Below are positions 1-42,932 of a stretch of DNA of 42,932 nt, piece after piece (the stretch's first letter is position 1; the number at the start of each line of letters is the position of its first letter). Made by a program: the position numbers and the translations under genes. The notes beneath the pieces are model-generated. The model made no database searches, was not told where the DNA came from, and was given only the letters and a program-made list of their open reading frames with translations. Source of the stretch: Deltaproteobacteria bacterium (GTDB taxonomy: Bacteria > Desulfobacterota > GWC2-55-46 > UBA9637); the NCBI GenBank assembly GCA_030690165.1, contig JAUYHF010000027.1, forward strand, positions 1 to 42,932, in the 5' to 3' direction.

Positions 1-54
1 CTTGACTATCCTTACTGCCTGTGCATAATTCTCTATTGTGGCTCTTTGAGTCAT
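1..54 (-). CDS. Start of a probable transposase/integrase gene (cut by window edge)
   Basis: Eighteen codons read leftward from an ATG at 54, preceded by a strong AGGAGG site about 8 bases upstream. The start reads MTQRATIENYAQAVRIVK, which resembles from memory the N-termini of DDE integrase-type IS transposases (ISNCY/IS481-like, where a YxxAVR..KRYQ stretch is common). Upstream lies a compact repeat-bearing terminus (114-162), as expected of an IS end. The family is a guess because only 18 residues are visible; the reading frame and ribosome site are seen directly. Confidence 0.45.
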   Translation of the reverse strand, partial: MTQRATIENYAQAVRIVK

Positions 55-113
55 GGGGTATCCTCCTTTTGTTTTGGTATTGGCTTACCATGGAGATACC
101 CCTTTCTTGCTTC

Positions 114-162
114 TGACACAAGAAATAATACATTACCGAAATGGCAGGTAATGTTTGACACA
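114..162. repeat. Putative IS terminus with direct and inverted repeats
   Basis: TGACACA occurs twice in the same orientation (114-120 and 156-162). Between them is a perfect inverted repeat, CATTACC (131-137) and GGTAATG (147-153), with a 9-base loop. It sits upstream of the leftward transposase-like start. I infer this is the end of an insertion sequence whose body lies beyond the left edge; the exact terminal base is not known. Confidence 0.45.
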
Positions 163-183
163 GCCAACTTTGTAGGCTATACT
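155..183 (+). promoter_or_regulatory. Sigma-70-like promoter for the DUF948/YtxH pair
   Basis: TTGACA (155-160), a 17-base spacer and TATACT (178-183) give a near-consensus promoter. An AGGAGGT ribosome site follows at 191-197 and the ATG is at 201. The -35 box lies in the putative IS terminus, so this may be a hybrid promoter made by the insertion. Confidence 0.7.
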
Positions 184-200
184 TTATTTCAGGAGGTCAT

Positions 201-578
201 ATGACATTTACAGTTACAATTGCTGAACTCTCTATCTTTCTTGCAGCCATAGCCTTTTTTATACTGGCAATATATCTTATTCCTCTGATTATTCAGCTTC
301 GCAATACTGCAAAAGCGGTTGAAGATTTTTCACAAAAGGGAAAAGAGGCAATGGAAGATATAAACCTGCTGGTCAAGAAGTTGAATGGTCCGGCTGAGGA
401 TATAGGCGGTGTAGTAAAAAAGGCTGCGGAGGTAGGGCTTAAGGCAGTGCATCTGACTGATATAGTGGTAAACCAGCTAAAAGGGCCTATAATCACAATC
501 TCAAGCATTATAGCCGGCATTGAGTTTGGTTTAAAACATTTCAAAAAAAAGGAGGGTGATAAAGATGTCAGAGAATAA
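201..578 (+). CDS. DUF948 family membrane-anchored protein
   Basis: A 125-aa protein with one N-terminal transmembrane segment (about residues 8-32). An amphipathic, probably coiled-coil region rich in Lys, Glu and Val follows (about 35-90), then a Lys-rich tail. This is the usual build of DUF948 proteins, small envelope proteins of unknown function resembling a chemotaxis-receptor stalk. The start is fixed by an AGGAGGT site 3 bases before the ATG. The 3' end overlaps the next gene by 14 bases. DUF948 and YtxH genes often occur together, possibly as envelope-stress or cell-surface proteins, but no activity can be read from the sequence. Confidence 0.8.
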   Translation: MTFTVTIAELSIFLAAIAFFILAIYLIPLIIQLRNTAKAVEDFSQKGKEAMEDINLLVKKLNGPAEDIGGVVKKAAEVGLKAVHLTDIVVNQLKGPIITISSIIAGIEFGLKHFKKKEGDKDVRE

Positions 579-879
579 CGGCAACACAATGGGTATGATG
601 TTTGCTTTTCTGGTCGGAGGGCTTATCGGCGCAGGTCTTGCCCTGCTCTATGCCCCGACGTCAGGGGAAGAGACAAGAAGGCGGTTAAGGGAGCAGGCGG
701 CTCAGAAGGGCGATGAATTAAAACAGGGTTATGCGACAGTAATAGATACCGTAGAAGAAGGGGTGGGCAAGGTTAAAGAAATTATTGAAGATAGAAAGAA
801 TGAGGTTGCAGCCGCTTACCAGACAGGTAAAGAGGCATATCAGAGAGAAAAGGCAAAATATACAAAGGAGACCGCCTGA
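565..879 (+). CDS. YtxH domain-containing protein
   Basis: A 104-aa protein. Residues about 8-30 form a Gly-rich transmembrane helix followed by the YtxH signature LYAPTSGEETRR. The rest is a charged amphipathic helix. YtxH proteins are small stress-associated membrane proteins of unknown mechanism. I start at the ATG at 565, not the GTG at 556, because GGAGGG (551-556) is then correctly spaced. The gene overlaps the DUF948 gene by 14 bases, so the two are co-transcribed and probably coupled. Confidence 0.85.
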   Translation: MSENNGNTMGMMFAFLVGGLIGAGLALLYAPTSGEETRRRLREQAAQKGDELKQGYATVIDTVEEGVGKVKEIIEDRKNEVAAAYQTGKEAYQREKAKYTKETA

Positions 880-884
880 ATCAC

Positions 885-934
885 AACAACCCCCTTTGAT
901 TCCCCCTTAACAAAGGGGGATTAAGGGGGTTGTT
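885..934. repeat. GC-rich palindrome between convergent genes, possible bidirectional terminator
   Basis: AACAACCCCCTT... (from 885) pairs with ...AAGGGGGTTGTT (to 934), giving a long, nearly perfect hairpin of alternating C-runs and A/T bases. It lies between the ends of the YtxH gene (plus) and the XRE gene (minus). Palindromes of this type recur in many genomes of this kind, so it may be a dispersed repeat that also stops transcription. Confidence 0.6.
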
Positions 935-989
935 CCCGCATCACTTATCCCGAATTATTTATTCTCCCCTTTTAGTAGTTCAATGACGG

Positions 990-1361
990 CTATCGCCCTT
1001 TTTCTTTAGCCCTTATCCCTATCTCGGCCATGAGAAGCACCTTATAATGTTCCACCGCATTATTCGGAAGCTTGTCGAGCAGGGCAATTATCTCATCATA
1101 AATATGGCTTCTTTTCCCGTATGTTGCAGGAGGTTCAGCAACATAGTTTCGGACACCTTTCTCTTCAAACAACTGTGAGATATGGATGTCCAAGGCCTTC
1201 GTAATCTTTGCCAGAGACTTTTTAGTATAACCCCTTTTCCCATTTTCCAGAAAGTTTATATAACCCTGAGTTAAATCACACCTTAAGGCTAACTCTTCCT
1301 GTGTAAGTTTTAAACTCTCCCTTATTCGTCTTATGTTATCTCCAACGACATTATTTTTCAT
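990..1361 (-). CDS. XRE-family helix-turn-helix transcriptional regulator
   Basis: A 123-aa protein. Residues about 8-66 form an HTH_3 (Cro/C1) domain with the typical RIRESLKLTQEELA...GYINFLENGKR pattern. The C-terminal 55 residues are unassigned and probably mediate dimerisation. It is divergent from the response-regulator gene across a 104-bp AT-rich region containing two TATAATAA direct repeats 13 bases apart (1372-1379, 1385-1392). These repeats could be operator half-sites, so autoregulation is plausible but unproven. No Shine-Dalgarno sequence is visible before the ATG. The regulated target cannot be named. Confidence 0.85.
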   Translation of the reverse strand: MKNNVVGDNIRRIRESLKLTQEELALRCDLTQGYINFLENGKRGYTKKSLAKITKALDIHISQLFEEKGVRNYVAEPPATYGKRSHIYDEIIALLDKLPNNAVEHYKVLLMAEIGIRAKEKGR

Positions 1362-1427
1362 TTTAAAATACTATAATAAGCCGTTATAATAAACAAATAC
1401 TATGAGTCATTTTGAGTTATTTTTAGC

Positions 1428-1456
1428 TTGACATAAATAACCAGTAGTTATATGTT
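1428..1456 (+). promoter_or_regulatory. Promoter of the response regulator, giving a nearly leaderless transcript
   Basis: TTGACA (1428-1433), an exact 17-base spacer and TATGTT (1451-1456). Transcription should begin near 1463, only about 3 bases before the ATG at 1466, and no Shine-Dalgarno sequence is present. Confidence 0.6.
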
Positions 1457-1465
1457 ACTGCCGCT

Positions 1466-1861
1466 ATGACCAAAAAGAGACTTCTTATTGTTGATGATGA
1501 GCGAGCTGTAAGATTGCTATTGGCCGAGATATTGTCATGGGCAGACTATGCTGTTGACCTGGCTGAGCATGGGAAACATGCGCTGCAAATGCTTCGCAGG
1601 AACAGCTATGACCTGATAATCACGGATGTGAATATGCCGGAAATGGACGGCATAAGTTTTTACCGCGCAATCAAAGAGGATCTGCCTGAGCTAAAGGATA
1701 GGGTATTATTCCTGACCGGCAATCCAACGGATGAGACAATATCATTTTTTAAAGAAAATAACTGCAAATACATGACAAAACCATTTAATGGGTTGGATTT
1801 GCTGGACCAGATAGAAGGTATAATAAAGAGGGCGGGCAGGAAGTCAAAGATTCACCTTTAA
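1466..1861 (+). CDS. Single-domain response regulator (CheY-like receiver)
   Basis: A 131-aa protein that is only a receiver domain. It has the acidic pair at D10/D11, the phospho-acceptor D54 (ITDVNMPEMDG), the switch T84 (LTGN) and K105 (TKPF). With no output domain it must act by protein contact or in a phosphorelay. No histidine kinase lies nearby. The promoter is almost flush with the start codon. Its last 18 bases overlap the end of the convergent apbE gene, an unusually tight tail-to-tail arrangement. Confidence 0.9.
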   Translation: MTKKRLLIVDDERAVRLLLAEILSWADYAVDLAEHGKHALQMLRRNSYDLIITDVNMPEMDGISFYRAIKEDLPELKDRVLFLTGNPTDETISFFKENNCKYMTKPFNGLDLLDQIEGIIKRAGRKSKIHL

Positions 1862-2851
1862 TCCGGAGGATACTGTTATCTTTCCATCCGCGCTGATTAT
1901 TAATCCTTCCACATCAGGCAGTTCCTCAATCAGCTTCATGCCATCTATAGGCCCCATAACAAATACTGCTGTTGATAAGGCGTCTGCAAAGGTCGGGTTT
2001 TTCGCCGCTATTGTTACAGCCATAGATTTATCAGCCGGAAAACCTGTGGAGGGGTCCATGATGTGATGATATCTTTTCCCATCCTTTATAAAAAACCTCT
2101 CATAATCTCCTGACGAGGCAATTGCGGCATTAGAAATTTTTAGAGTTCCAATCATTTTATCTTTGTTGCGCGGGTCCTGAATACCGATAAGCCGCGGAGA
2201 GACATCTGTCTCATTAAATACCACCATATCTCCGCCTGCATGGATAATGCCTTTTTTAACACCGTTTTTATTTAATACAGCTGCTGCCCTGCCGACAATG
2301 TACCCTTTCGCAACACCGCCAAGGTTTATCTTCATGCCTTCTTTTGCCAGTTTGACAGCGCTGTGTTCTTTATCAAGAATTATCTGCCTGTAATCTACAA
2401 GCTGGAGAATTGTTTTAACCTCTTCTTTGGAAGGCGGACTCATGGCCCCTTTATCGTCTTTGGTAAAATGCCAGGCCTTCCCAAGAGCGCCCATTGTTAC
2501 ATCAAATGCGCCGCTGCTCAAACGAGAAACCTCTAAAGCCGCCTCTATTACCTCAAAAGTTTCAATAGAAACATGCGCTGCCTCTTTTCCCGCAGCCGCA
2601 TTTATCCTTCCTACATCGCTGTCCTCTTTGTAGTGACTCATTAGACCTTCGAGTCTTTTAATCTCAGCAAATGCAGTCTCTGCCGCCGCATTCAGCCTTG
2701 TCTCATCGTCTCCAATAATGCTAATCTCTACAACAGTCCCCATGAGGATCCGGCTATATTTTATCTCAAGGGGCTTTTTGTTATAAACGGATAATGCGAT
2801 GATTGAAAGGACAAGGATGATTGCCGCAATTGCAACTGTGGTTGGTTTCAA
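1844..2851 (-). CDS. apbE: FAD:protein FMN transferase (ApbE family)
   Basis: A 335-aa protein that attaches FMN covalently to Thr/Ser of redox proteins such as NqrB/RnfG-type subunits, using FAD and Mg2+ at the periplasmic face. It has an N-terminal membrane anchor (about residues 5-23, no lipobox Cys). The ApbE motifs are GGVAKGY (178-184), HAGGD (204-208), HHIMDP (262-267) and DALSTA (290-295). Length matches the family. The start is a TTG overlapping the stop of the dksA-like gene by 4 bases (TTGA), with GAGGAAG upstream, which points to translational coupling. No flavin-accepting partner is encoded in the window. Confidence 0.92.
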   Translation of the reverse strand: MKPTTVAIAAIILVLSIIALSVYNKKPLEIKYSRILMGTVVEISIIGDDETRLNAAAETAFAEIKRLEGLMSHYKEDSDVGRINAAAGKEAAHVSIETFEVIEAALEVSRLSSGAFDVTMGALGKAWHFTKDDKGAMSPPSKEEVKTILQLVDYRQIILDKEHSAVKLAKEGMKINLGGVAKGYIVGRAAAVLNKNGVKKGIIHAGGDMVVFNETDVSPRLIGIQDPRNKDKMIGTLKISNAAIASSGDYERFFIKDGKRYHHIMDPSTGFPADKSMAVTIAAKNPTFADALSTAVFVMGPIDGMKLIEELPDVEGLIISADGKITVSSGLKVNL

Positions 2852-3468
2852 AACTCTTCTTCCTCAGCCTCTGTCTTTTCCAGTATAGCCAGCCCGGGTT
2901 CTTCCTCATAACGTCTTTTGGCGCCTTTTTCTTTTTCGTCCTTTAATTTACAGTCTATGCAAACCTTTGTAAACGGCATGGCCATAAGCCTTGCCTCCCC
3001 TATCGGCTCGCCGCACTCGTCACAAACCCCGTAAGTTTTATTTTTAACCCTCTCAATGGCCTCTTCCGTCTCAGCCAGTTTTTCTCTGTCCCTGTCGCCA
3101 AGCATGAGGGTTAACTCCCTCTCCCCCTCGCTACTTGCAATGTCATAAATATCCCCGATCTCAAATTTGAGAGAATTGCTTTCATTCTTTACCTTTTCAG
3201 CCACATCTGCCAGAAGATCCGACTTGACCTTGAGTAGTTTTTTAATCATCACTTTTTTAAAAGAGTCTTTCGACCTGGGTTTCCCAGTTTTTGGGGCAGC
3301 CCATGCGCCAAGATTCTTACTCGATTTTTTTACGCCCGCTTTTTGTTTGACTGGTTTAACCTTAGCCTTTTTTATTTTTGCGGGCTGTGCCATGGAAGCC
3401 GCTGTCTTTTGTTTTCTTACAGCCTTCTTTGCCTTTGTCTTTAGTTTGTTTTTCTTAGAGTTCGCCAT
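2848..3468 (-). CDS. DksA/TraR-type C4 zinc-finger protein with long Lys-rich N-terminus
   Basis: A 206-aa protein. Residues 1-65 are extremely rich in Lys, Ala and Pro. Residues 70-145 form the DksA-like coiled-coil region, and the zinc finger uses C149, C152, C170 and C173 (CDECGEPIGEARL...CIDC). An acidic tail ends in EEEEF. DksA-type proteins bind the RNA polymerase secondary channel and tune transcription with ppGpp. The basic N-terminal extension is not typical of DksA and could bind nucleic acid. It is first in a two-gene unit with apbE and has its own consensus promoter. No Shine-Dalgarno site is visible. Confidence 0.85.
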   Translation of the reverse strand: MANSKKNKLKTKAKKAVRKQKTAASMAQPAKIKKAKVKPVKQKAGVKKSSKNLGAWAAPKTGKPRSKDSFKKVMIKKLLKVKSDLLADVAEKVKNESNSLKFEIGDIYDIASSEGERELTLMLGDRDREKLAETEEAIERVKNKTYGVCDECGEPIGEARLMAMPFTKVCIDCKLKDEKEKGAKRRYEEEPGLAILEKTEAEEEEF

Positions 3469-3480
3469 AATGGGTTATGT

Positions 3481-3508
3481 AATATACACGAAAATTTTTA
3501 ATTGTCAA
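3481..3508 (-). promoter_or_regulatory. Promoter of the dksA-like gene, nearly leaderless
   Basis: On the minus strand TTGACA (3508-3503) is followed after 16 bases by TATATT (3486-3481). The expected start near 3474 leaves a leader of about 6 bases before the ATG at 3468, with no ribosome site. The -35 box is part of an ATTG/CAAT-rich repeat (3495-3525). Confidence 0.6.
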
Positions 3509-3527
3509 TTGAAAATTGAAAATTTCC

Positions 3528-3549
3528 GGGCGAACACATGAGTTAGCCC
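3528..3549. repeat. Small GGGCGAAC...GTTAGCCC hairpin
   Basis: GGGCGAAC (3528-3535) and GTTAGCCC (3542-3549) pair at 7 of 8 positions. It resembles the dispersed GGGCGAACAC-type intergenic hairpins known from many genomes. It lies just after the stop of the TPR/GHL13 gene and may act as its terminator. Confidence 0.4.
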
Positions 3550-3573
3550 CTACACAGAAAATAATGCGGGGGT

Positions 3574-5208
3574 TTACCTCAATAATTGTGTGATTTTCTT
3601 TCGGTCAGCTAATTCCCCAAATGGGAAATCTCTCCTGTAAGGCGCCACAGCAATGCTTATATTATCAACCTCTTTCAGCTTTCTTAAAAGGCCTATCACC
3701 TCCTGTTCCGGCAACGGCTGCGAGGTGTTCCAGTTAATCGTCTGAAGTTTCATAAGAACCTTTTGCGGCTCGGAAACCTTCCTGACAGCCTCATTTGCCA
3801 TCTTTTCTATCAGGCCGTGTATTTCATAAGGCTCTTTTTTTAACTCTCCCTGCATCTGCCGGTGATATGCCATTATTGCATAATAATCAAAATCCAGCTT
3901 TACAGCCTCGTCAAGACTCTGGGAAAGCCACGCCATCGCATAAGGGGGATTTGAAACGCTTTCATACATCAGATTTATTGCAAATTTTACATCCGGCCTT
4001 TTGTTTTTTACAGCAGCCCTAATCCTTTTTGCAACATGGAGCAGCCTTTTATTTTTCCATGCCGCCCATCTCCAGAATTCATCGGTATAGCCGGCAGTAT
4101 ATCCTCCACCGCCGTTTTCCGACACATTGCTGTATAATTCATCTGCTGCAAACCTCCTGCCATTATCCTTTTCAAACATCCTCTCCGCATAAGGCCCAAA
4201 GCCCTCGTTATGTTTTAAAACAAGGTCATCCTGAAAGAGCACACCATCAACAGGATATTCTGCAAGGTCGCTAAAGAGCCTTTCCAGATGGTAAACAGCC
4301 CTTTCGTTAAAAAGGTCAAGCCCTCTGCATGGGATAATACCTTTTGTATGAAAGTCATACTCCTTGCAATGAAGGTCTTTTCTATCTTCCAATCCATAGT
4401 CAGCATATTTTGTCGTCATCCACGCAAACACCTTCAACCCCTTTTTATGCGCCATATCAAGAACAGCGCCTAATATATCCTCAATTACAGGAGACTCTTT
4501 GGTTTTAAAATAGACCCCCGACCTATCCTGCGGATGGGTGCCCCGGTTTTTTGGCTTTATAATAAATGGATAAAACCGGTCTCCGTTGTTATGGAAAACC
4601 CTCAGGATGATAGTATCTATGCCGGCAGCCTTCAAACTATCTATCTCGCTGTCAACCTCTTTATAATCCTTTCCTTCAAAAAGGGCAACCTGAACAGCCC
4701 TGATTGCCCTTTCCTCTTGATGTAAAGACGCAGAAGGAATTTTTATTATCGGAAGTTTCGGGATAGAAAAAAGGGCAGCCTCTTTTAACCTGGTTTTGGC
4801 AATCCCCAACTTTAACAATGCTTCTTCTTTAAGTTCATTAGCAGGGAAATTTTTAATGAACTGCTCAAATTGGTTTTTAGCCTCTTTGTACAGGGATGCT
4901 TTCAGATACGCATCGCCAATCATATATTGAGCCTGCGGGGTAACGGGGCTTCCGGGAAAATATTCTATCACCCTGCCGAACTCCCTTGCACTAACAGCAT
5001 AATGTCCCTGCTTATAGAGAAACATGGCGTAATTGAACTGGTCTTTGTCGGTTAGAAAAGGGCGGGATTCTTGGGCGGTAACTACAGGGAACAGGGACCA
5101 GGGGTCAGGGATCAGCAGGAAAAAAAACAAAAAAATCCCTTTTATGGCATTAGACCATCCTGACCCCAGACCCCAGACCCCTGGTCCCTGTATTTTAAAA
5201 TAACACAT
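3574..5208 (-). CDS. TPR repeat + GHL13/PgaB C-terminal-like glycoside hydrolase
   Basis: A 544-aa exported protein. Residues about 24-45 are a hydrophobic signal segment, 50-150 are tetratricopeptide repeats of the BamD/YbgF type, and 165-540 match the glycoside-hydrolase-like domain found at the C-terminus of PgaB (GHL13). The latter has a barrel core with the acidic motif LFQDD in the catalytic region. In PgaB this domain cleaves partially deacetylated poly-beta-1,6-GlcNAc; here the deacetylase domain is replaced by TPRs. The role is probably exopolysaccharide processing or export in the periplasm. The ATG at 5208 has AAGGAG 8 bases upstream. That ribosome site lies inside a copy of the radA 3' end, and the signal-peptide codons lie inside an inverted repeat. 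Confidence 0.82.
   Translation of the reverse strand: MCYFKIQGPGVWGLGSGWSNAIKGIFLFFFLLIPDPWSLFPVVTAQESRPFLTDKDQFNYAMFLYKQGHYAVSAREFGRVIEYFPGSPVTPQAQYMIGDAYLKASLYKEAKNQFEQFIKNFPANELKEEALLKLGIAKTRLKEAALFSIPKLPIIKIPSASLHQEERAIRAVQVALFEGKDYKEVDSEIDSLKAAGIDTIILRVFHNNGDRFYPFIIKPKNRGTHPQDRSGVYFKTKESPVIEDILGAVLDMAHKKGLKVFAWMTTKYADYGLEDRKDLHCKEYDFHTKGIIPCRGLDLFNERAVYHLERLFSDLAEYPVDGVLFQDDLVLKHNEGFGPYAERMFEKDNGRRFAADELYSNVSENGGGGYTAGYTDEFWRWAAWKNKRLLHVAKRIRAAVKNKRPDVKFAINLMYESVSNPPYAMAWLSQSLDEAVKLDFDYYAIMAYHRQMQGELKKEPYEIHGLIEKMANEAVRKVSEPQKVLMKLQTINWNTSQPLPEQEVIGLLRKLKEVDNISIAVAPYRRDFPFGELADRKKITQLLR
5091..5190. repeat. Inverted repeat of the CAGGGACCAGGGGTC type inside a coding start
   Basis: CAGGGACCAGGGGTC near 5091 is matched by its exact reverse complement, GACCCCTGGTCCCTG, near 5176-5190. 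Related GGGTC/GGATC repeats lie between the arms. This repeat family is normally intergenic; here it is translated as residues about 6-40 of the TPR/GHL13 protein. Confidence 0.6.
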
Positions 5209-5302
5209 CCATCATCTCCTTAACCTGGCTGGAATCAGGAATCAACCGTTTTTTGAGGACGGCCTCATAGTGCGTCAATATATCATTCGGGATAAGAAGC
5301 AT
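5195..5302 (-). pseudogene. N-terminal remnant of an integron-type tyrosine integrase fused to a copy of the radA tail
   Basis: A 35-codon frame from an ATG at 5302. Residues 1-26 (MLLIPNDILTHYEAVLKKR... then IPDSSQ) resemble the N-terminus of environmental integron integrases, where EAVLKKR.IPDSS precedes a KWLRYYLDFC stretch. Residues 27-35 (VKEMMDVLF) are exactly the last residues of RadA, so the frame switches at the boundary of the 29-bp repeat. The catalytic R-H-R-Y domain is absent and no integrase can be made. The orientation, divergent from the cassettes, is that of intI next to attI. The integrase assignment rests on remembered family similarity over 26 residues. Confidence 0.6.
5197..5225. 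repeat. Left copy of the 29-bp direct repeat (radA 3' end)
   Basis: Identical to 7511-7539 at 28 of 29 positions; the one difference (5204 against 7518) is a silent Val codon change in the RadA frame. It carries the Shine-Dalgarno site and ATG of the TPR/GHL13 gene. Confidence 0.85.
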
Positions 5303-5313
5303 GCGATGTTGAG

Positions 5314-5464
5314 CAGAAAACTGTCCAATATGTAAAATGGAATGTTATCCAACTGCATAACTATAATCAAAATAGATAGTTGGGTCAACTTGAATTTATA
5401 TTTTTATTGAACTGCTCGTAAAATTCTGATAAAGTCCAGAAAACTGCTCAATATATTGTTATGC
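5314..5464 (+). other. attI-like region with paired 19-bp repeats and promoter
   Basis: CAGAAAACTG-TC-CAATATG (5314-5332) recurs as CAGAAAACTG-CT-CAATATA (5437-5455), 16 of 19 matching and directly repeated. These could be integrase-binding repeats of an attI site. A GTT-type crossover core (GTTATGC, 5458-5464) abuts the first cassette. A cassette promoter is possible: TTGAAC (5407-5412), 17 bases, TAAAGT (5430-5435). The region between the integrase remnant and the first cassette has the length expected of attI. The assignment is by position and repeats, not by match to a known attI. Confidence 0.5.
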
Positions 5465-5479
5465 CCATCATGATGAAAT

Positions 5480-6133
5480 ATGAAATTTGAATTCTCACCA
5501 AAGGGTGTCCGCGCCTCCGATGAAGAAATGTTGGCGGATATAGTCAGCGTTGCGAAGGCGCTCGGCCGGGATACATTGGCCTATAACGAGTATTCTGATG
5601 CTGGTAAATATGGAGCAGACACCGTACGCCGTCGCTTTGGCTCTTGGAATAACGCCATAAAACGCGCGGGCTTGAAAATACTCAAGATTCATGGCATCCC
5701 CGATGAGCAGCTTTTTGAGAACCTTCAAGAAATCTGGATTCGGCTTGGGCGCCAACCGTCGCGTGATGCGCTGAAACGAAGCAACTCAAAATTTGGAAGC
5801 GCTACATACGAGGCTCGGTTTGGCACCTGGAACAAGGCACTGATGGCATTTGTTGCCTGGGCCAATAAGGATGGAGCCAAAATGCCTGCACACCAATCAA
5901 GGGATAGAACACCACAAGCCGCTCCTCGTTCTATAAATCTAAGACTCAGGTTCCTCGTCATGAAGCGAGATGACTTTAAATGCCAATCCTGTGGACACAG
6001 TCCTGCTACCCATCCAAACACGGTTCTTCATATTGATCATATTCAGCCTTGGTCAAAGGGCGGGAGCACCGATCTGAAAAATCTACAGACGCTTTGCTCT
6101 AACTGCAATCTAGGAAAAGGGGACGTTATTTGA
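5480..6133 (+). CDS. HNH endonuclease with two homing-endonuclease-associated repeats (integron cassette)
   Basis: A 217-aa protein. Two HNH-associated repeats of about 50 residues (15-64 and 76-125) each end in RFG-S/T-WN-N/K-A. These helical repeats are thought to bind DNA. The C-terminal HNH nuclease has zinc ligands C168, C171, C206 and C209, the HIDH active-site motif (184-187) and the NLQTLCSNC stretch. It probably makes site- or structure-specific DNA cuts; defence and homing are both possible. It is followed 13 bases after the stop by an attC-like palindrome and so reads as the first cassette of the array. The ATG at 5480 is the only sensible start and lacks a strong Shine-Dalgarno site. 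No partner methylase is present. Confidence 0.85.
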   Translation: MKFEFSPKGVRASDEEMLADIVSVAKALGRDTLAYNEYSDAGKYGADTVRRRFGSWNNAIKRAGLKILKIHGIPDEQLFENLQEIWIRLGRQPSRDALKRSNSKFGSATYEARFGTWNKALMAFVAWANKDGAKMPAHQSRDRTPQAAPRSINLRLRFLVMKRDDFKCQSCGHSPATHPNTVLHIDHIQPWSKGGSTDLKNLQTLCSNCNLGKGDVI

Positions 6134-6146
6134 TGACGCTCCTAGG

Positions 6147-6224
6147 ACATAACCATCGGATAGAGCCGCCGGGCGCTCTGGCGGAAATCTTTATAGCGCC
6201 CGCGGCTCATCCCCTGCGTTGGGC
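6147..6224 (+). other. attC recombination site 1 (after the HNH cassette)
   Basis: A 78-bp imperfect palindrome. The left core is ACATAAC (6147-6153, one base off RYYYAAC) and the right core is GTTGGGC (6218-6224, a perfect GTTRRRY). Inner arms GGATAGAGCCGC and GCGGCTCATCC pair with one bulged A. The central AGCCGCCGGGCGCT (from 6164) pairs with AGCGCCCGCGGCT (6194-6206) with one extra base. Unpaired extra bases on one arm are typical of attC. Confidence 0.75.
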
Positions 6225-6348
6225 GCCAGCGGTAACCACAGGATTCGAAGTTTTGCCAGTGGGAACAAAAAATCCCTTGTCGGAGGTCTGTGCATCCTAG
6301 CTAAAGTATTATTTCAGTAAAGCTTGAATCGAAGAATAGGAGAAGCTA

Positions 6349-7104
6349 ATGTTTGGATGGCTGGCAAGCCCCGAGGCGTGGATAGCGTTGGGCACATTAA
6401 CCGCGCTAGAGATTGTATTGGGTATCGATAACATTATTTTTATCTCGATTCTGGTAGGTCGTCTTCCCCAGAATCAGCGCGCTTTCGCGAGAAAAGCGGG
6501 TCTTGGTCTCGCCATGATTACGCGCCTGGCTTTGTTGTTCTCTATTTCCTGGGTGATGGGATTAACCGAACCGTGGTTAACGGTATTGAACCAAGAAATT
6601 TCGGGGCGCGATGTCGTGCTGATTGGGGGCGGCCTGTTTCTTCTGGCCAAAGCGACTCATGAAATCCATAACAGCCTGGAAGGGATGGAAGATAGTGGTA
6701 ACGCGGTTGTTGCCACCAACATGGGAATGGTGCTGACACAGATTGCGATTCTGGATATTGTTTTTTCACTGGATTCGGTGATAACGGCTGTTGGGCTGGT
6801 CGAGCATGTTTCCATCATGGCGATAGCCATTATCCTCGCGGTCGTGGTTATGTTGATGGCCGCAAAATCCATAGGGGATTTTGTCGATGAGCATCCTACT
6901 ATCAAGATACTTGCGCTTTCGTTTCTGATCCTAGTGGGTGTCACACTTATGGTTGAAGGTTTCGATGTACATGTTCCGAAGGGTTATATCTATTTTGCGA
7001 TGGCATTTTCCGTCGCCGTGGAGATGCTCAATATTCGAATGCGCAGAATACGGGCGGAGCCGGTCAAACTGCACAAGCAGATACGCGACACAGACGGAGG
7101 CTAA
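6349..7104 (+). CDS. TerC-family integral membrane protein (integron cassette)
   Basis: A 251-aa protein with about seven transmembrane helices. The paired acidic motifs of the family are EIVLGIDN (E21, D27) and DIVFSLDS (D136, D142). TerC relatives include Mn2+ exporters such as Alx and MeeF and tellurite-resistance proteins; metal-ion export is likely but the ion cannot be read. The ATG has AGGAG 7 bases upstream. It lies between two attC-like sites and so forms a cassette with its own ribosome site. No terA/B/D/Z partners are present. The codon and base use is more G+C-rich than the host operons. Confidence 0.88.
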   Translation: MFGWLASPEAWIALGTLTALEIVLGIDNIIFISILVGRLPQNQRAFARKAGLGLAMITRLALLFSISWVMGLTEPWLTVLNQEISGRDVVLIGGGLFLLAKATHEIHNSLEGMEDSGNAVVATNMGMVLTQIAILDIVFSLDSVITAVGLVEHVSIMAIAIILAVVVMLMAAKSIGDFVDEHPTIKILALSFLILVGVTLMVEGFDVHVPKGYIYFAMAFSVAVEMLNIRMRRIRAEPVKLHKQIRDTDGG

Positions 7105-7163
7105 TTAGGGAAGCTACCCAGACGTTGAACGTCAAAAACTATGGGGCCCAGAAGGAAACTGGC

Positions 7164-7230
7164 GCCCAACAACGCCTTGCAGCTGACGCGCAAAAAAAGC
7201 GGCGCGCACCGCTGAAGGCTAGCATTAGAC
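7164..7230 (+). other. attC recombination site 2 (after the terC cassette)
   Basis: A 67-bp imperfect palindrome. The left core is GCCCAAC (7164-7170, a perfect RYYYAAC) and the right core is ATTAGAC (7224-7230, one base off GTTRRRY). Inner arms include GCCTT/AAGGC and AGC.TGA.CGCGC against GCGCG.CACCGCT, around an A-rich loop. This organisation is that of a short proteobacterial-type attC. The altered first base of the right core may weaken recombination. Confidence 0.75.
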
Positions 7231-7277
7231 AGAAACAAGTAAATAAGAGACTCAAGTAAAGAACAGAGGAGGCGCGC

Positions 7278-7391
7278 ATGAGTTGGATGATATTTGGGCA
7301 GATCGCGTTGTTGATCGTCATATTTGCATTCGTCACGACCTTAGTGAAGTGCATGCATGACACCTACTGCAATAAGTGCAAGAAGGAGTAA
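7278..7391 (+). CDS. Small membrane protein, 37 aa, in the cassette array
   Basis: A short frame with a strong GAGGAGG site 6 bases before the ATG. It has one transmembrane helix (about residues 4-24) and a C-terminal Cys-bearing tail with three cysteines (KCMHDTYCNKCKKE). The tail might bind a metal or redox partner. It follows attC site 2 and would be the third cassette, but no attC follows it, so the array is truncated on this side. The ribosome site and composition make it likely to be real; the function is unknown. Confidence 0.6.
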   Translation: MSWMIFGQIALLIVIFAFVTTLVKCMHDTYCNKCKKE

Positions 7392-7432
7392 TCCCCCTCA
7401 TCTCACGCGGACTCATTGCAAGGATGAGGGAT
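7391..7432 (+). terminator. Hairpin after the 37-aa ORF
   Basis: ATCCCCCTCATC (7391-7402) pairs with GATGAGGGAT (7423-7432), leaving two extra C bases and a 20-base loop. No U-run follows, so it may be a weak terminator or a decayed cassette end. No attC core sequences are present. Confidence 0.35.
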
Positions 7433-7508
7433 GCTCACCGGCGAATGACCTCTTTTCTTGCCGGATCATCAAGGCTTGGCAGGGAAAACAGATATAAACT
7501 TCTGACCT

Positions 7509-8864
7509 CTAAAATAATACATCCATCATCTCCTTAACCGATGTTACGCCAATAAGGTTAAGCGAAGACTTGTCTTTTATCCTTGTCAGATTCTCTTTTG
7601 GAAGGATGCACCTGTCAAAACCTAATTTTTCCGCCTCATTTATGCGGGGCTCTGCCTGGCTGATCCCCCTGATCTCGCCTGCCAGGCCCACTTCTCCAAA
7701 CACCACCGTCTTCTGCGCTATCGCTTTGTCAAGAAAGTTTGAAGCAAGAGAGGCTATTATGCCGAGGTCTATGGCAGGCTCTTCAAGCCTTATCCCGCCC
7801 GTCACCTTGAGAAATATATCGTGGTTTGTAATGTTAAGCCCGCCTTTTTTTTCAAGCACAGCCACCAGCAGAGAAACCCTGTTGTAATCAACCCCAACCA
7901 CTGTTCTTTTTGGAATCCCGAATATGGTCGGACATACAAGAGACTGAATCTCCACAAGGATGGGCCTGGTGCCTTCAAGGCTGGATACAACAGCAGACCC
8001 TGACGCATTTTGAGGCCTCTCTGCAAGAAAAAGGGCGGACGGGTTTGCAACCTCAAAAAGCCCTTTGTCCTGCATCTCAAAAACCCCTATCTCCATTACA
8101 GAGCCAAAGCGGTTTTTTACAGCCCTTAATATCCTGAACTGGTGCCCCCTGTCGCCCTCAAAATAGAGCACAGTATCAACCATATGCTCAAGGACCCTCG
8201 GTCCTGCAATAGAGCCGTCCTTTGTCACATGGCCCACAAGAAATATCGGCATGTCCATACCCTTGGCATTGAATATCAATTGAGATGATGTCTCTCTGAC
8301 CTGACTGACGCTGCCCGGCGATGACTCAAGTGTCTGTGTATATATGGTTTGAATGGAATCTATTATTACAATACCCGGCTTAAGTTTTTTTACGCTGTCA
8401 AGTATCCTTTCTAATGTATTCTCTGCATATATAAAAAGATTTTCTGATAGGACACCGAGCCTCTCGGCTCTTATCTTTGTCTGTTTAGGAGATTCCTCGC
8501 CAGAGACATATAAAACCTTATGTCCGCTATCTGCAATCTTTCCCATTGCCTGAAGCATCAATGTTGACTTGCCTATGCCTGGGTCCCCGCCTATAAGTAT
8601 TGCAGAGCCAAGGACAATGCCGCCGCCAAGAACCCTGTCTAACTCCCCTATGCCTGTCTTAAGCCTGTCCTCTTCCTTCACCTCAAGGGTTGTAATGGGC
8701 TGCGGGGAAGAGCCGCCTTCAAAGACCTTTAACCCCTTCTTCTCCTCAAACAACCTTTCTTCCACAAAGGAGTTCCACTGATTGCAGTCCGGACACTTCC
8801 CCATCCATTTCGGGGATTTAAAACCGCAGGACTGGCATGTATATACGGTTCTGAGTTTAGCCAT
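7509..8864 (-). CDS. radA: DNA repair protein RadA
   Basis: A 451-aa ATP-dependent branch-migration protein that processes recombination intermediates. It has a C4 zinc finger (C10, C13, C24, C27), Walker A GGDPGIGKST (92-101), the RadA signature KNRFG (250-254) and a C-terminal Lon-protease-like domain. It is full length for the family. Its last 28 bases are duplicated at 5197-5225, so the island to its left inserted at the radA 3' end without breaking the protein. No Shine-Dalgarno sequence precedes the ATG. A TATAAT (8906-8901, minus) could be its -10 box with a roughly 30-base leader. In the ancestor it probably overlapped the TPR/GHL13 gene. Confidence 0.95.
   Translation of the reverse strand: MAKLRTVYTCQSCGFKSPKWMGKCPDCNQWNSFVEERLFEEKKGLKVFEGGSSPQPITTLEVKEEDRLKTGIGELDRVLGGGIVLGSAILIGGDPGIGKSTLMLQAMGKIADSGHKVLYVSGEESPKQTKIRAERLGVLSENLFIYAENTLERILDSVKKLKPGIVIIDSIQTIYTQTLESSPGSVSQVRETSSQLIFNAKGMDMPIFLVGHVTKDGSIAGPRVLEHMVDTVLYFEGDRGHQFRILRAVKNRFGSVMEIGVFEMQDKGLFEVANPSALFLAERPQNASGSAVVSSLEGTRPILVEIQSLVCPTIFGIPKRTVVGVDYNRVSLLVAVLEKKGGLNITNHDIFLKVTGGIRLEEPAIDLGIIASLASNFLDKAIAQKTVVFGEVGLAGEIRGISQAEPRINEAEKLGFDRCILPKENLTRIKDKSSLNLIGVTSVKEMMDVLF
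7511..7539. repeat. Right copy of the 29-bp direct repeat (radA 3' end)
   Basis: This is the functional radA C-terminal coding end (VKEMMDVLF) plus its stop. It pairs with 5197-5225 as the other boundary of the island. Confidence 0.85.
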
Positions 8865-8877
8865 AGTATTTCTACAA

Positions 8878-8908
8878 TTGACAATTAAGCCTTTTCTGTT
8901 ATTATAAC
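8878..8908 (+). promoter_or_regulatory. Candidate promoter for the HEAT/HD-GYP pair
   Basis: TTGACA (8878-8883) is followed by an AT-rich -10 area, ATTATAAC (8901-8908); spacing is 17 to 19 bases depending on the hexamer chosen. On the opposite strand the same bases give TATAAT for radA, so the region is probably a bidirectional promoter. Confidence 0.45.
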
Positions 8909-8953
8909 TAAGAAATATCAGGAGGAAAAACAGAACTTTCTCTTCTCTTCCCT

Positions 8954-10540
8954 ATGTCTGGTCCTTTAACAACTGAAACCATCCTAATAGAATTTGCCAA
9001 GACTGTCAAGGCTATCGGCTTCTATCCGGAAGGCCATCCCAACCTTGAGGCATTTATTGAAAAGACCTTTAATCTTTTAAAAGATGCTATAAATGAAAAG
9101 GGGTATATAAAATGGCTAATAGAACGGACAGGCTTTATGGAGGAAAGACTTGCGATAGGTAAAGGCCGTAAACCCCTTGAGGCATTGGCAAAAGACCTGT
9201 TTTTTAAGAGGATACGGGAGATTAATTTTACACAGGACGCAACACTTAAGGAATGGAAGGACTTCCTCTCTATTCTAAAGATGGATACGGATAGTTTAAA
9301 AAAGGCAGGCGGCCTTGAAAAGCTGCTTTTAATCAAGGAGATTAAAGGCATAGAGCTTAATGAAATGAACTATGCAGATATCCGCAAAAAAGTAATAGAG
9401 ATTGAAGAGGCTAAAAAGAAGGAGGAGCTGGAGACAGGCCAGGAAGAAGAAGCTGCAGCAGAGGCGGAGTCAGAAGAAAAAGAAGAAGTTGTCCGTAGCA
9501 TGGAGGAGCAGCTTAAGGCCATTGAAGAAAGCGAGGAAACGATTGAGGTTTTGCTTGACAAATTGGAGAAAGAAGAAAATACAATGCTCTATAAGACTAT
9601 TGCGCATAAGATAATGGAAAAAACAAAGCCTTTGCAGGAAGAAAAAAACATGGAAGGGCTTTTCCCTGTTCTCATTACATTAACCGCCCATTCCGGCCCG
9701 GAAAGCCGCCGTCTCCCTGAACAAAAGGATATTGCCTCTATGAACTTAAAGAGTCTGCTCTATTCTGATATGACAGCTTACCTGATAATAAGGCTTTGCA
9801 GCCGCCACGAGGAAAGGCGAAAAGAGATTCAGCAAATACTCATCCTCTCAGGCGAAGAGGCAATGAAACAACTTCTTACCGCGCTTGTTAACAGAGATGA
9901 GGCATATTCGAGGCGTCAGATATTTAATGCTCTCATCATGTTTGGAGAAATGGTAAGGCTTGAGGCAGAAAAATGTCTTGATGATGAAAGATGGTTTGTG
10001 GTAAGGCAGATGGTATCGCTTTTGGGGGAGATAGGATCCCCACGGTCTTTACAGGCTATAAAAACGGCCTTTGGCCATAAAGATGTCAGGATAAAAAAAG
10101 AGGTTTTGAAGGCTGTTGCAAAAATACCGTCAAACGAAAGCACAGCATTCCTTTTGGAAAGGCTTCTTGAGGATAATGCCGCTCTTAAGTATCAGGTCAT
10201 CATATCGCTGGGGGTGTTGAAAGACCCGGCAGCTGTGGAGCCTCTTGGTGATTTTGCGCTGAAGAGAGATTTCTTTAATGAAGAAATAGAGTTTAGAAAA
10301 GAGGCGGCAAGGTCGCTTGGCATGATCGGCGGCAAGAGTGCAACAGCTATCCTTAAAAATCTGTTACAGAAAAAGGTTTTCTGGGGCAAAAAACAAAATG
10401 ATGAAGTCAGGTCTGTTGCAGCCATTTCACTTGGAAGGATCGGCGGAAAAGATGCAATAGATTTACTGGAAGAGATGGCCAGGACTTCAAAGGGGATCGT
10501 TCATATTGCCTGCAAAAAGGCCATGGAAGGGATTAAATAA
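8954..10540 (+). CDS. HEAT-repeat protein with a YPxGHP N-terminal domain
   Basis: A 528-aa cytoplasmic protein in three parts. Residues 1-125 form an N-terminal domain containing FYPEGHPN (23-30). Residues about 145-215 are a Glu/Lys-rich coiled coil. Residues about 290-528 are HEAT-like repeats (pairs of helices, e.g. VRQMVSLLGEIG and VRSVAAISLGRIGG). The N-terminal domain recurs in the HD-GYP protein encoded next. It is probably a scaffold or partner for c-di-GMP signalling, inferred from this pairing. The AGGAGG at 8920-8925 is about 28 bases before the ATG, too far to act normally, so the true start or a folded leader is uncertain. Confidence 0.75.
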   Translation: MSGPLTTETILIEFAKTVKAIGFYPEGHPNLEAFIEKTFNLLKDAINEKGYIKWLIERTGFMEERLAIGKGRKPLEALAKDLFFKRIREINFTQDATLKEWKDFLSILKMDTDSLKKAGGLEKLLLIKEIKGIELNEMNYADIRKKVIEIEEAKKKEELETGQEEEAAAEAESEEKEEVVRSMEEQLKAIEESEETIEVLLDKLEKEENTMLYKTIAHKIMEKTKPLQEEKNMEGLFPVLITLTAHSGPESRRLPEQKDIASMNLKSLLYSDMTAYLIIRLCSRHEERRKEIQQILILSGEEAMKQLLTALVNRDEAYSRRQIFNALIMFGEMVRLEAEKCLDDERWFVVRQMVSLLGEIGSPRSLQAIKTAFGHKDVRIKKEVLKAVAKIPSNESTAFLLERLLEDNAALKYQVIISLGVLKDPAAVEPLGDFALKRDFFNEEIEFRKEAARSLGMIGGKSATAILKNLLQKKVFWGKKQNDEVRSVAAISLGRIGGKDAIDLLEEMARTSKGIVHIACKKAMEGIK

Positions 10541-10622
10541 AATTGAAGATTGCAAATTGCAAAATGCAAAGCTAAAAGAACTGCGCAATTTACAATTTGC
10601 ATTTTTCAATCTTCATTTTGCA
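10541..10622. repeat. AT-rich inverted repeat (TTGAAGATTGCAAAT type)
   Basis: TTGAAGATTG near 10552 pairs with CAATCTTCA near 10608. The inner arms consist of repeated GCAAATT/AATTTGC words, giving a long, imperfect hairpin between the HEAT and HD-GYP genes. It lies within the open frame upstream of the HD-GYP start but is probably untranslated. Confidence 0.55.
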
Positions 10623-10639
10623 ATGGAGCGAAGCAACCT

Positions 10640-11998
10640 ATGCCGGATATAGAACTTGAAAAAATAGATGCCATACTCAAAAGCATCAACAGCGCTATAA
10701 AGGGCAAGAAACTCTATCCTGCGGGCCATCCTGCCATAGCTGCTCCAATGGCAAAGGCATATCAGGTCATTTCAGAACTCCTCAAAACAAATAATAAGAT
10801 ATTTATAGGCATGGTAAAGGGAGTTATTGTATTTGAGGAAACGCCCCTTATGGACGCTGAAAAAAATCTTGGAGAATTTATTCATCAGATAAAAGAGCGC
10901 GAGATTGAGGGTATAATCTTTGAAAAAGGCCTGATGCAAAAGGAGTTTTTTGGTTTTATAGACATCCTGTCAGGAGATGACACATTAAAAGGCAAAGAGC
11001 TTCAGAATACGCTGTCAGCCAAAAATATTTTACATATCAGCGTTAAGTCCATATCAAAACGAAACATATTGGAGGCTTACAATGATGCGGTAAATGTAGT
11101 AAAAGATACCATGAACCAGATACGGATGGGCAAAATACCGCAGAGTAAAGAGATAATAAGGGTAACCGATGAGATAACAGAACTTGTCCTTACAAATAGA
11201 AGCGCCATGATGGGACTAACAATGATAAAGAACTATGACAATTACCTTTTTAACCATTGTGTAAATGTAAGCATACTTGCCATTTCCCTTGCACAGCATA
11301 TGAACTACAATAAGTCAGACCTGCATATCGCCGGCATCGCCGCTTTGCTGCATGATGTGGGGAAAACTGGCGTCGCAGAAGATATTATCAAAAAACCGGC
11401 CGGGCTCTCCGGCGAAGAATGGGAAACAGTAAAACAGCACCCTGTGCTTGGCGCAAGGATAATAGAAAAGATGGATGATATTGCAAAGCTTGTAGGCCGC
11501 ATCATACTTGAACATCACATACGTTATGACCATTCAGGCTATCCGCGCACGGAATCGCCGCTGCATCCGCTGAGCCTGATAGTAACCATTGCAGATGCGT
11601 ATGATGCCCTGACAACGTTAAGGGTTTATCAAAAGCCACACCATCCTGTGGAGACAATAAAGGTTATGAACAGTCTGTCAGGCAAACACTTTGACCCCGA
11701 TACGTTAAAGGCATTTATAGGCATGGTCGGCTTTTACCCGATAGGAACGGTTGTACGGCTCTCTACAAATGATATCGCCATAGTAATAAAGGCAAACCCT
11801 GGTAACAGCCTGCGCCCTATGGTTAAGGTCATATTTGGAGGAGACGGGAAACAGATGGATAAACCTTATGAAATGGATTTATCTGCCGGAGACAGCGCCC
11901 CTGCAATTGTAGCCCCTGTTGATCCGTTGACAAAGGGGCTGGATATGGGCATGCTTTTTGAGGAGGAGTCCAAAAATATCACTGCGCAAGAGGCATAA
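10640..11998 (+). CDS. HD-GYP domain c-di-GMP phosphodiesterase
   Basis: A 452-aa protein that hydrolyses cyclic di-GMP. Residues 1-115 are the same YPxGHP domain as in the upstream gene (LYPAGHPA, 25-32). The HD-GYP domain spans about 190-390, with metal ligands H206, HD (238-239) and HHIRYDHSGYP (292-302), then a C-terminal tail with a PilZ-like or Sm-like strand pattern. I start at the ATG at 10640 (GGAG 10 bases upstream) rather than the in-frame ATG at 10550, because the extra 30 residues are encoded by the inverted repeat and look unnatural. No receiver domain is present, so regulation probably comes through the N-terminal domain. Confidence 0.87.
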   Translation: MPDIELEKIDAILKSINSAIKGKKLYPAGHPAIAAPMAKAYQVISELLKTNNKIFIGMVKGVIVFEETPLMDAEKNLGEFIHQIKEREIEGIIFEKGLMQKEFFGFIDILSGDDTLKGKELQNTLSAKNILHISVKSISKRNILEAYNDAVNVVKDTMNQIRMGKIPQSKEIIRVTDEITELVLTNRSAMMGLTMIKNYDNYLFNHCVNVSILAISLAQHMNYNKSDLHIAGIAALLHDVGKTGVAEDIIKKPAGLSGEEWETVKQHPVLGARIIEKMDDIAKLVGRIILEHHIRYDHSGYPRTESPLHPLSLIVTIADAYDALTTLRVYQKPHHPVETIKVMNSLSGKHFDPDTLKAFIGMVGFYPIGTVVRLSTNDIAIVIKANPGNSLRPMVKVIFGGDGKQMDKPYEMDLSAGDSAPAIVAPVDPLTKGLDMGMLFEEESKNITAQEA

Positions 11999-12004
11999 TA
12001 AATA

Positions 12005-12025
12005 CAGGTTAAAGGCCTTAACCTG
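12005..12025. terminator. Short palindrome between convergent genes
   Basis: CAGGTTAA (12005-12012) and TTAACCTG (12018-12025) form a perfect 8-bp stem with a 5-base loop. The palindrome covers the stop codon of the minus-strand epimerase. It has no clear U-run, so it is a weak terminator candidate only. Confidence 0.35.
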
Positions 12026-12938
12026 CTTCCTTAAAATAATCTACAGTATGCCTTAATCCCTCCTCAAGAAATACCTGAGGCGACCAGCCAAACTCCTTTT
12101 TTGCCTTCTCAAAGTCAATTACACTTCTTTTTTGCTCCCCGCTCTTTGGGGGGCCGTATCCTTCTCCAACGTTGACGCCAACAATATTAACAAGCTCTTT
12201 AAACAACTTCTTTATATGGACTTCCCTTCCTGTGCCTATATTAAAAACCCCTCCATCGTTATGAGACAATGCAAGACAATTAGCCCTTACAACATCTCCA
12301 ACATACACAAAATCCCTTGTCTGCATCCCATCGCCGTTTATCAAAGGCTGTTCACCTTTAAGGAGTTTTCTGGTAAAGATAGCCACAACACCAGCCTCCC
12401 CATGAGGGTCTTGCCTTGGCCCGTACACATTGGCGTATCTTAGAATAGTTGAATTCAGGCCGTGTGTATTTTTATAAAAAGAGAGATAGTGTTCACAGGC
12501 AAGCTTTGCTATGCCGTAAGGACTTAAAGGATTTGTAGGATGTGATTCTTTCGCTGGAAATTCTTTCTGCTCTCCGTATATTGCACCGCCTGTGGAGGCA
12601 AATATAAAACCCTTTACCCTGCCCCTTACACAATTCTCAAGGAGGTTCAATGTGCCTATTATATTTATTCTGGCGTCCAACATAGGATCCGCCACTGATT
12701 TTCTAACATCCATCTGGGCCGCATGATGGTTTACAGCATCAAACTTTTCATCCTTAAATAAATCCCTTAATTCTCCTGCGCCAATATCCAGCTTTAAAAA
12801 CCGCGCCTTTGGGTTAATATTCTCAGGCTTGCCTGTGGAAAGGTCATCAGCAACAGTTACTTCATGCCCTGCATTGATATACGCATCAACCACATGGGAG
12901 CCGATAAAACCAGCTCCGCCTGTTACAAGTATATGCAT
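12018..12938 (-). CDS. NAD-dependent sugar-nucleotide epimerase (GalE-like)
   Basis: A 306-aa extended SDR. It has the NAD motif [10 protein letters not shown] (6-15), the catalytic Ser/Thr region STGGAIYG (115-122) and the YGIAK Tyr/Lys pair (Y141, K145). The likely reaction is 4-epimerisation of a UDP-hexose, UDP-GlcNAc or UDP-pentose, to supply the polysaccharide. Substrate cannot be fixed; the neighbouring UDP-xylose synthase makes a UDP-xylose/arabinose epimerase worth considering. AGGAGA precedes the ATG. It is the last gene of the long minus-strand locus and is separated from the UXS gene by 19 bases. Confidence 0.87.
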   Translation of the reverse strand: MHILVTGGAGFIGSHVVDAYINAGHEVTVADDLSTGKPENINPKARFLKLDIGAGELRDLFKDEKFDAVNHHAAQMDVRKSVADPMLDARINIIGTLNLLENCVRGRVKGFIFASTGGAIYGEQKEFPAKESHPTNPLSPYGIAKLACEHYLSFYKNTHGLNSTILRYANVYGPRQDPHGEAGVVAIFTRKLLKGEQPLINGDGMQTRDFVYVGDVVRANCLALSHNDGGVFNIGTGREVHIKKLFKELVNIVGVNVGEGYGPPKSGEQKRSVIDFEKAKKEFGWSPQVFLEEGLRHTVDYFKEAG

Positions 12939-12957
12939 TCTTCGTCTCCTATCGCCA

Positions 12958-13896
12958 CTACCCCATTGCCTGCAATCTGCCTTTAAAATACTCCACGGTC
13001 TTGCTCAATCCCTCACTTAAACTTATCTTCGGCTCCCAATCCAGCTTTTCTCTCGCAAGGGTTATATCAGGCCTTCTCTGCATCGGGTCATCCTGCGGAA
13101 GGGGTTTGAATACAATCTTTGCCTTTGTGCCGGTAAATTCTTTTATCTTCTTTGCAAAATCAAGTATTGTATATTCGTCAGGGTTGCCGAGGTTTACAGG
13201 GCCTATAAAACTGTCCTTATTCATCATTTTTATAATCCCATCAACCAAATCATAAACATAGCAGAACGAGCGGGTCTGACTACCGTCGCCGTAAACTGTA
13301 ATATCTTCTCCCTTCAATGCCTGCACTATGAAATTACTTACCACCCTTCCGTCATTAAGCGCCATCCTTGGACCATAGGTATTGAATATCCTGACTATCC
13401 GTATATCAACCTTATTCTGCCTGTGATAATCCATCATAAGGGTCTCTGCAACCCTTTTCCCTTCGTCATAACAACTCCTTATCCCTATGCAATTCACATT
13501 TCCCCAGTACTCCTCCTTTTGCGGGCTGACCTTTGGATCGCCGTAAACCTCCGATGTGGATGCCTGCAAAATCCTTGCCCTGACCCTTTTTGCAAGGCCG
13601 AGCATATTTATCGTCCCCATTACGCTTGTCTTTGTTGTCTTTACAGGATTATACTGATAATGCACCGGCGAGGCAGGACAGGCAAGGTTATATATCTGGT
13701 CAACCTCCAATAGGATTGAATTTGTAATGTCATGTCTTATAAGCTCAAATCTGTGATTATCCATAAGGTGAGTTATATTATCCTTTGAGCCTGTGAAAAA
13801 ATTATCCAGACAAAGCGCCTCGTGACCTTCGCTCAAAAGCCTTTCACAAAGGTGCGAGCCTATAAAACCAGCGCCGCCTGTCACCAGTATACGCAT
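12958..13896 (-). CDS. UDP-glucuronate decarboxylase (UDP-xylose synthase)
   Basis: A 312-aa SDR that converts UDP-glucuronic acid to UDP-xylose via a 4-keto intermediate. Visible features are the NAD motif [10 protein letters not shown], the UXS-specific [14 protein letters not shown] stretch (70-84), TSEVYGDP (114-121) and the catalytic pair Y143/K147 (YDEGK). Length is typical of the soluble bacterial enzyme. Its start overlaps the stop of the UDP-glucose dehydrogenase gene by one base (TAATG), so the two consecutive steps are translated together. Confidence 0.93.
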
Positions 13897-15239
13897 TACA
13901 CCCTACCTATTCCATAATATGTAAAACCCATATTCCTCATCTCTTTAGGGTCATATATATTTCTGCCGTCAAATATTACAGGCGTCTTCATAAGCCCCTT
14001 CATCTTCTCAAAGTTGGGTCTTCTGAACTCATTCCATTCTGTAATAACTGCAAGGGCTTCAACATCCCTCACAACCTCATAGTTGTCTTGAATATATTCA
14101 ATCCTGTTGCCAAAGACCTTTCTCGCCTCATACATTGCCTCGGGGTCATGTGCCTTTATCTTTGCGCCTGCCTCAAGTAGCTTATTTATTATTGTTATGG
14201 AGGGCGCCTCCCTCATATCATCGGTTCTCGGCTTGAATGACAACCCCCATACCCCAATGACCTTTCCTGAGAGAGGCTTTGCCTGTGATTTATTATTAGC
14301 GCCTATCTTGAAATGTTCCAGTATCTTCTCAACAATTATGCCTTTCTGTCTATTGTTAACCTCTTCAACAGATTTTAGTATCTTCATATCATAGCCGTAT
14401 TCACCCGCGGTTCTTATAATTGCCTGAACATCCTTGGGAAAACATGAACCGCCGTATCCTACACCAGGGAATAAAAACTCAAAACCTATCCTTGAGTCTG
14501 TCCCTATCCCTTTTCTTACATTATCTATATCAGCGCCTGCCAGTCTGCACAGATTTGCCATCTCATTTATAAACGATATCTTTGTGGCAAGCATGGCATT
14601 AGCAGCGTATTTTGTTACCTCAGCGCTCCTTATATCCATAAAAAGTATGGGCTTGCCTGTCCTTACAAACGGCCCATACAACTCTCTCATTGCCTCTTTA
14701 GCCTTTTCGCTTTCTGTCCCAATTACAACCCTGTCAGGTTTCATAAAGTCATCAATAGCAGCCCCTTCTTTCAAAAACTCAGGGTTTGAAACAACATCAA
14801 ATTTATAGTCTTTGCCCCGCTTGCCTATCTCATCTTGTATTACTGCCCTGACTTCGTCAGCAGTTCCTACAGGCACTGTGCTCTTATCAACTATGACTCT
14901 GTAGCCATCCATCGCCTTGCCTATTCCCCTTGCCGCATTCAGGACATGTTTCAAATCCGCAGAGCCGTCTTCGCCGGATGGCGTTCCAACTGCAATAAAA
15001 CAAATAATAGAATTCTTTACGGCATAAGACAAGTCTGTTGTAAACTTAAGTCTTCCTTCTTTTACATTTCTTTTCACAAGCTCTTCCAGACCTGGCTCGT
15101 AAATAGGTATCTTTCCTCTATTAAGTTTTTCTATCTTCCCCGCATCTATATCTACACAGACGACGTCATTTCCACTGTCGGCAAAACATGTGCCGGCAAC
15201 AAGACCGACATAGCCTGTCCCAATAACACAGATATTCAA
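13896..15239 (-). CDS. ugd: UDP-glucose 6-dehydrogenase
   Basis: A 447-aa enzyme that oxidises UDP-glucose twice to UDP-glucuronate using NAD+. The N-terminal Rossmann motif is [14 protein letters not shown] (7-20). The catalytic loop [10 protein letters not shown] carries C266, and the middle domain contains the conserved KYAANAMLA helix (210-218). The start is a TTG with AGGAGGG 7 bases upstream; no ATG is better placed. It supplies UDP-GlcA to the next gene product. Confidence 0.95.
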
Positions 15240-15309
15240 GATACCCTCCTAATAAAAGAGAATACAAAATACCAAAGAAAGTTATTTTTAGCAAAAAAAT
15301 CTTAAATCT

Positions 15310-16713
15310 TCAATAGGCATTTTTATTTATAAGCCCCTTCCATATCGTCAACCACATAATCTTCAAGTCAAACCAGAATGACCAATTTTCAATATAATAG
15401 AGGTCGTATTCTATCCTCTTTTTCAGGTCTGTATCCCCCCGCCATCCGTTTACCTGCGCCCAGCCTGTTATCCCTGCCTTCATCTTATGCCGCAACATAT
15501 ATTTAGGAATATTCTTTCTAAACTCTTCTATAAATACAGGTCGTTCCGGTCTTGGCCCAACGATACTCATATCGCCTTTTAATACATTAAAAAACTGTGG
15601 GAGTTCATCAATGCTTGTCTTTCTTAAAAAAGCACCCAGCCAAGTTCTTCTGGGGTCATCTTCCTTTGCCCATACAGCGCCGCTCTCTTTTTCTGCATCT
15701 ACCCACATAGAACGAAATTTCAGCATCTGGAATATCTTGCCATCAAGCCCCATCCTTTCCTGTCTATAGAATACAGGACCATGGGAAGTAAGCTTAATTG
15801 TAATAGCTATCAAAACCACGAGCGGCGCTGTCAGGGTTATTGCAATGATAGAAAAAGCTATATCGGCAGCCCTTTTTATAACCATATTCCATCCATACAA
15901 TGGGGAATCCTGGAGGCTTATTATGGGAAGGCCGTCAAACTCTTCAATGCCTCCTCTTATTGTTGCAAATTCATAGATATCCGGTATAACCTGTATATCA
16001 ACCATTTCTTCGCCGATATTCTTCAGAACATCAATTACCTTGCCGTGCTCTTCCCATGCCAATGCAATAATTACATGATCAATGCCTTTTTCCTTTACAA
16101 ACCTGCCAACTTCGTCATAAACGCCTAAAACCTCTATCCCGTGCACATTGGCCCCCACCTGATCTTTGTTTGTTGACAAAAGACCAACAACCTTCAATCC
16201 AATCTCCGGATGGGTATCAATACGTTTTAATATTTCTTTGCTCATATCCCCGGTTCCAACAATGAGCGCATACCGGAGATTATGTCCTTTCTTCCTCAAA
16301 TACCGGAGAGCCTCTCTGAAAATCCATCTCTCAATGCTTAATGCAACAACATTAATGGCGCCGAAAAATAGAAACACCAATCTGGAAAATTCATACTGAC
16401 GGTAAACAAAGGTTACTGCAATAAGGACAAGGATAGAAACTGCGCATGCCTTTGTTATATCAAATAGCTCTGACAGATGAGAGGCTATCCTCCTGGGTCT
16501 ATAAAGACCAAACGATTTGAATACAAACCCCCATATAAGGATTATGGGGATTATAAGAAGGATATAGATTCTTAACGGAGGTATGCCTTTATCAATAGGT
16601 ATAAAAGCGGTATGAAACCGCAGATAATAGGAGAGCAGCCATGAAGCCACTATTATGGCTATGTCTGCAATAAATAACAGGCTCTCAAAAAACTGGCTGT
16701 GTTTTTTTAACAA
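15310..16713 (-). CDS. Undecaprenyl-phosphate sugar-phosphate transferase (WcaJ/EpsE type)
   Basis: A 467-aa polyprenyl-phosphate glucose/hexose phosphotransferase that starts the polysaccharide repeat by moving sugar-1-phosphate onto undecaprenyl phosphate. It has four N-terminal transmembrane helices (about 10-125), a CoA-binding-like Rossmann region (145-240), a fifth membrane segment near 280-300 and the C-terminal bacterial sugar transferase domain with KFRSM, DELPQ and GPRPERP motifs. The TTG start at 16713 has GAGGGG upstream and overlaps the previous gene by 7 bases. The sugar is not determined; UDP-glucose is the usual donor for this subfamily. Confidence 0.93.
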   Translation of the reverse strand: MLKKHSQFFESLLFIADIAIIVASWLLSYYLRFHTAFIPIDKGIPPLRIYILLIIPIILIWGFVFKSFGLYRPRRIASHLSELFDITKACAVSILVLIAVTFVYRQYEFSRLVFLFFGAINVVALSIERWIFREALRYLRKKGHNLRYALIVGTGDMSKEILKRIDTHPEIGLKVVGLLSTNKDQVGANVHGIEVLGVYDEVGRFVKEKGIDHVIIALAWEEHGKVIDVLKNIGEEMVDIQVIPDIYEFATIRGGIEEFDGLPIISLQDSPLYGWNMVIKRAADIAFSIIAITLTAPLVVLIAITIKLTSHGPVFYRQERMGLDGKIFQMLKFRSMWVDAEKESGAVWAKEDDPRRTWLGAFLRKTSIDELPQFFNVLKGDMSIVGPRPERPVFIEEFRKNIPKYMLRHKMKAGITGWAQVNGWRGDTDLKKRIEYDLYYIENWSFWFDLKIMWLTIWKGLINKNAY

Positions 16714-17858
16714 GACAGCCCCTCTTTATATTTTAAGATTTCGTGAGCTTTTCTCAATACAGCCTCAACCTTTATAGCATCCATACACCCGCCATTCCTG
16801 CATTTATACTCAGAGCCTAAATTCAAACATGGGGCGCATGCAAAATTACTTTCTATATTATGGGCATTGGATGAACCAACAGGTCCCCACCTAGTCACCC
16901 CAGCAGGACCATGTAAAGCTATCATAGGATGATTTAGGGCTGCCCCAAGATGCATAATGCCGGTATTGATGGTAATCAGCAATCGGCTTTTAGTTATCAG
17001 ATAAGCAGTTTGTCCAAGCGTAAATCTGCCGCAAAACGAAACAACCTTTCCGGAGCAGGCATTGACAATATATTCCGCGGCGGCTTGATTATCATTTGTG
17101 CCTGTAATGCCAACAGTATAACCGTCCTTTGCAAGAAGTCCGGCCAGTCTTATAAAGTTTTCCGCGCCCCACTCTTTGAGATGCCCCTTATACCCTGAAC
17201 TCCATGGATGAAACAGTATAAGATTACTAATCCCCTCTTTCTCTAATAAATCTTCAACAAAGGCCTTCTCTGAATCAGGTATCGGAAATTCTATTTTATA
17301 GTCAGATACCGAAACACCAATCGCATTGGCCAGAGACATATAATTATCTATTTCATGGCGGCATGGATCATGCGGCACAGCGGCGTCAAATACTATATGT
17401 TTGAACTGCCCTTTTGTCTTAAAACCTATTTTATGACCTGTTTTAACAAAAAACGCCACTATAGCGCTAAGACGTGGCCACGATTCAAAATCTATTACAA
17501 CATCATACTCCTTGCTGTTTACATCTTTCATAAATCTAAAAAAATAAGACGGCTCTTTAACAACTTTAGAGACCTCCAATATTTTCAGGCTGTCTATAAA
17601 AGAACAGCGGCATAAAACCTCATAATTATTTTTGCTGCCAATTACAGTTAGCAAAGTTTTTGGATGCATATTTTTTATAGCCTTTAAAACCGGAGCCAAC
17701 AACAAAGTATCGCCAATGGTGCCGACCTTGATAACAAGAATACTGTTTATCTCCTGCCCTGTTTTGCGAGCCTTCTTCACCAAAGACAAAAAACAGAGGA
17801 TGGGTATGCCTGCATAACGGTCAAAAAACCTCATCCAGAAATTACCGCGCTCTTTCAC
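16707..17858 (-). CDS. GT9 glycosyltransferase (heptosyltransferase-like) 1
   Basis: A 383-aa member of glycosyltransferase family 9. The N-terminal motif VIKVGTIGDTLLLAPVLKAIK (about 42-62) and the C-terminal TINTGIMHLGAALNHPMIALHGP region, which binds the nucleotide sugar, are both present. GT9 enzymes usually transfer heptose from ADP-heptose to lipid-linked glycans, although non-LPS members use other donors. The C-terminus has the Cys pattern CxxC...C...C (CAPC...C.NGGC) found in all three GT9 genes here. A hydrophobic N-terminal stretch may give membrane association. GTG start, 3 bases after the preceding gene. Confidence 0.87.
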   Translation of the reverse strand: MKERGNFWMRFFDRYAGIPILCFLSLVKKARKTGQEINSILVIKVGTIGDTLLLAPVLKAIKNMHPKTLLTVIGSKNNYEVLCRCSFIDSLKILEVSKVVKEPSYFFRFMKDVNSKEYDVVIDFESWPRLSAIVAFFVKTGHKIGFKTKGQFKHIVFDAAVPHDPCRHEIDNYMSLANAIGVSVSDYKIEFPIPDSEKAFVEDLLEKEGISNLILFHPWSSGYKGHLKEWGAENFIRLAGLLAKDGYTVGITGTNDNQAAAEYIVNACSGKVVSFCGRFTLGQTAYLITKSRLLITINTGIMHLGAALNHPMIALHGPAGVTRWGPVGSSNAHNIESNFACAPCLNLGSEYKCRNGGCMDAIKVEAVLRKAHEILKYKEGLSC

Positions 17859-17861
17859 TAA

Positions 17862-18929
17862 TCAGCGCCCCCTAGCATCAATAATATCTTTCAACTTCTC
17901 ATAAACCTGCTCAACAGTCACAGCCTTAATACAGATTGGGTCATTGCAGTCAGGAAATCTCCCATCTTCATAACATGGCGCACATTCAATATTCTCCGCA
18001 TTCCAGAAATAATGGCCGCCGCTGTTCAATGGGTAATATCCTCTTGGATCAGTGGGGCCAAAGATAGAAATTACAGGCACCTGCATAGCGCTTGCAAGAT
18101 GCATGGGACCGCTGTCATGTGTAACAATTACTTTACACCTTTTCATAACAGCGGCTGTTTCTTCTAAAGTAGTCCTACCGGTCAGGTCAATGACACCGTT
18201 TATAATATTTCTTAAAATTATCTCACTATTAAATTTATCACTCTCAGCGCCCAAGAGTATAACCTTATAACCGTCGGCAACAATCTTCCTTGACAGTTCG
18301 GCATAATCCTCAACAGGCCATCTCTTTATAGGCATTTCGGTTTTTATATTGCTGGCGCCGCCCGCTAAAACACCTATCTTAATATCACCATTTTTTAACC
18401 CTTTCTTTGTTAAAATCTTGTCTACAGCCTTTTCCGCTTCATTACTTATTATAAAATCCATGCCCTTGCCATCATCTCGTATGCCAATGGCCTTAATAAT
18501 CTCTAAGTACTGGTCTATATTATGCTTAATGCCGCTAATCCTTACCTTCTTTGTTAGAAATCTCCCTTCGCCATTCCTGTCAAACCCAACCCTTTCAGGT
18601 ATTCCACATAAAAAGGCAAAAAGATTGAAACGCCAATCTCTGTGAAAAACAAACACAACATCATATTTTTTCCGCTTAATTTTCAAGATCAAAGAGAGAA
18701 TGTATTTTAACTTTTGCAACAATGTCCCTTTATAAATTATATAATCGTCGCATTCTATAAACTCATCTATATACGGATTGCCATTCACCGCCATTTTTGA
18801 AGATTTACCTACCAAGAGAGAAACATGCGAGGTCGGATAGGCTTTTTTTAGAGCCCTGACAGCCGGGGTTGTCATAAGCAAATCTCCTATGGCGCCGAGT
18901 TTTATGATTAAGACTTTATTGAATCCCAT
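17862..18929 (-). CDS. GT9 glycosyltransferase (heptosyltransferase-like) 2
   Basis: A 355-aa GT9 enzyme with VLIIKLGAIGDLLMTTPAVRALKK at the N-terminus and VTHDSGPMHLASAMQVPVISIFGPTDP in the donor-binding half. It has a C-terminal Cys pattern (CAPC...C....C). I prefer the ATG at 18929 to the upstream TTG at 18950, because GGAAGAGAG is then well spaced and the overlap with the previous gene falls to 14 bases. It is a likely chain-extending transferase of the same polysaccharide; acceptor and sugar are unknown. Confidence 0.88.
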   Translation of the reverse strand: MGFNKVLIIKLGAIGDLLMTTPAVRALKKAYPTSHVSLLVGKSSKMAVNGNPYIDEFIECDDYIIYKGTLLQKLKYILSLILKIKRKKYDVVFVFHRDWRFNLFAFLCGIPERVGFDRNGEGRFLTKKVRISGIKHNIDQYLEIIKAIGIRDDGKGMDFIISNEAEKAVDKILTKKGLKNGDIKIGVLAGGASNIKTEMPIKRWPVEDYAELSRKIVADGYKVILLGAESDKFNSEIILRNIINGVIDLTGRTTLEETAAVMKRCKVIVTHDSGPMHLASAMQVPVISIFGPTDPRGYYPLNSGGHYFWNAENIECAPCYEDGRFPDCNDPICIKAVTVEQVYEKLKDIIDARGR

Positions 18930-20091
18930 CCAATCTCTCTTCCGCTTCAACGATTTTAATCTTCTTCAAAACCAAATCAAAGACCTCATCAACGGTAATC
19001 AGGTTCATGCACTCCATATTATCACAGGCAGCCTTCTCGCAGCCCTTGCACTTAACATCTTTACATATCACGTCAACATCATTGCCGTAAGGCCTCCATC
19101 TCTGCCAGTCATTGGCTGCGCTGAACAAGACAATACCAGGGACTCCAACCGCAGCAGCAATATGAACAGGGGCAGAATCGTTGCCGATAAACAGTGAACA
19201 CCTTTTTATCACTGCGGCGGTTTGTTTAAATGTCAGATTACCAACCATGTTGACCGGTTTGAAATGTAAAAGCCCTTCCGCTTGTTCGGTTACTGCCCTG
19301 TCATCCGCTCCGCCGACAAGCACTATTTGCGCCTTAAAATGCTCAACAATCCTTTCCATCAGGCCGGCATATCTTTCTACAGCCCACATCTTGGAAGGAC
19401 AGCCACTGCCGATGTGCAATCCAATAGTCAACAAAGATTCATGCCAGTTATTTTTCTTGAGCAGGGCATAGGCATATTTCTTATCGTCTTCCGATATTGT
19501 TATGGCAATTTCCGCAGCAACAGGTCTTATCCCTATAGCCCTTGCCGCATCCAAGAGAATTTCCGCCTGATGCTTATTGATCGTTGTATTGACCTCATCG
19601 GTCAGAAGAAATCCTCCCCCTTCCCACCCAAAGCCGACCCTTCTCGGAATACCGCTCAAGGCGGCAATGATGATTACAAACAGGTCTCCCCGCAGATCAA
19701 AAAACAGATCATACCTGCCCCTTCGTAATGCCCTTATGAACTGAAGGCTCTCCCGGATATTGAAATGTCTGTCGTGATTTCTGTCGCGCCAATACGCCCT
19801 ATAACATATTATCTCATCAATATATTTTTCTCCTTCAACAATGCCCTTTGACCACGGGCCGACAACAAGCGTAATATGCGCCTGCGGGAAACCATTTCGG
19901 ATAGACTTTATGGCAGGAGTAGCCAGCAAAACATCTCCGGCATGATCCAGTTTAAGGATTAAAATCCGTTCTATCTGTCTTGCATTTCTCTTTTTAAAAA
20001 TGGATAACGTCCATTTAAGAAAATAACCAACAGCGTCAAAAACGGCAATTATGCCCTTTAACAGCCTGCTCTTATATACATATATTTTCAC
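18916..20091 (-). CDS. GT9 glycosyltransferase (heptosyltransferase-like) 3
   Basis: A 391-aa GT9 enzyme with ILILKLDHAGDVLLATPAIKSIR near residue 42 and LFIGNDSAPVHIAAAVGVPGIVLF in the C-terminal half. The C-terminal Cys pattern is CKGC...C....C. The Asp in KLDHAGD replaces the Gly of its two neighbours. The GTG start has GAGG 8 bases upstream. Three diverged GT9 copies in a row suggest successive additions in one oligosaccharide. Confidence 0.88.
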   Translation of the reverse strand: MKIYVYKSRLLKGIIAVFDAVGYFLKWTLSIFKKRNARQIERILILKLDHAGDVLLATPAIKSIRNGFPQAHITLVVGPWSKGIVEGEKYIDEIICYRAYWRDRNHDRHFNIRESLQFIRALRRGRYDLFFDLRGDLFVIIIAALSGIPRRVGFGWEGGGFLLTDEVNTTINKHQAEILLDAARAIGIRPVAAEIAITISEDDKKYAYALLKKNNWHESLLTIGLHIGSGCPSKMWAVERYAGLMERIVEHFKAQIVLVGGADDRAVTEQAEGLLHFKPVNMVGNLTFKQTAAVIKRCSLFIGNDSAPVHIAAAVGVPGIVLFSAANDWQRWRPYGNDVDVICKDVKCKGCEKAACDNMECMNLITVDEVFDLVLKKIKIVEAEERLDGIQ

Positions 20092-20113
20092 CTGTAAAAC
20101 CTCTATTCCTCAC

Positions 20114-20632
20114 TCACTTTATAACTTTTAGACTAACCTCAATATTCATTGCCGGAAATATAAAGGCTAAATATTTTTCATAAAAAAGCGGGAATCTATT
20201 GGCAAGACAAGAAACTCCGTTTATCCTATGAAATTTCCAGAAATTGAGCCTGACTTTTATCTTATCAAATCTGGCTGCGCTGTAAAAATCATACTGCGGA
20301 AAATCTGCCGTAAAATAATTAAATGATTCGGTATTGAAAAAGTGTCTGTGTGTGAAGTCACCGTAGGCATGGGTGCTGCTGAAATGAGGGACTCTTATAA
20401 ATACCAATGCATCAGGTTTTGCAATGCGGTGGACCTCCTCCATTACCCCCTTTATATCCTGAAGATGCTCCAGCACATCCATAAGATAAATTTTATCAAA
20501 GATATTGGTTTGGAATGGATAAGGGAACCTATCCAAATCACAGATGGCATCTGTTGCAGGCGTCTTGTGAATGTCAAGCCCTATAGCGCCATTTATCTTA
20601 TTTTTGCCGCAGCCTATATCTAAAACTCTCAT
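20114..20632 (-). CDS. Class I SAM-dependent methyltransferase, small
   Basis: A 172-aa protein with the SAM-binding DIGCGKNK (5-12) and the LMDVLEHL motif of the Methyltransf_11 type, followed by the common VPHFSSTHAYGD...HRHFF stretch. It probably methylates a sugar or carboxylate of the glycan, but many such genes in polysaccharide loci have no proven substrate. The ATG at 20632 overlaps the flippase stop by one base (TGATG); the longer GTG start would add one residue only. Confidence 0.8.
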   Translation of the reverse strand: MRVLDIGCGKNKINGAIGLDIHKTPATDAICDLDRFPYPFQTNIFDKIYLMDVLEHLQDIKGVMEEVHRIAKPDALVFIRVPHFSSTHAYGDFTHRHFFNTESFNYFTADFPQYDFYSAARFDKIKVRLNFWKFHRINGVSCLANRFPLFYEKYLAFIFPAMNIEVSLKVIK

Positions 20633-22119
20633 CACTCACCCGTTTTAACTCTAACCTCAGAACCTTGCCTCTCACGGCCTCGCAAAACATCAAATTCATT
20701 CACCGTTACACCCTTAAGCAGGTACAATAAAAATATATATACCAAAAAACTAAATATCGCTGCAACCTGCCATGTCCAATATTTATCTGCGATTACAAGG
20801 GCTGCTGCACAGCCTAAGAATGGCAAAATAATTTTATAAATTGTGTCTAAAATTTGTGGAAAGCCAAGCTTTTTGCTTATAAACAACAGATGCGCTAAAA
20901 GTATAAAAGAGGTGGAGATTAACGTTGCTATTGCAGCGCCCTTTGCGCCAAAAGAAGGTATAAGGATTGTATTCAAGATGATATTGCCAACTACGCTAAC
21001 AACCATTGTTTTGGCTACGAACCTCTGTTCGCCAATTGCCTCAAGTGTCCTCCCTGTTATATGATACAAATATAAAGGAATTAAAGTCCAGATAAGAATC
21101 TGTAGAATATGGCCGCTTTCGTAAAACTTAGATCCAAATACAAAAACAGTAACGTTGTTTGCAAAAAAAGCAACAACGAAGGAAACGGGAAGGCTTATTA
21201 TCAGCAACAGCTTGAATATCAAATTGAAAGTTTTATAAACATTATATTTGTCTTCTTTCCACGCCTTTGCAAAATAGGGATAAGCTGCCAGTGATAATCC
21301 GTTAGCCAACAATAGACCGGCAAATACCAGCCTATAGGCGGCATTATAATTCCCTACAGTTTTTATATCGCTAAGCTTGGAAAGCATTACGCTGTCAACA
21401 TTAAAATATACTTCGCTCATAACAGCGCCTATGGCAAACGGCATTGCCTGTTTAAAGAGTTCAACTTTTTTTATATTCAAATATTCCGAGGACCTAATCG
21501 CAGGAAACATCCTGGCCTGAAAATAATAACTTAAAATTAAAACTATCAAGGCAGATATTATATAAGGAAGCATCAAATATGGAAATGACATACCTGCCAG
21601 CAACAGAAAAAAAACTCCTGCCAATGCCAAGAACCTGTAAAGCACAGCCATTCCACCATCAAATTCCATTCTCTCGCGGCCTACAAAGACAGCCCTGAAT
21701 GCATTTGAAAAGGAAACTAATAATGTTGCCGTTGCAAATAAGATAATACTATATACGACCCTTGCATCATACTGCATACTGATAGCTGCTATACTTAGGC
21801 CGGCAAAAACTATAGCTCCTATAATTATTTTGAGCGATAATGCCTGCCTGAAAAATACAGCCTCATTTTTCCCTGAACTTGCAATCTCTCTTGTAATCAA
21901 GAAATTCAATCCGCCATCAAACAAATTGCCAAACATGCCAACAAATGACACTGCGAGGGCATATACGCCATACTCTTCTACACCAAGGAATCTCGCCAAA
22001 ATCACTATCAACAAAAAGTTAATAACCTTTTCGCCAGCTTGAGATAATGTCAAAAATGAAAAATTCCTGATAATTTTCACTGCTGTTGCACCCTTTTTCT
22101 TAGACAGTATCCCTGACAT
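20632..22119 (-). CDS. Wzx-type polysaccharide flippase
   Basis: A 495-aa protein with about 12-14 transmembrane helices and the polysaccharide biosynthesis (MATE/MOP) pattern: an N-terminal FLTLSQAGEKVINFLLIVILARFLGVEEYGVYALA, and a second half starting near GQRFVAKTM. It would flip the undecaprenyl-linked unit to the periplasmic face. The ORF can start at a GTG at 22161, overlapping the preceding gene, but the ATG at 22119, 8 bases after that gene's stop, is more natural. No Shine-Dalgarno sequence is obvious for either. No Wzy polymerase is clearly identified in the window. Confidence 0.9.
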   Translation of the reverse strand: MSGILSKKKGATAVKIIRNFSFLTLSQAGEKVINFLLIVILARFLGVEEYGVYALAVSFVGMFGNLFDGGLNFLITREIASSGKNEAVFFRQALSLKIIIGAIVFAGLSIAAISMQYDARVVYSIILFATATLLVSFSNAFRAVFVGRERMEFDGGMAVLYRFLALAGVFFLLLAGMSFPYLMLPYIISALIVLILSYYFQARMFPAIRSSEYLNIKKVELFKQAMPFAIGAVMSEVYFNVDSVMLSKLSDIKTVGNYNAAYRLVFAGLLLANGLSLAAYPYFAKAWKEDKYNVYKTFNLIFKLLLIISLPVSFVVAFFANNVTVFVFGSKFYESGHILQILIWTLIPLYLYHITGRTLEAIGEQRFVAKTMVVSVVGNIILNTILIPSFGAKGAAIATLISTSFILLAHLLFISKKLGFPQILDTIYKIILPFLGCAAALVIADKYWTWQVAAIFSFLVYIFLLYLLKGVTVNEFDVLRGRERQGSEVRVKTGE

Positions 22120-22127
22120 GTTATATT

Positions 22128-23744
22128 TTATGGTTTGCCTGGCAGATAGATTAATACCCACGCATTGGTAGGTTTTACAAAATATTTCCTGTATATATAA
22201 TAATATTTATTAGCCTGATTTATTATAATATCTATATCATCTGTTTTTGCCAGACGCTCATCCAACACCAACTTGTTGAGTTCTTTAGGATCACCAAGAA
22301 CCAGCAAAGGTATTTCTCTTTTTTCAATCATCCTTAACAATTCCGTCTCAGGTATATAAAGATATTTTTTCGCATTTTCCCTGTTGGGCATAAGCTTCCA
22401 AAACATCGCCTGATCCGTGGGATATTCATACCCCCTCACCGGCCTTCTCCCTGACGCAAATACAAATACTCCCCACGTATCCAGAATTACATCACCTTCC
22501 TTTGTCATCTTTTTAATTACATCTTCAGATACAGTATTTACAAAACCAGGCGTTATTATTTGCTCCCTTGAATTTAATATATAAAAGATGCTCGTCTTTA
22601 ATCTTTTTTGATAATGCGCGTAGTAGAGGCCTACTATTAAGACAAGAAAGATTGAGGCACAGGCTGCCAACTTTTTGGGAGTAATACCTTTGGCTATTTG
22701 CTCTATTAGCGGAAGAGATAGTATAATGGCGAACAAGATAACCTGATTAACATAGCCGAGATAATTTGCATAAAGATTAGAATAAAGCCATACTATTCCG
22801 CCAAATATCATCCATATCAATGCATATATATTTAACTTTATACTATCCATACCTTGCCGCCATTTTATTACAAACAAAACAAAAGAAACCAAAACCAATA
22901 AAAACAGGAACGCAGTGTCAGGAGTCTTTATCACATCAATCAAACCATTAATCATCATATCGTGCTTCATATCCTTAAGAACATTTGTTGCAAAATCAGG
23001 GTTATGACCTTTACCAAAATAAACCTGTGCATATGCCCCGGCCCATATAGCGTATGCCCTTAGAGGCTCTTTTATGAATATTAAAACTGACGGTAAAATG
23101 GGTATTATGACTCCAAGACAAAATAGTGAGACTCTTTTCATGATCTCAATTGCTGCTATACGCTCTTTATACATTACAGCAACAAGCCAGGTTACAAATA
23201 ATATCGGCAAAATAAATATAAGCCGAATACCCATAGCGGTACCAAGTAACATTCCTGAAAAAAACATAGTTGAGTTCCGAAGCAACTTGCCTGAAAGGTA
23301 TCTGCTTGTCAGAAAAACGAATGAGGCAAATATAAAAAGATTAGAGAGCGGAAACGGTTTTACCGATATATTGACCTTATAGAAGGTAAGATTTGTAATA
23401 AATATCAGATAGGCAATAACGGCCATACGATAGTTTTTTGAAAATTTATACACCCAATAAATGAGAAGGAGGCCGGCAGCAAAAACAGCCGCCGCCGACA
23501 AAGACCTTGCCGCAACAATGTTGAAACCAAAAAGCTTCATCCACGCGCCGTAGAAATAATACAAGAGCGGCTGATTATGGGCATTTATATCCAATATGGG
23601 AATACGGCCATTGATCACCTCTTTGCTGACTACAAGATAACCGCCTTCATCGCCGTCAACAAATCTATAAAAAACACCGAGGACAAGAATAACAAAATGT
23701 CCAGCAATAAGGCCGGCCAACAATATTTTCTGTTTTACGTTCAT
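22128..23744 (-). CDS. GT39/ArnT-like membrane glycosyltransferase
   Basis: A 538-aa integral membrane protein with about 11-13 helices. Near the N-terminus it has the acidic first-loop motif FVDGDEGGYLVVSKEVINGR followed by HNQPLLYYFYG. This is the pattern of PMT_2/ArnT-type transferases, which take sugars from polyprenyl-phosphate donors at the outer face of the inner membrane. A C-terminal soluble domain follows. I start at the ATG at 23744 (GAGGGATG upstream) rather than the TTG at 23756. Polyprenyl-phosphate sugar could be supplied by the GT2 encoded at 26217-26987. Confidence 0.8.
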   Translation of the reverse strand: MNVKQKILLAGLIAGHFVILVLGVFYRFVDGDEGGYLVVSKEVINGRIPILDINAHNQPLLYYFYGAWMKLFGFNIVAARSLSAAAVFAAGLLLIYWVYKFSKNYRMAVIAYLIFITNLTFYKVNISVKPFPLSNLFIFASFVFLTSRYLSGKLLRNSTMFFSGMLLGTAMGIRLIFILPILFVTWLVAVMYKERIAAIEIMKRVSLFCLGVIIPILPSVLIFIKEPLRAYAIWAGAYAQVYFGKGHNPDFATNVLKDMKHDMMINGLIDVIKTPDTAFLFLLVLVSFVLFVIKWRQGMDSIKLNIYALIWMIFGGIVWLYSNLYANYLGYVNQVILFAIILSLPLIEQIAKGITPKKLAACASIFLVLIVGLYYAHYQKRLKTSIFYILNSREQIITPGFVNTVSEDVIKKMTKEGDVILDTWGVFVFASGRRPVRGYEYPTDQAMFWKLMPNRENAKKYLYIPETELLRMIEKREIPLLVLGDPKELNKLVLDERLAKTDDIDIIINQANKYYYIYRKYFVKPTNAWVLIYLPGKP

Positions 23745-23769
23745 AGCATCCCTCAATTGCGCAATGCTG

Positions 23770-24915
23770 TCACCAGATACTAAAAGGATATACCGGACTT
23801 ATAAAAAGTATTCGTATAACTGTCAGAAACGATAGAACACCTGTAAAATATACAACGCCCTTCAGCAGACTGTCCCTTTCGAGACAAAAAGAAAGAATTA
23901 AAAATGGGAAAAGGCCATAGAACATTCTTAACAGGCCGTTATAATTATCCCATTGCGATGGAACAGTAAATACTGCAAGTAAACAATAGGCTGCAACTAT
24001 ATAATAAAAAAGATGTCTCAGGCTTAACGATTTCCTTGCTATAATTATTGAGAGTATAGCAAAATAAGAGAAGACAATCAGTGTGCTGAGCTGCCTGCCA
24101 ATTTGTTTGATGTCGTGAAACTCTATTGTTTTTATGTAACCAATAATCCCTGAAAACGGGATGAAGCTTATCGCCTCTGCAGAGGTTGTCATAGGCGCAT
24201 TTCCAAGTTTAGCAGTAACAAAGAGCTGCCATAGAAAGAATGGCACTAAACAACTCATCAATAAAACGATACGTTTTAATTGCCTCTTGCATTGATAGTC
24301 CCAAATAAGCAGAGGTATGAAAACTATTATAGAGTCTTCCCTTGTAAGAAATGAAAGGGCCATAAAAACCACGGTAAGAAGAAGATTTTTGTTTATGTAA
24401 AAATAAATAGCAGCAATTATCAAGGCTATGCTAAGAGGCGATGGCAAATCATATTGTATGGTCATAATAGAACTTGGAGATAAACCGTAAAACAAACTCC
24501 ACATAGGATTTACTGAGTATTGTTTTAATATGAGAATCAAAAAATACATACCAATAGCCAATGCCAATAAGTTGACTATGTAGAGTGTATAGGGAAGCAG
24601 GCTTTCTTTTCCAAAGGCAAACAAACGGGCAGTTAAAGGATATAAAATGCGCTGCTGGCGATATGCATTTTGAAAATACCCCTTATTCATGAATGGATCC
24701 ATAGCAACATAATAATAGAATTGGCCGTCATATCCGCCTTTATCATCAAAGATTACCATGCCTTTTTGAAAATATTCAGGGGCCACGCCTTCTTTTTCAT
24801 TCTGACTTATGCGCATCATACTGGATAGATTATATTCATAAGGCTTTATTGAATACATGACAAGCGCATGCACCGCTACAAGAGTGATTACAATTGGCAA
24901 TAAGAAATTTCTCAT
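23770..24915 (-). CDS. Multi-pass membrane protein, cell-surface glycopolymer type
   Basis: A 381-aa protein with 9-10 transmembrane helices. A first periplasmic loop contains GGYDGQFYYYVAMDPF, then RILYPLTARLFA. This arrangement recalls the AZOBR_p60025-like family linked to surface glycopolymers and more loosely the GT39/GT87 class. The Asp-containing loop suggests a polyprenyl-sugar glycosyltransferase, but no catalytic activity is established. I prefer the ATG at 24915 to the ATG at 24933, since GCGGAAG is then better placed. Confidence 0.65.
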   Translation of the reverse strand: MRNFLLPIVITLVAVHALVMYSIKPYEYNLSSMMRISQNEKEGVAPEYFQKGMVIFDDKGGYDGQFYYYVAMDPFMNKGYFQNAYRQQRILYPLTARLFAFGKESLLPYTLYIVNLLALAIGMYFLILILKQYSVNPMWSLFYGLSPSSIMTIQYDLPSPLSIALIIAAIYFYINKNLLLTVVFMALSFLTREDSIIVFIPLLIWDYQCKRQLKRIVLLMSCLVPFFLWQLFVTAKLGNAPMTTSAEAISFIPFSGIIGYIKTIEFHDIKQIGRQLSTLIVFSYFAILSIIIARKSLSLRHLFYYIVAAYCLLAVFTVPSQWDNYNGLLRMFYGLFPFLILSFCLERDSLLKGVVYFTGVLSFLTVIRILFISPVYPFSIW

Positions 24916-25016
24916 AAACTTCCGCCCTTCCATCCCTGAAAAAATTCATAAAGCGCTTTAAATTCGTCTTTTATTTGCGGCAATGGTTATCTCGGCGGGG
25001 TTGCTCACAATACTAA

Positions 25017-26120
25017 TTATATAAAATTGATATGCATAGGAGGAGCAGCGTTCGGCGCCGTAATGTCCACACTGTGTTGTTTTATATCCCAGAGGAATTC
25101 ATTTACCTTATGCTGGAGGCAAAGCGAACCGCACATTGTTCTTGCATCAAACTTTTCAGACGCAATGAGATTTATTACCTCCCAATACCTCTCCCCTTTC
25201 CACAGTTCCTTGAATGAGGTATCCGCAATGTTGCCTATATGATATTTTTTATATTTATCATTGAACAACATACCGCACGGCGCAATAAGGCCGGAACCTG
25301 AAAACTGCATAATAAACGGCGGACCGTAGCATCTTGAATAGGCACGTTTGCCGCCACTCAAAATCTTTGACCATTTTGCCTTAACAAGATAGCTGTCCGT
25401 TGAATAAGTCTCGGCCTCTTTCAACACATCAACCATATCATTATACTTTGAATAATCAACCCCAATGCTTCCGAGCTCGTCATCGCTGCAATGTTTAATC
25501 ACAAGATAGTCAACACCTAATTCTTTGCCCAATTTTGACAAAGGGATAATCTGGTCTGCAAATGCAGGCAGCAATACCATTTGCAGGCCGATGGTAACAT
25601 CCAATTTATTTTTCCTCTTTATCCTCACACTCTCTTTTATTGTCTTTATAACCTTGAAATATGCCTCTTCTTCGCACACATGGATTTCTTTATATCTCTT
25701 GGCGTCTGCTGCGGAGATATTAAACCTAATGTAAGTAAGCGCAGGGAGTATATCCTCCAACCTCTCATCTTTGAGCAGATAACCATTGGTGCCCAATGCC
25801 ATATCAAGGCCGTTAGATTTTCCTCTTAGAATGGCGTCATACAGATGCGGACTGCATGTTGATTCGCCGTCGCTTACAAAGCTTATTGCCTTAACACCAA
25901 TCTCAGCGGCGTCATCAAGGAATCTGAATATGACATCTTTTGTCATCCGCTTTATATCATTCGCCTGAAGCATGCCGTAACAATATGTGCACTTATACGT
26001 GCATGCCCTCGTTAAAGAGCAGTCAATGGTTATCGGGGCGATCCTTTCACCCCGGAGCCAGGCGTCAACACGGTCTTTATGCCATGCAAGTTTATGTCCG
26101 TCAAGAATTATGTTTTTCAT
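25017..26120 (-). CDS. Radical SAM/SPASM protein A of the transketolase cluster
   Basis: A 367-aa protein. The [4Fe-4S]-SAM motif is C40-x3-C44-x2-C47. A C-terminal SPASM region carries further cysteines (CYGP, CGML, CGSLC), probably binding extra Fe-S clusters. It is a paralogue of the protein encoded at 28383-29450: both start HKL..H..RV..WL.GE and end in H-(I/V)-NFI with the Cys motif at identical positions. Substrate unknown; location beside transketolase and GT2 genes suggests sugar or glycolipid modification. A palindromic repeat (26128-26205) lies directly upstream. Confidence 0.85.
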   Translation of the reverse strand: MKNIILDGHKLAWHKDRVDAWLRGERIAPITIDCSLTRACTYKCTYCYGMLQANDIKRMTKDVIFRFLDDAAEIGVKAISFVSDGESTCSPHLYDAILRGKSNGLDMALGTNGYLLKDERLEDILPALTYIRFNISAADAKRYKEIHVCEEEAYFKVIKTIKESVRIKRKNKLDVTIGLQMVLLPAFADQIIPLSKLGKELGVDYLVIKHCSDDELGSIGVDYSKYNDMVDVLKEAETYSTDSYLVKAKWSKILSGGKRAYSRCYGPPFIMQFSGSGLIAPCGMLFNDKYKKYHIGNIADTSFKELWKGERYWEVINLIASEKFDARTMCGSLCLQHKVNEFLWDIKQHSVDITAPNAAPPMHINFI

Positions 26121-26127
26121 AGGTCTT

Positions 26128-26205
26128 GATTACACAGATTGTAGAATACGATTACACCGATTAAGACATCTGTGTAATCTGCCTTTTTAATCTATGTAAT
26201 CGGAG
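26128..26205. repeat. Gene-free copy of the GATTACACAGATT palindromic repeat
   Basis: Two forward and two reverse copies of GATTACACAGAT-like words flank a small centre. Bases 26167-26205 match the repeat at the start of the GxxExxY gene (32095-32131); the first 16 bases are identical. It looks like the GxxExxY locus without its gene. Confidence 0.7.
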
Positions 26206-26227
26206 ATTGTGGTTTTTCAACAATCTC
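26203..26227. terminator. Hairpin over the GT2 stop codon
   Basis: GAGATTGT (26203-26210) and ACAATCTC (26220-26227) pair perfectly and enclose the GT2 stop codon. In the direction of transcription the loop contains TTGAAAAA. A similar hairpin covers the stop at 32148. Confidence 0.45.
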
Positions 26228-26987
26228 TCACTTCTTTCATTTTTAAAGCAGTCACAGAATCGGGGGCAATGCGCTTATCCACCTTTTTGCCAAGATATAC
26301 GGAAGCCATTACCGTAAGATAGCCCCGCATCACACCCAGAAGCGATTTCAGGGTTGTGGCCTTTGATCCGCCTGTACTCCGCCTTTTTAATATATATGGA
26401 ACTTCAGCATACATATAATCGTTTTTTAGGCATTTAATCAGGAGCTCTGTCTGATAAAAGAAACCTTTGGCCTTTAAGTCAATGTTATCCAGCACGCATT
26501 TGCGATACATAACGGTCCCGTTCATGTAATTGAGCAGCATACCGAATGACAGATTGATGATCCCCTTATAAAGTTTGGAAAGCATTCTCCGTTTAAATGA
26601 CCTTACACTCGTATTATATACAAACGGTATTACAACATCAACATGGCTCATAAGAGGCATATAGCGCAGGATTTCAAAGGCGTCATTTTCCCCGTCGCCG
26701 GGAACCATGGTTACAATCTCTCCCTGAGATTTCTTTATGCCTTCCCAGAAAGACGCCCCTATGCCTTCCGGCTTATCGTGGCTTATCAATTTGATAAAAG
26801 AATATTTTTTGATAAGCACTTCTACTGCATTCCCGGTGCTATCCGTGCTTCCGTCATTCATAACAATAATCTCGCCGGAAACTCCAACCCTGTCAAACGA
26901 CTCTATTACATTCTCCACCGCCTTTACGATATTTTTTTCTTCGTTCAGAGCCGGCATAATAACGGTTATTTTGTAATCACATTTCAT
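26217..26987 (-). CDS. GT2 family glycosyltransferase, polyprenyl-phosphate sugar synthase type
   Basis: A 256-aa GT-A protein starting VIMPALNEEKNIVKAVENV, with MNDGSTDST and a metal-binding region that reads PGDGEND in place of the common D.D. This sequence is typical of dolichol-phosphate-mannose-synthase relatives. It probably makes a polyprenyl-phosphate sugar donor for the membrane GT39-like transferases encoded downstream. No C-terminal membrane anchor is obvious. It lies 6 bases after the short transketolase half. Confidence 0.85.
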   Translation of the reverse strand: MKCDYKITVIMPALNEEKNIVKAVENVIESFDRVGVSGEIIVMNDGSTDSTGNAVEVLIKKYSFIKLISHDKPEGIGASFWEGIKKSQGEIVTMVPGDGENDAFEILRYMPLMSHVDVVIPFVYNTSVRSFKRRMLSKLYKGIINLSFGMLLNYMNGTVMYRKCVLDNIDLKAKGFFYQTELLIKCLKNDYMYAEVPYILKRRSTGGSKATTLKSLLGVMRGYLTVMASVYLGKKVDKRIAPDSVTALKMKEVRDC

Positions 26988-26993
26988 TCCTGT

Positions 26994-27488
26994 TTACACC
27001 CTGAAATATCCGGCTTTTGTGTCTGTAACCCACTCTTTTACCAATTTGTCAAAGTCAACTTTTTCTGTTTCATAAGGGTCGTATATTTTCATATCTATTA
27101 ACTGCATTATTTTTTTATCATCTTCATCGCAACAGTGCGACGGACCAAGAAATTTGAAGTAATTACTAACCCCTGTTGCAATAAATTTAACATTCAAGTT
27201 CTGATGCGCCACATCATTCCGTATCTGCTCTAATGAACGAAAAGCAAGAAAATTTACAATGGAATATACTATGGGTATTAAACCGGTCATTGCCATTCCG
27301 GCCGCTATGCCAACGATCCCTTGCTCCATAATGCCGACATTGAAAATCCTGTCAGGGAATTCCATCTTAAATTTATCAATGGCTCCAAATCCCATATCGC
27401 AAACAAGCAGCATAATCCTCTCGTCCTTTTTTGCATAGGGGATAATCTTGTTGACAATATCTTTTCTGTAATTTGCTGCGCTATTCAA
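26994..27488 (-). CDS. Transketolase pyrimidine-binding subunit lacking the C-terminal domain
   Basis: A 164-aa protein covering only the Pyr domain of a split transketolase. The catalytic Glu lies in VGIMEQGIVGIAAG (E55), and GPSHCCDEDD near 115 matches the conserved GP.TH..ED. The usual second subunit is about 310 aa because it also has Transketolase_C; here the reading frame ends at YFRV, the natural end of the Pyr domain, and the GT2 gene starts 6 bases later. The TTG start has GGGGTG upstream and overlaps the first subunit by 8 bases. It should pair with that subunit to form the thiamine-diphosphate site. Confidence 0.83.
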   Translation of the reverse strand: MNSAANYRKDIVNKIIPYAKKDERIMLLVCDMGFGAIDKFKMEFPDRIFNVGIMEQGIVGIAAGMAMTGLIPIVYSIVNFLAFRSLEQIRNDVAHQNLNVKFIATGVSNYFKFLGPSHCCDEDDKKIMQLIDMKIYDPYETEKVDFDKLVKEWVTDTKAGYFRV

Positions 27489-28368
27489 AACGACACCCCA
27501 TGTTTAATTCGTCTTCTGTCGGCAAACGGAAGTGAAATTTAGGAATATTTTCCATGCACAACAAACCGTACCCTTTAACGGTGTTTGCTATCAATACCTG
27601 CGGTTTGTCAAGCGCACTGCTCTTTATCCACCCTTCTATGATAGAAACCATTTTTTCAGGATTATGTCCATTGCACGTCTTTACTTCAAACCCAAAGGCC
27701 TTCATTTTTTGCTGCAAATCAAACCTTTTCCCTTCCACGGTCAATACATCCTCTATAAAATCCATAGCCTGCAATCTGTTATGATCTATGATAACCGTCA
27801 AATTTGACAGTTTATACTTTGCTGCAAATTGAACCGCTTCCCACATAGACCCTTCCTGCATTTCGCCGTCTCCGACAACACAGTAAACCCTGTACTTCTT
27901 ACCCTGTACTTTTGCTCCAAATGCAATGCCTACGGCGATGGGCAGTCCGTGACCAAGAGCGCCGCAGCTTGCCTCTATACCGTGTTCTGTGCTTCGTTCC
28001 GCGCATCCTGATAAAAAACTTCCTCTATAAAAATTCTCCCAGTCTTCCCGCTGAATATACCCTCTGTCTGCAAGAATGGCATAAAGTCCATAACAGCCGT
28101 GGGCCTTAGAAAACACAAGCCGGTCTCTTTCTTCCCACTGCGGATCACGAGAAAGATTCATGGTGTGATAATAAAGCGCTGTTAAAATATCAACGCAGGA
28201 AAGGGATGGAGCGATATGGCCTGCCTTATTTTGGACGGCGATTTTTACCAGATCCTTGCGCATCGCATTTGCTTTTTTATATAACTGGTTCGCCGGTAAT
28301 TCAGCCAGCGCCTTTACTCTGGGAGAGCCTCCCGCGCTAATGTTTTTCTTTATTGATTTCCTATTCAT
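27481..28368 (-). CDS. Transketolase N-terminal (thiamine-diphosphate-binding) subunit
   Basis: A 295-aa protein with SKAHG (87-91), a pocket around GALGHG and the TPP/Mg motif GDGEMQEG...N (166-197). It would transfer two-carbon ketol units between sugar phosphates. Its position inside a polysaccharide locus next to kinase and nucleotidyltransferase genes points to a dedicated sugar, not the general pentose-phosphate route. GGAA lies 11 bases before the ATG. Confidence 0.9.
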   Translation of the reverse strand: MNRKSIKKNISAGGSPRVKALAELPANQLYKKANAMRKDLVKIAVQNKAGHIAPSLSCVDILTALYYHTMNLSRDPQWEERDRLVFSKAHGCYGLYAILADRGYIQREDWENFYRGSFLSGCAERSTEHGIEASCGALGHGLPIAVGIAFGAKVQGKKYRVYCVVGDGEMQEGSMWEAVQFAAKYKLSNLTVIIDHNRLQAMDFIEDVLTVEGKRFDLQQKMKAFGFEVKTCNGHNPEKMVSIIEGWIKSSALDKPQVLIANTVKGYGLLCMENIPKFHFRLPTEDELNMGCRFE

Positions 28369-28382
28369 GCATTATTTCCATT

Positions 28383-29450
28383 TTAGATAAAATTCACATG
28401 TCCTGATGGGTGCTGCAATTCCCATAGATACCGGTTAATCTCATCCATCCTGCAGTTCACCCTGCATTGTGATGTATTCAAATCTGACCCCACCCACTGC
28501 ATGGATTTTCTTCTCAGATCACCTTCCCATATTTCCTGAAAGGTATTTTGATAAATATTCCCGTATAAAAATCTCTCATCGCCAAGATAGGCGCTGCATC
28601 CCCACACATTGCCTCCAGCATCTATATACGACCAGAAAGGCAATGCCAAACACCGCTCATAATTCCTTTTAGCATCATCCCATTTTTTCATGGTATGCTC
28701 GCGAAAAATAACCTGAAAATCTTTTGTGTTCATACTGCGCAGGGTTTCGCCAAGATTCATATATTCGCTATAGCGAAAATCCTTATATACTTGGGTGCGG
28801 CTGAAAGAATGTTGAGAATAGGGCTTGATAACAAGATAGTCCACTCCGAGTTCCCTTGCCTTTTCCGCCAAAAGCGCGGCCTCATGCCAGTTTTCCGGCA
28901 ATAAAATCATCTGCATGCCTATGGCGCACTCCAGATTATTTTCCCTCTTGAATTTTAGAGCCTCGCCAATATTTTTTATGACTTTGTCAAAATCCTCGGC
29001 GCGGGTTCCGTGTATCTTTGCATAGGTTTCTTTTGTTGCGCCATTGATGCTGACTTTGATCCATGTAACCGCCGCAAGGGTCTGCTGCATAAGTTTTGGG
29101 ATAAATACCACCCCGTTTGTCGTAAGAGCCACATCAATGCCTGCATTTTTTGTATGGAGGATAATCTCTCCAATATCCTTGTGCAGCAGAGGCTCTCCTT
29201 CTCCAGCATACATAATGCTTTTTATTCCAAGCCGCGCCATTTCAGAGAGCCTTTCCTTCAATACCTTTTTATCCAGAAACCGCTGCTGATATTCCATATA
29301 GTCAAGGGCGCAATAGGTGCAGCGGTGATTGCATGTGCCCGATGTTGCTATCTCGGCGTAAATGGGATAAACCATTTCCCCTGACAACCAATTATTCACC
29401 CTCGGAATATGATATATCAATTTATGACTGTCTATTCTATATTTATCCAT
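28383..29450 (-). CDS. Radical SAM/SPASM protein B of the transketolase cluster
   Basis: A 355-aa protein with C40-x3-C44-x2-C47 (TCNHRCTYC) and a SPASM-like C-terminal Cys set (CLALP, CSAY, CRVNC). It shares the N-terminal HKL...RV.NWLSGE and C-terminal HVNFI motifs with the protein encoded at 25017-26120. The two flank the transketolase/GT2 genes symmetrically. The function is inferred to be radical modification (for example epimerisation or dehydration) of a sugar intermediate, or of a lipid; no substrate motif is visible. Confidence 0.85.
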   Translation of the reverse strand: MDKYRIDSHKLIYHIPRVNNWLSGEMVYPIYAEIATSGTCNHRCTYCALDYMEYQQRFLDKKVLKERLSEMARLGIKSIMYAGEGEPLLHKDIGEIILHTKNAGIDVALTTNGVVFIPKLMQQTLAAVTWIKVSINGATKETYAKIHGTRAEDFDKVIKNIGEALKFKRENNLECAIGMQMILLPENWHEAALLAEKARELGVDYLVIKPYSQHSFSRTQVYKDFRYSEYMNLGETLRSMNTKDFQVIFREHTMKKWDDAKRNYERCLALPFWSYIDAGGNVWGCSAYLGDERFLYGNIYQNTFQEIWEGDLRRKSMQWVGSDLNTSQCRVNCRMDEINRYLWELQHPSGHVNFI

Positions 29451-29488
29451 AACAAACCGCCTTGTTGGATTTAAAAATACTCTGGAAA

Positions 29489-31003
29489 TTATTTAAGAAT
29501 GGTATTGATAAATTCCAGCAATTCAAATTTCTCAACCGATTTTTTATTGCAGACAATCTGAACAGCAATGGCCCCTGCGACATTCCCGATAAAAGAGAGC
29601 ATATCAAGCGGCATACCTTTGGCATAACAGGGAGCGGTATAGGCAAAAAAGGCGTCCCCCGCGCCCACCGTATCAACAACTCTATGAGAAAATATCGGGG
29701 TTCTGTTTGCGCTGTTGTGATTTACGCCGAAGGATCCTTTCTTTCCAAGTGTTACAATCAGGCAATCCGCCTTGACGGTGCTCGCAATCTTTTTCGCAAC
29801 CTGTTCAATGTCAGTGTGTTTCTCCTGCGCCGATAATCTAAGTTCGCTTTCATCAAGGCAAACATAGTCGGGATCATCGTATCTGGTTATCAGATTATAA
29901 CCCACATTGGCTGCGTTTGTCTGCGCATTTACGGCAAATATCTTTGCATGTGTTTTGATAGTTTCTATGATGTTATTGGTAATAAACCCATGTCCAAAAT
30001 TAGAAACCATAACCAAATCATATTTGGGAACTTCTGCCGCAAGATAGTCAACAACTTCCGCCTCTAATTTTCCTGTGATAAAATCATCGTTCATGTAACA
30101 TACTTCAAATAATTTTTGATTCAGATACTCATGGATGTATCTCTTTTTTATAACAGATGGCCCGTCATCTCTATAAAAAAACTTCGACTTAACATTTGAT
30201 TTAAGATTTTTTGTGATGAAATCTTCTCTTGAATCTTCACCGCCCAAAAGCGACACCATCTGAACATTATCGCATAATCCGGCAATATGATTGGCAACAG
30301 CAAATGTCCCGCCCGCAAAAACCTCGTGAGACAAATATTTACTGACAACAAGATTCGCCTTTGAAGATTTCCCAAGCGACTCGCAATAGTGGTACTCATC
30401 AATAATGCCGTCGCCAATAACCATCACTTTTAAATTCTTTAAAGCGTTTATTCTGTCCGCAATATCTGAAAAGTTATACTTGCCCTTAAAATCGTTTAAA
30501 AACTTTTTGGTCTCTTCAGGATATGGATCCAAAAAATTATTTATAATATGCGACGAACTAAAAGAAAAACCCTCGGTTTCAATAATGCGGCACTTATCGG
30601 AATAGAACTCCTTTTCTTCCTGAAAGAGTCTTTCATGTATCTTTCTGTCTTTTTCGTGAGCGGCCTGGCCTTTTGCAAAAATATCCGGATGTATCATCTT
30701 AATACATTCAAATGGAACCTCATTATCCACAAGACACACATAATCAACCTGCTCAAGAGATGCCACATTTTCCACCCTGAACGCCTCCGGAAATATCGGC
30801 CTTCCTGGACCTCTATGCACATCCTTATCTTTAATGACCGACACAATCAAGACATCGCCGAGCCTCTTCGCATGGTTCAGATGTTGTATTATGCCAGGAT
30901 GAATAAGGTCGAAGACGCCATGGCTTTGCACAACAACTTGTCCAGCCTGCTTCAAGGCCTTCACTTTATTAACCACCTCGTCCAGTGTTAATATTTTATT
31001 CAT
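29489..31003 (-). CDS. Bifunctional nucleotidyltransferase-PfkB kinase, reversed HldE order
   Basis: A 504-aa fusion. Residues about 1-160 are a cytidylyltransferase-like domain (SHGVFDLIHPGI...GFSFSSSHIINNF). Residues about 185-500 are a PfkB/ribokinase-type kinase with GGTFAVANHIAGL and the catalytic DTVGAGDAF (base D450). In HldE the kinase comes first. The first domain's HxGH motif reads HPGI (35-38), so its second catalytic His is lost; it may be regulatory or structural, while the separate enzyme encoded at 31179-31655 does the transfer. I start at the ATG at 31003; a GTG at 31018 is possible. Confidence 0.87.
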   Translation of the reverse strand: MNKILTLDEVVNKVKALKQAGQVVVQSHGVFDLIHPGIIQHLNHAKRLGDVLIVSVIKDKDVHRGPGRPIFPEAFRVENVASLEQVDYVCLVDNEVPFECIKMIHPDIFAKGQAAHEKDRKIHERLFQEEKEFYSDKCRIIETEGFSFSSSHIINNFLDPYPEETKKFLNDFKGKYNFSDIADRINALKNLKVMVIGDGIIDEYHYCESLGKSSKANLVVSKYLSHEVFAGGTFAVANHIAGLCDNVQMVSLLGGEDSREDFITKNLKSNVKSKFFYRDDGPSVIKKRYIHEYLNQKLFEVCYMNDDFITGKLEAEVVDYLAAEVPKYDLVMVSNFGHGFITNNIIETIKTHAKIFAVNAQTNAANVGYNLITRYDDPDYVCLDESELRLSAQEKHTDIEQVAKKIASTVKADCLIVTLGKKGSFGVNHNSANRTPIFSHRVVDTVGAGDAFFAYTAPCYAKGMPLDMLSFIGNVAGAIAVQIVCNKKSVEKFELLEFINTILK

Positions 31004-31020
31004 TTTCTTATCTTTCACCT

Positions 31021-31145
31021 GAAAATCCCCCTCACCCTAACCCTCTCCCGCAAGGGGAGAGGGAACTTAAGAAGGTTCCCCTCCCTTGACGGGAGGGGAA
31101 TGAAACACCCTTAATGGGTGTTTCATGGGAGGGTGATAGATTTTC
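31021..31145. repeat. Cloverleaf-shaped repeat with three hairpins and a closing stem
   Basis: Three consecutive perfect or nearly perfect hairpins are present: 31041-31063 (CCCTCTCCC/GGGAGAGGG), 31076-31100 (TTCCCCTCCC/GGGAGGGGAA) and 31101-31125 (TGAAACACCC/GGGTGTTTCA). They are closed by an outer stem, GAAAAT...CACCCT (31021-31038) with AGGGTGATAGATTTTC (31130-31145). The first hairpin belongs to a widespread CCCTCTCCC repeat type. It lies between two nucleotidyltransferase genes. Confidence 0.75.
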
Positions 31146-31178
31146 ATCCCCCTTTGTGCCAAAAAGTTCATCGCAGTC

Positions 31179-31655
31179 TCATTTTTGGAAATATTGATTT
31201 ATAAGCTTTGTTGATGAAAAAACAATTTCGTGAGTGTAACGCATCTCCGCGCCTATTTCAACTAAAACCGCTTGCTCTTGCTGGAGTTTACCTGTCTTAT
31301 CATCTTTATTTTCAAATTCCTGTCCTTTAACATAGATATGCGGCCTCAGCAGCCGTAAGGTTTCAACCGCCGTAGGCCATTTGTTAATTGCCACATAATC
31401 AACACATTCCAGAGCCGCAATAGATTCCGCCCTGAGGGTCTGGTTGTAAACAGGGCGGCCATCTCCCTTATCAACATAGATATCGGGAGATATTGTTACC
31501 ACCAAAACATCACCCATTTTCTTTGAAGCCTGAAAATATTTTATATGACCAGGGTGCATAAGATCAAAACATCCGTGGCATAAAATAATCTTCTTGCCTT
31601 TAGATTTAAGCCCCTGAAGTTTCATGGCTAATTCTTCCATCTCTAATATTTTCAT
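31179..31655 (-). CDS. HldE/RfaE2-type nucleotidyltransferase
   Basis: A 158-aa adenylyl/cytidylyltransferase with the intact signature CHGCFDLMHPGH (HxGH at 34-37), the GRPVYNQTLRAESIAALECVDYV core and the closing FSSTKLI motif. It would join a sugar-1-phosphate or polyol phosphate to a nucleotide. It is similar to heptose-1-phosphate adenylyltransferase and to glycerol-phosphate cytidylyltransferases; the donor base cannot be told. I use the ATG at 31655 (GAGG upstream) over the GTG at 31679, which lies in the repeat before the GxxExxY gene. Confidence 0.87.
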   Translation of the reverse strand: MKILEMEELAMKLQGLKSKGKKIILCHGCFDLMHPGHIKYFQASKKMGDVLVVTISPDIYVDKGDGRPVYNQTLRAESIAALECVDYVAINKWPTAVETLRLLRPHIYVKGQEFENKDDKTGKLQQEQAVLVEIGAEMRYTHEIVFSSTKLINQYFQK

Positions 31656-31671
31656 AATATCCTCTGATATT

Positions 31672-31728
31672 GATTGCACAGATTTTTTATCACAGATTAC
31701 ACAGATTAAAAATCGGTGTAATCAAAGA
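31672..31728. repeat. Left flank of the GxxExxY gene: GATTACACAGATT palindromes
   Basis: Contains GATTGCACAGATT, GATTACACAGATT (31695-31707) and its imperfect inverse AATCGGTGTAATC (31711-31723), which form a hairpin. Matching words occur at 32095-32131 and 26128-26205. Confidence 0.65.
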
Positions 31729-32097
31729 CTAATTTATTAGTCGTTTTACCTGACAACTCTTGTTGCCAAAATTGACTAATAACCCAACCTTTAGATTAGA
31801 TGCTTTTAAATAAGAAAGCACCTGATATTTGAAGACATCAGGAATATTACCTGCTAATGCCTTAATTTCAACTATGGCCTCGTTTTCAACAACCAAATCC
31901 ATAACCAGATAACCAACTTTGTTATTCTGGTAATACACCTCAAATCTTTTCTCTGTTTCAAATTTTAACCCTTCTTGATTGAAAGCAAACTTTAAAGCCG
32001 TATGATATATCTTTTCATTAAATCCTGGTCCCAATTCCGAGTGAACTCTATAACAACAAGCTATTATTCGTTCAGTAAGTGGGTCTCTATTCTTCAT
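31729..32097 (-). CDS. GxxExxY protein (PDDEXK_3 nuclease-like)
   Basis: A 122-aa protein with the family signature GFNEKIY (25-31) and a PD-(D/E)XK-like pattern: D67 in VMDLVVEN and E77-I-K79 in VEIKA. This family has a predicted nuclease fold and unknown role. The ATG lies inside a palindromic repeat (ATTACACAGATG) with no Shine-Dalgarno sequence, and repeats of the same kind follow the gene. It has no functional link to the polysaccharide genes on either side and seems to be an insertion into the locus. Confidence 0.85.
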   Translation of the reverse strand: MKNRDPLTERIIACCYRVHSELGPGFNEKIYHTALKFAFNQEGLKFETEKRFEVYYQNNKVGYLVMDLVVENEAIVEIKALAGNIPDVFKYQVLSYLKASNLKVGLLVNFGNKSCQVKRLIN

Positions 32098-32131
32098 CTG
32101 TGTAATCTGCTTTTATTATCTGTGTAATCAG
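32095..32131. repeat. Right flank of the GxxExxY gene: CATCTGTGTAATCTG repeats
   Basis: Two copies of ATCTGTGTAATC (32096-32107 and 32118-32129). The first 16 bases are identical to 26167-26182. The start codon of the GxxExxY gene is the last part of this repeat. Confidence 0.7.
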
Positions 32132-32158
32132 GCTGTTGATGACTTTTTCAACAGCCTT
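32131..32158. terminator. Hairpin over the stop of the DHS-like gene
   Basis: AGGCTGTTGA and TCAACAGCCT form a perfect 10-bp stem with an 8-base loop and cover the gene's TGA. In transcription order, the loop reads AAAAGTCA after TGTTGA. There is no U-run. It abuts the GxxExxY repeat. Confidence 0.5.
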
Positions 32159-33098
32159 TTAAGGCAGTCCACAGTGCAGGTATAGTATCTGCATGTTTTC
32201 CTTTTATATAAAAACTTATTCCCCCGTCAGCTACAGTTCTTACAAGCATTGTCTTCCATGGCCTGAAATAATATGCCGGATTATTTCTTGGAGGCTCTTC
32301 TCTAAAATCCTCCGGTAAGTCATAGAGGTCGCAAACTAAAGTAGTAAAATGTTTGATAACCTTACCCTCTTGATGAGCCACATTCCTTGCCATACTCAAT
32401 GCCTTGAGAAAAACCTCGGGCGCCATGACAGAACTGCCAAAATTCATAACAACGCCACCCTCAAGTTTTGAGACCACATTGGTAAACTTAAGAAAATCAA
32501 CATATGATAAGGCGCCTGTTGCAGCGCCGTCAAAGTTTGGATGTTCATGGATAATATCATATCCAATGCCAATATGAATAGTAGCAGGTATATTTAATCT
32601 ATAACAAGCTGCAAGAAGACTAATATTTTTGTACGGAAAACCCCCTTCATGGATAGCTTTGCCTATACTCTTTCCCATACCGCCAGAATTACCATTTTGA
32701 TAGGCCTCATTGACAATATCATTTATCCGGCCTGTTTCTTTCCACAAGCCAAATTGCCCTTCTTTTATATAACGGGCAACGCTTTCTGTGGTAGCGCCAA
32801 TAAGCGCAAACTCAAAATCATGGATTGCCCCGGAGCCGTTCATTGCCAGGCAGGAAATATAACCTTTCTCCAGCATATCAATAATATATCTCTGCACGCC
32901 TGAGCGAATGACATGCCCGCCAAGCATCATGATTACAGAACTGCCCGTTTCATTAGCTTTTTTGACGGCAAGTGATATATCGCATAAACAAGGATACGAA
33001 AAAGAATGTTCAGCCAGTTTTTTTACAACTGAAACATCTAAATCATGGATACGCGCATTGAGGGGCAAAAGTTGCAGATTAGTTCTATCAAAAGTCAT
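32148..33098 (-). CDS. Deoxyhypusine-synthase-like protein
   Basis: A 316-aa protein resembling bacterial members of the deoxyhypusine/homospermidine synthase fold. It has GGHVIRSG (41-48 region), AMNGSGAIHDFEFALIG, HIGIGYDIIHEHPNFDGAATG and a late Lys-containing PWKTMLVRTVADGG. In eukaryotic DHS an NAD-dependent transfer of an aminobutyl group passes through a catalytic Lys. Bacteria have no eIF5A, so the substrate is different and unknown. I use the ATG at 33098 because the longer form begins at a TTG. It is 17 bases from the next gene upstream and so in the same transcript. Confidence 0.6.
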   Translation of the reverse strand: MTFDRTNLQLLPLNARIHDLDVSVVKKLAEHSFSYPCLCDISLAVKKANETGSSVIMMLGGHVIRSGVQRYIIDMLEKGYISCLAMNGSGAIHDFEFALIGATTESVARYIKEGQFGLWKETGRINDIVNEAYQNGNSGGMGKSIGKAIHEGGFPYKNISLLAACYRLNIPATIHIGIGYDIIHEHPNFDGAATGALSYVDFLKFTNVVSKLEGGVVMNFGSSVMAPEVFLKALSMARNVAHQEGKVIKHFTTLVCDLYDLPEDFREEPPRNNPAYYFRPWKTMLVRTVADGGISFYIKGKHADTIPALWTALKGC

Positions 33099-33115
33099 AT
33101 ACAATATTAACCCTA

Positions 33116-33673
33116 TTATAAAATATTTCTTGCTGCTTTACTATACACTGCCTGTGGTGGTGGAAAACCTAATATACATCCCCAACCTGCTATAATTTTA
33201 GCCGTATAATAAAGCGATCTGGAATTCAATGAATATCTATTCCCGGAAAGTTTAATCTGCCTCATAGATAAAAGCCTTTCAAGGCGGTTTAATAGCATAT
33301 CATCCACGCCATATAAAGATTCAATATCTGATATCTTCAACTGCTTTGCGTTATATATTTCGTAAAGTATTCTGATACGTCTGGCTGTTTCGCTCATGTT
33401 GAATATATGAAAATAGCTGTACGCCAGGGCATTATAAACGGCCAATCCATAAATCACAGCCCACGTCAACTCATAAGATGCTGCCGTTAGTTGACTAAGA
33501 TATACAAACCATCCGGCTATCCCCATTGGTATATGGCCGATTACTAAACATATAAGCACCACAAGTTGATTTGATACAGCCGCCCGTCTCAACCTGGCTA
33601 TTCGTACGGCTATCATCTGCAGAATAAGCATCAAAAGAGGCGTGCATGCTAACAATATTAAATATTTTATCAT
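33116..33673 (-). CDS. Small membrane protein with C-terminal winged-helix-like domain (1)
   Basis: A 185-aa protein. Residues 1-100 contain three or four transmembrane helices. Residues about 105-160 read as helix-turn-helix plus wing (ISDIESLYGVDDMLLNRLERLLSMRQIKLSGNRYSL). A final hydrophobic helix follows. It resembles the next gene upstream in build. I do not recognise a named family. The cytosolic domain might bind DNA or protein, or only look like a winged helix. Confidence 0.6.
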   Translation of the reverse strand: MIKYLILLACTPLLMLILQMIAVRIARLRRAAVSNQLVVLICLVIGHIPMGIAGWFVYLSQLTAASYELTWAVIYGLAVYNALAYSYFHIFNMSETARRIRILYEIYNAKQLKISDIESLYGVDDMLLNRLERLLSMRQIKLSGNRYSLNSRSLYYTAKIIAGWGCILGFPPPQAVYSKAARNIL

Positions 33674-33695
33674 GGGGGTATATGTTTAGAATGTT

Positions 33696-34223
33696 CTAAC
33701 CTCTGCCAGTAGGCAGGCCAAGCATCTTACGTAATAATATAAAGCAATTAACCAGAGCAATACCTCGCCGTGTTATGCTAATGTGGCCATTTGATTCAGC
33801 TATTAATTCCGCCTCTAACAATTCCTGGATACGGGGCTGTAAAAGAGCCTTTGTGCTGAAATAACCTGACAAATCATCGTATGATAAACCCTTTTTTTCA
33901 GAATCACCTATAATTAACGATAACGCAAGCGAAGGAGATACTGCTTCCACTGCCGGATAACTCAGAATATAACCTGCTGAAATAGCAAAGTGGAGCAAAT
34001 AAACCGCTAACCAGCCAGCCCGAGAGACATTCATTACATCCGCTATAAAACCAAACCAATTGAAACCGGTAATAATAACACCAGCTATACCTGGAACAAT
34101 AATAAAAATAATAAGTAAAGCAACAGCGCGATTACGCGGACACCACCAACGCCAAATAAATATATGCAAACCTAAACAAATAACGAAAATCACGATACTT
34201 GCCAATAAGATTTTAAAACTCAT
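33696..34223 (-). CDS. Small membrane protein with C-terminal winged-helix-like domain (2)
   Basis: A 175-aa protein with four predicted helices (about 5-25, 34-55, 70-88, 92-105). A soluble stretch LSYDDLSGYFSTKALLQPRIQELLEAELIAESNGHISITRRG is compatible with a winged helix, and a last hydrophobic segment follows. Its order of parts matches the protein encoded just downstream. GGAAAG precedes the ATG. It may form a heterodimer with its partner; the function is not known. Confidence 0.6.
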   Translation of the reverse strand: MSFKILLASIVIFVICLGLHIFIWRWWCPRNRAVALLIIFIIVPGIAGVIITGFNWFGFIADVMNVSRAGWLAVYLLHFAISAGYILSYPAVEAVSPSLALSLIIGDSEKKGLSYDDLSGYFSTKALLQPRIQELLEAELIAESNGHISITRRGIALVNCFILLRKMLGLPTGRG

Positions 34224-34295
34224 CTTTGCTTTCCTTATCTATATGCAATGCGCAAAAATAACTCATTATTATTTGTAATTGCTTTTGAATAATCT

Positions 34296-35720
34296 CTAAA
34301 TAGTCTTTCTGAACAACCACGCATAAAAAAAGGTAGATATGTAAGAACGGCCTCTCTCTTCCTTATGACGTAAAAAACTGCTAAGCAGATATAAAATGAA
34401 AAATAGGGGCTTTAATATTCTAAATCTAACCACCCATCTGAAATTTTTATATAACCATGGATAACGTATAAAAAAATATGCCAAATGCTGGAGGTTTACA
34501 ATCTTTTCTTTATCCTTAAGTGATAAAACGCTTTCCTTCAAAAATGATTTAGGCATATCTTTGAAAGTGTAATCCGCTTTTAAATACCCTTTCTCAATAC
34601 AGTAATTGGTAAGCTCTGTATTTGGAAAAGGCAAGAATAATGAACAAAATGGCTGTTGTGTCCCTGCCTTTTGATTTAATTCTATCGTTTTATACGCATC
34701 TTCAAGTGTTTCCTCCGGCAAACAAAACATATTGGATGTCTGAACCTGCATTCCATATTTGCGTGCAATCTGCCCACATTCAATAAGTTGCCTATCTGAT
34801 ATTTTTTTATTCAATATTTTTTCTCTTATTACTTCATTTCCTGTCTCGACCCCGAAGCTTATTGTGCGGCATCCTGCTCCAGCCAGCATCTTTGCCAGCT
34901 CCTCAGTCATTAAATTGGCCCTTGTAGTGCACATAAATGGATAACCTATTTCCTTTTTATAAATATCCAGAAAGTGTGCAAGCCACTTTTTATTTGCAGA
35001 AAAAAGATCATCAACAAAAAATATTGATTCCACAGGGTGTTTCCGGCGTATATTTGAAATTTCACGGATTAGGTTATCGGGGTCTTTATATCTCAAGTAT
35101 TTATTATGGCTATCCTTAAATATATTTTGGATTTGCCCATTGTAACAGAAACTGCAATTATATGGACACCCCCTGCTCGCAATAAAACGTGGGACAGTAT
35201 CCTTTGCCATAACGGGATAACGGGTAAAATAAGGGGTTCTATCTTCAATAATATCAGAAGAGTAATTATAAAAATCTGCCCGTCCTGTAGAACGGGCAAC
35301 TCCGTTTTCATCCTTATACGCTAAACCCTTAATTAAAGACAAATCGCTTTTACCCTCATCCAATGCACGGCATGTTTCCACTAAAACATTTTCCCCATCA
35401 CTGTTGCACACCAAATCAACACCCTGTACCGCCAAAATCTCTTCGGGATAAATTACAGCGTGAATACCTCCAACTATTATCTTAGTTGTTGGCAGTTTTT
35501 GCCGCAGCTTTTTAACCGCTTCTACCATCCATAAATGCTCGGTAGACATCAAGGAAATGCCGACCAAGTCTGGCTTAAGTTCATAAACAGCCTCACTCGG
35601 TTCCTTCTCCAATGACCATACTATCACCTCACAGTCAATTCCATGATGTCTGAGGTATGTCATAATGGCCAATATCCCAAAACTTGGAGATGCAAATTGC
35701 TGAACTAATACTATTTTCAT
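34296..35720 (-). CDS. B12-binding-domain radical SAM protein 1
   Basis: A 474-aa protein. An N-terminal cobalamin-binding-type Rossmann domain (residues 1-130; VGISLMSTEH, KIIVGGIHAVIYPEEIL) lacks the DxHxxG base-off motif. The radical SAM core has C185-x3-C189-x2-C192 (RGCPYNCSFC). Such enzymes often methylate unreactive carbons or modify lipids, tetrapyrroles or sugars. The C-terminal part has hydrophobic, basic helices that may associate with the membrane. The substrate is unknown; two more proteins of this class lie upstream. Confidence 0.87.
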   Translation of the reverse strand: MKIVLVQQFASPSFGILAIMTYLRHHGIDCEVIVWSLEKEPSEAVYELKPDLVGISLMSTEHLWMVEAVKKLRQKLPTTKIIVGGIHAVIYPEEILAVQGVDLVCNSDGENVLVETCRALDEGKSDLSLIKGLAYKDENGVARSTGRADFYNYSSDIIEDRTPYFTRYPVMAKDTVPRFIASRGCPYNCSFCYNGQIQNIFKDSHNKYLRYKDPDNLIREISNIRRKHPVESIFFVDDLFSANKKWLAHFLDIYKKEIGYPFMCTTRANLMTEELAKMLAGAGCRTISFGVETGNEVIREKILNKKISDRQLIECGQIARKYGMQVQTSNMFCLPEETLEDAYKTIELNQKAGTQQPFCSLFLPFPNTELTNYCIEKGYLKADYTFKDMPKSFLKESVLSLKDKEKIVNLQHLAYFFIRYPWLYKNFRWVVRFRILKPLFFILYLLSSFLRHKEERGRSYISTFFYAWLFRKTI

Positions 35721-35730
35721 ACAGCGCCTT

Positions 35731-36483
35731 TTATTTAGATAAACCCCTTATGAGTTCAACCATATTGGAAACAAATCTATCAGGCATCCTTCTGAGTATT
35801 CCATATGCTATACAATACAAGACAGATATACAAATACTTTCCGGCGGCATGCGCAAAAGAGTGGCCTTTATAATTTTATCAGCCACCCTGTCATATCTTG
35901 GAACAAACCATGAGCCGTCTCCGCTCATATGTCCAAGATGAACCGTCATCAAATGTACACGTTTATGCCAGAGAAGTCTTAAAGAACGAAGCGCCATATC
36001 TAAATAAGCTTTTGAAGCAGGATAGGCAACCTTATTCCCCTTCGATGGAGGAAGCCATGCGCTTATTGATGAGATTCCTACCAGCATACCGCCACATGAT
36101 ATCAAATAATCTTCAAATACCTCCAGTGTATGGACAAATCCATCAATACCTGTACGATTTACCTTTGTAAATATATCAAACATTAATTTGCCGTCATTGC
36201 CTACATCTGAATCAATGACTGCCGCGTTAAAAATAACACAGACAGGTTTGTCTTCGCACATACCAATTATTGACCGCATAATATTTACAGACGACGATTC
36301 CCCTATGTCTGCCTGTATATATTTAAATCGTCCGGTTTGCCGCCATGTTAAAATATCATTTATAGCATTTTCCGATGTTCTTCCAATCCCAACTACTCTC
36401 AAGCCATTCTTTAAACAACTGTTTACCAACGAGGCTCCAAGTCCACGTGAGGCACCCACAATTATATAAAACATGTCTTGCAT
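35731..36483 (-). CDS. Short-chain dehydrogenase/reductase
   Basis: A 250-aa classical SDR with GASRGLG (10-16), NAA (86-88), Ser near 139 (GISSIS) and catalytic Y154/K158 (YPASK). It reduces or oxidises a carbonyl/hydroxyl using NAD(P)H; the substrate is unknown. The C-terminus carries a basic hydrophobic helix. The gene is enclosed by radical SAM genes with 10- and 50-base gaps, so it probably acts on their product. ATG positions 36483 and 36474 are both possible starts. Confidence 0.85.
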   Translation of the reverse strand: MQDMFYIIVGASRGLGASLVNSCLKNGLRVVGIGRTSENAINDILTWRQTGRFKYIQADIGESSSVNIMRSIIGMCEDKPVCVIFNAAVIDSDVGNDGKLMFDIFTKVNRTGIDGFVHTLEVFEDYLISCGGMLVGISSISAWLPPSKGNKVAYPASKAYLDMALRSLRLLWHKRVHLMTVHLGHMSGDGSWFVPRYDRVADKIIKATLLRMPPESICISVLYCIAYGILRRMPDRFVSNMVELIRGLSK

Positions 36484-36533
36484 ACAGTTTTAATATATCA
36501 ATATTGAAAAGGAATTGCTGCCGGAGGTTTTTA

Positions 36534-37670
36534 CTATCTTTTAATTTTTAAGGCGTCAATTATATGTATGGTTGCCATACTCAGGATATTGTTAAGATTT
36601 AAATCCATTACCGCATTATGCTCAATATTTGCAAGAAAGCAGCACGCCTCACAATCCTTATTTTCCTTACATTTATTCAGCGCCCCTTTCAAACCCAGGT
36701 TTTTAATGTTGGGGGCATCCTGGTCGTTATGTGCCCAACAGGTAACTACCCTGCCATCAGCATCAATCTGGTATTTCAGTTTACCATGATAACAGGAAAA
36801 GAGCCCCAGCCCTTTTGTATAATCTCTGTCCTCGCTCGTAAAATATCTTATGTCGTATGAAGCAGGCCAATGTATTGCGCTTTTTAAAACAGTATCGGCA
36901 TAATAAATCGGGTATCCCTGTTTTTTAAGATCGTATATTTTTTTAACCGTACTTCTTATCTCTTTATCAGTCATTCTAATCTCATTGTTTAAATCAGTAT
37001 AGTTATAGAGTATGCTGTATTGAACCCTGAAATCCATCTCTTTTCCAAGCCTTGCCAAATATTCCATATTATTTATATTATCTTTTGTAAGAGTAGCTGA
37101 AACTACCATCGGTATTTTATATTTTTTACCAATCTCAATTGCCGCTATCGCTTTTTTATAACTGCCCTTACCTCTGTGTTTATCATTACTTTCCTCTCTG
37201 CCATCCATACTTATACACAGATTGTCTAAACTCTTTAACTCATTTATCCTCTTAGGAACGAGGGTTCCGTTACTATTTAAACTCACATAAAATCCTTTAA
37301 GTTTTGCATAATTTAATATCTCGCCGAAATCCTTACGGAGAAGTGATTCACCGCCATGCAGGGTTAATATCCTGGTCCCCATTCCTTTTAATTCATCAAT
37401 AATCTCAAGTAGTTGCCTAGTGGTAAAATCAGGAATACCTTTACGGTTGCCATAATCTCCATAACAATAATCACATTTAAAATCACATGAATTGTTGGTC
37501 ACCAGAACAACAAACAATGGCTTATCTACCTTAAAAAGACGACAATAAGCAAGGCTTGTTAAAAACCGCATCCTGTTAAATGCTGATTTAATCGGCGTAT
37601 TCTTATAACGTGGCAGCTTGGACAAGTATTCTAAAATGCCTTCATCGTTCTCAAAACCATCCCATTTCAT
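36534..37670 (-). CDS. Radical SAM/SPASM protein C
   Basis: A 378-aa protein with C62-x3-C66-x2-C69 (SCDFKCDYC), LTLHGGESLLRKDF and SMDGREESNDKHRG, followed by a SPASM region (CYHGKLKYQIDADGRVVTCWAH and a late C..C..CC set). The Asp-rich SMDG stretch is common in SPASM maturases and in enzymes acting on glycosides. I start at the ATG at 37670, since AGGAG is spaced 5 bases upstream; the longer form adds 7 residues. No peptide precursor gene is seen nearby, so a peptide-maturase role is not supported. Confidence 0.87.
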   Translation of the reverse strand: MKWDGFENDEGILEYLSKLPRYKNTPIKSAFNRMRFLTSLAYCRLFKVDKPLFVVLVTNNSCDFKCDYCYGDYGNRKGIPDFTTRQLLEIIDELKGMGTRILTLHGGESLLRKDFGEILNYAKLKGFYVSLNSNGTLVPKRINELKSLDNLCISMDGREESNDKHRGKGSYKKAIAAIEIGKKYKIPMVVSATLTKDNINNMEYLARLGKEMDFRVQYSILYNYTDLNNEIRMTDKEIRSTVKKIYDLKKQGYPIYYADTVLKSAIHWPASYDIRYFTSEDRDYTKGLGLFSCYHGKLKYQIDADGRVVTCWAHNDQDAPNIKNLGLKGALNKCKENKDCEACCFLANIEHNAVMDLNLNNILSMATIHIIDALKIKR

Positions 37671-37763
37671 AGTATCTCCTAAATCTAACACCCGATAATC
37701 AGTACTACTATTGACAATCTTAAGACACTTCTATACAAATCGCACATATTCAAAAAAACCACC

Positions 37764-39266
37764 CTACCTTTTCAAAGGCGCCCAAAGCCTGAAATTATTA
37801 ACCTTTTTCAATATTATCCGTTTCATATAATATCTATTCCAGTCTTTCTTATGAAAAATAGCATGAAGCGCCCTGGGAATAGCACTGCTAATATAGAAAT
37901 TTTTTATTTTAAACAAACGATAAAATTTAACATATAAAATAAAACGAATGAACCACTTGGGAAAAAAAGAAAAATAGTTCAGCCAAAAATTAATATCGTG
38001 GTATGCGTGGACTTTTTTGATACCGTAAGACATTCTGCCGTGCTCAATATTTTCAATATCACTACCTGTAATAATGCCTAATTCAGCAGCGTATTTAGTA
38101 ATCTGGGCCTTTGGATAATAAGTGAGCCAATATACACTAACAAGGCTCGGACGGTTTTCGTTATAAAAAGCCAATGCATCAAGCATATCTTTTTCGGTTT
38201 CTCCAGGAATGCCAAAAATCTGGTCGCATTGAAGCGTTATGCCTCTGGAGCGTATAATCTCTATAGCCTTTGCAACTTTTTCACGGCGGATGGAGCGTTT
38301 CAGGACCTTTTTAGAGATATCTTCGTTTAATGATTGCACTCCCATAGCTACATACCAACAATTGGCATCTCGCATCAGATCAGCCAATTGCGGTGTAACC
38401 AGATTTGGATACACGGAAACAAGAAACGGAAGTCCTATCTTTTCTTTATATAAAGAAAGAAAACGCTCAACCCACTTGAAATCCAAACCAAAACATTCAT
38501 CAACAAACACTACGAAAGAAGGAGAATAATTTTTTTTAGCCCATGCCAACTCGTCAATTATATTTTCAGGAGAACGATGACGGGATCGTTTTCCCTTTAT
38601 TTCGTGGTTCAAATAATCATTTATGCAATAAGAACAAATAAAAGGACAACCCCTGGAACACTGAACAAAATAATGAGATTTCATAGAAGGATCAACATCA
38701 TAAAAAAGGGACTTATCAGGGAAAGGAAGTTTATCCAATTCATCATTAATAGTATGCCTTGAAAAATTACCTACCATACGGCCGTTTTGCTTATATACTA
38801 CTCCATCTAAAACAGGCGACTCACCTGCCAAAATGGAGTCAAGATTTTGCATATATGCCAATGTTGAATATTCACCTTCTCCAATACACAATGCGTCTAC
38901 CTGCGGATAAGTTAATGTTAATTCAGGCAGCAACCCAGCATGCACACCTCCGACTAACACCTTTATATCAGGATTTAACCTCTTAACCTCTTTCGCAATA
39001 GACATATTAATCTGAAAGGTGTCTGTCAATAAAGATAATGCCAATACATCCGGCTTTTGTTCACAAATTTCCATGGCAGTCTTTGTATAAAACTGATTAT
39101 ATAGTTTATCAGAAGAATCGAAGGCATAATAATCCACAAGATTCTTATAAACCAAGGCCGTCTTTATATTTGCACTTTTGAGCACCGCCGAAATATATTC
39201 CAGCCCGAGTGATTCATAATCGTTATAATAAAATAGAACAAACTTTTGCGTTTTATTGCCTGACAT
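37764..39266 (-). CDS. B12-binding-domain radical SAM protein 2
   Basis: A 500-aa protein. The N-terminal cobalamin-type domain (1-150) has VLVGGVHAGLLPELTL. The radical SAM motif is C207-x3-C211-x2-C214 (RGCPFICSYC), and the barrel continues to about residue 400. The C-terminal 90 residues are basic and aromatic with a hydrophobic helix (FFPKWFIRFILYVKFY), suggesting membrane contact. It belongs to the HpnJ/BchE-like broad class. Substrate unknown. Confidence 0.87.
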   Translation of the reverse strand: MSGNKTQKFVLFYYNDYESLGLEYISAVLKSANIKTALVYKNLVDYYAFDSSDKLYNQFYTKTAMEICEQKPDVLALSLLTDTFQINMSIAKEVKRLNPDIKVLVGGVHAGLLPELTLTYPQVDALCIGEGEYSTLAYMQNLDSILAGESPVLDGVVYKQNGRMVGNFSRHTINDELDKLPFPDKSLFYDVDPSMKSHYFVQCSRGCPFICSYCINDYLNHEIKGKRSRHRSPENIIDELAWAKKNYSPSFVVFVDECFGLDFKWVERFLSLYKEKIGLPFLVSVYPNLVTPQLADLMRDANCWYVAMGVQSLNEDISKKVLKRSIRREKVAKAIEIIRSRGITLQCDQIFGIPGETEKDMLDALAFYNENRPSLVSVYWLTYYPKAQITKYAAELGIITGSDIENIEHGRMSYGIKKVHAYHDINFWLNYFSFFPKWFIRFILYVKFYRLFKIKNFYISSAIPRALHAIFHKKDWNRYYMKRIILKKVNNFRLWAPLKR

Positions 39267-39277
39267 CTTGCTCTTTT

Positions 39278-40786
39278 TTATCCTTTTTTATATTGTGTCA
39301 ATAACTTACCCTGAAATTTCCACTTTATTAACCATAATAGCCTTTTACAGTTGACCATAATAACTTCAAATACGCACCTAATGTAGTATGTAGACATCCA
39401 CCACTTTGGCGGAAGTTCTAACCATTTAGTTCCTCCCCCTCTAATGGCATTTTTTATAAGCGTCCAAAAACGTTTTGGCTGTAAAAAATACAACATATTG
39501 GCTTGTATAACATCCATGATTATCTCTTCTTTAGTTGACCCTTGTGGATAATACGGCAACGGATGTTCAAATGGCTTTAGAGATGTTAAAACCCCTGTGG
39601 GATGAAAATTCTCCCAAGCGCCAACTATATTTAAATTATTTTCTTTTTTCGCAATATCATATAATCTGCTTCCAGGATAAGGAGTGGCATTGTTAAATCT
39701 TGCTTTTGAAACATCCAATGAGATTGCCAAATTAAGTGATGCGACCCTATCGGCCCTGGTTTCACCGGGAAGCCCATAAATAAAAACAGTATCTACACCA
39801 AAACCATACTTTTTAGCCAGATTTATTCCATTGACAATATCCTGTACAGTTTCTTGTTTATCAATCATCTTCATCAGTTCTTCGCTTGCAGTTTCCACAC
39901 CAAAAGCCAATCCTGTAAAATTAGCAGCCTGAAGTCTTTGCAATAAATCATCATCCACGCAGTCCCCGCGGGTTACCATAGTAAACTCTGCCTTATTGTG
40001 CAATCCTTTATCAATAATACCTTGGCAGAGTTCATAAATCCTTTTCTTATGAATAGTGAAAATATCATCAAAAAACATAATATTAGAAGGGGCATATCTA
40101 TCTACTAATGTTTCAATCTCCTTAATCACTTTATCAGTGGCTCTGTAGCGATACTTATTGCCGTTGATTGCACGTTGGCTGCAAAAAACACAATTATAAG
40201 GACAGCCCCGTGACGAAATGATAAAACCCATATCATAAATTTTCGAGTCAAATAGATGGTACGGAATATCCGGCAAAAGGTTAATATCAATTAAAGGCGC
40301 CATTGGTTTATGTATAATCTTACCACTGTCTTTATAAGAACATGATAAAATATCTTTAAACCCCAACCCGTTCTTATGGCTATTAACTATTTGTTCAATT
40401 ACCGGTTCAGCCTCTCCCCTGACCACAAGGTCAATTGATGGCTTGCTAATCACCTCCTCTGGCGCCACAGTTGGATGAATACCTCCGAATATAATTGTTG
40501 ATTTGGGATATAGAGACTTAATTAAATTGGCGAGTTCATAGCCACGGCCAACATTTGGAGTCATACAACTAATGCCAAATAACTGCTCATCATTATCTGT
40601 GATATCTTTAATGTTTTCTGGTGTTATCTTTTTAACCTCTTCATCTATTATCTCGACACTGCAATTTCTTTCCATTAAATATGCTGCAAGATAACCAAGC
40701 CCCAAAGGAACACTTTTAGTCACCAAAAAATCAAATGGCCCCAGCACTTTCTTTTCTTTCGGATTTATAAATATTATATCGGACAT
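39278..40786 (-). CDS. B12-binding-domain radical SAM protein 3
   Basis: A 502-aa protein starting with SDIIFINPKEKK...PLGLGYLAAYL, typical of BchE/HpnJ-like B12 radical SAM enzymes. The cobalamin-type domain includes IIFGGIHPTVAPEEVI, and the radical SAM motif is C195-x3-C199-x2-C202 (RGCPYNCVFC). GGGAGA is well spaced before the ATG. The gene overlaps the methyltransferase gene by 13 bases. Together with the other two B12 proteins it probably works on one lipid or sugar product. Confidence 0.88.
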   Translation of the reverse strand: MSDIIFINPKEKKVLGPFDFLVTKSVPLGLGYLAAYLMERNCSVEIIDEEVKKITPENIKDITDNDEQLFGISCMTPNVGRGYELANLIKSLYPKSTIIFGGIHPTVAPEEVISKPSIDLVVRGEAEPVIEQIVNSHKNGLGFKDILSCSYKDSGKIIHKPMAPLIDINLLPDIPYHLFDSKIYDMGFIISSRGCPYNCVFCSQRAINGNKYRYRATDKVIKEIETLVDRYAPSNIMFFDDIFTIHKKRIYELCQGIIDKGLHNKAEFTMVTRGDCVDDDLLQRLQAANFTGLAFGVETASEELMKMIDKQETVQDIVNGINLAKKYGFGVDTVFIYGLPGETRADRVASLNLAISLDVSKARFNNATPYPGSRLYDIAKKENNLNIVGAWENFHPTGVLTSLKPFEHPLPYYPQGSTKEEIIMDVIQANMLYFLQPKRFWTLIKNAIRGGGTKWLELPPKWWMSTYYIRCVFEVIMVNCKRLLWLIKWKFQGKLLTQYKKG

Positions 40787-41529
40787 ACATTTTTCTCCCT
40801 TATATCTCCTTTATTTAGAATGAACCCTTCCGCCACACATGTTACCCCAAAAAACCAATTATATTTTCTAAAATTCATTTCAAAAGCATTAACTGCTTTG
40901 AGCAAAAAGTTGGCAAGAGGAGACACCGGTTTCATATCCGAAGTATCGGATGTTTTAAATTTTCGTAATAACCACACCAGAGGATAAATACCTCCATATA
41001 TGTAGTAAATATCGGTAATATTAAAATCTGCATTGGTAAGTAAGCTTTGCAACTCTGTAATCTCATATCTTCTGTGATGTCCAAGATAAACATCGTGAGA
41101 AGACCACAAACTTTGAAATGCAGGCACAGTAATGAAAAAATAATTTTTGCCGGATGAAGCTCTTTTAATTTGAATAAGCAAGTCCAGATCGTCTTCTACA
41201 TGCTCCAAAACATCCATCATTATCACCAGAGAATGTGAAATATTTGATGGAATTTCATTTGTTTTTTCTGATGGGGCATGCCTTGATAAGATTATCTCTT
41301 TATCAGTATATCCAGTATCCACGAGACAAATATTGTTTATGAATTGAGCATAATTTTTGTATAGTTCATTAGAAAAAAAACCGGAGCCGGCTCCAATGTC
41401 AATTACGTTAAACTTTTGCCTTTCCAATTTGTATAACTTCTCTATATATCTAAAAAGTGGTATCTTTTTTGTTTGATAATACCAATGAATATCTGGATTA
41501 ACGCCGCTTTCAATCTCTTTCAAGTCCAT
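40774..41529 (-). CDS. Class I SAM-dependent methyltransferase
   Basis: A 251-aa protein with the SAM motif VIDIGAGSGFFS (42-53), MMDVLEHVEDD and the YLGHHRRYE stretch common in Methyltransf_23/31 proteins of glycan loci. The C-terminal part has a hydrophobic stretch near 190-215. The longest frame begins at a TTG (41550); I prefer the ATG at 41529, which removes most of the overlap with the gene upstream. It may methylate a sugar or lipid intermediate of the cluster. Confidence 0.82.
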   Translation of the reverse strand: MDLKEIESGVNPDIHWYYQTKKIPLFRYIEKLYKLERQKFNVIDIGAGSGFFSNELYKNYAQFINNICLVDTGYTDKEIILSRHAPSEKTNEIPSNISHSLVIMMDVLEHVEDDLDLLIQIKRASSGKNYFFITVPAFQSLWSSHDVYLGHHRRYEITELQSLLTNADFNITDIYYIYGGIYPLVWLLRKFKTSDTSDMKPVSPLANFLLKAVNAFEMNFRKYNWFFGVTCVAEGFILNKGDIREKNVCPI

Positions 41530-41539
41530 AATGGTAAGA

Positions 41540-42259
41540 TTAATATACAATCCTTAAATTAAAATACCTGCCAATGGGTTCAATGATAGATTTTAGTTCA
41601 TCCTCACTTCTTTCTTCTAAATTTGAAAAATCAATTTTAATCTCATTTATATTCATTTCAGAACATTCATAAAAATTTATTAGCATATCTGTTAAAAAGG
41701 CATGCATTGCCTTTGGATTAGCTTTTTCATATATACCACATAAATCAATTATTGCTTTATCTCCCTTAACTGTTAATATTCCTTTGAATTTCTCTATATA
41801 AATAAGAGAATCTATAAAATCCCTGAATGGCTTAATCCACATGTATGATGCAACCAGTACACAAGAAATAATCCCAGCAATCCGAAAGGTTTTGTTAGTG
41901 GCGCCAAAAATAAATAATATTCCTGGGGATAATGCAATAGAAAGTTGAGATAAAAAGGTTTCATAATCTTTATTGAACTTGCGGCATATCTTTTCAATCA
42001 ATTTAATAACCACAAGAGATAAAATTAAACCTGCCAGAAATCCTAAAATAATCCTAATCTCAATCCCCTCAAACCTATTATACCTTTTTACCCATCTAAT
42101 CTGTGTGGCAAGTATGATGGATATGAAAAAGATATAAACCCCTGTTTGTTCAATAAATTGTTTTATGCTTTTACCTGCCTGTTCAGAGAATTGTTTTATC
42201 CATTCCTTTGCCTGTTCAAAGAATTGTTTTATACCTTCCCTAATTTGGGCCATGTCCAT
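41540..42259 (-). CDS. Membrane protein with N-terminal 11-residue repeats
   Basis: A 239-aa protein. Residues 5-36 carry three imperfect repeats of the IKQF-x-EQA type, encoded by 33-bp repeats (about 42140-42245), likely an amphipathic helix. Four or so transmembrane helices follow (about 40-60, 75-95, 110-130, 135-150). A soluble alpha/beta C-terminal domain (about 155-239) has a STAS-like layout. I use the ATG at 42259 with GGAGGAG upstream; the GTG at 42265 is less well spaced. No named family is recognised. Confidence 0.6.
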   Translation of the reverse strand: MDMAQIREGIKQFFEQAKEWIKQFSEQAGKSIKQFIEQTGVYIFFISIILATQIRWVKRYNRFEGIEIRIILGFLAGLILSLVVIKLIEKICRKFNKDYETFLSQLSIALSPGILFIFGATNKTFRIAGIISCVLVASYMWIKPFRDFIDSLIYIEKFKGILTVKGDKAIIDLCGIYEKANPKAMHAFLTDMLINFYECSEMNINEIKIDFSNLEERSEDELKSIIEPIGRYFNLRIVY

Positions 42260-42409
42260 AGACACTCCTCCTATTATCTTTCAGTATTACAACAAGATGA
42301 ATTTCATGATGTATTCTTATCCACATATCCATTTAAAGAACTCGGCGGCAAAATCTTTTATCAACATGCGCCAATAGCTAATTATACTTATAATTAAAAC
42401 TTTTTAAGC

Positions 42410-42932
42410 TTAAACGAGTTTCTTGATAGAGTCAATAACATATTTTACTTCATAATCATTCAATAGGGGATAAAACGGAAGAGATATGGTGCATCTCCCG
42501 ATAAGGTCTGCCGTTGGGAAATCCTCTGGCTTAAAACCAAAGTTTTCACGGAAATATGTCAACGTATGTATTGCCCTGTAATTAACTGCAGCGCCAATTC
42601 CTTTATCCTGCATCTTATGTAAAATCTCATCCCGCCTCTCTGGATCAACCCAAATAGTATAAAGATGCATTGCGCTTTTGCCTTTTATTTCAGGTATCTC
42701 AATACCATTTATATCAGATAGCCCTTCTGTATATCTTCCCCAGATTTCCCTTCTCCTCTGCCAGTATTGATCCAGTCTGTCTATCTGTTCTACAAGCAGC
42801 GCTGCAGATATATCAGACATATTATATTTCCAGCCAAGTAAAAGCATATCCCAGTGCTGATACCTGTCAGTATAGCGATTTGCTGCATCTTTAGACATGC
42901 CATGCAGTCTTAAAATTTTGAGCCTTGCAGCC
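42410..42932 (-). CDS. DegT/DnrJ/EryC1/StrS aminotransferase, C-terminal part (cut by window edge)
   Basis: The frame is open to the right edge (AARLKILRLHGMSKDA), so the gene starts outside the window. The visible 173 residues hold the HGMSKDA stretch, GWKYNMSDISAALLVEQ and the ...HLYTIWVD... region typical of PLP-dependent sugar aminotransferases. They convert a 4- or 3-keto UDP/dTDP-sugar to an amino sugar. The catalytic PLP-Lys is upstream of the visible part. It is likely the first visible gene of the same transcript. Confidence 0.9.
   Translation of the reverse strand, partial: AARLKILRLHGMSKDAANRYTDRYQHWDMLLLGWKYNMSDISAALLVEQIDRLDQYWQRRREIWGRYTEGLSDINGIEIPEIKGKSAMHLYTIWVDPERRDEILHKMQDKGIGAAVNYRAIHTLTYFRENFGFKPEDFPTADLIGRCTISLPFYPLLNDYEVKYVIDSIKKLV

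Follow-up and report, generated by a model that had tools for sequence, protein, structure and literature searches.

Loss of the integron integrase, clusters of attC sites without an integron integrase (CALINs) and a CALIN with an attI of its own have already been described (PMC2426708, PMC9024848, PMC12444791, PMC9892861), and attI sites other than those of class 1 have been little characterised (PMC9024848). The locus studied here lies in a window of 42,932 nucleotides, by which I mean the whole stretch of DNA that was analysed (contig JAUYHF010000027.1), from the assembly of a deltaproteobacterium (GCA_030690165.1, here G000). Like the CALINs delimited by IntegronFinder, it has two attC sites with cassettes close together (6147-6224 and 7164-7230) and no integron integrase nearby; unlike these, it keeps its own attI/Pc region and a 5' stub of intI. 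The region is very probably a decayed sedentary integron between radA and a gene of the GHL13 family, and it is regarded as an integron remnant, not as isolated attC sites, because of the attI/Pc region, the intI remnant and the repeat of the radA tail.

Two attC sites and their cassettes

The cassette part of the locus consists of the following features.

5459-6218 (+): gene cassette 1 (HNH), starting at the attI core G^TTATGC (5458-5464); end of attI from model R1
5480-6133 (+): HNH endonuclease gene with two homing-endonuclease-associated repeats (PF18780, E 1.4e-31; PF01844, E 1e-13)
6147-6224 (+): attC of the HNH cassette (attC covariance model, circle fold)
6219-7224 (+): gene cassette 2 (TerC), its start complementary to the start of its attC
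6349-7104 (+): gene for a TerC-family integral membrane protein (PF03741, 149 bits, E 1.2e-43)
7164-7230 (+): attC of the TerC cassette (attC covariance model, circle fold), 3' core imperfect
7278-7391 (+): 37-aa open reading frame 3' of the second attC; no family, no attC match after it

The initial annotation had read two palindromes as attC-like and named an attC covariance model as the way to check them. Both lie exactly where it placed them, with the cores ACATAAC and GTTGGGC at 6147-6224 and GCCCAAC and ATTAGAC at 7164-7230, one core of each site being imperfect. A hand-made scan for cores plus stems ranks the site at 6147-6224 top of the window, but over the 43 kb its best score was reached in 8 of 60 shuffles and is not significant; inside the insert the result is significant, the best site being matched in 3 of 400 shuffles and two sites in 8 of 400. 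As this plain scan is too weak genome-wide, I built a covariance model, trained on 13 attCs of class 1 integrons on plasmids and of integrons in other bacteria, and searched the window with all filters off. With a short calibration, which makes the E-values rough, the top match is 7164-7230 (35.8 bits, E 1.2e-6) and the second 6147-6224 (29.6 bits, E 3.8e-5), with boundaries identical to those of the palindromes, and no third significant attC was found in the window, where the next match has E 1.8.

The 3' half of an attC in an array is part of the next cassette, so that the form in the excised circle is the meaningful one for a folding test. In this form the HNH attC folds with z-scores of -4.6 and -5.1 for the two strands and the TerC attC with -4.5 and -3.8; both show outer and inner stems, a spacer and an extrahelical base, and no fold of this quality occurred in 200 shuffles. 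The paired arms and extrahelical bases of the original reading are also seen in the covariance-model alignments. In array form, where the following cassette takes the place of the R' half, the fold of the TerC attC is for that reason unconvincing (z -0.3 and -0.45); the circle form resolves this. The parts that define an attC (RYYYAAC/GTTRRRY cores, L and R arms, extrahelical base) are thus present in both sites with one imperfect core each; that the 3' core of the TerC attC, ATTAGAC, departs from GTTRRRY counts against the integron reading.

The ends of the cassettes point the same way. The start of the TerC cassette, GTTGGGCGCCAG (6218-6229), is complementary at 12 of 12 positions to CTGGCGCCCAAC (7159-7170) at the start of its attC, and the start of the HNH cassette at 6 of 7 positions to the R'' ACATAAC; from this complementarity the cassettes are delimited as 5459-6218 and 6219-7224. 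The attC-like reading, and with it the order of an HNH cassette followed by a TerC cassette, is therefore borne out by the independent attC model, the folding of the excised circles and the complementarity of the cassette ends. Judged from these sequence analyses, both palindromes are integron recombination sites that end two captured gene cassettes. The 37-aa open reading frame behind them may well be a truncated third cassette without recognisable attC; that it lacks one counts against the integron reading. The window also holds dispersed inverted repeats of the GATTACACAGATT type (26127-26207, 31689-31712 and 32091-32130), probably a small mobile repeat, and, at the contig end, a 33-nt repeat in three tandem copies (42141-42239).

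Both genes read in cassette orientation, as first noted, and they are indeed richer in G+C (HNH 48.8%, TerC 49.7%) than the remaining window (40%) and than the neighbouring host genes measured (42-47%), only modestly so with respect to radA. The TerC protein scores 149.3 bits against PF03741 (gathering score 27.8 bits) and stays below the NCBIfam cut-offs for the Mn exporter subfamilies (YkoY 63 vs. 138.5 bits, YjbE 51 vs. 134.8 bits); Rfam gave no match at gathering or relaxed thresholds, in particular no Mn riboswitch 5' of its gene. The HNH protein scores 51.6 bits against PF01844 (gathering score 21.4 bits). PADLOC gave no specific whole-system match for the cargo and no defence-family match at all for TerC, and for the HNH protein weak matches to the generic HNH domain only (best E 2e-10, a type II restriction endonuclease profile, residues 144-214). 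Among solved structures none matches TerC, and those matching the HNH protein are confined to the HNH domain. No attC surrounds the best TerC relative in the plasmid collection (Aeromonas, 69%), and the integron loci compared hold no further TerC or HNH cassettes. That the cargo serves in stress or defence, as suggested initially, is a conjecture, if a plausible one, since other cassettes in the host genome carry a TdeIII-type restriction enzyme, a ParE-type toxin-antitoxin pair and hemerythrin.

The attI platform and the intI remnant at radA

Upstream of the cassettes, and at the far end of the insert, the following features were recognised.

5196-5225 (no strand assigned): left copy of the radA 3' tail, 30 bp, at the start of the GHL13 gene; 29 of 30 positions identical to 7510-7539
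5226-5302 (-): intI remnant, first 25 codons (MLLIPNDILTHYEAVLKKRLIPDSS), then truncated (IntI N-terminus alignment)
about 5303-5463 (+): attI with divergent promoters (model R1), repeated in G000; same element upstream of full intI genes
5360-5388 (-): PintI-like promoter TTGACC-17-TATAGT, 10/12 to consensus, conserved in the attI alignment
5407-5435 (+): Pc-like promoter TTGAAC-17-TAAAGT, by direct reading, conserved across attI copies
7510-7539 (no strand assigned): right copy of the direct repeat, inside the genuine radA 3' end; the adjoining 7492-7509 is common to G005

When the insert was compared with the host genome by BLAST, copies of the segment 5302-5462 with about 74% identity appeared on other contigs, and every copy has GTTRRRY and an open reading frame behind it; in the window the element ends at GTTATGC, the core of the first cassette. 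I searched 80 integron-integrase loci from public genomes with model R1, which matches 15 of them. The strongest matches lie at loci with full intI genes (L120, E 2.8e-28; L115, E 7.4e-26), the 13 others being weaker, and L120 has four attCs besides the element and intI. Because all of these matches sit directly upstream of intI on the opposite strand, the repeated element is taken to be the attI. An attI next to intI, as in a complete integron, is found in this family upstream of real intI genes, and of the intI gene itself (TIGR02249) only 25 N-terminal codons are present at the window locus. The Pc-like promoter appears positioned to transcribe the HNH and TerC genes; it is only 8/12 to consensus, which counts against the integron reading, and below the cut-off of the promoter scan, and the copy on contig C44 has TTGACA.

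Against the IntI N-termini of four loci (L094, L097, L115 and L120) the remnant gives local scores of 70-79, starting from residue 1 or 4, while shuffles score 23 +/- 3.5, more than 13 standard deviations lower; by tblastn it has E about 1e-4. It runs into the second copy of the radA 3' end (5196-5225). No intI above the family cut-off was found in the host assembly, which is 100% complete, and the expected position of intI lies inside the contig both at the radA site and at the locus on contig C8 (L070). At the latter only the IntI C-terminus SKTVKEARSPLDF* survives, 157 nt to the left of attI, so that C8 is, as read from its sequence, a second in-place deletion of intI in this genome. Among the relatives, intI is present in three copies in G002 (two with in-frame stops), two in G004 and one in G005. 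In intact relatives that carry the R1 attI family, IntI is about 440-475 aa long, and the window remnant falls within its additional N-terminal stretch.

The insert (attI, HNH cassette, TerC cassette and the remnant open reading frame) sits between radA and the GHL13 gene. In the congeners G002 and G003 radA abuts the GHL13 gene without an insert, the two overlapping in G003. G005, from another genus of the family, has the same junctions, here on two separate contigs; the intI stub and attI are likewise the same and the flanking repeats measure 48 bp (3 mismatches), but the first cassette is another one, an antitoxin-like open reading frame. As G005 shares the junctions and differs in this cassette, the platform at radA is older than the strain and its cassettes have changed. 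Repeats of this kind were sought at the other host attI loci and were not found. The 30-48 bp repeat and the position beside radA are not accounted for by the integron reading and count against it, as does the lack of a second strain of the same species that shows movement of the cassettes.

attI-like elements across the host genome

Model R1 matches 11 places in the 2.2 Mb host genome, none of them with intI: five full-length with E <1e-31, three with E <1e-11, one with 3e-7 and two near 6e-5. Besides that of the window there are the following.

contigs C15 (two), C44, C55, C8, C19, C4, C9, C52 and C60 of G000 (L067-L075): ten further attI-like elements, most of them directly 5' of a cassette-like open reading frame

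Elsewhere the model finds 6 in G151, 5 in G005 and 0-4 in other genomes, which are lower bounds, the comparison being biased because the model was trained on G000 copies. In a small attI tree with mostly weak support, the G000 copies are scattered among attIs from other genomes, some of these linked to intI. A single recent burst of attI copies within the genome is therefore not favoured; several separate integrons, each losing its intI, fit the tree better. On C55 (L028:1449-2126, L249-L252) the integron unit lies exactly between genes for an ABC ATPase and a permease, both intact, which overlap in relatives, and its cassette is antisense to the operon.

Three observations may be added here. 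At L026:1686-2504 a TdeIII-type restriction endonuclease is the first cassette behind an orphan attI. Contig C51 of G000 (12030-13435, minus strand) has four attC-model matches in 1.4 kb and no attI-model match, a CALIN of another type. In L079 (G005, contig C108) the attI is interrupted by a palindromic repeat of roughly 100 nt.

Readings of the locus and known systems

Alternatively, the palindromes could be transcription terminators or chance hairpins of intergenic host DNA without any tie to integrons. A part of the HNH attC (6166-6184) does read like a terminator, and some shuffles reach similar scores in the simple scan; yet the independent attC model returns the exact boundaries with E-values of 1e-5 to 1e-6, the cassette ends are complementary and an attI heads the array. 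The attC model and the attI together refute this idea, to which I assign next to no probability. A foreign integrase could also have put the cassettes at a non-classical secondary genomic site (attG), so that the locus would be a plain CALIN lacking its own platform. The genome has no intI, and the attG literature cited within PMC12444791 reports this origin for cassettes that lie behind host genes. However, the first cassette is preceded by an attI-family element of about 160 bp, from a family found upstream of real intI genes, and the IntI N-terminus adjoins it, so that at the radA locus this explanation is refuted unless attI and the intI remnant arrived by rearrangement, and it is highly improbable.

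The flanking repeats lend somewhat more weight to an integrative element that targets the radA 3' end through a tyrosine recombinase of its own, with the integron parts as cargo and the 30-48 bp repeats as attL and attR. Direct repeats of the radA 3' end do flank the insert (48 bp in G005, 30 bp remaining in the window), and both flanking genes are intact. Against this, the repeat adjoins the truncated intI, no other integrase or element genes are present and the comparable insertion on C55 has no such repeat, which makes this origin rather unlikely.

For the decayed integron, I propose that an integron integrase would have recombined attI x attC at G^TT and so brought in circular cassettes behind a Pc-type promoter, the small remnant first (now outermost), then TerC and then HNH. 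The intI gene would later have been deleted down to its first 25 codons and the array thereby frozen, with the Pc-like promoter still placed to transcribe HNH and TerC, and the cassettes would now be immobile unless an integrase is supplied in trans. It is possible, though doubtful, that the whole genome works as a distributed integron, with about 11 scattered Pc-attI platforms without intI, one to few cassettes each, that exchange them only with an integrase in trans. If so, a transient integron or a related cell would be the source of the integrase, and such exchange would have left its trace in the radA platform, whose attI is the same in two genera while the cassettes differ.

What began as a pair of palindromes spotted by eye is now verified as an integron remnant of an uncultured lineage, and a sequence model is supplied for an attI family. 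The parts of the window locus are already known, as integron decay or as a CALIN with its attI retained. What is unusual is how many attI platforms without integrase occur in one genome, and the open-access literature, which was the scope of the search, gave no report of a genome with about eleven. These platforms could be a natural record of repeated acquisition of integrons followed by loss of the integrase, and with them it can be asked whether the promoters of cassettes persist once the integrase is gone.

Integrons with long IntI (clade 15 of PMC2426708, about 120 aa longer) resemble the relatives with an R1 attI in the length of IntI and its N-terminal stretch. Decayed integrons with a pseudogenised intI (Nemergut 2008, PMC2426708; Xanthomonas, PMC12444791) have likewise kept the platform with a small frozen array and an inactivated integrase, whereas in the window intI is almost entirely deleted. 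The CALIN with its own attI in the Shewanella prophage M16-3 (PMC9892861) similarly combines a cassette array and an attI without an integrase of its own, but that region also holds a complete integron, whereas no intI was found in the host assembly. Finally, Xanthomonas (PMC12444791) has a single site at ilvD, in contrast to the about 11 attI-like platforms of the present genome.
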